Assembly (NCBI GenBank): GCA_029260055.1
Contig: JAJDDX010000366.1
Coordinates: forward strand, 1-32,896
Length of the DNA stretch: 32,896 bases
Origin: Phycisphaerae bacterium
GTDB taxonomy: Bacteria; Planctomycetota; Phycisphaerae; UBA1845
Direction: 5' to 3'
This document shows, in pieces, positions 1-32,896 of this stretch. How positions within the stretch are numbered: the stretch's first letter is position 1; the number at the start of each line of letters is the position of its first letter. The notes beneath the pieces are model-generated. The model was not told the DNA's origin and did not search any database. It saw only the letters and a list, made by a program, of their open reading frames with translations. The position numbers and the translations under genes are program-made.

Positions 1-51
1 TGATCGCCGTAACACCGGCCGGCGTCGCAGGAGCCGACGCGTCATCGCCAT
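1..51 (-). CDS. Possible 5' end of a gene running off the left edge
   Basis: An open minus-strand frame starts with ATG at 51 and stays open for 17 codons to the window edge. Its N-terminus is very arginine-rich (MAMTRRLLRRRPVLRRS). An AAGGGG motif lies about 10 bases upstream of the ATG (62-67) and could act as a ribosome binding site. Too little is visible to name a product, and a chance open frame is quite possible in this GC-rich DNA. If real, it is divergent from the sulfate adenylyltransferase gene and shares the control region at 52-314. Confidence 0.25.
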   Translation of the reverse strand, partial: MAMTRRLLRRRPVLRRS

Positions 52-65
52 ACGAAAGGCGCCCC

Positions 66-118
66 TTGAGAAGTCAAACAAAACCGCGGCGTCCGCGGAA
101 AACGTGCCTTGACTTCTC
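66..118. promoter_or_regulatory. Nested inverted repeat upstream of sat
   Basis: GAGAAGTCAA at 68-77 is perfectly repeated in inverse at 109-118. The 31-base loop holds two copies of the palindrome CCGCGG (84-89 and 93-98) separated by CGT, so a long two-tier stem-loop or a pair of protein-binding half-sites is possible. There is no T-run, so an intrinsic terminator is unlikely. The rest of 119-314 shows no gene or recognisable site apart from the sat ribosome binding site AAAGGAGA near 303-310. Confidence 0.5.
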
Positions 119-314
119 ACTTCATATAGGTGCCCTACCTCCCTGTCCCGCACCGGCGTCTTCGAGTCAGGCCGAGCCCCGATAATCAAGAGGCTGATCT
201 CGACATCTCGACGGGGCTTGCAGCCTCGCGGCGATGTTCCTAGTCTGTGCCCTGCGTTCCGCTTGATGGAAGAGCAAGAACCACGTAATTACAGCTTTGC
301 TGAAAGGAGATCGG

Positions 315-1457
315 ATGGGGACTTTGATTACGCCGCACGGCGGGCAGCTTGTGGATCGGACTGGGGCGACCGAGGCCGGCGCCGCCCCCGCCGTCGCGAT
401 TACGCTTAATGAACGGCAACAGTGCGATTTCGAGATGATCGCGATCGGTGCCATGAGCCCGCTCAACGGATTCATGGGCGAGGCGGACTACAACAGCGTC
501 TGCGACAATCTGGCCCTCGCCAATGGAACGGTCTGGCCCATCCCGATCACTTGCGCAGTCGATGACGCCGCGGCCGGCAAAGTCGGCGTCGGCGACCGCG
601 TCGCTCTGAACGATGGCCAGGGCCGGCTCCTCGGCTACCTCACCGTCTCCGAGAAATACAAGCAGGACAAGAAGAAGCAGGCCCTCAAGGCGTTCGGCAC
701 CGACGACGACGCCCACCCCGGCGTCAAGGTAACCTACGACGAAGGCGACACCTGCCTGGCCGGGCAGATCGACGCCGTCACGCCGCGCCACGATCCAATG
801 TTCACCGACCACCGCTTCACGCCGGCCGGCACCCGCGATGAGTTCACCAAGCGCGGCTGGAAGACCATCGCTGCGTTCCAAACGCGCAACCCGATCCATC
901 GCGCTCATGAGTACCTCACCAAGTGTGCCCAGGAGATCTGCGACGGCCTGCTGATCCACCCGCTCATGGGGGCGACCAAGGACGGCGACATCCCGGCGGA
1001 AGTGCGGATGACGTGCTACGAAGTGATCATCGAGAAGTACTACCACCCCGATCACACCATGCTCTCGGTGATGCCGGCCGCCATGCGCTACGCAGGACCG
1101 CGCGAGGCCATCCTCCACGCGATCATGCGACAGAACTACGGTTGCAGCCACATCATCATCGGCCGCGACCACGCCGGCGTCGGCCAGTACTACGGCACCT
1201 ACGACGCACAGGAACTCTTCGACACGCTGCCGGAAGGCGGCCTCAAGATCGAACCGCTGAAGTTCGAGCACGCGGCATGGTCAAAGACTGCCGGCGGCAT
1301 GGTCAGCGGCAAGACCTTCCCGAAGATCAAGGGCGACCAGATCTTCCTTTCAGGCACCAAGGTGCGTGAGATGTTGGTGGCCGGCGAGCGACCGCCCGTC
1401 GAATTCACACGGCCGGAGATCGCCGACATCCTGATCAACTCGATGAAGAACGGCTAG
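315..1457 (+). CDS. sat: Sulfate adenylyltransferase (ATP sulfurylase)
   Basis: This 380-residue protein is a single-chain ATP sulfurylase of the Sat/Met3 type. It makes adenosine 5'-phosphosulfate from ATP and sulfate in the cytoplasm, or runs in reverse. Visible signatures are the nucleotide-binding QTRNPIHRAH block (residues 189-198, with the two His of the HxxH motif), GRDHAG at 283-288, and LSGTKVREML near the C-terminus. The length fits the family form without a fused APS kinase. The frame is open from a TTG at 297, but ATG 315 was chosen because AAAGGAGA lies 5-12 bases before it. The NrnA-like phosphatase gene follows on the same strand after 130 bases, a pairing that makes sense if PAPS is made and PAP must be removed. 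No APS kinase or APS reductase is visible here, so the onward route is unknown. Confidence 0.97.
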   Translation: MGTLITPHGGQLVDRTGATEAGAAPAVAITLNERQQCDFEMIAIGAMSPLNGFMGEADYNSVCDNLALANGTVWPIPITCAVDDAAAGKVGVGDRVALNDGQGRLLGYLTVSEKYKQDKKKQALKAFGTDDDAHPGVKVTYDEGDTCLAGQIDAVTPRHDPMFTDHRFTPAGTRDEFTKRGWKTIAAFQTRNPIHRAHEYLTKCAQEICDGLLIHPLMGATKDGDIPAEVRMTCYEVIIEKYYHPDHTMLSVMPAAMRYAGPREAILHAIMRQNYGCSHIIIGRDHAGVGQYYGTYDAQELFDTLPEGGLKIEPLKFEHAAWSKTAGGMVSGKTFPKIKGDQIFLSGTKVREMLVAGERPPVEFTRPEIADILINSMKNG

Positions 1458-1477
1458 GACGCATCAACGCCGCTTGT

Positions 1478-1509
1478 GAGGCGCCGAGGCGACAGAGGCC
1501 CGGCGCCTC
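1478..1509 (+). other. Stem-loop between sat and the NrnA-like gene
   Basis: GAGGCGCCG at 1478-1486 pairs perfectly with CGGCGCCTC at 1501-1509 across a 14-base loop. It begins about 20 bases after the sat stop codon and has no T-run. It could stabilise the sat mRNA end or weaken read-through into the next gene. Confidence 0.45.
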
Positions 1510-1587
1510 GCACGCGGATAGACCGAACAACGTAACACGCATCGCGGCGACCAAGTCGGTCGCCGCCCAGTCGACGAAGCGACCCAC

Positions 1588-2610
1588 ATGACCGCAAGCC
1601 CGAATAGCTCCTGTGCACCGCCCGTACCCGCCGACGTGGTCGACGCGATCCGCGCCATGAATTCGCCCGTGATCATCAGCCACGTCGTCCCGGACGCCGA
1701 CGCCCTGGGCAGCAGCCTCGCACTCGCAGGCTCTCTGCAATCCGACGATTGCAGGCCGACGATCGCCCTGCCCATTGGATCGCTGTCACAACGTCTCGAG
1801 TTCCTTTTCGACATGGTGGACGTGCCCGTCGCGACCGACGCCGACTTCGCAGCCGCCGACGGCTTCGTCGCCCTGGACACCGCCAAGAAGCCGCGCTGCA
1901 ACGTCGGCAAGGAAAGAAAAGAAGGCGACTGGACCGCGGGCCGTACCCTCGTCAACATCGACCATCACGCGACCAACACCTGCTTCGGCGACGTGAACTG
2001 GGTCGTCGGCACAGCCGGAAGCACCTGCGAGATTCTCTACTACCTGCTGCGTGCCATGGATGTGACGATCACGCCGACGACAGCCTCGCTCCTGTATGCC
2101 GGAATACAGACCGACACGCTGGGCTTCTCCCTTCCGAACACCGGCACCGCCAGCCTCCAGGCCGGCGCCGACCTCCTCGCAGCCGGCGCCGACATCGCCG
2201 ACCTCGGCGAACGCTTGCTGCGAAGCCAGAGCGTCTCTGAGTTCAACCTGCTGCGCGTGATCTACAGAAACACGAAGACCGAAGCCGACGGGCATATCGC
2301 CTACAGCCACGCGAACCACGACGAGATTCACGACGCAGGCTGCACGGCCGCCGACATCGACGACCAGATCAGCGTGCCCCGGTCGCTCGATGGCGTGCGC
2401 CTGGCGATGCTCTTTACAGAGGGGCACAAGGGTAAGACCCGGATCAACTTCCGGGGTTCCGGCTCCGTGACGGTCGTCGAGCTGGCCAAGGAGTTCCACG
2501 GAGGCGGTCACACGCAGGCCGCCGGCGCCATCCTCAACTGCCCCATCGAAGAGGCGATCGAGCAGGTCCTGCCCCGCGCGATCGAACACCTGAAGCACTT
2601 TCCCCCGTGA
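1588..2610 (+). CDS. DHH/DHHA1 phosphoesterase, NrnA-like oligoribonuclease/PAP phosphatase
   Basis: This 340-residue protein has the DHH phosphoesterase layout: HVVPDADALGSS at residues 32-43 (metal-binding motif I), VALDTA (motif II), IDHHATN with the DHH triad at 125-127, YAGIQTDTLGF (motif IV), and a C-terminal DHHA1 domain with the substrate-binding HGGGH loop at 304-308. Known members (NrnA, YtqI) degrade nano-RNAs and remove the 3'-phosphate from pAp (3'-phosphoadenosine 5'-phosphate). Length and motif order fit NrnA rather than RecJ. Lying just after sat and near a sulfotransferase, a PAP-clearing role is attractive but inferred. ATG 1588 is the only start that keeps the N-terminal domain at normal length; no strong ribosome binding site precedes it, so co-transcription with sat is possible. 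Confidence 0.9.
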   Translation: MTASPNSSCAPPVPADVVDAIRAMNSPVIISHVVPDADALGSSLALAGSLQSDDCRPTIALPIGSLSQRLEFLFDMVDVPVATDADFAAADGFVALDTAKKPRCNVGKERKEGDWTAGRTLVNIDHHATNTCFGDVNWVVGTAGSTCEILYYLLRAMDVTITPTTASLLYAGIQTDTLGFSLPNTGTASLQAGADLLAAGADIADLGERLLRSQSVSEFNLLRVIYRNTKTEADGHIAYSHANHDEIHDAGCTAADIDDQISVPRSLDGVRLAMLFTEGHKGKTRINFRGSGSVTVVELAKEFHGGGHTQAAGAILNCPIEEAIEQVLPRAIEHLKHFPP

Positions 2611-2654
2611 TGCGAGCGAGTCCGGCTGCACCGGTGGCGGGTACCACTTGTGGC

Positions 2655-2726
2655 GGGTGCCACTGGTGGCTGGCCCACCAGTGCTACCCTCGACGCGCGG
2701 CATGGGTAAACTCGTTTGCCCGTGCC
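2655..2726. repeat. Two adjacent palindromic repeat modules
   Basis: Two hairpin words sit side by side. At 2655-2689 GGGTGCC leads into a stem CACTGGTGG / CCACCAGTG and closes with TACCC. At 2699-2726 GGCATGGGTAAAC pairs with GTTTGCCCGTGCC. Both words recur in other spacers: the first at 20412-20442, 24558-24588 and 31268-31297; the second at 6665-6695, 6808-6838, 21542-21572 and 24465-24494. They lie between the convergent NrnA-like and sulfotransferase genes. Confidence 0.85.
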
Positions 2727-2754
2727 TGTCAGCAGGCGAGGGACATGGTCCGCG

Positions 2755-2921
2755 TGGCCCGCCTCCTTCGGAGGTGGGGTCGCGATGCTGACCAACGGTG
2801 GGTGGCCCACCTCCTTCGGAGGTGGGGGAGGCGATGCTCACCGACCGTTGGCGTCGGAAGATGGCAGGACTGCGGAACGCCTGTCATCGTCTCCACCATG
2901 TCCAGAGGACATGGGCCACCC
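2755..2921. repeat. REPIN/MITE-like 122-bp composite (copy 1) with an extra half unit
   Basis: The full unit at 2800-2921 begins GGGTGGCCC and ends GGGCCACCC. Its left module has stem ACCTCC / GGAGGT and runs into GGAGGCGATG. Its right module, read on the other strand, has stem ATGTCC / GGACAT and the same flanks. Copies of identical length lie at 21402-21523 and 28355-28476, in the opposite orientation. A partial extra left module with the same CCTCC / GGAGG stem precedes it at 2755-2799. No open frame through it looks like a real protein. Confidence 0.85.
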
Positions 2922-2931
2922 AACGGCTAGC

Positions 2932-3513
2932 TCAACTCGGGTCCTGCCGCTGCCGATACAGCGACGGCTCGACAACCGCCAACATGGCGGCCGTGTCCAT
3001 CGCACCACCGAGAAACTCGTTGAGGTTGTGGACCGCGGGCTTCGGGTCGACCAGCACCTCGTTGTACTTGATCTCCACCACGTGGAAGTTGGGATGCGCT
3101 TGCAGGTAGTCCTGCACCTGTTTTAGCTGGGCCGCGAAAATCTGCTTGACGCGGTCGTCCTCGAGCGCGCCGCCACCCTTGCCGTGCCGCTCCAGCATGA
3201 CGTTCTGCGATCGAATGACCTCGTCCATCGCCCGCCGCATGAACACCACGTGATACTCACGATCCAGCGGCAGATCGAGCAGGAGCAGGTGGACCATCTT
3301 GACCACCTTCCCGCCGGCCCGCTCTAACCACGACGCGTCTTCCTTGGTCTTTTTGACCGGCTCGAATTCGTAGTAGCCGCGCGGGTTGTCCTCGTCGGCC
3401 ACGCGAATGTTGTCCACCAGTGACGGTATGCCGCCGGCTTCGAGCATCCGCATCATCATGGATGTGCCCGATCGAGGCAGGCCCGATACGATCGTGATCT
3501 TGTCGTTGCTCAT
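2932..3513 (-). CDS. Small sulfotransferase-family protein
   Basis: This 193-residue protein opens with ITIVSGLPRSGTSMMMRML; PRSGTS (residues 13-18) is the 5'-phosphosulfate-binding loop of PAPS-dependent sulfotransferases. VVFMRRAMDEVIRSQN in the middle fits the 3'-phosphate-binding region, which carries a conserved Arg and Ser. The family moves a sulfuryl group from PAPS to a sugar, lipid or protein acceptor and releases PAP. At under 200 residues it is short for the family (usually 250-300), but the C-terminal part is colinear with short bacterial members. The frame opens at a GTG at 3522; ATG 3513 is preferred, though no clear ribosome binding site decides it. It faces the NrnA-like gene, which could recycle its PAP product. 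The acceptor cannot be predicted. Confidence 0.8.
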   Translation of the reverse strand: MSNDKITIVSGLPRSGTSMMMRMLEAGGIPSLVDNIRVADEDNPRGYYEFEPVKKTKEDASWLERAGGKVVKMVHLLLLDLPLDREYHVVFMRRAMDEVIRSQNVMLERHGKGGGALEDDRVKQIFAAQLKQVQDYLQAHPNFHVVEIKYNEVLVDPKPAVHNLNEFLGGAMDTAAMLAVVEPSLYRQRQDPS

Positions 3514-4019
3514 CGTCGCCACTACTCGCTAATGTCCGTGCTGCCGGATGATCGAGGTCGCCGCAACGGCGCCGACCCCGCTTTTCGCGCAGCCGCCCGC
3601 CCCGGTCGTCAACAGAAGGCCACAGGCTAACCACCAGCCGCCGCCCGGGCAAGAACGCTAAGAAACGCCTTATCCGCGGCGATCTTGGCAGGTTCTGCGC
3701 CGGTTCGGAGCGAACCGGCACCCGGGCCATGAGCCACGCGGCAGGCTCGTCCGTGGAAAACCATTGGCGCTCTTCCGTGGTTCAGTTACCATAAGGCACT
3801 AGCGTTCCCTGGAGTCTCACGGCCTCTGTTTCCGACAGGCACATGGCACTCAGAGTCCGGCTCGGGATTCTCTCGCAATCCCGCACTACGGGGCTTCACG
3901 GAGACAAACCGAATCGATGAGAGTGTGATCGACGCTTGCGGCGGTCTGTGCTCAATGCATGATCTACCGCCACACATCCGGTGCAGTGTGGCGCGGAGCC
4001 CCTTCAGGAGAGGCAGTCA
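3514..4019. other. Intergenic region with one hairpin and a weak promoter
   Basis: No gene was recognised in these 506 bases between divergent genes. A perfect 8-bp stem GCCGGTTC / GAACCGGC (3699-3719) reads on the minus strand as GGGTGCC followed by a GGTTCG palindrome, so it looks like another member of the repeat-word family. A weak sigma-70-like promoter is noted separately. Short minus-strand frames at 3257-3730 and 3786-3977 show no protein-like features. Confidence 0.6.
3764..3792 (+). promoter_or_regulatory. Weak sigma-70-like promoter
   Basis: TTGGCG at 3764-3769 and TACCAT at 3787-3792 are separated by 17 bases. Each matches the consensus at about four of six positions. It would give a leader of about 220 bases for the zinc-ribbon membrane protein gene. 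Confidence 0.3.
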
Positions 4020-5723
4020 ATGGCGGAGTCGGACCCCGACCGAATCACGGTACGATGCGATTGTGGGGCAAAGCTGAAAGTCAAGTCAGTCGCTGTGGGA
4101 CGAAAGGTCAAATGCCCTAAGTGCGAACAGGTCTTCGTCGTTTCCCAACCCGAGCCGAGACCCGAGCCCGAGCCGATCGCCGTGGCTCCGCCCGAAGATG
4201 ATCCATTCAGCGGCGGCCTGCTCGACGAACTCGCCAGCCAAGAGCAGGCGGCCCAGTCCACTACCGATCCGAACAAACGCCCCGATGTGGCGACCCCGTG
4301 CCCAAGCTGCGGCCAGCAACGCGCCACCGGCGCGGTCGTCTGCATCGCTTGCGGATACAACTCCGCAACCGGGAAGAAGAGTAGAGCCGCCAGTGCCAAG
4401 AAGGCCGCGGCGGCGGCCTCTGCCAAGAGAGTTTTTAGCGCCGTCGGCCCGTTCGCGACAGGTTGCATCGTCGCGAGTATCGGCGCGACCGTCGGAGCCG
4501 TGATCTGGGCGGTCATTGCCGTGCAATCAGGCTACGAGATCGGCTACATCGCGTGGGGCATCGGCGTGCTGACCGGCTTCGGCATGCTCATGGGGTTTGG
4601 CGAGGCGGACCATCGCGCCGGGATCGTCGCGGCCCTGATCGCCGTGGTCGCGATCGTCGGCGCCAAAGTCATGGTCTTCGGGTACCTGACGTACCCGCAA
4701 CTCGTGGAAGCGCGCGATGCGATCGTAGCCGTGGGAGCGGGTGACAACGAGAAGAACGAACGTATCGTCGAGCATCGTGCAGAGTACGCGGCGCGCCGAG
4801 AAGGGCTCGACTACGACGACCGTGCGCGCGAGCGTCTCTACCAAGAGGAGTGGGACAAACTCGAAGACCTGTCGGAGGGTGAAATCGACGACGCGATCGC
4901 CGAAATCGATGCGTGGGAAGCCGGCGCCAAATGGGATGATCCGGACTTCATACGCGACGAGTTGATCTACGGGCTGATCGACCAGGAGATCGTCAAGAGG
5001 CAAGAAGAGGCATCGGGCGGCCGCCGCGGCTTCAGCCGACGCGACTGGCACCCACTATACAAAGACAAGGCGGCAGAAGTGGATGCCCTGAGCGCGGAAG
5101 ATCGCCTGTCAGGTGCCAAGTCGCGCGCCCAGCAGCTCGAGAACGACGCGAACATCGACCTGCTCGCGATGCACCACAGCGGCCTCCGGGCCATTCATGA
5201 CGGATTGCCCGACGGCGACGACAGGCACGACACCTACTACGAGGAAGAAAAGGCGAAGTGGAACGAAGCCTCGAAGGCCGAGGTCAAAGCGGCAACCTCC
5301 GAACGAGAAGCCTGGGAGAAAGGCGCAAAATGGGATGACGCCCGGTATGTCACCGACTACCTCATCCGCCATGAGGTACGTGGGAAGATCGAGCAGCGAC
5401 AAGACGACATCGCCGAAGATTGGGAACCGAACAAAGACGAATGGCAGACCATGCGGACGGAGGCCGTCGCCGCCATCAGCGAGACACCGGAGCCCGATCG
5501 CCGCGAACGAGCCGAACGAGCCGAGAGGGAAGAGCGAGAGCAATTCGAGGCGATGATTGCTGAAGCGAGGCGCCAGTTCGCCAGCGATCTCACCGAGGAA
5601 CTCGTAGGCAACGTGTCCTCCGCTTTCGTCAGCAGTTCGTTCGGCATGATGGACGTCCTGTTCTTCGTACTTGCGCTCGTGTCCGCCTACAAGATTGCCG
5701 CCGGCATGACCTCCGATGATTGA
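4020..5723 (+). CDS. Membrane protein with two zinc ribbons and a duplicated acidic helical domain
   Basis: Function not recognised. The 567-residue protein has an N-terminal zinc ribbon (C13, C15, C32, C35), a Pro/Glu-rich linker, and a second ribbon (C94, C97, C108, C111). Three likely membrane segments follow at about 143-168, 174-194 and 200-224, then a long charged helical region, and a last hydrophobic segment at about 543-562. The charged region contains a duplication: AWEAGAKWDD at 298-307 and AWEKGAKWDD at 431-440, with similar surroundings (about 273-330 and 406-465). ATG 4020 is chosen over the GTG at 3981 because AGGAGAGG lies just upstream. Zinc ribbons before membrane segments are common in planctomycete proteins of unknown role. 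The helical part probably faces the same side as the ribbons or forms an oligomerising stalk; this is inference. Confidence 0.85.
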   Translation: MAESDPDRITVRCDCGAKLKVKSVAVGRKVKCPKCEQVFVVSQPEPRPEPEPIAVAPPEDDPFSGGLLDELASQEQAAQSTTDPNKRPDVATPCPSCGQQRATGAVVCIACGYNSATGKKSRAASAKKAAAAASAKRVFSAVGPFATGCIVASIGATVGAVIWAVIAVQSGYEIGYIAWGIGVLTGFGMLMGFGEADHRAGIVAALIAVVAIVGAKVMVFGYLTYPQLVEARDAIVAVGAGDNEKNERIVEHRAEYAARREGLDYDDRARERLYQEEWDKLEDLSEGEIDDAIAEIDAWEAGAKWDDPDFIRDELIYGLIDQEIVKRQEEASGGRRGFSRRDWHPLYKDKAAEVDALSAEDRLSGAKSRAQQLENDANIDLLAMHHSGLRAIHDGLPDGDDRHDTYYEEEKAKWNEASKAEVKAATSEREAWEKGAKWDDARYVTDYLIRHEVRGKIEQRQDDIAEDWEPNKDEWQTMRTEAVAAISETPEPDRRERAERAEREEREQFEAMIAEARRQFASDLTEELVGNVSSAFVSSSFGMMDVLFFVLALVSAYKIAAGMTSDD

Positions 5724-5771
5724 GGCAACCGCCGCCGGCCCTTGGCAGGCGATCAAACCGCGATAACCTGA

Positions 5772-5810
5772 TCCTCCGGTACCCGCTTTCTCTACCGAGC
5801 CACCGGAGGA
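5772..5810 (+). promoter_or_regulatory. Hairpin that would hide the nitroreductase ribosome binding site
   Basis: TCCTCCGGT at 5772-5780 is perfectly complementary in inverse to ACCGGAGGA at 5802-5810, which contains the GGAGG ribosome binding site of the gene starting at 5814. The loop is 21 bases. An overlapping alternative pairing, CGGTA 5777-5781 with TACCG 5793-5797, would compete with it and free the site. This is a plausible on/off leader, but no known riboswitch class is recognised. Confidence 0.5.
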
Positions 5811-5813
5811 CAC

Positions 5814-6581
5814 ATGTCCAGCAACACAGTTCGATCAACGCCCGCCATCGGAACGATGATGGCCCATGCGTCCGTCCGCGCGTTCACCGATGAACCGATC
5901 GACGAAGGCCTGCTCGTACACCTGGTGACAGCCGGCACCCGAGCGTCCACGTCGAGCAACATGCAAGCCTACAGCGTCATCTCAGTCACTGATGCTGGCC
6001 TCAAAAAGGCCATCGCAGGCCTATGTGCCGATCAAGCGCAGATCCATCAGTCCGCAGCCTTTCTCGTCTTCTGCGCGGACCTGCACAAGATGATGCTCGC
6101 GTGCGAACGCCACGACACCGAGCCGGACCCAGCCGGACAGGCTGAAGTGCTCATGGTCGCCGTGATCGACACCGCCCTTGTCATGCAGAACGTCGCGACG
6201 GCGGCTGAGTCCGTCGGCCTGGGCATCTGCATGATCGGCGCAATGCGCAACCATCCGTACGACGTGGCGGAGGCCCTCCATCTTCCCGACCACGTGATCG
6301 CACTGGCGGGCATGTGCATCGGCCACCCGGCGGAACAACCGGAGGTCAAACCTCGATTCCCGCTCGATGCCGCGCTGCACCACAATCGCTATCGAAGCGA
6401 CGAGGAGCTGACTACACTGATCCAGCGGTACGACGAGTCTCAGGCGAAGTGGTATGCCGATCGCGACATGCACGTCCGCGACCCTCGCTGGAGCGCGGTC
6501 ATCAGCCGACGACTACCGAAGCTCGCCAACCGCGCCGCCGTCGACACGTTCCTGCGTGAACGAGGGTTCCTGTCAAAGTAG
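5814..6581 (+). CDS. NfsA-type FMN nitroreductase
   Basis: This 255-residue protein belongs to the nitroreductase fold, NfsA/FRP branch, whose members are soluble FMN enzymes that use NAD(P)H to reduce nitroaromatics, quinones or flavins. The N-terminal MAHASVRAFTDEPI matches the FMN-phosphate-binding H.S.R.F block. SNMQAYSVISV follows, and GICMIGAMRNHP and GMCIGHPAEQP are the usual central and nicotinamide-side motifs. The Arg-rich C-terminal extension (RWSAVISRRL to the end) resembles NfsA-type homologues. ATG 5814 has a strong GGAGG at 5805-5809, inside the hairpin described separately. The natural substrate cannot be read from sequence. The gene stands alone, with repeat-filled DNA after it. 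Confidence 0.87.
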   Translation: MSSNTVRSTPAIGTMMAHASVRAFTDEPIDEGLLVHLVTAGTRASTSSNMQAYSVISVTDAGLKKAIAGLCADQAQIHQSAAFLVFCADLHKMMLACERHDTEPDPAGQAEVLMVAVIDTALVMQNVATAAESVGLGICMIGAMRNHPYDVAEALHLPDHVIALAGMCIGHPAEQPEVKPRFPLDAALHHNRYRSDEELTTLIQRYDESQAKWYADRDMHVRDPRWSAVISRRLPKLANRAAVDTFLRERGFLSK

Positions 6582-6621
6582 CGAACTCGTCGCGTGCCAT
6601 CGTACCGCGTTCCGTTGCACC

Positions 6622-6838
6622 GTGTGCCACTGCTCTCGAGCAGTGCCGAACGACGCGGGCAAAAGGGTGGCATGGGCAAACTCGTTTGCCCGTGGACTTC
6701 CGGACTTCGACACGCCGCCCGATACCACGGTTACCCGATCCGCCGTGTGCCACTGCTCTCGAGCAGTGCCGAACGCCACAGCCAATCGATACCCGCTGAA
6801 CGCGACAGGGTGGCATGCGCAAACTTGTTTGCCCGTGG
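6622..6838. repeat. Tandemly duplicated pair of palindromic modules
   Basis: Two different hairpin words alternate twice. GTGTGCC leading into the CTCGAG-centred stem CACTGCTC / GAGCAGTG occurs at 6622-6651 and 6745-6774. GGGTGGC leading into a CATGGGCAAAC / GTTTGCCCGTG stem occurs at 6665-6695 and 6808-6838, the latter with one change (ATGCGC). The spacers between them are unrelated. The block separates the convergent nitroreductase and DUF6958-like genes and may double as a two-way transcription end. Confidence 0.85.
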
Positions 6839-6862
6839 CTTACCGAACGCCGACACGCCTCG

Positions 6863-7168
6863 CTACTTGGCACGACGAACGCGCTGCGGTTTCGCTCCGT
6901 CCACCCGTTCGAGGAGGCCTCGCGCCTCGAGGTCCAGCTTGACGACGACCGTCAACCATGAGGCCGACCCCTTGGCGGGCAGCATCTCCTTGGGCAGCTT
7001 CGGCGCCACGAGCTTCGCAAGGTCCTTGAAAGCAATGCCGGCCTTCTTCTTCGGCACGACGGCAAGCAGCGCCTTGCGGACCGCGTCATACTTCGTCTTG
7101 GACACACGCGTGCCGCCCTTGCCCTTAGATACGGTCTTGGTCATCACCGTCGTTTCTTGCTTGGCCAT
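6863..7168 (-). CDS. DUF6958-like small basic protein
   Basis: This 101-residue protein starts at ATG 7168, preceded by GGAGGA about 9 bases upstream; a longer open frame reaching 7468 overlaps the next gene and is rejected. After a basic, disordered N-terminus (about 1-22), the core KYDAVRKALLAVVPKKKAGI leads into LAPKLPKEMLPAKG, WLTVVVKLDLEARGL and a basic tail. This order (KYxAxRxALLxxLPxK, then WxxxVxLDLEAxGL) is what I recall of the DUF6958 family, whose function is unknown. The predicted helices and the high Lys/Arg content suggest a small winged-helix-like nucleic-acid-binding protein, which is inference. It is divergent from the crotonase-family gene. Confidence 0.75.
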   Translation of the reverse strand: MAKQETTVMTKTVSKGKGGTRVSKTKYDAVRKALLAVVPKKKAGIAFKDLAKLVAPKLPKEMLPAKGSASWLTVVVKLDLEARGLLERVDGAKPQRVRRAK

Positions 7169-7319
7169 TCGCACAATTCCTCCAGCACGCGGACATTGTT
7201 CCCGGGGATCATAGCGCCCGTCGCCGGTTCCTCCCACGTGGCTGACCTGCGGCGAGTTGATCAGCCCGCCCACCTGAGCTATAGCATCCCACATCGATTC
7301 AAAGCGAAAGGACCGATAC

Positions 7320-8030
7320 TTGAGCGGCGACCACGGCAACCCAGTTCTGACCATCGAGCGGCACGCCTCCAGGTCCGCGCAGCCGGCGACGCTCCTGACG
7401 CTGAACCGGCCCGACAAGCGAAACTGCCTGTCCGAGCGGCTGATGGTCGAACTGACTGCGGCGGTCAATCAGAACGGCGACCGGACGCTGTTCATCACGG
7501 GCAGCGGCCCCGCCTTCTGCTCCGGCCTCGATCTGACGTACCTCCGAGGCGCAATCGAGCAAGACGGGTCAGCCGCAGCCCCACTGCGGCTATTGCGGGA
7601 GCTATACGAAGCACTCAGGACTCATCCCCTGCCGACGTTGGCCCTGGTCAACGGGCCGGCGGTCGGTGGAGGCGTCGGGCTTGCGGCCGCGTGCGATCTC
7701 GTCGTGGCGGTTCGAAGCGCCACCTTCACGTTACCCGGCGGCGCCTATGCCTTGCTCGCGGGCGTCGTCGTGCCGCTGCTGAAGTCGCGCACGGGCTCGG
7801 ATGGACCGGGTGACACGGGCTGGCTGGGCACGACAGTGACGTCAACGGACGCCAAGACACTCGGCCTCGTAGACCGAATCGTCGATCACGGACCTGACCT
7901 AACCCCCGAAACCGCATGCCGCACGCTAGCTGAGGCCGGGCTCCTCGATCGGCAACCAACCGTGCCGCGCGGCGCCGCGAGTCTCACCGCCGAGTTGGAC
8001 GAGGCCTTCCAAGCCGCCACACGCCCCTGA
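7320..8030 (+). CDS. Enoyl-CoA hydratase/isomerase (crotonase) family protein
   Basis: This 236-residue crotonase-fold protein has LNRPDKRNCLS near the start, the oxyanion-hole segment GSGPAFCSGLDL (61-72), and NGPAVGGGVGLAAACDLVVA (111-130). Crotonases act on acyl-CoA esters, for example in beta-oxidation. At the position where hydratases carry a catalytic Glu (LPE...G), this protein reads TLPGGAYALLAGVV (Gly140), so standard hydratase activity is doubtful; an isomerase, hydrolase or altered activity is possible. It is slightly short (family about 255-265). The start is a TTG at 7320 with AAAGGA seven bases upstream; no in-frame ATG would keep the N-terminal strand. It overlaps no neighbour and shares a divergent control region with the DUF6958-like gene. 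Confidence 0.88.
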   Translation: MSGDHGNPVLTIERHASRSAQPATLLTLNRPDKRNCLSERLMVELTAAVNQNGDRTLFITGSGPAFCSGLDLTYLRGAIEQDGSAAAPLRLLRELYEALRTHPLPTLALVNGPAVGGGVGLAAACDLVVAVRSATFTLPGGAYALLAGVVVPLLKSRTGSDGPGDTGWLGTTVTSTDAKTLGLVDRIVDHGPDLTPETACRTLAEAGLLDRQPTVPRGAASLTAELDEAFQAATRP

Positions 8031-8049
8031 TTCACGACGAGCAGTGACT

Positions 8050-8081
8050 CGATTCTCTCTGTGTGCTCTGTGGTTAAGAAA
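8050..8081 (-). repeat. Dispersed ACCACAGAG-type repeat
   Basis: On the minus strand this reads TTAACCACAGAG followed by CACACAGAGAGA. Sequences of this type occur in intergenic DNA of many unrelated bacteria and, when translated by mistake, give TTEHTE-like peptides; the false frame here indeed gives TTEHTERIE. It lies between convergent genes. Confidence 0.55.
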
Positions 8082-8100
8082 GGTCGGCGGATACGCCGCT

Positions 8101-8937
8101 TCACACCGTCGGATGACTCAACGTCAGGCCCAGCGTCTTCTTGATCAGGTCGTTGCGCACCCGCTTGCCGCGATGCTCGACCCCGCCCGGATCGGGCTTC
8201 CATCGAACCGCGGGCAAGCCCCCAGCGGCGATCACCCGGTCATACAGCTCCCGCCGCGTCTCGGGCTCGTCACCACAGAGATTCAGCACACCCGTAAATG
8301 GCGAATCGACAAGCGCCGCCAGTGCCGAAACGACGTCATTGATGTGAACCAGGTTGAGATAGCGGCCGCCGCCGTCCTTCTCGCTCCCCGCTGCGGCCTT
8401 GATCCGCGCAACCAGGTCGCGCTGCGGACCGTGAATGCCCCCGATACGCACCGCCGCTGCGCTGACACCGGGTCGACCCTGCAGACCGTCCAGAAGCACG
8501 CACTCGGCCTCGAGCAACAATCGCCCCTTCTCATCCGCCGGCTCGGGCGGCGACGCTTCGTCGACCCACCCGCCGTCGTCCCGCCCATAGACGCGCGTGG
8601 ATGACGTGTATAGGATCCGTCTGACGCCCGTGTCGGCCGCCGCGTGCAAGACGGCTCGGGCACCCTCGACGTAGACCGCGCGATAGTCGCTCTTTCGCCC
8701 CGCGCCCACGGCAAGCACCACCGCGTCGCACCCCGTCACCGCATCATGCAACGCATCCGCTTGCTCGATCTTCACCAGCCGCGGCGTGACTCCGGCAGCC
8801 GTCAACTCATCCACACGCGACGGCGTCGTGGTCGTCCCGACGACGGTCCGCCCGGCGCCAACGAGCAGCCGCGCCAGTGCGGTACCCACGTATCCACACC
8901 CGACAACCGCCACACTTTGCATGGTCGCGTCGTTCAT
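8101..8937 (-). CDS. NAD(P)-dependent epimerase/dehydratase-like SDR (YeeZ-like)
   Basis: This 278-residue protein begins with the Rossmann dinucleotide motif VAVVGCGYVGTALARLL (Gly13, Gly15, Gly18) and continues as an atypical extended SDR: VVLAVGAGRKSDYRAVYVEG, then YTSSTRVYG with the Ser/Thr and Tyr of the active-site region, and LNLVHINDVVSAL. The last is typical of extended SDRs closing over an NDP-sugar or similar substrate. The overall pattern (SSTRVYG, no YxxxK) resembles the E. coli YeeZ group, whose substrate is not firmly known. It starts 30 bases after the dnaE stop codon on the same strand, so the two are probably co-transcribed. ATG 8937 was used; ATG 8922 is an alternative that would still keep the glycine motif. 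No strong ribosome binding site distinguishes them. Confidence 0.85.
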   Translation of the reverse strand: MNDATMQSVAVVGCGYVGTALARLLVGAGRTVVGTTTTPSRVDELTAAGVTPRLVKIEQADALHDAVTGCDAVVLAVGAGRKSDYRAVYVEGARAVLHAAADTGVRRILYTSSTRVYGRDDGGWVDEASPPEPADEKGRLLLEAECVLLDGLQGRPGVSAAAVRIGGIHGPQRDLVARIKAAAGSEKDGGGRYLNLVHINDVVSALAALVDSPFTGVLNLCGDEPETRRELYDRVIAAGGLPAVRWKPDPGGVEHRGKRVRNDLIKKTLGLTLSHPTV

Positions 8938-8967
8938 GACGTTCGAGCCCCGTTCTTCAGATGTCGA

Positions 8968-11900
8968 CTAACCCACCGCAGCCAGCGCGCGCTCCTCCAC
9001 CTTGCGATCCAACAACGAGAAGGGTATCGCGCGTCTGTTCGGCCCGAGCATGCACAGCTTCTCCCGGCCGATTAGCTCCGCCACCGATGCCACCAACGCC
9101 GGCGTACAGTTCACGCGCAGCGCCGCGTTGCATTCGATCTGAGCAACCATGCTGTTCTCGGTCGGTATGCTCAGGTAGACCGAGGTCTGACCCGGATTCG
9201 CCCGAAACACCTCGATCAGCCGCTCGATCGGCGTGTCAGCCCTGAGTTCCAGCAGCAACGCCTTGCAGTAGATCTGAACCGCTCGATCGTGCGTCACCAC
9301 GTCCGACACGCGAAGCGAGGGCTCCTCGCGCCGTCGATCGACCGAGCCGGAAAGGAACAGGATCGCGTCGGGCACGAGCAGATGCTGGAACTCGGCGAGC
9401 TGAGTGGGGAATACGACAGCCTCGGTACGGCCCGACAAGTCCTCGAACATCACCACGCCCATCCGCTTACCGGAATTGCGTCCCGACTTCGCATCGACCA
9501 GCCGCACGCTCGACACCATCCCGCCAAGCACGACCTCGTCGCCGTCGTTGAAACGCCCCAGATCGGTGGTGGCCGCGGTCGAACACGCGCCGAGCAACCG
9601 ATCGTATCGCGCCAGCGGATGCTTGGTGATATAGAACCCAAGCACCGCCTTCTCCCGCGCCAGCATCTCCGCCTCGGTCCATTCGGACGAGGCGAGCTTC
9701 GGCGCCGGCGGGGCCTCGGCCTGCCCCCCACCGCCGAAGAGGTTCATCTGCCCCATACGCTTGTCGCGCTGTGCCGTTTGGCCGGCATTTATGGCGTCTT
9801 CCAGCACATCGACCAGCGCCTTGCGCATACCACCGGTGCAGTCGAACGCGCCGGCACAGATCAGTGCCTCGATCGCGGCACGATTGACAGCCGACAGATC
9901 CACCCGTTCACAGAAATCGAACAGGCTTTCGTAGTCGCCGCCCTCTTCCCGCGCGTCCACGATGGAAGCCACCGCCTTCGACCCGACGCCCTTGATCGCC
10001 CCGAGTCCGAATCGGATGGCACCGACCGCCCCGCCCTGCCCACGCGCCGCGCCGGCCGCGATGTCCACGACAAAGTCGAATTCGGACACGTTGACGCTCG
10101 GCGGCTCGATCGCGATGCCCATCTGGCTGCACTCTTCGCGATACTCCGCCACCTTGTCGGTGCTCGACATTTCGAACGTCATCACCGCAGCCATAAACTC
10201 GACCGGATAGTAGGTCTTCATCCAGGCCGTCTGATAGGCGACGAGCGCATAACCGGTCGAGTGTGCCTTGTTGAAGGCGTAGCCACCGAACTTGAGGATG
10301 TCCTCGAAGACCTCGTTGGCGACGCCGCGCTTCACGCCGTTCGCCTCGCATCCATCGAGGAACGGCTCGCGCATCGCCTCGATCATGTCGGTCTTCTTCT
10401 TGCTGATCGCCTTGGCGAGCCGAAACGCCTTCTTCAGCTCGATCCCGCCGAGGCGGTTCACCATCCGCGACACCTGCTCCTGATAGACCATGATGCCGTA
10501 CGTCTCGGACAGCACGTCCGTCATGATCTCGTGCGGTGTCGTCCAGGAAGCACCGTGCTTTCGCCCGATGTAATCCGGGATGTACTCCATGGGGCCGGGC
10601 CGATAGAGCGCGTTGGCGGCGATCAGGTCCTCGATGCGGTTCGGCTTCATGCGCATCACCACATCGCGCATGCCGCCCGATTCAAACTGGAAGATGCCCT
10701 TGGTATCGCCGCGAGCGAAGAGTTCGTAGACCTTCGAGTCCGTCAAATCCACGCGCGACACATCAATCTGTTTCCCGCTGCTCCGCTCCGCAAGTTGCCG
10801 GGCGCGTTCGAGCGTCGTCAGCGTGCGAAGTCCGAGGAAGTCCATCTTGAGCAGGCCGACCTTCTCGACCGTGGGCCCGTCGAATTGCGTGACGATCGTG
10901 TCCTGCCCCGCCGCCTTGTAGAGCGGAAGGAAGTTCGTCAGGTCCTGATCCGCCACAACCACCCCGGCCGCGTGAATGCCCGCGTTCCGCGCCATGCCCT
11001 CGATGCGCCGCCCGATGTCGAGCACGCGCTTGACCTTCGGATCCTGAGCGTATCGCTTCTTGAGCTCCGGCTCCTTCTCGAGCGCCTTGTCGAGCGTCAT
11101 CTTCAATTCGTTCGGGATGAGTTTCGTAAGCTGATTGGCGTCTTCGAAGCCGATACCCATCACCCGGGCCACGTCCTTGACCGCAGCCTTGGCCTTCAAT
11201 GTCCCGAACGTGATGATCTGTGCCACATGCCCGTACTTCTGCCGGACGTAGTCGATGACTTGCCCTCGCCCGTTCTGGCAGATGTCCAGATCGATGTCGG
11301 GCATCTCGTCGCGGTCCGGGTCCATGAACCGCTCGAAGTAGAGCCCGTATCGAATCGGATCGGGCGTGCTGATGTAGAGTGCGTAGGCCACCACGGAACT
11401 GCACCCGCTGCCGCGCGCCCCGACCGGAATGCCATGCTCCCGGGCGTAGTTCACGCAATCCCAGACGATCAGGAAGTAACTCGCGAACCCCTTGCTCGTG
11501 ATGACTTCGAGCTCATAGTCAATTCGGTCGCGATGCTCCTGCGTCAGCTCGCCGAAGCGTTCCTCCGATCCCTTGTAGACGAGCTGACGGAGGTACGTGG
11601 CATCGTCCAGCGTCTTGCCGGAATCGTCTTGGATCTCATCCGGAACTCGATAGACCGGGGCGTGCCGCTTGCTGAGGTCAATCTCGAGATCGCACATGTC
11701 CGCCAGGTGCACGGTGTTCGCGATCGCATCCGGATAGTCGGGGAAGAGACCCGCCATCTCCTCGGTGGACTTGAAATAGAACTGGTCGGTCGGGAACTTG
11801 AACCGATCCTCGTCCTCCAACAGCGAGCCCGTGTTGATGCAGCAGAGCACGTCATGCGCCTCGACATCGTCGTGCGTCAAGTAGTGAACGTCATTCGTCG

Positions 11901-12513
11901 CGATCGTCGCGACCCCGATGCGCTTGGCAAGGTCGACCAACTCGGGGTTGAGCATCTTCTGCTCAGACATCCCGTGATCCTGCAACTCGACGAAGAACCG
12001 GTCGGGGCCGAAGATCTCGAGGTACGTCTTGGCCAGGTCCTCCGCGGTCTGCCGGTCGCGCGTCAGAAACGCCTGCGGGATCTCGCCGCCCAGGCAGGTG
12101 CTCGTGCAGATCAGACCCGCCGAGTGTTCCCGCAAAACCTCCTTGTCGATGCGCGGCTTGCGGTAGAAGCCCTCGGTATACCCGATGCTCGATAGGCGCA
12201 TCAGGTTGTGATAACCCTCCATGTTCATCGCCAGAAGCAGCAGGTGGTACGACTCCTTGAGCCCTTCCCGATCCCTGGAGGTGCGATGGCCCGTCGCAAG
12301 ATAGGTCTCGCAGCCGATGATCGGCTTGACCCCAGCCTTGACAGCCGCCTCGTACAACTCGATAGCGCCGAACATGTTGCCGTGGTCGGTAATCGCCACA
12401 GCCGGCATGCCATCCTCTTTCGCGCGCTTGACCAGCGCGTCGATGCGCGTCGCCCCGTCGAGCAGGCTGTAGTGCGTGTGGACGTGTAGATGAACGAACG
12501 AAGAGCCGGCCAT
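8968..12513 (-). CDS. dnaE: DNA polymerase III subunit alpha
   Basis: This 1181-residue protein is the replicative DNA polymerase catalytic subunit of the DnaE1 type. The N-terminal PHP domain has FVHLHVHTHYSLLDG (His8, His10, His12) and ITDHGN, so its metal site looks intact and may support proofreading. The polymerase core has GARGSGCSSVVAYAL, the catalytic PDIDLD (Asp408 and Asp410 by comparison with E. coli D401/D403), and KMDFLGLRTL carrying the third Asp. Helix-hairpin-helix and OB-fold regions follow, the latter around GGMVSSVRLVDAKSG. Length is normal (about 1160). The frame runs back to 12660, but ATG 12513 fits family starts and has GGAAGGGAG upstream. A 968-residue frame on the opposite strand is its shadow. 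The SDR gene follows 30 bases downstream. Confidence 0.98.
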   Translation of the reverse strand: MAGSSFVHLHVHTHYSLLDGATRIDALVKRAKEDGMPAVAITDHGNMFGAIELYEAAVKAGVKPIIGCETYLATGHRTSRDREGLKESYHLLLLAMNMEGYHNLMRLSSIGYTEGFYRKPRIDKEVLREHSAGLICTSTCLGGEIPQAFLTRDRQTAEDLAKTYLEIFGPDRFFVELQDHGMSEQKMLNPELVDLAKRIGVATIATNDVHYLTHDDVEAHDVLCCINTGSLLEDEDRFKFPTDQFYFKSTEEMAGLFPDYPDAIANTVHLADMCDLEIDLSKRHAPVYRVPDEIQDDSGKTLDDATYLRQLVYKGSEERFGELTQEHRDRIDYELEVITSKGFASYFLIVWDCVNYAREHGIPVGARGSGCSSVVAYALYISTPDPIRYGLYFERFMDPDRDEMPDIDLDICQNGRGQVIDYVRQKYGHVAQIITFGTLKAKAAVKDVARVMGIGFEDANQLTKLIPNELKMTLDKALEKEPELKKRYAQDPKVKRVLDIGRRIEGMARNAGIHAAGVVVADQDLTNFLPLYKAAGQDTIVTQFDGPTVEKVGLLKMDFLGLRTLTTLERARQLAERSSGKQIDVSRVDLTDSKVYELFARGDTKGIFQFESGGMRDVVMRMKPNRIEDLIAANALYRPGPMEYIPDYIGRKHGASWTTPHEIMTDVLSETYGIMVYQEQVSRMVNRLGGIELKKAFRLAKAISKKKTDMIEAMREPFLDGCEANGVKRGVANEVFEDILKFGGYAFNKAHSTGYALVAYQTAWMKTYYPVEFMAAVMTFEMSSTDKVAEYREECSQMGIAIEPPSVNVSEFDFVVDIAAGAARGQGGAVGAIRFGLGAIKGVGSKAVASIVDAREEGGDYESLFDFCERVDLSAVNRAAIEALICAGAFDCTGGMRKALVDVLEDAINAGQTAQRDKRMGQMNLFGGGGQAEAPPAPKLASSEWTEAEMLAREKAVLGFYITKHPLARYDRLLGACSTAATTDLGRFNDGDEVVLGGMVSSVRLVDAKSGRNSGKRMGVVMFEDLSGRTEAVVFPTQLAEFQHLLVPDAILFLSGSVDRRREEPSLRVSDVVTHDRAVQIYCKALLLELRADTPIERLIEVFRANPGQTSVYLSIPTENSMVAQIECNAALRVNCTPALVASVAELIGREKLCMLGPNRRAIPFSLLDRKVEERALAAVG

Positions 12514-12719
12514 GCCCCTATCGGACTCCCTTCCTGCCAAGGTATCGCTTCCCGGTCGGTGATCGAAGACTGACGAACGCCGATTGTAACGCCCCAGCCG
12601 AGCCCGCCAAGCATGCATCGGGCACGGAAGAAGTCGCCCTGTGAAAGATCGAAATATCACAGCAATCCGCGCGTGCGACGGGCCCGGTTTGCGCAGTGTT
12701 TTGGAGTGAGTGCGACATG

Positions 12720-12734
12720 CCGAACCGCGACCGT
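12720..12734 (+). repeat. GAACCGCGAYCGT repeat, copy 1
   Basis: CCGAACCGCGACCGT lies here. A second copy with one change and the extension AAGGGAG lies at 13105-13126. I recall very similar words as common intergenic repeats in planctomycete genomes; that memory was not checked. Confidence 0.5.
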
Positions 12735-12841
12735 CACAACGAATTGCATGAGTATCGGCCGGACAGCGATGCCGCGATGCTGCCTTTCCACCGGAAGATC
12801 GAAAGCCGCCCGTGCGTCACAACACGCACACTCATCGAGAA

Positions 12842-12987
12842 AGCCCCGCCAGGGGCGAAAGAACGTAGCCCACGGCGTGAGCCGTGGGTCCCGAGATCGA
12901 GGTCGCGATCAAGCCCCGTAGGGGCGACAGGCCAACCCACGGCTCACGCCGTGGGCTACCACACTATCGCCCCGATGGGGCTTGGCC
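12842..12987. repeat. Inverted block of GCCCC and GTAGCCCACGG stem-loops
   Basis: Two kinds of word are arranged around a centre. AGCCCCGCCAGGGGCGAAAG (12842-12861) and AAGCCCCGTAGGGGCGACAG (12911-12930) are in one direction; TCGCCCCGATGGGGCTT (from 12967) is in the other. GTAGCCCACGGCGTGAGCCG (from 12865) is mirrored by a reverse copy at 12934-12959. Each word is itself a hairpin, and the mirrored pair could also form one long stem. Confidence 0.85.
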
Positions 12988-13213
12988 TATCGCCTGCCGG
13001 GCCCACCAGCAGGCGCACGGTGGATCTTCCGGCTAGCCCAGAAAGATGACAATTCCTGCAATCCGTTGGTCAGGGCACGGCCCCTACCGAGCGAGTGGAA
13101 CATTTCGAACCGCGATCGTAAGGGAGAGGCGCCTGCCGAATGGGTGCGAAACGCCATCACGATCCCGGTCGGGGCAAGTGTGTCGCAAGACGAGCGAGCC
13201 GCTACAGGAACGA

Positions 13214-15175
13214 TCACTCGCCGCCGGCGCCAAAGATGCCCTGGAACGCCGCCACGTCCGCCAGGTCCACGCGCCCGTTCGCGTCGAAGTCGAACGTCGC
13301 CAGGCAACCGGCCGGACCGGGCGCCGCGGCCGGACCGCCTTCGGACAAACACCGTCCGAAGCGAGCGGTATCGACCGCGTCAACGAGGCAGTTCAGATCG
13401 GTGTCGCCCATGGGGCCGCCGTTCGGCTGGACCGGCGTGCCCGGCGGCGTAAACGCACACTCATCCTCGCCGTTGTTCACGCCGTCGCCGTCCACGTCGG
13501 GGTCGCACGCGTCAATCGCACCGTCGCCGTCGTAGTCCGGCTGGCAGTCGTCGGGTAGGAAGTTCTGGTCGCAGTCGAGGCTCGAGCCGTTCGCGATGTC
13601 GCACGGGTCCGGCTGACCGTTGCTGTTGCAGTCCGACTCGCACTCGTCGGGCAGGTTGTTGCCGTTGCAGTCCGTGCTCGTCTGGCTCGCGATGTCTTCA
13701 CTATCCGGCACGCCGTTGTCGTTGCAGTCGAACGCGCCGATCCGCAGGTAGTACACGTCCTGCCCACCGGTGAACGTAGCTGAATACGCCACGCTCGCCC
13801 CGAAGTTGTCCGAGACCATGTCGTAGTAGTCGCCGATCTTGTTCTGGCTCGGCCAGCCGATCACGCTGTTGAACACCTCGCTGACCGCTATGTTCGCCGA
13901 CCAGGTGACGCCGCCGTCCGTCGATGATGCGTAGAAGAGTTGGCAGAGCTCGGCGGCACCGCTGTGGCGGGTATCGTTCCAGATGACATCGATTCGCCCG
14001 TTCGGCGCAGTCGACATCGTGCCCATCCACTGGTACGCGCCGTTGCCGATCGGATCGTCATTGACGCGAACCGGGGCGCTCCAGGTGACGCCGCCGTCGG
14101 TGCTGCGTGCGAACATGACATCCAGCGGATCACCGCCCGGTGGATCGACCGACGACAGCAAGTAGACGTTGCCGCGGTTCACACTCGTCGAGTGATCGGT
14201 GGCCACCCACACCTGGCCCAACAAGCCTCCGGGGTTGGGCGGGCCGCCGAATCTACCGCCTCCCCCGAGGTAGACGGTCGTCGCAAGTTCAAACGCCGCC
14301 GTTGTCAGCGGCACGCCGGGGTCCTGAAGGCTCGACGACTTGACGACGCCGAACCCGCCGGTCGACGCGAGACCAGCGACATAGACTTCGCCGTCCGGGC
14401 CGACCGAGAGCGTGCCCCATCGCGGACTGAGCGGAATCTGGATCGGCGTCTCCCATAGCAGGCCGCCTTGCGTGGAGCGATTGAACGTGGCTGCGCCGCA
14501 GCAGCCGGCGTTAATGCTCCACGCATGGTAGATGTTCCCGCGGCCGATGCCGTCCGTCCGGTCGATCGTCATCCACTGCTTGTCACCGCCGAAGGCGAAG
14601 ACAGCGCCGCCCCACGTTTGGCCGCCATCGGTCGAACGGAAAACCTCTGTGCCGAACGCGCCGTTCGGCACGCTCAGGCTGTTGTAGTAGAAGTTACCCT
14701 CGGCGTCGAAATCGAGCACCGGGTCACTGCGGAACGTGCCGCGTTCAATCACATCGGGAAAGGTCCACGTCTGACCGCCGTCCTCGCTATAGCCCCAACC
14801 CGCTTGGCGGAAACTGTTGTGGATCGTGTCGAACTGACGCCAGCCGATCGCAATCCGGGTCGGATCGGTCGGATCAACGGCGATCGACGGCTCGTTGCCG
14901 GCGTCCCACAGGATGTTGTTCCCGTTGGCATCCACATTCACCTGTACGCTCGCGAACGACCCCACCACGCTTCGGCCGGCGGGCGACGTCTGCGGCTCCG
15001 CAAAGCCCGTCGCCGGCGGCGTCGAGTACTCGTCCGGCAATTCGGCGTGCGTGGGCGGCCGGCTCACTTGCGGCGGGACGGGCCCCATCCCGCCGACATC
15101 GCTGCCTTGGACGAAAATGAACGCAGTGCACACGGTCACGCAAACGCCGCGTCTGATTCGATGCTGGTATTTCAT
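13214..15175 (-). CDS. Secreted BNR/Asp-box beta-propeller protein with calcium repeats and dockerin-like tail
   Basis: This 653-residue protein starts at ATG 15175 with GAGAGGTG just upstream. A signal peptide is visible: basic MKYQHRIRRG, then a hydrophobic stretch to about residue 24. The body carries Asp-box motifs of sialidase-like propellers: SEDGGQTW (130-137), STDGGQTW (181-188), STDGGVTW (358-365) and STDGGVTW (418-425), plus a weak STQGGLLW. Residues 483-573 are Asp/Asn/Cys-rich calcium-type repeats (DCNDNGVPD, DCNGNNLPDEC, DCNSNGQPDPC). The C-terminus (about 590-653) is dockerin-like, ending DANGRVDLADVAAFQGIFG, nearly the same as the beta-helix protein at 24603-28145. No sialidase catalytic set was identified, so an enzyme activity is not claimed. 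It is probably an exported structural or sugar-binding surface protein. Confidence 0.88.
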   Translation of the reverse strand: MKYQHRIRRGVCVTVCTAFIFVQGSDVGGMGPVPPQVSRPPTHAELPDEYSTPPATGFAEPQTSPAGRSVVGSFASVQVNVDANGNNILWDAGNEPSIAVDPTDPTRIAIGWRQFDTIHNSFRQAGWGYSEDGGQTWTFPDVIERGTFRSDPVLDFDAEGNFYYNSLSVPNGAFGTEVFRSTDGGQTWGGAVFAFGGDKQWMTIDRTDGIGRGNIYHAWSINAGCCGAATFNRSTQGGLLWETPIQIPLSPRWGTLSVGPDGEVYVAGLASTGGFGVVKSSSLQDPGVPLTTAAFELATTVYLGGGGRFGGPPNPGGLLGQVWVATDHSTSVNRGNVYLLSSVDPPGGDPLDVMFARSTDGGVTWSAPVRVNDDPIGNGAYQWMGTMSTAPNGRIDVIWNDTRHSGAAELCQLFYASSTDGGVTWSANIAVSEVFNSVIGWPSQNKIGDYYDMVSDNFGASVAYSATFTGGQDVYYLRIGAFDCNDNGVPDSEDIASQTSTDCNGNNLPDECESDCNSNGQPDPCDIANGSSLDCDQNFLPDDCQPDYDGDGAIDACDPDVDGDGVNNGEDECAFTPPGTPVQPNGGPMGDTDLNCLVDAVDTARFGRCLSEGGPAAAPGPAGCLATFDFDANGRVDLADVAAFQGIFGAGGE

Positions 15176-15509
15176 GAGGCACCTCTCGGGATGTAGGGGC
15201 ACGCGTGCGTCGAGGCCGCGCCCGTCAGGTCGGAATGTCGATCGGGCCGTGCGCCATCGTCACTAGCCCTAGTCGATGTACCCCGGTGGTCGGCAACCAG
15301 TGTACCACGCCGACGGCGCGACCACCAAGAAAACCCCGTTTGCCGTCACCATGGCCGGAAACCGACCACGAGGCCCGCAAGGCGGCATGCCGGCCTGATC
15401 GGCGCCACGCGCCCTGTTTCGCCACACCATCCCAACCAGGCAACCGGACGATTCCTTCCCACAAATCCGGTCGATCTTGTTGGGAACCAGAGACGCGGCG
15501 ATCACCGCC
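15176..15509. other. Intergenic region without recognised features
   Basis: These 334 bases separate the BNR protein start from the ribD stop. I see no gene, no member of the hairpin-word family and no clear promoter; the BNR gene must have its promoter here, but no good -35/-10 pair stands out. Confidence 0.5.
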
Positions 15510-16670
15510 TTATGCCACGGGGGAATCGTGGAAACGCATCTCGTGCAGCGTGTCGACCCCGACCCGCCGTGTCGCGCATGACACGGGGGACAGCGCGTCG
15601 GATATGCTGCCCACACCGAGGTCGGCGATCGCGGAGTGCCGCGGGCCGCCGCCGACAAGGATCGGCGCCACGAACACCCGCGCCTCGTCCACCAGATCCG
15701 CTTTGAAGAAAGATGTGAGGACTTCCGGGCCACCTTCGATCAGCACGTTCGTCACGCCCCGCGACAGGAGCGCCGCCAGGCACGCCTCAGGCAACCACCG
15801 ACCCGATCGAGCCCGACAAGCCGCTATCTCGACGCCTGAGCTTTCGAGTCGGCGGGCCTTCGTGGACTTCGCCCGGTCCGCCGACGTCAACACGAGGGTG
15901 GGCACCCGCTTCGCGGTCGTCACCAGTTGACTTGTCATCGAAGTACGCAGCCTGCCATCCACTACGACGCGGCGCGCCACGCGCTTGATAGGCACGTCTC
16001 GCGCGGTCAGCAGCGGGTCGTCAGCCTTGGCCGTGCCCGATCCCACGAGGATGGCATCTACCCGAGCGCGAAGGCGATGCACCTCGCGCCGAGACTGCGG
16101 GCAGGATATCCACCTGGAATCGCCCCTCTTCGTCGCCACGCGCCCGTCGAGGCTCTGCGCCCATTTGGCGATCACGTAGGGACGGCCCAGTCGCCGACAC
16201 GTAAAAACCGGCGCGAGCACTTCGGCCGATTCTGCGGCACAAATGCCCTCATCAACCCGAATGCCCGCCTCGCGCAGTCGGCGAATGCCTCGGCCGTTCA
16301 CCTCGGGATTCGGGTCACCCACCGCGACGACGACACGAGCAAGACCTGCGTCGATGAGCGCATCGCAACACGGCGGCGTCTTCCCGACATGACAGCAGGG
16401 CTCGAGCGAGACGTAGGCAGTGGCGCCGCGAGGGCTCCGCGTGCAGTGGGCAAGGGCCGCGACTTCGGCGTGCGGACCTCCGAAACGGCGGTGGGACCCT
16501 TCCGCGATCACGCTGCCCGATCGAACGATCACACAACCAACCATCGGGTTGGGTTCGACACGCCCTTCGCCCCGACGCGCCAGTCGGATCGCGCGAAGCA
16601 TCATCCGCCGATCGAATTCGTCGGTGTTATCGTCGGTCAGACGGTCGGCTTGATCGGTAACGGCGGCCAC
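15510..16670 (-). CDS. ribD: Bifunctional riboflavin biosynthesis deaminase/reductase
   Basis: This 386-residue protein performs two successive steps of riboflavin synthesis: deamination of the pyrimidine from GTP cyclohydrolase II, then reduction of its ribose side chain. The N-terminal deaminase has HAE (67-69) and PCCHVGKTPPC (91-101), giving the zinc ligands His67, Cys92 and Cys101. Linker EPNPMVGCV (39-47) is typical. The reductase domain starts at RPYVIAKWAQSLDGR and includes SRWISCPQSRREVHRLRA, VDAILVGSGTAKADDP and NVLIEGGPEVLTSF. The start is GTG 16670 with GAGGAG seven bases before it; an ATG four bases upstream is out of frame. It begins 24 bases after lspA ends and is probably the third gene of the DksA-like/lspA/ribD operon. 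Other rib genes are not in the window. Confidence 0.96.
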   Translation of the reverse strand: MAAVTDQADRLTDDNTDEFDRRMMLRAIRLARRGEGRVEPNPMVGCVIVRSGSVIAEGSHRRFGGPHAEVAALAHCTRSPRGATAYVSLEPCCHVGKTPPCCDALIDAGLARVVVAVGDPNPEVNGRGIRRLREAGIRVDEGICAAESAEVLAPVFTCRRLGRPYVIAKWAQSLDGRVATKRGDSRWISCPQSRREVHRLRARVDAILVGSGTAKADDPLLTARDVPIKRVARRVVVDGRLRTSMTSQLVTTAKRVPTLVLTSADRAKSTKARRLESSGVEIAACRARSGRWLPEACLAALLSRGVTNVLIEGGPEVLTSFFKADLVDEARVFVAPILVGGGPRHSAIADLGVGSISDALSPVSCATRRVGVDTLHEMRFHDSPVA

Positions 16671-16694
16671 ACATCCGCTCCTCGACTCCGGACA

Positions 16695-17438
16695 CTACCC
16701 CCGGTCTTGCTCTGACGGATGGCGCCCGGTCCAGGAACTCAGCAGCAGCACACCCACGCCGATGACCAGGGCGGCGTCGGCGATGTTGAAGACCCAGGGC
16801 CAAACTTCACGCCCCGCGAGTTTCGGGAACCAAGAGGGAAACCGTAGCGTGAATCTCAAGAAGTCGCGCACGACACCCTGCCGCCGCACTTCGGCTTCGG
16901 ACCGGCGGATGGGTTGAACGTTCGTGCCCTCCGGCCAATCCCCCAGGTGGATCGTGTGCTCCGATTGGTCGACGATCTTGCCGATCCGCGTGACCATGGT
17001 CCCGTTTGGAGCTTTGAACTGAACCACATCGGCCTTGACGACGGCACGGTCATAGAGGTTGCCCAACGCGCCCGCCAGCACGAGAGCCAGCGCGGTCTGC
17101 ATGACCCATGATCGGCTGGGTGTGCGGGCGAAGAGATAGAGCACGAAACCGAGCGCGAAGATCGACGCCGCAATGAACAGCCCCACCTGCCCCGTGAACG
17201 AACCGAAGACCGCACCGTCATTGAGCGAACGATGAAAGACCAGCACGTCCTGTATAAACGACCGGGCGGTGTTCGGCGGAAGATTGCTGAAGATCCACGC
17301 CTTGGACCACAGGTCGAGCCACAACACCGCCCCGCCGATCAACCAGAAACGCACATGCGAAGGCATATGCCGAATCGAACTGATCACACACTCGTCTGTG
17401 GGAACGTCCGTGGATGACTGTGGCGGCGAGGTGGCCAT
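16695..17438 (-). CDS. lspA: Lipoprotein signal peptidase with an enlarged insertion
   Basis: This 247-residue inner-membrane protein is signal peptidase II, which cleaves lipoprotein precursors before the lipidated Cys. Motifs are LDLWSKAW (41-48), SLNDGAVFGS (71-80), AGALGNLYDR (122-131, catalytic Asp130) and FNIADAAL (217-224, catalytic Asp221), with four hydrophobic segments. It is longer than the usual 160-170 residues for two reasons: a 25-residue N-terminal extension if ATG 17438 is the start, and about 85 residues between the two catalytic Asp motifs where E. coli has about 21. The extra segment is polar (about 140-188). No clear ribosome binding site precedes ATG 17438; an alternative ATG at codon 25 would remove the extension. 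It starts 13 bases after the DksA-like gene. Its substrates would include the two lipoproteins in this window. Confidence 0.93.
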   Translation of the reverse strand: MATSPPQSSTDVPTDECVISSIRHMPSHVRFWLIGGAVLWLDLWSKAWIFSNLPPNTARSFIQDVLVFHRSLNDGAVFGSFTGQVGLFIAASIFALGFVLYLFARTPSRSWVMQTALALVLAGALGNLYDRAVVKADVVQFKAPNGTMVTRIGKIVDQSEHTIHLGDWPEGTNVQPIRRSEAEVRRQGVVRDFLRFTLRFPSWFPKLAGREVWPWVFNIADAALVIGVGVLLLSSWTGRHPSEQDRG

Positions 17439-17451
17439 GACGGCGACGCGA

Positions 17452-18255
17452 CTACTGGACGCGTCCTTCCTCTCTCGCGCGGGCGTATTCGATGCAATAC
17501 TTGGCCCACGGTTTAGCCCGCAAACGGGCGACGCCTATCTTCTTGTGCGTGGCGAGGCAAACGCCGTACGTACGGTTCTCGATCCGCGAAAGCGCGTCGT
17601 CGATCATCCGAATGCGGCCCTGCTCGTTCTCGATCAACCCGAGCGTAAACTCGTGCTCCCAGTTGTCGCTACCCAAGTCGGCCATGTGTATGGGCATCGA
17701 CGACTGTTCGGCCGACGCCCCGCCCTTGGAAAAGGCGTCCCGAGTGAGGTGCTGTACGTCGCCAGTCAGTTCGTCACGCTTGGCAAGAAGCAACATCTTG
17801 AACTCATCAAGCTGCTTCTTGTTCAAATGTGTTTTGGGAATCTTCACCCGCTCTTCGTGGAACTGGATCGGATCCTGCGAAGTCGCAGACCGAGGAGCCT
17901 TGCTACCGACACTTTTCGAGGTGACGCCCTTCGCCGGCCGAGCCGTCGATGCGCCAACCGCACGTTTCGGTGCAGCCTTCTTCGCCGTCTTCTTGACGAC
18001 CTTCTTCGCTGTCTTCTTGGCCGCCTTCTTCACTGCCTTCTTGACAACTTTCTTCGCCGCCTTCTTGACGACCTTCTTGGCCACCTTCTTCGCGGTCTTT
18101 TTGACGACCTTCTTCGCAGCCTTCTTCGCGGCCGGGCGTGACGCCTTCGACGAACGCTTCTTCTTCGCGCTCGATGCGGAGGACCCGCCGCGAGCGGATG
18201 CCGAACCGCCCTTCCGCGGAGACGTTTTCCGGGATGTCTTTACCTTCTTTTCCAC
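17452..18255 (-). CDS. DksA/TraR-family protein with histone H1-like Lys/Ala tail
   Basis: This 267-residue protein has two parts. Residues 1-125 are extremely basic, with about a dozen KK-containing repeats at 43-95 (AAKKVVKKTAKKVAKKVVKK and on), like histone H1 C-terminal tails. Residues 140-262 are a DksA/TraR-type domain: LNKKQLDEFKMLLLAKRDEL, an acidic coiled-coil segment, EFTLGLIENEQGRIRMIDDA and ENRTYGVCLATHKKIGVARL. In the zinc finger, normally C-x2-C plus C-x2-C, only Cys233 and Cys254 remain; the partners are Thr236 and Tyr257. DksA proteins bind RNA polymerase's secondary channel to tune transcription; this one may also hold DNA through its tail. The start is GTG 18255. It heads the operon with lspA and ribD and has a strong promoter at 18335-18363. 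Confidence 0.88.
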   Translation of the reverse strand: MEKKVKTSRKTSPRKGGSASARGGSSASSAKKKRSSKASRPAAKKAAKKVVKKTAKKVAKKVVKKAAKKVVKKAVKKAAKKTAKKVVKKTAKKAAPKRAVGASTARPAKGVTSKSVGSKAPRSATSQDPIQFHEERVKIPKTHLNKKQLDEFKMLLLAKRDELTGDVQHLTRDAFSKGGASAEQSSMPIHMADLGSDNWEHEFTLGLIENEQGRIRMIDDALSRIENRTYGVCLATHKKIGVARLRAKPWAKYCIEYARAREEGRVQ

Positions 18256-18334
18256 GAACCGATTCCCGCGCGACTCGACAGGAGAATCCCCCTAAACCCT
18301 TGTCAATTAAGGAGAAACAAGAATTCGGGGCGGG

Positions 18335-18363
18335 AGTATAGAGCGGCACTGACCCCTTGTCAA
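18335..18363 (-). promoter_or_regulatory. Near-consensus sigma-70 promoter for the DksA-like/lspA/ribD operon
   Basis: On the minus strand TTGACA (18363-18358) and TATACT (18340-18335) are separated by exactly 17 bases. The predicted start near 18328 gives a leader of about 70 bases before the GTG at 18255. The -35 box contains the TGA stop codon (18362-18360) of the upstream lipoprotein gene, so the operon has its own start rather than depending on read-through. A second TTGACA at 18305-18300 has no -10 partner. Confidence 0.8.
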
Positions 18364-20120
18364 GCATCATCCGAACGGGGGCGACGGCGCAAGAGGACCT
18401 CCACGACAGCCGACTTGCCGACTGCCGCCGGAAGCTGGAACACCACATTCCCATCGGCGTCCCGAGCGACTTGCTCGTGGATCAGGTGATTCACATAGAC
18501 CCACGCATCCAAGCCGCGAGAATCCATCACCGTAATCGCCACGCCATACCCAAGCGGCTTCCGCGCCGCCACGACAACCTGCACGTGCCCATCTTCCGGC
18601 ACAACCAGGTACGAGCCGGACGCACGGTCGAAGCCCTCCGCAGTCAGGTACGGCGAGCCCGCCGTCACAAGGGACCCCGCTTGCAGATCGAGCGCCGGTG
18701 GCTGGTGGTAATCAGCTACCGGCACCGCCAGTTCTTCCTTCGACACGTCCCCGCTCGTGCCGAGCGACAGCACACACGCCCACCGTTCGATCGCCGCTTC
18801 GGACGGCGGCTTTGACGCGATGAACGTGATCTGTCGAGCACCCGATTCGGCACGTTCCTGGACCGAGGTCACGCTGCACGGCTGAGCCGGCGCGAACGTA
18901 AGCGAGTAGCCACCGCTGACGCTGCGACCAACCGCATACGTGGGAGGCTGCGATGGGTCCGTCGCCGTGTGAACCTGGATCGCATCCTTGCCGATCGCCG
19001 ACATCGACACAGCCAGGCCCAGTTGGCCCGCCGACCAGCCTTCCACACGTGCCGTACACTCGACACGGGCATAGATCTGCCCGGTGGGGTAGATCGTGTA
19101 GACCCAGCGCTGGAACGGGCGCCCGTCGGGCGAAGCATCCGAGCCCTCGACGAATCGCCAGTCGCAAGCCACGACCACCCGCACCGCGGACATCTCCACG
19201 ATACGTGGGTGAACCATCACCGCCGGAGCGAGTGCCGCGAAGCCTTGCTCGTCCGGTTCGCCGTCGACCAGCGTCAGCGGATAGGGCCCCAGCGTTGTCC
19301 CGGCCACCAGATTCCGAAGCCGATGCGGGTCCGCAGCGAGATTGTGCCAACCCACGATCTGCCCGTTGGCGAACGTCGTCTCGAAACGCCCGCCGGCGCC
19401 GACGCGCCACCGACGCCCGACACGCTGCACGTACAAATCGCCTTCGCGGTTGCCCGAGTCGCCGAAGACGTCCTCGGTATTGCTTGCGAGAATCAGGTCA
19501 TCAAGACGCACGGTCGCAGCCGATTCCGCACCACTCAGCGACAACCGCAGCCCCTGAATGTCATCCAGCGGTATCCGCTCACCGACCTCCGCCAAGTCCA
19601 AGCGCACGAGGTTCCACCCCTTCTCGAGCGGAATCTCGGAGTGGACCGTGGACGCCGAAGCGTCCGTGCCGCCCGTGACGGCGATCGACATACTCAAGCC
19701 GCGGTCCGGCGACTCGACGACCATCAGCAGAAGATCGTACGGCCGCCAGTCACGTTTGAGGTACCAATTGGCCGACGCCGCGTTCGTGATGACAACCGTG
19801 TCGTCCGGCGAACCGGTGTCGAACCGAAGGCACGCCTTCCCGGTTTGCGGCCGGCCGCCCCGCTTGTCCAGCACACAGCGGGCTTTGTCCGAGACGCTGA
19901 CGAGTTGAAACAGCTCCATGTGCAGCGGATTCTCGAAGTCCGCGATGACGACGAAACGCCCGCCGCGAAGATCGTCGTAGGCCTGCATCAGCCGATCCGT
20001 CTGAGTCGCGGGCCGACCCCGACCCTGATGGACCGACTGGCAACCGCCAACGCCAACGATCACGATAACCGCCACACCAATGCAACGGATGACGCTTGTA
20101 GCTAGCTTGAATTGCCTCAT
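18360..20120 (-). CDS. Lipoprotein with carbohydrate-binding-like beta-sandwich, function unknown
   Basis: This 586-residue protein has a lipoprotein signal: basic MRQFK, a hydrophobic stretch, then VGVGGC with the lipidated Cys at 27. Residues about 58-205 look like a galactose-binding or carbohydrate-binding (CIA30/CBM-like) jelly-roll, from FVVIADFENPLHMELF to TVRLDDLILASN. The larger C-terminal part is beta-rich, with Gly and aromatic residues, and has no motif I can name. The open frame continues upstream to 20462 through repeat DNA, so ATG 20120 was chosen by the signal peptide; no ribosome binding site is visible. It is probably anchored in a membrane and surface- or periplasm-facing, perhaps sugar-binding. 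Its stop codon lies within the -35 box of the next operon. Confidence 0.78.
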   Translation of the reverse strand: MRQFKLATSVIRCIGVAVIVIVGVGGCQSVHQGRGRPATQTDRLMQAYDDLRGGRFVVIADFENPLHMELFQLVSVSDKARCVLDKRGGRPQTGKACLRFDTGSPDDTVVITNAASANWYLKRDWRPYDLLLMVVESPDRGLSMSIAVTGGTDASASTVHSEIPLEKGWNLVRLDLAEVGERIPLDDIQGLRLSLSGAESAATVRLDDLILASNTEDVFGDSGNREGDLYVQRVGRRWRVGAGGRFETTFANGQIVGWHNLAADPHRLRNLVAGTTLGPYPLTLVDGEPDEQGFAALAPAVMVHPRIVEMSAVRVVVACDWRFVEGSDASPDGRPFQRWVYTIYPTGQIYARVECTARVEGWSAGQLGLAVSMSAIGKDAIQVHTATDPSQPPTYAVGRSVSGGYSLTFAPAQPCSVTSVQERAESGARQITFIASKPPSEAAIERWACVLSLGTSGDVSKEELAVPVADYHQPPALDLQAGSLVTAGSPYLTAEGFDRASGSYLVVPEDGHVQVVVAARKPLGYGVAITVMDSRGLDAWVYVNHLIHEQVARDADGNVVFQLPAAVGKSAVVEVLLRRRPRSDDA

Positions 20121-20251
20121 AGTACGGCGAAGGCTACGCGAGCCCGACACCACACGCAACGCGCGTGACACGAGAGTGCGACACGCGTCCGAGCCCCGCG
20201 CCCGAACGCCGTGTCGGACCGCGTGTCGGACCCCGTGTCCGCGCATGGCTT

Positions 20252-20270
20252 CCCCCCTTGCCAAGGGGGG
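20252..20270. repeat. CCCCCCTT/AAGGGGGG stem-loop
   Basis: An 8-bp stem with a 3-base loop, followed by ACCGAGGGGGGT. A sister element of the same design lies at 24421-24441 (CCCCTCCTT / AAGGAGGGG, then CTGGGGGAGG). Confidence 0.7.
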
Positions 20271-20324
20271 ACCGAGGGGGGTCTCACCGAACGAGCAACG
20301 GGTGCCACAGACGAGCAAGGCACT

Positions 20325-20442
20325 GGGTGCCACGGACAAGCGGAGCTTGTCCGTGGCCGTCCGAAGGCTAGCATCGGTAACAAGCCACGCGTACCGTCGG
20401 TGGACCGCGCCGGGTGCCACTGGTGGCTTGTCCACCAGTGCT
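20325..20442. repeat. Two GGGTGCC-led palindromic words
   Basis: At 20325-20357 GGGTGCC leads into an ACGGACAAG / CTTGTCCGT stem with a short GGAG-type loop. At 20412-20442 GGGTGCC leads into CACTGGTGG / CCACCAGTG. A damaged relative of the first is at about 28514-28555, where the pairing arms are interrupted by an insertion. Confidence 0.8.
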
Positions 20443-20474
20443 GTCGCGTCGCCCGACGCCAAGGAGTACGACTC

Positions 20475-20696
20475 GTGAAACCGAACATCGGAAAGAGCGG
20501 CCGCATCGCTCGCGCGATCACCGGCTCACTTTGCATCGCGGGCGGAATAGCAATGTGGCTCCTCGCATGGCCCGACACCGCGGCGTATCGTTGGCTCTTC
20601 TCGCTGCTCGCGATAGCGTTAGGTGTGTTCCAACTCTTCGAGGCCAAACGCGGCTGGTGTGTCGCCCGCGCCTGCGGCATCAAAACGCCCATGTAA
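20475..20696 (+). CDS. DUF2892/YgaP-like small membrane protein
   Basis: This 73-residue protein starts at GTG 20475 with AAGGAG eight bases upstream. It has two likely membrane segments (about 12-30 and 40-55), NIGKSGRIARAITGSLCIAGG at the start, and the C-terminal RGWCVARACGIKTPM. This matches the DUF2892 pattern (N.G..DR..R...G and a Cys-containing GI.T end), known from the membrane part of YgaP, where it is fused to a rhodanese domain. Here there is no rhodanese, and the two Cys near the end (res about 62 and 66) could still form a metal or sulfide-handling site; that is inference. Stand-alone DUF2892 proteins are common and mostly uncharacterised. Confidence 0.75.
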   Translation: MKPNIGKSGRIARAITGSLCIAGGIAMWLLAWPDTAAYRWLFSLLAIALGVFQLFEAKRGWCVARACGIKTPM

Positions 20697-20717
20697 CGCC
20701 GCGCCGCCCGGCCCGCG

Positions 20718-21119
20718 CTAGCCGCCCTCGCCGCCGACGGGCTTGGGACGATTGACGTAAATCTTCAGCGCGACCTGCGTCTTCTTATCGCCCTTCTTCT
20801 CGATGCGGACCTCGCCGCGGACGCGCTCGCCCTTGCGCAGCTCGCTCAGCTTAGCCACCGCACCGTTGATCATGATCTCGGTCTCTTTGGTGATCTCGCC
20901 TATACCGACAACGTCCTGGCTCTGCTTCTCGCTGTAATAAGAGACCGTGATCCTGCCGGTCCCGTCGGCGTTGACCTCGATCTTTTCAATCTTCGCCTGA
21001 TCGAGCGTCATGACCTCGGCCCGCGGCTCCTCTTTCGTGCAACCCGTGAGCAGGATCGCACCGAGGCCGCAAACCAGCGTCACCGTCATGGCCCGTCGTT
21101 GCATGGTTCTCGTCCCCAT
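20718..21119 (-). CDS. Small lipoprotein with beta-barrel/OB-like domain
   Basis: This 133-residue protein carries a lipoprotein signal, with AILLTGC ending at Cys27. The mature part is beta-rich: IEKIEVNADGTGRITVSYYSE, GEITKETEIMINGAVAKLSELRKGERVRGEV and VALKIYVNRPKP. The pattern of strands with a 'tunable' NG...LSELRKGERV loop resembles small OB-fold domains of the DUF5666 kind, as I recall them; this is not certain. ATG 21119 was chosen because GGAGA lies eight bases upstream; the frame stays open to 21521 only through repeat DNA. It stands alone beside the YgaP-like gene, tail to tail, and is predicted to be membrane-anchored and of unknown function. Confidence 0.78.
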   Translation of the reverse strand: MGTRTMQRRAMTVTLVCGLGAILLTGCTKEEPRAEVMTLDQAKIEKIEVNADGTGRITVSYYSEKQSQDVVGIGEITKETEIMINGAVAKLSELRKGERVRGEVRIEKKGDKKTQVALKIYVNRPKPVGGEGG

Positions 21120-21597
21120 CGTTCCATCTCCGTATGGAAAGCCGTCAAAGCGCTGCCGGTGGCGATCACCAGCCGCCACCACGATCTTAGTTCGTCGCCG
21201 CGCCACCGCAACGCGCACCGAATCCGGCAACTGTGAATTCCTGCACACAGCCGCCGCAGCACGAGCCCGGATAGCCGGTGCGCCGTGCCTCGGATCCGAC
21301 CCCGAATAGGCGGGTGGCATGGCGGGTGGCCCATGTCCTTTGGACATGGGGGAGACGACGACAGGTGTTCCGAAACCCTGCCATCTTCCGGCGCTGACGG
21401 CGGGTGGCCCATGTCCTTTGGACATGGGGGAGACGATGACAGGTGTTCCGAAACCCTGCCATCTTCCGGCGCTGACGGTCGGTGGGCATCGCCTCCCCCA
21501 CCTCCAAAGGAGGAGGACCACCCACCCGACCCCGAATAGGCGGGTGGCATGGGCAAACTTGTTTGCCCGTGGCTATCCACCACACCCAGCGCCGACA
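21120..21597. other. 478-base intergenic region rich in repeats
   Basis: No gene was recognised. About half the region (21296-21572) is made of repeat modules: the REPIN-like composite with a 78-bp tandem duplication, flanked by 27-bp direct repeats, and a GGGCAAAC hairpin. The part at 21120-21295 shows nothing I can name. Confidence 0.75.
21296..21572. repeat. REPIN/MITE-like composite (copy 2) with 78-bp duplication and flanking direct repeats
   Basis: The 122-bp unit is at 21402-21523, opposite in orientation to copy 1, with which it shares about 109 of 122 aligned positions by eye. Its left part is duplicated as 21324-21401, a 78-bp direct repeat with one or two differences. A 27-bp sequence starting CCGACCCCGAATAGGCGGG flanks the whole insertion at 21296-21322 and 21526-21552. 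The second flank continues into the GGGTGGC CATGGGCAAAC hairpin at 21542-21572, as if the element had landed inside that hairpin. Confidence 0.85.
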
Positions 21598-22332
21598 CTA
21601 GCCAGTCAACTGTCGCCGCGCATCAGCGACCGCCGGCCCAGACCCGCCTAGAACCACCGGACCGCCAAAGCCGACATCATCCAGGCACAGGCGCAACGCC
21701 TCGGGAGCCACGGGCCACACGCCGTCGACGCAAGCCATGCGCACGCAATGGACACGCGCTCGTAGCGTATCGAGCCAATCGCCGAGATCGCCGACCTCAC
21801 AAACACGCCCGACCTCGACACACGCACCCACCGCCCAAGAGTTCGCCTTGTCCACGATCTCGCGCAACTCAACCGGCGAAAGCAGGCACCCGCCGCACGC
21901 AACCTCCACGGCAAGCGGCACGCCGCCGACCTCCGCCGCGTACCGCCCCTCTCGCATCAACCCACAGGCGAAGTTCAACGCATCCTGATATCCCGCAAAG
22001 CCGCCACTCCCGACCGGCGGTATCATCACGTTCAACGACCGCGCTTTGGCGGAACCGGCTGCGCCAAGAACCGCATTGACCCGCGCCATGGCCGCCTCGA
22101 CATCCGTAGTCGCACATCGAATAGCGACAGCCACCACGCCTCCGTCCAATCGCGCAAGAGCTGTGAGTTTCTTGTCACTTGCGCCGGCGCACGCATCGCC
22201 GTCCGCCTCCGGCAGCGGCCCCAGCGTCAGCTCCACGCCGTCGAAACCGGCACTGAGTACATCCTCAGCCGCCCGCGCCCAGCCATCCGAGGCGACACCG
22301 CGTTCGATGAAAATCCCGACACTGCGTTTCAA
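21598..22332 (-). CDS. TIM-barrel sugar phosphate isomerase/epimerase-like protein
   Basis: This protein of about 244 residues follows the xylose-isomerase-like TIM barrel pattern: KRSVGIFIERGVASDGW, then VLSAGFDGVELTLGP with the first barrel acidic residue, LNVMIPPVGSGGF, VPLAVEVACGG, and HCVRMACVDGVWPV near the C-terminal half. Isomerases/epimerases of this fold bind two metals with conserved Glu, Asp and His; here the third site reads VGACVEVGRV, without the expected His, and the last Glu is not evident, so the enzyme may be altered or inactive. The start is a TTG at 22332 with GGAGAAG just upstream; a GTG at 22359 would add nine residues without a good ribosome binding site. It is divergent from mutL, sharing its promoter region. 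Confidence 0.75.
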   Translation of the reverse strand: MKRSVGIFIERGVASDGWARAAEDVLSAGFDGVELTLGPLPEADGDACAGASDKKLTALARLDGGVVAVAIRCATTDVEAAMARVNAVLGAAGSAKARSLNVMIPPVGSGGFAGYQDALNFACGLMREGRYAAEVGGVPLAVEVACGGCLLSPVELREIVDKANSWAVGACVEVGRVCEVGDLGDWLDTLRARVHCVRMACVDGVWPVAPEALRLCLDDVGFGGPVVLGGSGPAVADARRQLTG

Positions 22333-22365
22333 TGCTCTTCTCCAGCGGGTTGAATCCACGACCCG

Positions 22366-22404
22366 ATCCCGCAGGCCCAGTTTTGATCCGCTCGTCTGCG
22401 GGAT
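22366..22404. promoter_or_regulatory. Inverted repeat overlapping the mutL promoter
   Basis: ATCCCGCAG (22366-22374) and CTGCGGGAT (22396-22404) are perfect inverse copies with 21 bases between. The right arm ends one base before the -10 box, and the left arm is upstream of the -35 box. The centre-to-centre distance of 30 bp is about three helical turns. This looks like a repressor operator, though a transcript hairpin cannot be excluded. Confidence 0.55.
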
Positions 22405-22410
22405 TATACT
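22383..22410 (+). promoter_or_regulatory. Sigma-70-like promoter for mutL
   Basis: TTGATC at 22383-22388 and a strong TATACT at 22405-22410 are 16 bases apart. The predicted start is about 22417, giving a leader of about 65 bases to ATG 22484. A CCGAACCGCG / CGCGGTCGG hairpin at about 22423-22443, followed by TTT, lies in that leader and could be an attenuator. Confidence 0.55.
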
Positions 22411-22483
22411 GATCTGACGGCCGAACCGCGAAGCGCGGTCGGTTTGCCCGTGTTCTTACGCGCTCGTGAAGATGGATCGCCGA

Positions 22484-24364
22484 ATGAGCAACGACTGCCG
22501 CATCAAAGTCCTTCCGCCACTTCTGGTCAACAAGATCGCCGCCGGCGAGGTGGTCGAACGACCAGCCAGCGTCGTCAAGGAACTGACGGACAACGCCATC
22601 GACAGCGGCGCCGAGCGCATCGCGGTCTCCATCGAAGACGGCGGCAAGCAGCTCATCCGCGTCACCGACGACGGCTGCGGCATGAGCTCCGAAGAACTCC
22701 GCCTCTCCGTCGCGGCACACGCCACCAGCAAGATCACCACCGAAGACGACCTCTACACCATCGCCTCGATGGGCTTCCGCGGCGAAGCGCTCGCCAGCAT
22801 CTCGTCCGTCTCCAAACTGCGCATCGCCTCCCGCCGCCGCGACGCCGCCGAGGGCCACGAGGTCCGCGTCGCCGGCGAGCAGTTCGAGTCTTCCAAGGCC
22901 GCCGGGTGCCCGGTGGGCACGACCGTCGAGGTGCGCGATCTATTCTTCAACGTCCCCGCCCGCAGGAAGTTCCTCAAGGGCAGATCCACCGAAGTCGGCC
23001 ACATCAACGAACAATTCGCGCGGGCGGCCCTCGCCTGGCCCGAGCTCTGCCTCGAGCTCAACAACAACGGACGCACGACGCAGAACCTCCCGCCCTCCAG
23101 TGGGAGGCTGGACCGCATCGCCAAGCTCTACGGCCCCGACCTGGCTGAGTCGCTCCTGACCGTGAACCGCGACGAACGAGGCGTGCGCATGGAGGCCTAC
23201 ATCGCCCCGCCGGCCCGCTCGCGCGCCAGCGCCAATTGGCAATACACCTTCGTCAACGGGCGATACATTCGCGATCGCTACGTGCAGCACGCCATCAGGG
23301 AATCCTTCCGCGGCCTCATGGAGCCGAACCGACACGGCGTCGTCTACCTCTTTCTGACGCTTGACCCGGAATCCGTCGACGTGAACGTCCACCCGACCAA
23401 AATCGAAGTGCGATGGGCGGACTCGGGCCTTATCCACTCCCAGGTGCTCAGTGCCCTGCGCGAGACACTGCGCGGCGCGGACCTGACGCCCGCACTGCGG
23501 ACCGATCGCGCCACGCCGACCGTCAGCCCGCAAGACCAGCAGCGCATGCGCCACGAACTCGCGTCCATGCTCAAGACCGCCACACCTATGCAGCCCGACG
23601 GAAGACCCCGCTCAGACGCCGGGTTCCCCAGCGGACTCACTGGCGCCACCGGCCCGTCCGATCGCGCCGCGTCACCGTGGGCAACCGGCGATAAGACCGA
23701 TTCCTGGCGAGCGCTCTACGGCCCACCCACGAACGATACCGCCACAAACGAAGGCCACGCCCCGCAACAGCCACTGCCCACGGAGGGCCTCACCACTCCG
23801 CCGCGTGCCATGCAGATGCACAACCTCTACCTCGTCGCCGAAACGCCGGACGGGATCATGATCGTCGATCAACACGCCCTGCACGAACGCGTACTGTACG
23901 AGCAGTTCCGCGCGGAGCTGACGCGCGGCCCGCTCGAGTCGCAACGGCTCCTGCTCCCCGAGACGGTCACCGTCACGCCCAAGGAGGCCGACGCGCTGAC
24001 CGCCAACGACGAACTCTTGCAGAAGCTCGGCATCGAAGTGGTCTCCTTCGGCCACGACTCCATAGCCGTCCAGTCCTTCCCCGCCCTGCTCAAGGACGCG
24101 GACGTAGTCGCCTTCATGCGAGACCTGCTCGACTACCTCGCGGATCAGCCGGCTGCGTCTACCGAAGTCGTTATCCACAAAGTGCTCGACATGATGGCCT
24201 GCAAGGCCGCGGTCAAGTCCGGCGACGCCCTGTCACCGGGCGAGGTCGATGAGCTGATGAAGAAGCGTCACCTCGTCGACAAGTCCAGCAACTGCCCCCA
24301 CGGCCGGCCAACCATGCTCCAACTAACCAAAGCCGACCTCAACCGCCAGTTCAAACGCACGTAA
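22484..24364 (+). CDS. mutL: DNA mismatch repair protein MutL (endonuclease type)
   Basis: This 626-residue protein couples mismatch recognition by MutS to strand excision. The N-terminal GHKL ATPase shows NKIAAGEVVERPASVVKEL with catalytic Glu33 and Asn37, DDGCGM, and GFRGEALASI. The C-terminal domain has the endonuclease metal motif DQHALHER (462-469) ending in Glu473, ACKAAVK (572-578) and CPHGRP (604-609), so it can nick DNA and does not need MutH. The linker at about 375-440 is Pro/Ala-rich and disordered. Starts at GTG 22466, ATG 22472 and ATG 22484 are in frame; ATG 22484 is chosen because it gives the usual N-terminal length. It is convergent with the beta-helix gene. MutS is not in the window. 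Confidence 0.97.
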   Translation: MSNDCRIKVLPPLLVNKIAAGEVVERPASVVKELTDNAIDSGAERIAVSIEDGGKQLIRVTDDGCGMSSEELRLSVAAHATSKITTEDDLYTIASMGFRGEALASISSVSKLRIASRRRDAAEGHEVRVAGEQFESSKAAGCPVGTTVEVRDLFFNVPARRKFLKGRSTEVGHINEQFARAALAWPELCLELNNNGRTTQNLPPSSGRLDRIAKLYGPDLAESLLTVNRDERGVRMEAYIAPPARSRASANWQYTFVNGRYIRDRYVQHAIRESFRGLMEPNRHGVVYLFLTLDPESVDVNVHPTKIEVRWADSGLIHSQVLSALRETLRGADLTPALRTDRATPTVSPQDQQRMRHELASMLKTATPMQPDGRPRSDAGFPSGLTGATGPSDRAASPWATGDKTDSWRALYGPPTNDTATNEGHAPQQPLPTEGLTTPPRAMQMHNLYLVAETPDGIMIVDQHALHERVLYEQFRAELTRGPLESQRLLLPETVTVTPKEADALTANDELLQKLGIEVVSFGHDSIAVQSFPALLKDADVVAFMRDLLDYLADQPAASTEVVIHKVLDMMACKAAVKSGDALSPGEVDELMKKRHLVDKSSNCPHGRPTMLQLTKADLNRQFKRT

Positions 24365-24420
24365 ACGGCTTGCAGCCGGACCGCTCGCTCGCGGCCGGAC
24401 AGCCCGCTCGCCCGCGAACT

Positions 24421-24441
24421 CCCCTCCTTACCAAGGAGGGG
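24421..24441. terminator. Strong stem-loop between mutL and the beta-helix gene
   Basis: CCCCTCCTT and AAGGAGGGG pair perfectly over 9 bp with a 3-base loop, about 55 bases after the mutL stop. There is no classic T-run. As it lies between convergent genes, it could act as a two-way transcription end. It also belongs to the dispersed repeat family with 20252-20270. Confidence 0.45.
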
Positions 24442-24464
24442 CTGGGGGAGGTTCTTCCTTCGGG

Positions 24465-24588
24465 GGGTGACATGGGCAAACTTGTTTGCCCGTGTCCTTC
24501 CGAGCTCCGAAACGCCGTGTGCCCCTGGAGGCCTGCTCACCGCTGCTCGCTCACGCCGGGTGCCACTGGTGGCTAGCCCACCAGTGCT
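24465..24588. repeat. Two palindromic words between convergent genes
   Basis: At 24465-24494 GGGTGAC leads into CATGGGCAAAC / GTTTGCCCGTG. At 24558-24588 GGGTGCC leads into CACTGGTGG / CCACCAGTG. The same two words, in the opposite order, lie next to each other at 2655-2726. Confidence 0.85.
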
Positions 24589-24602
24589 CACTCGCGTGTG
24601 GT

Positions 24603-27600
24603 CTACTCACCCGTGAACGAAAGCTGGAACGCCGCCACGTCGGCCAGATCGACTCGCCCGCTGCCGTCGAGATCAAGGCACTCGCATCCATCCGGCGGCA
24701 CGCTTCCCGGCCCCGTCAAACACCCCGCGAGTTCGGTGTAGTCGGCAAAGTCCACATCGCCGTCGTGCGCCGCGCCGCCGTCCGACGCACAGTCTCCCGG
24801 ACGACGCTCGTACGCACCCATGTCCACGATCGGGCCCGGTGGCCCGGGATTGCCGGTGTCCACCATCCGCGGGTCATCCACAAAGCGGCCGAACCCATCG
24901 AGGTCGAAAGGCATCGGCTCGGCCCTGTCTCCGTCACCGTCGAGATCGCCCGCATCAGCCGGCACGCCGACGTTGTCCCCGGCGTCAATGATCGGCGAAT
25001 CCAAAGACAGATGCAGGTCGCCGTAGTCATCGTCGTCGGTGCCCCATACACCGTCGACGCCGGGATCAGGCGTGCGAGCGAACACCGGATCGATCGAGAC
25101 GTTTCCGTCCGTCCCGGTGGGATCCTCGCCAAACCCACCGTAGTCGTACTCGTCGTTACCGTAGACGCAGTTGTGGCGCCACCCAGGCATGTCACCGTAC
25201 GGAAGAACCCCTGACGAATTGAACGCAACGAGGTTGTTGACGATCGTCGTCGACGCGAGGCCCTGCAGCCACAAACCACCGCCACGGAAGTAGCCGGCAC
25301 GATTACCCGCGATCGTGTTGTTCACGATCGTCGGAGCAGACTGGATATACACGCGGATTCCGCCGCCATCGCCGTCCGTCCTGTTGCCCGTGATCGCGTT
25401 GTTCGCGATCGTCGGGGAAGACACCCACAGTTCCAACCCGCCGCCGCCATAGCCAGCGCTGTTCCGCGTGATCGTGTTGCTCGTGATAATCGGGGAAGAA
25501 TCCGACAGTTCCAGCCCACCGCCGCCGTGGTAGAGGGTGCTATTGTCCGTGATCGTGTTTCTCGTGATCGTGGGCGAGGCATACTGCAGGCGCAGCCCGC
25601 CGCCACCGCTGATAGCGCTGTTGCCCGTGATCGTGTTGTTCGCGATCGTCGGGGAGCAGCCCCACAGGTACAGCCCTCCACCGGAGAGCGCGCTGCCGCC
25701 CGTAATCGTGAAGCCATCGATTGCGCTGACTCTATAGCCGGCTCGCCCGGTCACCACCGACCCTTGTTGCTGACCGTCGAGGACCGTAACATTGGCGACC
25801 CAATCCCGTTCGGACCGCACGCTCTCCGTGCCGGCGAAGCCGCCGTATAGATACGCGTAGGGATGGAGTGTGATGCACTCTCCGTATGTGCCGGCTTCAA
25901 CCCATACTTCGCCTCCCGATGCCGACGCCGCATCAATGCCGGCCTGCACCGTGCGCTTCGCCGTACCCCACGTCGAGCCGTCGTTCGCGTCGTCGCCTTC
26001 AGGCTCGACTCGTATGGTCGCATACGGCCCCGCCGGCCACGACGTGCCATCCGACTCATCAGCGCCGATGTCCACGCTTCCGCCCGCAGGCAGGATGCGG
26101 GGGTCCCCGTCCACGTCGAAGTCGCCCCAAGCGTCGGCGGTATTCCCGGCATCCACGCAAGGGGAATCCGGCTGAAGATGCACGTTCCCGTACCGCGGTC
26201 CGGCCAGCCGCGGATCAGCGGAGATGTTACCGTCCGTCCCGGTGGGGTCGGCCACACCCCAGTAGTCGTACGTGGTGTTACCGTATACGCAGTTATGGCG
26301 CAGCGAGGCGGTGCCATAGGACCACAACCCGGAGGAGTTGAACGCAACGATCGCGTTCGCAATCGTAGGCGTGCATTCAACGAAATACAGCCCGCCGCCG
26401 TCTTCGCCGGCACCGTTGTTCGCGATCGTGCTGTTCACGATCTTCGGTGCGCCCGACGTCACATACGCGCCGCCACCGTCGCGGCCGGCGCTATTGCCGA
26501 TGATGGTACTGTTCGCAATCCTTGGCGAACTGTATCTCCCGTAGATACCACCGCCGTCCCAGCGGGCTCCATTGCTCCTAATCGTACTGGTCGCGATTGT
26601 CGGGGAGGAATCACGCAGGTAGAGCCCGCCGCCGTAGTTCTCCGAGTTGTTATCCACAATTGTGCAGCTTCTGATCTCGGGCGATCCCACTGACACGTAG
26701 ATGCCGCCGCCCGTGCGTGCGCTATTGCCCGTAATCGTGTTGTTGGCAATCGTGGGGGAGGCGTTGCCCAAGTACAGCCCGCCGCCATACTGCCCGCCGC
26801 CACCCGTGATCGTGAAGCCGTCGATACGAGTCGTGTCGGTACCTACGTTCTGCGCGATCACCACCGCCCCTTGCTCTTGACCGTCAAGGATCGTGATGTT
26901 GGCGACCCAGTCCCGCTCGTCACGCAAGGTCTCCGTGCTGGCGAAACCGCCGTACACGTGGGCGTAAGGCTTCAGGGTGACGCACTCCTCGAACGTGCCG
27001 GCTTGGACCCACACGTCACCACCCACCGCGGAAGCAGCGTCAATGCCGGCCTGAACTGTCCGCTTGGCCAAGGCCCAGGACGAGCCGTCGTTCGCGTCGT
27101 CTCCTTCAGGGCTGACCCGCACGATCGTATAGGGCCCGGCCGGCCACACCGTACCGTCCGACTCGTCAGCACCGATGTCCACGGTTCCGTTTGCAGGCAG
27201 AATGCGAGGGTCCCCGTCCGCATCGAAGTCGCCCCACGCGTCGGCATTGGCTCCCGCGTCGACGCAGGCCGAGTCCGGCTGAAGGTGCACGTCGCCGTAC
27301 CGCGAGTTCGCAAGGTGCGGGTCGACGGAGATGTTCCCGTCCGTGCCAGTGGGGTCGGGAACTCCGTCGTAGTCAAACGCCGTATTGCCGAAGACACAGT
27401 TGTGCCGTAGCGTGGGGGCGCCGTCGCTTGTCCACTGATGGACCCCGGACGAGTTGAAGGCGACGACCGTGTTCACGATCGTGGGAGACGATGCGTACAA
27501 GTCCAGCCCGCCGCCGTAGGCCGCATTGTTGTTCGTAATCGTGTTGTTCGCCATCACTGCGGAAGAGTTGTACAGGTACAGTCCACCGCCTTGGGACGCA

Positions 27601-28145
27601 TGGTTGTTCGTGATTGTGTTGTTCGCAATCACTGCGGAAGAGTCGTACAGGTATAGCCCACCGCCGTCGTCGAACCCGCGGTTCTTCCTGATACGGTTGT
27701 TCGCGATCGTCGGCGAGGAGTCGAACAGGTACAATCCGCCGCCATCGCCCGCGTCGCCGCCCGTAATCGTAAACCCGTCGATCCGAGTTACCTCGGTCGC
27801 GCCGACTGGACCGGTCACCACGCTGCCGCTCTGATCTCCATCGAGGATCGTCTCGTTGGCCGACCAGTCGCGCTGAGACACCTCCGTCTCCGTACCCGCG
27901 AAACCGCCGTAATGCCCGACCCCCAACGCCAGCGTGAAGTTCCCCACATACGTGCCAGCCGCCACCCAGATCTGATCCCCGGGCGCCGCAGCCACCAACG
28001 CCGGAGGCAACGCGTCGTACGCCGTCGCCCACGACGCCCCATCGCCACCCGGCGGAGCATCGCCATCAACATGGTAAACGGTCTGTGCGGCGACGATCGG
28101 GCCGCAAATCAACACAGCCACCAGTGCAGTCGCGATGCGTACCAT
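24603..28145 (-). CDS. Secreted three-module parallel beta-helix protein with dockerin-like tail
   Basis: This 1180-residue protein starts at ATG 28145, with GGAGGG seven bases upstream. A signal peptide ends near VAAQ (residue 21). Three similar modules of about 320-400 residues follow (about 22-340, 341-710 and 711-1115). Each has an N-terminal cap (EGDDANDGSSW in modules 2 and 3), an IDGFTITGG strand, then repeats of SPTIANNTITGN and GGGLYL coils, and ends VDIGADESDG in modules 1 and 2. This is the right-handed parallel beta-helix fold of pectate lyase-like and adhesin proteins. The end, 1118-1180, is dockerin-like, DLDGSGRVDLADVAAFQLSF, nearly the same as in the BNR protein. No catalytic residues were identified, so a surface-adhesion or binding role is more likely than an enzyme. 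The gene's DNA is highly repetitive, which favours recombination. Confidence 0.92.
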   Translation of the reverse strand: MVRIATALVAVLICGPIVAAQTVYHVDGDAPPGGDGASWATAYDALPPALVAAAPGDQIWVAAGTYVGNFTLALGVGHYGGFAGTETEVSQRDWSANETILDGDQSGSVVTGPVGATEVTRIDGFTITGGDAGDGGGLYLFDSSPTIANNRIRKNRGFDDGGGLYLYDSSAVIANNTITNNHASQGGGLYLYNSSAVMANNTITNNNAAYGGGLDLYASSPTIVNTVVAFNSSGVHQWTSDGAPTLRHNCVFGNTAFDYDGVPDPTGTDGNISVDPHLANSRYGDVHLQPDSACVDAGANADAWGDFDADGDPRILPANGTVDIGADESDGTVWPAGPYTIVRVSPEGDDANDGSSWALAKRTVQAGIDAASAVGGDVWVQAGTFEECVTLKPYAHVYGGFASTETLRDERDWVANITILDGQEQGAVVIAQNVGTDTTRIDGFTITGGGGQYGGGLYLGNASPTIANNTITGNSARTGGGIYVSVGSPEIRSCTIVDNNSENYGGGLYLRDSSPTIATSTIRSNGARWDGGGIYGRYSSPRIANSTIIGNSAGRDGGGAYVTSGAPKIVNSTIANNGAGEDGGGLYFVECTPTIANAIVAFNSSGLWSYGTASLRHNCVYGNTTYDYWGVADPTGTDGNISADPRLAGPRYGNVHLQPDSPCVDAGNTADAWGDFDVDGDPRILPAGGSVDIGADESDGTSWPAGPYATIRVEPEGDDANDGSTWGTAKRTVQAGIDAASASGGEVWVEAGTYGECITLHPYAYLYGGFAGTESVRSERDWVANVTVLDGQQQGSVVTGRAGYRVSAIDGFTITGGSALSGGGLYLWGCSPTIANNTITGNSAISGGGGLRLQYASPTITRNTITDNSTLYHGGGGLELSDSSPIITSNTITRNSAGYGGGGLELWVSSPTIANNAITGNRTDGDGGGIRVYIQSAPTIVNNTIAGNRAGYFRGGGLWLQGLASTTIVNNLVAFNSSGVLPYGDMPGWRHNCVYGNDEYDYGGFGEDPTGTDGNVSIDPVFARTPDPGVDGVWGTDDDDYGDLHLSLDSPIIDAGDNVGVPADAGDLDGDGDRAEPMPFDLDGFGRFVDDPRMVDTGNPGPPGPIVDMGAYERRPGDCASDGGAAHDGDVDFADYTELAGCLTGPGSVPPDGCECLDLDGSGRVDLADVAAFQLSFTGE

Positions 28146-28723
28146 GAAGAACCCTCCAGGGTGAGCCAACCATGTCATCTCGAGTCGGTCGAGTCGAACG
28201 CGCGCACCGCGCGCGTCCGCTCCATCCCTAGGTCCGGACTGGCCGCCGATTTCTTACACCCGAAGTCCATCTTTCTCGGCTTTTTTCCAGCGATGCCTTT
28301 TTCAGGAGGCAAATGACGATTCCGTCGCGAATCCAAGCGGCTCGATCAGCCGGCGGGTGGCCCATGTCCTTGGGACATGGGGGAGACGATGACGGGCGTT
28401 CGACAGCCCCACCGCCTGCCGACGTCAGCGAGTCGTGATTATCGCCTTCCCCACCTCCAGAGGAGGTGGGCCACCCGTCATCAGTGCCGGAACGTTCGCC
28501 CGGTGTGCAGCGCTGGGTCCCCCGTCAAGCGGAGCAACGTAGCTTGTCCGTGCCACAACTCGCGGCCGTTGCCGGTTCATCACCCGACAGGGCCTGGCGC
28601 CGCGCCTGCCGCCAAGTGGCACTGACGGAAAGCAACCTGCGCCGCTTCCTAAGTCCGAGAACATCAGCCCGCACCGCCCATCGACCGCCCGCAACCTGGA
28701 CGTAAGCGGCTCGCCTTACTACT
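28146..28723. other. 578-base divergent region with REPIN copy 3
   Basis: No real gene was recognised. The 122-bp composite lies at 28355-28476. A strong ribosome-binding-like AGGAGG with an ATG at 28313 opens a 41-codon frame that ends in the repeat, probably by chance or as a remnant. A damaged GGACAAGCGG hairpin is at about 28514-28555. No clear promoter was found for the two divergent genes. Confidence 0.7.
28355..28476. repeat. REPIN/MITE-like 122-bp composite (copy 3)
   Basis: Starts GGGTGGCCCATGTCC and ends GGAGGTGGGCCACCC, exactly 122 bp, in the same orientation as copy 2. The outer 37-38 bases on each side are close to the other copies. The middle (about 28400-28438) is more different than copies 1 and 2 are from each other. 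Confidence 0.88.
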
Positions 28724-31117
28724 ATGATGGGCGTAGGGCCAGGGGAAAATCCAAACTCGATTAGGACGGCAAGAGCGGTGCAAGCTTTCCAGAAGCCTCG
28801 CCACGTCATCGCGCGCGTCGCGCGCATCGCGATGACACTATTGTTCGTGTGCGCGGGAGCCGCATCGGCCTCTGCCCAACCGGTACCCACCACGTTGCAG
28901 GACTTCTTCCTCAACGGCACGCAACCGGAAACGCTCACCGATCCGCTGCTGGCCAGCACGGACGACTGCATCGCCTGCCACTCCGGCTACAACGAAAACC
29001 TGGCACCCTACGAACTCTGGCAAACCAGCGCCATGGCACAGGCCATGCGCGATCCCATCTTCCACGCCGCCCTCGCCATCGCGGAACAAGACGCAGCCTT
29101 CGTCGGCGACCTCTGCCTCCGCTGCCACTCCCCCATCGGCTGGCTCGAAGGAAGAAGCATCCCCACCGACGGCTCGGGCCTGCGCGAGGGTGACTACGAC
29201 GGCGTAAGCTGCCACGTCTGCCATCGCATGGTCGACCCGGTCTTCGACGCGGCCGAAAACCCGCCCGACGACGTCCCGATCCTCAACGCACTATTGATCG
29301 ACCCGAACAACGACATCCCACTCGACGCCCACAGCGGACAATACGTCATCGACCCGCTGGACCGCCGCCGCGGCCCGTTCGACATGGTGCCGTTCTTCGG
29401 CATGCACGAATGGCGACGCTCGCCCTATCACCAGGAATCAGCCATGTGCGGCACCTGCCACGACGTATCCAACCCGGCCTTCGAACGCGTCGGTGCCCCC
29501 ATCCCGGCACCGACCGATACGTACGCGCTAAGCGTCGACGACGCACCGAACCCGTCGCAAGACAAATACGACCAGTTCCCCGTCGAACGCACCTTCAGCG
29601 AGTGGTCGCAAAGCGACTTCGCGCTGGCACCGATCGAGATGGGCGGGCGATTCGGCGGCAACAAGACAGCCGTCGCCACCTGCCAGGACTGCCACATGCC
29701 TGACGCTTCGGGCGTGGCCTGCTCGATCCCCTCCCAGGCGATCGACCGCGACGACATGCCGCTGCACCAGTTCCTCGGCGGCGCGACCTGGATCTTCGAT
29801 GCCATCTTGAACCTCGACGTGACCCAGGAACTGTGGGGACCGGGCGAACTCTCCGCCCTCCTGCCCAACCAAGTAGCAGCCGCCCAGGCGCGGAACATCG
29901 CCTTCCTGCAGGCAGCCTCGGACATGGAGCTGACCATCACCGGCGAGACGCTCACCGTTCGCATCATCAACCAGACCGGCCACAAGCTGCCCACCGGTTA
30001 CCCCGAGGGACGACGAATCTGGGTGAACGTGCGTTTCTACGACGGATCGGGCTTGCTTCTCGGTGAGCACGGCGCCTACGACGACGCCACCGCCACGCTC
30101 ACCACCGAAGACACCAAGGTCTACGAAACGAAGATCGGCGTCGACGCGACCGTCTCAGCCGCCACCGGCGTGCCCATCGGCCCGTCCTTCCACTTCGCCC
30201 TGAACAACGTGCGATACAAGGACAACCGCATCCCGCCGAGAGGCTTCACCAACGCCGGCTTCGCCTCCGTCCAGGCCGACCCGGTGGACTATAGCTACGC
30301 GGATGGCCAATACTGGGACGACACCGACTTCGCCATGCCGTGCGATGTCATGTCCGCCGAGGTCACGCTCTACTACCAAACCAGCGCCAAGGAGTACATC
30401 GAGTTCCTGCGCGACGAGAACACCACGAACACAGCCGGCGACGTGCTTCACGCCCAGTGGGTCGCCACCGGCATGAGCGCGCCGATCATCATGGACCAGG
30501 CGACGCTCGTCTACGGCGACTGCAACGGCAACGCCCGGCGCGACACCTGCGACATCGCCGACATGACCGAACAGGACGACAACGGAAACGCCATCCCCGA
30601 CGCCTGCGAAACCCCGACGGTAGCGGCTCAGGGCGGACGATACATCACCGTCACCCCGAACGACCCGGGCCAGTCGCTCGAATTCGCCCTCGTCCTGACA
30701 TCCCCGGACTTCCCCTGCCTGGAGAAATACCTCGACGCAACCGGCGCCCTAGTGGATACGCCGACCTATCAGACCGTGGCGAACTGGGGCACCATCGGCA
30801 TAGGTCAAGCCGAGATCGTGCCGGGCACTCAGTATGATGTGCAGGTCGAGTACAACGGCGGCGTGCGTTCGAACATCGCAAGTGCGACGACATGGCTATG
30901 GGGTGACGTGGATCAAAACGACTTGGTCAACTTCACCGACATCAACCTGGTCGTCCAGGGCTTCCAAGGCGATTTCAGCCAGGCATCGCTGGAGGCGGTC
31001 GACCTGCACCCCTGCACGCCCAACGGCCTGATCAACTTCCAAGACATCAACGCCGACGTCCGCGCCTTCCAAGGCGCCCCCTACACCGAAACCAACTGCC
31101 CGCTCCCCTGCCCGTAA
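28724..31117 (+). CDS. Secreted pentaheme cytochrome c with calcium repeat and dockerin-like tail
   Basis: This 797-residue protein has five c-type heme motifs: CIACH (82-86), CLRCH (131-135), CHVCH (163-167), CGTCH (242-246) and CQDCH (320-324). A hydrophobic signal segment MTLLFVCAGAASASAQ (37-52) shows export to where heme is attached. Residues 408-440 (INQTGHKLPTGYPEGRRIWV) are typical of multiheme cytochrome-associated beta domains. A calcium-type repeat (DCNGNARRDTCDIAD, DDNGNAIPDAC) lies at about 599-628, and the C-terminus has two EF-hand-like dockerin loops (DVDQNDLVNFTDINLVVQGF and NGLINFQDINADV). It probably moves electrons outside the inner membrane. The start is uncertain: ATG 28724 gives a long n-region and has no good ribosome binding site, and GTG 28778 is an alternative. 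Confidence 0.87.
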   Translation: MMGVGPGENPNSIRTARAVQAFQKPRHVIARVARIAMTLLFVCAGAASASAQPVPTTLQDFFLNGTQPETLTDPLLASTDDCIACHSGYNENLAPYELWQTSAMAQAMRDPIFHAALAIAEQDAAFVGDLCLRCHSPIGWLEGRSIPTDGSGLREGDYDGVSCHVCHRMVDPVFDAAENPPDDVPILNALLIDPNNDIPLDAHSGQYVIDPLDRRRGPFDMVPFFGMHEWRRSPYHQESAMCGTCHDVSNPAFERVGAPIPAPTDTYALSVDDAPNPSQDKYDQFPVERTFSEWSQSDFALAPIEMGGRFGGNKTAVATCQDCHMPDASGVACSIPSQAIDRDDMPLHQFLGGATWIFDAILNLDVTQELWGPGELSALLPNQVAAAQARNIAFLQAASDMELTITGETLTVRIINQTGHKLPTGYPEGRRIWVNVRFYDGSGLLLGEHGAYDDATATLTTEDTKVYETKIGVDATVSAATGVPIGPSFHFALNNVRYKDNRIPPRGFTNAGFASVQADPVDYSYADGQYWDDTDFAMPCDVMSAEVTLYYQTSAKEYIEFLRDENTTNTAGDVLHAQWVATGMSAPIIMDQATLVYGDCNGNARRDTCDIADMTEQDDNGNAIPDACETPTVAAQGGRYITVTPNDPGQSLEFALVLTSPDFPCLEKYLDATGALVDTPTYQTVANWGTIGIGQAEIVPGTQYDVQVEYNGGVRSNIASATTWLWGDVDQNDLVNFTDINLVVQGFQGDFSQASLEAVDLHPCTPNGLINFQDINADVRAFQGAPYTETNCPLPCP

Positions 31118-31828
31118 GCCGGCCTTGAGCCTCCGCAGCCAGCCCGGAGCGCCGCAGCCGGCCGAAAGCACCCACAGCCAGCGATAGCGAATGTAGCGCC
31201 GCCCCTTGTGGGCGGCGCAGCATGCGTCTGAACACCCGGCGCCGCGTGCCGCCGGTGGCTCTGCTCTGGGTGCCACTGGTGTCTTGCCCACCAGTGCCGC
31301 GACATCTCCTCAGCCCGAAGGGCTGACAGATAGTAGCCGTCGGCAAGTCCCGGTACCCCGGGACGCCGCCCACTGTCACGAAGTCCAAGAATTCGCCCCC
31401 GGGCCAAGGCCCGCCGCTCGCACCGAGCCACAGCCCACAATTCGCCGTACAGGTGAAAACCCTGATGCGACGGTGCCCTCGATCCGAGACAATAACTCGG
31501 TCATGCCCCGTCGGCGCAACCGCCCGATCGGGCGGGACCATTAGCGTTCGGACAGTCGCGGCTCCGGCTTGGGTCCATCGCGTCTTGCAGAGCGACGCGT
31601 GAACAGCCCCTTAACTGCGAGAGTTTGGGCTCCGCGGCGAGGCCGCTGCATCCTCGGCGTGGTCGGTCGACGAGGAGCCTGCCCGATTCACCTGCCGCCC
31701 GAAGAAGTTCGCCAGCTTCGTCCGGCACCGAAGTCTCGCAAGGGTGGCCGTACCATCCGTATCTGGGATGCAGATACAGTGCAAGAGCGTTCTCCGGACA
31801 AGTCGAGGATTCGATTGAGAGGGTGATA
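31118..31828. other. 711-base region of repeats and relict-looking DNA
   Basis: No gene was recognised. It contains a loose tandem of GCAGCCAGCC-like units (about 31136-31187), four stem-loops (31197-31219 GCGCCGCCC / GGGCGGCGC; 31268-31297 the GGGTGCC CACTGGTG word; 31310-31326 TCAGCCC-GAA-GGGCTGA; 31520-31535 the perfect palindrome CCGCCCGATCGGGCGG), and about 290 bases before the metallo-beta-lactamase-fold gene that contain short frames with no protein-like pattern. The ribosome binding site GAGAGG at 31818-31823 belongs to the next gene. Confidence 0.7.
31197..31326. repeat. Cluster of three palindromic modules
   Basis: GCGCCGCCC-CTTGT-GGGCGGCGC (31197-31219), GGGTGCC CACTGGTG / CACCAGTG (31268-31297) and TCAGCCC-GAA-GGGCTGA (31310-31326) follow one another after the cytochrome stop codon. 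Only the middle one matches the shared GGGTGCC word. Confidence 0.75.
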
Positions 31829-32779
31829 ATGTTCCTTCACGAGAGACGACAGCACACGGTTGGCCAGGGGTTCTTTCACTCTGGCTATCTTCGGATTGGC
31901 TCCGGCGAGTTCTCGTACGTCTACGACTGCGGATCCGAAAACACGGACACGCTGGCTCGGGAAATCAACGAGTTCGCGAATCGACGACACAAGCGACCAG
32001 GCTTGAATGTCCTGTTCATTTCGCACTTCGATAGCGACCACGTCAACGGACTTGATCGGCTGCTCTCACTCGTGAAGACCAAAACGGTAGTCGCGCCGTA
32101 TTTGGAGCCATGTGAGCGTTTGTTGCTCGTCGCGGACGCAGCGGATTCCGGTTCCGTAGACGGGACATTGGTACAGTTCGCCGCCGACCCCGTTCGTTGG
32201 CTCGGCGACCGGGGCGTTGAAGTCGTGCTGTTCGTGAAAGGTGGCGAAGAGGAGGAAGGGCCTCGTATCGCACTCCCAGAACCACAGCCTTGGCCGCACT
32301 TCCAGGATCCTGAGCGCCGAGATACTCCCATCGATCTTGACTGGAATTGGCTGAAGAGAAGAGCGCTGGAAACAGGATCTCCAAGAACAACTAGGACGAG
32401 TACAGGTGCCACAACGGAGTCTTTTGTTCTACCGCATCACGTTGCACTGCCGCTTCTAGGAGCCCGTCGTTTGCCCATGGATTGGGCGTTTCTGACTTTC
32501 GTCCATCCGGAAGGCGCCCTCGTCCGTCGATTCAGAGACGCAGTACGTAGGGAGTTTCGACGGACACCGTTCGACAACAAGCGTTGGACCAAGGCATGTA
32601 ACGAGTGGCTCGTTGACACGGTTCAGGACCGATCATGCAGAGAGCGACTCGCAGGCTGCTACGCGGTGATTCGACGAAACCGCAATTTGACCTCGATGTC
32701 GCTGTATAGTGGCCCAGTAATTGATGGGGTTGCAGATGGCTGGCTATATGCCTTTAGCGCGCGCCCTGAACATCCATAG
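31829..32779 (+). CDS. Metallo-beta-lactamase-fold hydrolase, possibly cut short by an insertion sequence
   Basis: This 316-residue protein starts at ATG 31829, with GAGAGG six bases upstream; an open frame back to 31625 is rejected. Residues 1-35 (LHERRQHTVGQGFFHSGYL) lead into YVYDCGS and then LFISHFDSDHVNGLDRLL, which is the HxxxDH metal motif of metallo-beta-lactamase hydrolases. The fold includes nucleases, quorum lactonases and thiolesterases, so the substrate is open. The rest lacks the further HxH, H and D ligands in an obvious form, suggesting a divergent or partner-dependent enzyme. Base composition is visibly less GC-rich than its neighbours, which hints at transfer. The stop TAG at 32777-32779 is directly next to an insertion-sequence end, so the C-terminus may be artificial. 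Confidence 0.8.
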   Translation: MFLHERRQHTVGQGFFHSGYLRIGSGEFSYVYDCGSENTDTLAREINEFANRRHKRPGLNVLFISHFDSDHVNGLDRLLSLVKTKTVVAPYLEPCERLLLVADAADSGSVDGTLVQFAADPVRWLGDRGVEVVLFVKGGEEEEGPRIALPEPQPWPHFQDPERRDTPIDLDWNWLKRRALETGSPRTTRTSTGATTESFVLPHHVALPLLGARRLPMDWAFLTFVHPEGALVRRFRDAVRREFRRTPFDNKRWTKACNEWLVDTVQDRSCRERLAGCYAVIRRNRNLTSMSLYSGPVIDGVADGWLYAFSARPEHP

Positions 32780-32896
32780 AGATATGGTCAAATGTTGTGG
32801 ACGGCGGCATGATCAGGCGGCGACCTTTTTGACTCCGTCGGCGAACTGGACGCCGGCGATCACGTCGGCAATGAGCGTTGAACCGTTCAGCGCTCG
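32780..32896. mobile_element. End of an insertion sequence, probably IS256-like
   Basis: Right after the metallo-beta-lactamase-fold stop codon the sequence begins GATATGGTCAAATGTTGTGG. This looks like the terminal inverted repeat of IS256-family elements, which often carry a GTTGTGGAC-like block near the tip. The 33 or so bases before the transposase stop would be its non-coding end. The other end lies outside the window, so the inverted repeat and target duplication cannot be checked. Confidence 0.55.
32813..32896 (-). CDS. Transposase C-terminus (partial)
   Basis: The last 27 codons of a minus-strand gene are visible, ending TGA at 32813-32815. They read RALNGSTLIADVIAGVQFAD then GVKKVAA. 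The pattern LNGxxLxxxVIxGVxFxDG is what I recall for the end of IS256/Mutator-type transposases, though other families are possible with so little sequence. The gene continues past the right edge. Confidence 0.55.
   Translation of the reverse strand, partial: RALNGSTLIADVIAGVQFADGVKKVAA

Follow-up and report, generated by a model that had tools for sequence, protein, structure and literature searches.

The window, i.e. the whole analysed stretch of 32,896 nucleotides, is contig C297 of a 7.6 Mb Phycisphaerae genome assembled in 500 contigs, and carries an open reading frame (ORF), of uncertain start codon, for a pentaheme cytochrome extended by a C-terminal tail (Table 1). The presence of five CxxCH motifs in the first 325 residues, as stated in the preliminary description of this DNA, was confirmed by reading of the ORF and by a shuffle test, in which 20,000 permutations of the same residues gave two motifs at most; the other five frames contain none. 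A hydrophobic run at about residues 35-51, ending in ASASA-QP, resembles a signal peptide when judged by eye, with a likely cleavage after ASASA. What had been described as a single beta-rich domain turned out to be two, one Ig-like and belonging to the cytochrome, the other FN3-like and belonging to the tail, and the two calcium-binding modules are better described as a dockerin-like pair, of which loop 1 is canonical while loop 2 has three extra residues and a cysteine. The DCNGN spacer, with which the tail begins, was absent from that description. A scan of the gene for a promoter and a terminator found nothing, and the idea of a conserved operon was rejected, since the final map placed none of the flanking ORFs in a cluster. 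Elsewhere in the window (31625-32779, + strand) there is an ORF of metallo-beta-lactamase fold (PF00753, over cut-off), which also matches anti-phage MBL families, though weakly.

Table 1. Features of the pentaheme cytochrome (PHC) gene, in window coordinates
Feature	Position	Strand	Residues and remarks
Pentaheme cytochrome CDS	28724..31117	+	797 aa plus stop
N-terminal stretch with signal-peptide-like hydrophobic core	28724..28876	+	1-51; by eye
PHC head	28883..30523	+	~54-600; conserved across the 80 loci kept; structural match 5ZE8
Heme motif 1, CIACH	28967..28981	+	82-86
Heme motif 2, CLRCH	29114..29128	+	131-135
Heme motif 3, CHVCH	29210..29224	+	163-167
Heme motif 4, CGTCH	29447..29461	+	242-246
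Heme motif 5, CQDCH	29681..29695	+	320-324
Ig-like C-terminal domain of head	29900..30538	+	~393-605; contains TGHKLPTGYPEGRR
DCNGN...DACE spacer	30515..30610	+	598-629; thrombospondin-3-like by eye
FN3-like domain of tail	30611..30901	+	~630-726
Dockerin-like pair	30902..31075	+	727-784; loop 1 728-739, loop 2 760-774
CPLPCP C-terminal end	31097..31114	+	792-797

The pentaheme head and its relatives

A scan of genome contigs confirmed 180 loci with relatives of the head, the best 80 of which were kept. Nearly all of these 80 come from Planctomycetota metagenome assemblies, 41 of them labelled with a Phycisphaer- taxon, and exactly five CxxCH motifs are found in 79, the exception (L041) being cut by the contig start. 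The head is present in 45 of 294 genomes of the phylum at E <= 1e-40, and in 34 of 51 genomes of the family at E <= 1e-60, the own genome being counted in both cases.

The head belongs to the PHC (c552/ExtKL-like) group. A model built from an alignment of 81 head sequences (A2; pLDDT 93.2, pTM 0.92) had a single Foldseek match in the PDB at E <= 0.001, 5ZE8 (E 7.3e-14), the cytochrome c552 of Thermochromatium tepidum, which is pentaheme by its title. With VIA-align the two structures gave a Z score of 22.4 and an rmsd of 3.0 over 338 aligned residues at 24% identity, the next row being at Z 9.0. When the head profile was compared with solved sequences, 5ZE8 was found as well (E 5.9e-5), its HxxPTG element being aligned at low score. 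Thus the window head possesses the five CxxCH motifs and the overall fold of the solved member, and also the C-terminal Ig-like domain with a conserved HxxPTG that characterises the group. It differs by being longer (about 550 residues against a chain of 435), and because the match stops at residue 435 of 435, c552 is without such a tag as the window protein carries. The paper on cable bacteria places ExtKL, Gsu2801, sPHC and lPHC, i.e. PHCs of cable bacteria and Geobacter, in a pentaheme family with an Ig-like domain, a layout shared by the window head; it also describes sPHC as structurally homologous to c552, counts sPHC and lPHC among the cytochromes with at least one five-coordinate heme, and reports truncated-hemoglobin fusions for lPHCtX, where the window protein has a docking-type tail instead (PMC11976967).

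Outside the heme motifs, two histidines, at positions 348 and 420, are invariant in the 81 sequences of A2, and three others are nearly so (His 228 in 76, His 236 in 75 and His 490 in 77 of 81); at column 276, a histidine in 73 of 81 sequences, the window protein has an asparagine. Narrower or different assignments were considered. The ExtKL equivalog model NF040886 gives the window protein 16.2 bits (E 0.0029) against a curated cut-off of 250, and a homologue from another genome of the family, L161, also remains far under that cut-off (E 0.00016). The MtrC-like domain PF22113 comes close to its threshold (29.5 bits for 30) and was not adopted because the match spans only residues 76-169. As for 6i5b, which is entered as 'Uncharacterized protein' and which we take to be OcwA, it was set aside as closest relative, since it ranks behind 5ZE8 (E 1 with phmmer, 0.0054 with the profile).

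The tail and the proteins that carry it

The tail (residues 598-797) was modelled from 26 sequences (alignment A1, i.e. the window tail and 25 of the 26 tail-bearing ORFs presented below, the fragment L105 being excluded), with a pLDDT of 92.6. Its residues 26-134 match the FN3 fold (best Z 9.1, rmsd 2.3, 86 aligned), and many FN3-titled domains occur among the 50 matches listed; this is modest support, because the FN3 fold is a common one. No dockerin structure was identified among these 50 matches, but as the FN3 domain fills them, this does not speak against a dockerin fold. In the dockerin-like pair, loop 1 and both helices of the two-loop layout are present and the ligands of loop 1 are well kept in A1 (Asp728 in 24 and Asp739 in 26 of 26). 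Loop 2, however, runs over 15 residues from Asp760 to Asp774, versus 12 in the canonical loop, and contains a cysteine, Cys764, in 24 of 26 sequences, so the pair is dockerin-like rather than a textbook dockerin. Two further cysteines mark the end of the tail (Cys792 in 24 of 26, Cys796 in all 26). Neither Dockerin_1 (PF00404, gathering threshold 22.9 bits) nor TSP_3 (PF02412, 25 bits) was reported by Pfam for the window protein at E <= 0.1, and the type I dockerin, as recognised by Pfam, was accordingly set aside. The best solved sequences for the tail are dockerins and one serine protease chain, all of them weak matches (E >= 0.016). Structures of the CipA dockerin are matched weakly too (E 0.019-0.34). 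In the X-module/type II dockerin layout of CipA (2b59, 3kcp), the dockerin pair is C-terminal and follows an Ig-type module; the window tail has a similar order, with weak sequence similarity, and differs by the cysteine in loop 2 and by the CPxPCP end.

At least 26 other ORFs of the genome carry the same tail (E < 1e-35, about 50% identity), a lower bound since the own-genome stretches were selected from a match list; 17 further ORFs gave weak or partial matches, which in two cases were confined to the spacer region. With one exception, the tail ends at most 7 residues from the C-terminus (25 of the 26 ORFs), the exception being L104:4243-11511, where another 176 residues follow. A Pfam scan covered 20 of these 26 ORFs. 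Peptidase domains passed the Pfam cut-off in eight of them, belonging to families S8 (L094, L099, L089), C25 (L091, L092), M28 (L095), M10 (L111:1933-4686) and Trypsin_2 (L090). For seven others, no match to a Pfam family reached E <= 0.001 (L096, L102, L103, L093:1038-4088, L107, L104:628-4215 and L106), which means that much of the cargo of the tail is of unassigned type. It had been suggested to look for other multiheme proteins with the same tail: one of the listed tail-bearing ORFs has CxxCH motifs, and it has two of them. It encodes, on contig C487, a protein of 1417 aa (L111:4842-9092) that combines GBD_T9SS_assoc, two cytochrome c domains and a window-type tail, a second heme protein with this tag. 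On the window contig, no second match to the tail was found among the 150 of 318 candidates that were scored.

At the level of the order, the window tail is present (E <= 1e-30) in at least 32 of 114 genomes, the own genome included and 27 candidates per genome having been scored; 29 of these genomes are in the family of the window. Four genomes (G001, G002, G009 and G010) have the tail and no PHC at E <= 1e-60, from which it follows that head and tail are independent of each other.

Tails are exchanged among the homologues

Among the best 80 of the 180 head loci, 62 show a dockerin-like pair at the end of the cytochrome (60 assigned by a script, plus L014 and L034 on visual inspection), 17 have another, longer tail (about 105-170 aa) in which no dockerin pair is evident (that of L020 runs off its contig), and one, the 57%-identical homologue L009, has no tail. 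The complete spacer-FN3-dockerin tail of the window was recognised by eye in none of these 80 loci. A second tail-less homologue, L136, was found in the phylum sample. The preliminary description would have been contradicted by close homologues that lack the tail and have a clearly periplasmic role; homologues without a tail do exist, but none that is both close and clearly periplasmic was found. A set of 50 PHC ORFs from other genomes of the same family, which overlaps the 80 loci and was classified by eye, leaving out the fragments of G342, includes 42 dockerin-like tails and two resembling IPTL-CTERM (L161 and L229); of the rest, L218 has a spacer and an FN3-like part cut off by the contig edge, and L198, L199, L221, L222 and L231 are of other or unclear type. 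The end of L218 was considered as a window-type tail and not counted as such, because the A1 profile gave no match in it.

The IPTL-CTERM sorting domain (TIGR04174) is of interest here since a similar end occupies the tail slot in L161 and L229, though the window protein itself ends differently. In L161 it scores 13.4 for a cut-off of 20.5, and L229 was assigned by eye only. Such ends follow a similar spacer in L161 and, also under the model cut-off, in L192 of the own genome, while the cut-off is exceeded in L196, again of the own genome, and in one glucose/sorbosone dehydrogenase-like (GSDH) protein of G003. The latter genome has three PHCs, one with an IPTL-like tail and two with dockerin-like tails, so a single genome can use several tags. 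The own genome also has three PHCs with three tails: that of the window protein, another dockerin-like pair (on contig C484) and acidic double-disulfide repeats (on C409). The gene for the third (L109:7415-10165) lies, as judged by eye, downstream of a CusB/CusA-type efflux-like pair.

In 60 loci with dockerin-like tails, we compared the tail of the cytochrome with those of other proteins of the locus (similarity meaning an alignment score of at least 60) and with those of cytochromes from other genomes having a head identity below 70%. Another protein with a similar tail was present in 28 of the 60 loci. In 20 of these 28, the tail of an unrelated neighbour scored above the best compared cytochrome tail of other genomes; in the remaining 8 it did not. 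Modular exchange of the tail among the cytochromes, together with its spread over unrelated cargo, is thus established. These results, i.e. occurrence on at least 26 other ORFs, peptidases in 8 of the 20 scanned and exchange in relatives, agree with the tail being an address module, as predicted from sequence, and so support in part the earlier proposal of a surface-attachment tail. Another part of that proposal is not supported: the association of the cytochrome with the BNR-repeat and beta-helix proteins of the window (13214-15202 and 24603-28178, both on the - strand) in a cell-surface complex was set aside, because their tails, dockerin-like with a VDLADVAAFQ element, appear by eye to be of a different class, nearer to that of the PHC paralogue of C484, and because none of the 150 candidates scored (of 318) gave a second match to the window tail on this contig.

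What the tail may do for the cytochrome

Since the same tail is found on secreted-type proteases and on other proteins, the cytochrome is predicted to be an electron carrier that is brought to the outer envelope or displayed on the surface of the cell. Our preferred reading, which we consider probable, is that of an exported PHC-group cytochrome whose lineage-specific and exchangeable address or docking tag holds it at the outer envelope or surface. According to this reading, the protein would be loaded with heme as a c-type cytochrome and exported from the cell; its five hemes would relay electrons, and one of them may be open at one site, in line with proposals made for other PHCs. The last 200 residues would take no part in the electron chemistry and would act as a tag employed on many proteins of the genome, keeping the cytochrome in place either by binding of a partner or by recognition during export. 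Against this reading stand the 8 of 28 tails that are nearer to the cytochrome tail of another genome, the two tail-less homologues, the 17 of the best 80 (of 180) loci with a different tail, the IPTL-CTERM score under the cut-off in L161, the seven of 20 scanned tail-bearing ORFs that lack a Pfam family, and the periplasmic location predicted for PHCs of cable bacteria. If it is right, then a group of cytochromes so far described in purple bacteria, in Geobacter and in cable bacteria sits in the envelope of Planctomycetota by way of modular tags, and surface redox chemistry becomes testable in this phylum. The exchangeable slot would moreover offer a route to the display machinery, the reader of the tag being expected to covary with the tags across lineages.

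The tail might work in two ways, each of which we regard as a tentative possibility. It could be a working dockerin that binds cohesin scaffolds outside the cell and so places the cytochrome among secreted proteins, in the manner of the 'planctosome', a cohesin/dockerin model proposed from lacustrine planctomycetes (Nemodlikiaceae; PMC6461901). The genome has at least seven cohesin ORFs, six found over the cut-off and one more recognised by Pfam (L150:12463-14652), and on contig C468 the genes of cohesin/HYR proteins are lined up with those of proteins whose C-terminus is the window tail or a related one. One of the proteins there (L150:8858-10855) unites cohesin, HYR and Dockerin_1, the parts of the planctosome 'adaptor' (PMC6461901), and the weak matches to CipA dockerin structures (E 0.019-0.17) also point this way. 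On the other hand, Dockerin_1 is not reported for the window tail, whose loop 2 is longer and has a cysteine; three of the scanned cohesin ORFs carry a Dockerin_1 match of their own, which makes the pairing ambiguous; and cohesins are few relative to the number of tags. Dockerin-like tags and a cohesin/HYR/dockerin protein are thus common to the planctosome model and this genome, whereas an FN3-like domain with a non-canonical dockerin-like pair sets the window tail apart; the planctosome cargo consists of peptidases, and the word cytochrome does not occur in the main text of that paper (PMC6461901). In ANME archaea, which have many dockerin and cohesin proteins, ABC-transporter binding proteins, not cytochromes, are given as common bearers of dockerins (PMC9012536). 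In the open-access literature, supplements excluded, we found no paper on dockerin-tagged PHCs. The region C468:33000-50000 (L150), where cohesin, HYR and Ig proteins adjoin window-tail proteins, is a candidate surface-scaffold cluster in its own right. Alternatively, the tail could be no binding module but a signal for sorting, recognised by the machinery of secretion or anchoring as are T9SS C-terminal domains or exosortase tails. Its extreme C-terminal place in 25 of 26 ORFs, the C25 peptidases among its cargo and the IPTL-CTERM-like ends, below cut-off, behind a similar spacer in L161 and L192 would fit such a signal; it is less easily reconciled with the 176 residues that trail the tail of L104:4243-11511, or with the lack of a match to SprA_N (T9SS) in the genome, although the control genomes likewise gave none.

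Two further explanations concern the cytochrome itself. It may be an ordinary periplasmic electron carrier, with a tail that is a neutral or stabilising domain spread by recombination, which we find rather doubtful. A periplasmic location is predicted for the PHCs of cable bacteria (PMC11976967), ExtKL is described, with reference to another study, in fractions of both the outer and the cytoplasmic membrane (PMC5877670), and L009 and L136 do without a tail; yet a dockerin-like tail is kept in 62 of the best 80 (of 180) homologues, and the greater likeness to an unrelated neighbour's tail in 20 of 28 loci is not what this explanation would lead one to expect. Less credible is a terminal reductase at the surface, the hemes of which would pass respiratory electrons out to a mineral or humic acceptor. 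A role of extKL in selenite reduction and in growth on Fe(III) has been described (PMC5877670), and the genome has an excess of the heme-codon pattern (1061 matches, where the reversed pattern gives 565) as well as one ORF containing 28 CxxCH motifs. A porin of the MtrB/PioB type, however, had no match in the genome in a search that was restricted to this type and whose control matched once, below cut-off; and a Pfam scan of seven other proteins of the window revealed neither a porin nor a cytochrome. Of the earlier proposal, it is the address tail that is retained; electron transfer to an outside acceptor would be a conjecture, against which stand this porin result and the predicted periplasmic location of PHC relatives. 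The ORF with 28 CxxCH motifs (L151:4074-7550, on C20) encodes 1158 aa with a start that looks like a lipobox, and the ORF behind it (7575-8480) looks like a ferredoxin reductase, both by eye.

Returning to a tagged cytochrome held at the envelope, its neighbours offer a candidate for the electron donor. BLAST located a GSDH protein at no more than about 6 kb from the cytochrome gene in 11 of the best 80 (of 180) loci, PF07995 being confirmed by Pfam in two of them, L033 and L034. From a background of 45 PF07995 matches in 20 genomes (~96.6 Mb), about 0.45 would be expected by chance in 80 loci of 12 kb, a rough figure since the loci are related, some flanks are short and the genomes differ. 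The tail class of the GSDH, judged by eye, agrees with that of the cytochrome in all 10 readable loci, L050 ending before the tail. This agreement could merely reflect the commonest tag of each lineage. BLAST found no GSDH neighbour in the window, and the single GSDH of the own genome (C221) has a tail related to that of the window protein. For some relatives, this PQQ-type sugar dehydrogenase next to the cytochrome is the leading candidate for the donor. A surface relay from a secreted dehydrogenase of this type to the pentaheme cytochrome, both held by exchangeable lineage-specific tags of the same class, seems to us an unlikely extension; in such a relay the dockerin pair, FN3 plus dockerin, another beta-type domain and IPTL-CTERM may interchange while the redox heads stay. 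Finally, directly downstream of the PHC genes of three genomes there is a gene for a protein of some 300 aa, marked by GLPAPxGFLEPxHFHxEY close to the C-terminus (L110:5427-6344 on the - strand, L073:7850-8827 and L200:13277-14323), a possible partner of that branch of PHCs.
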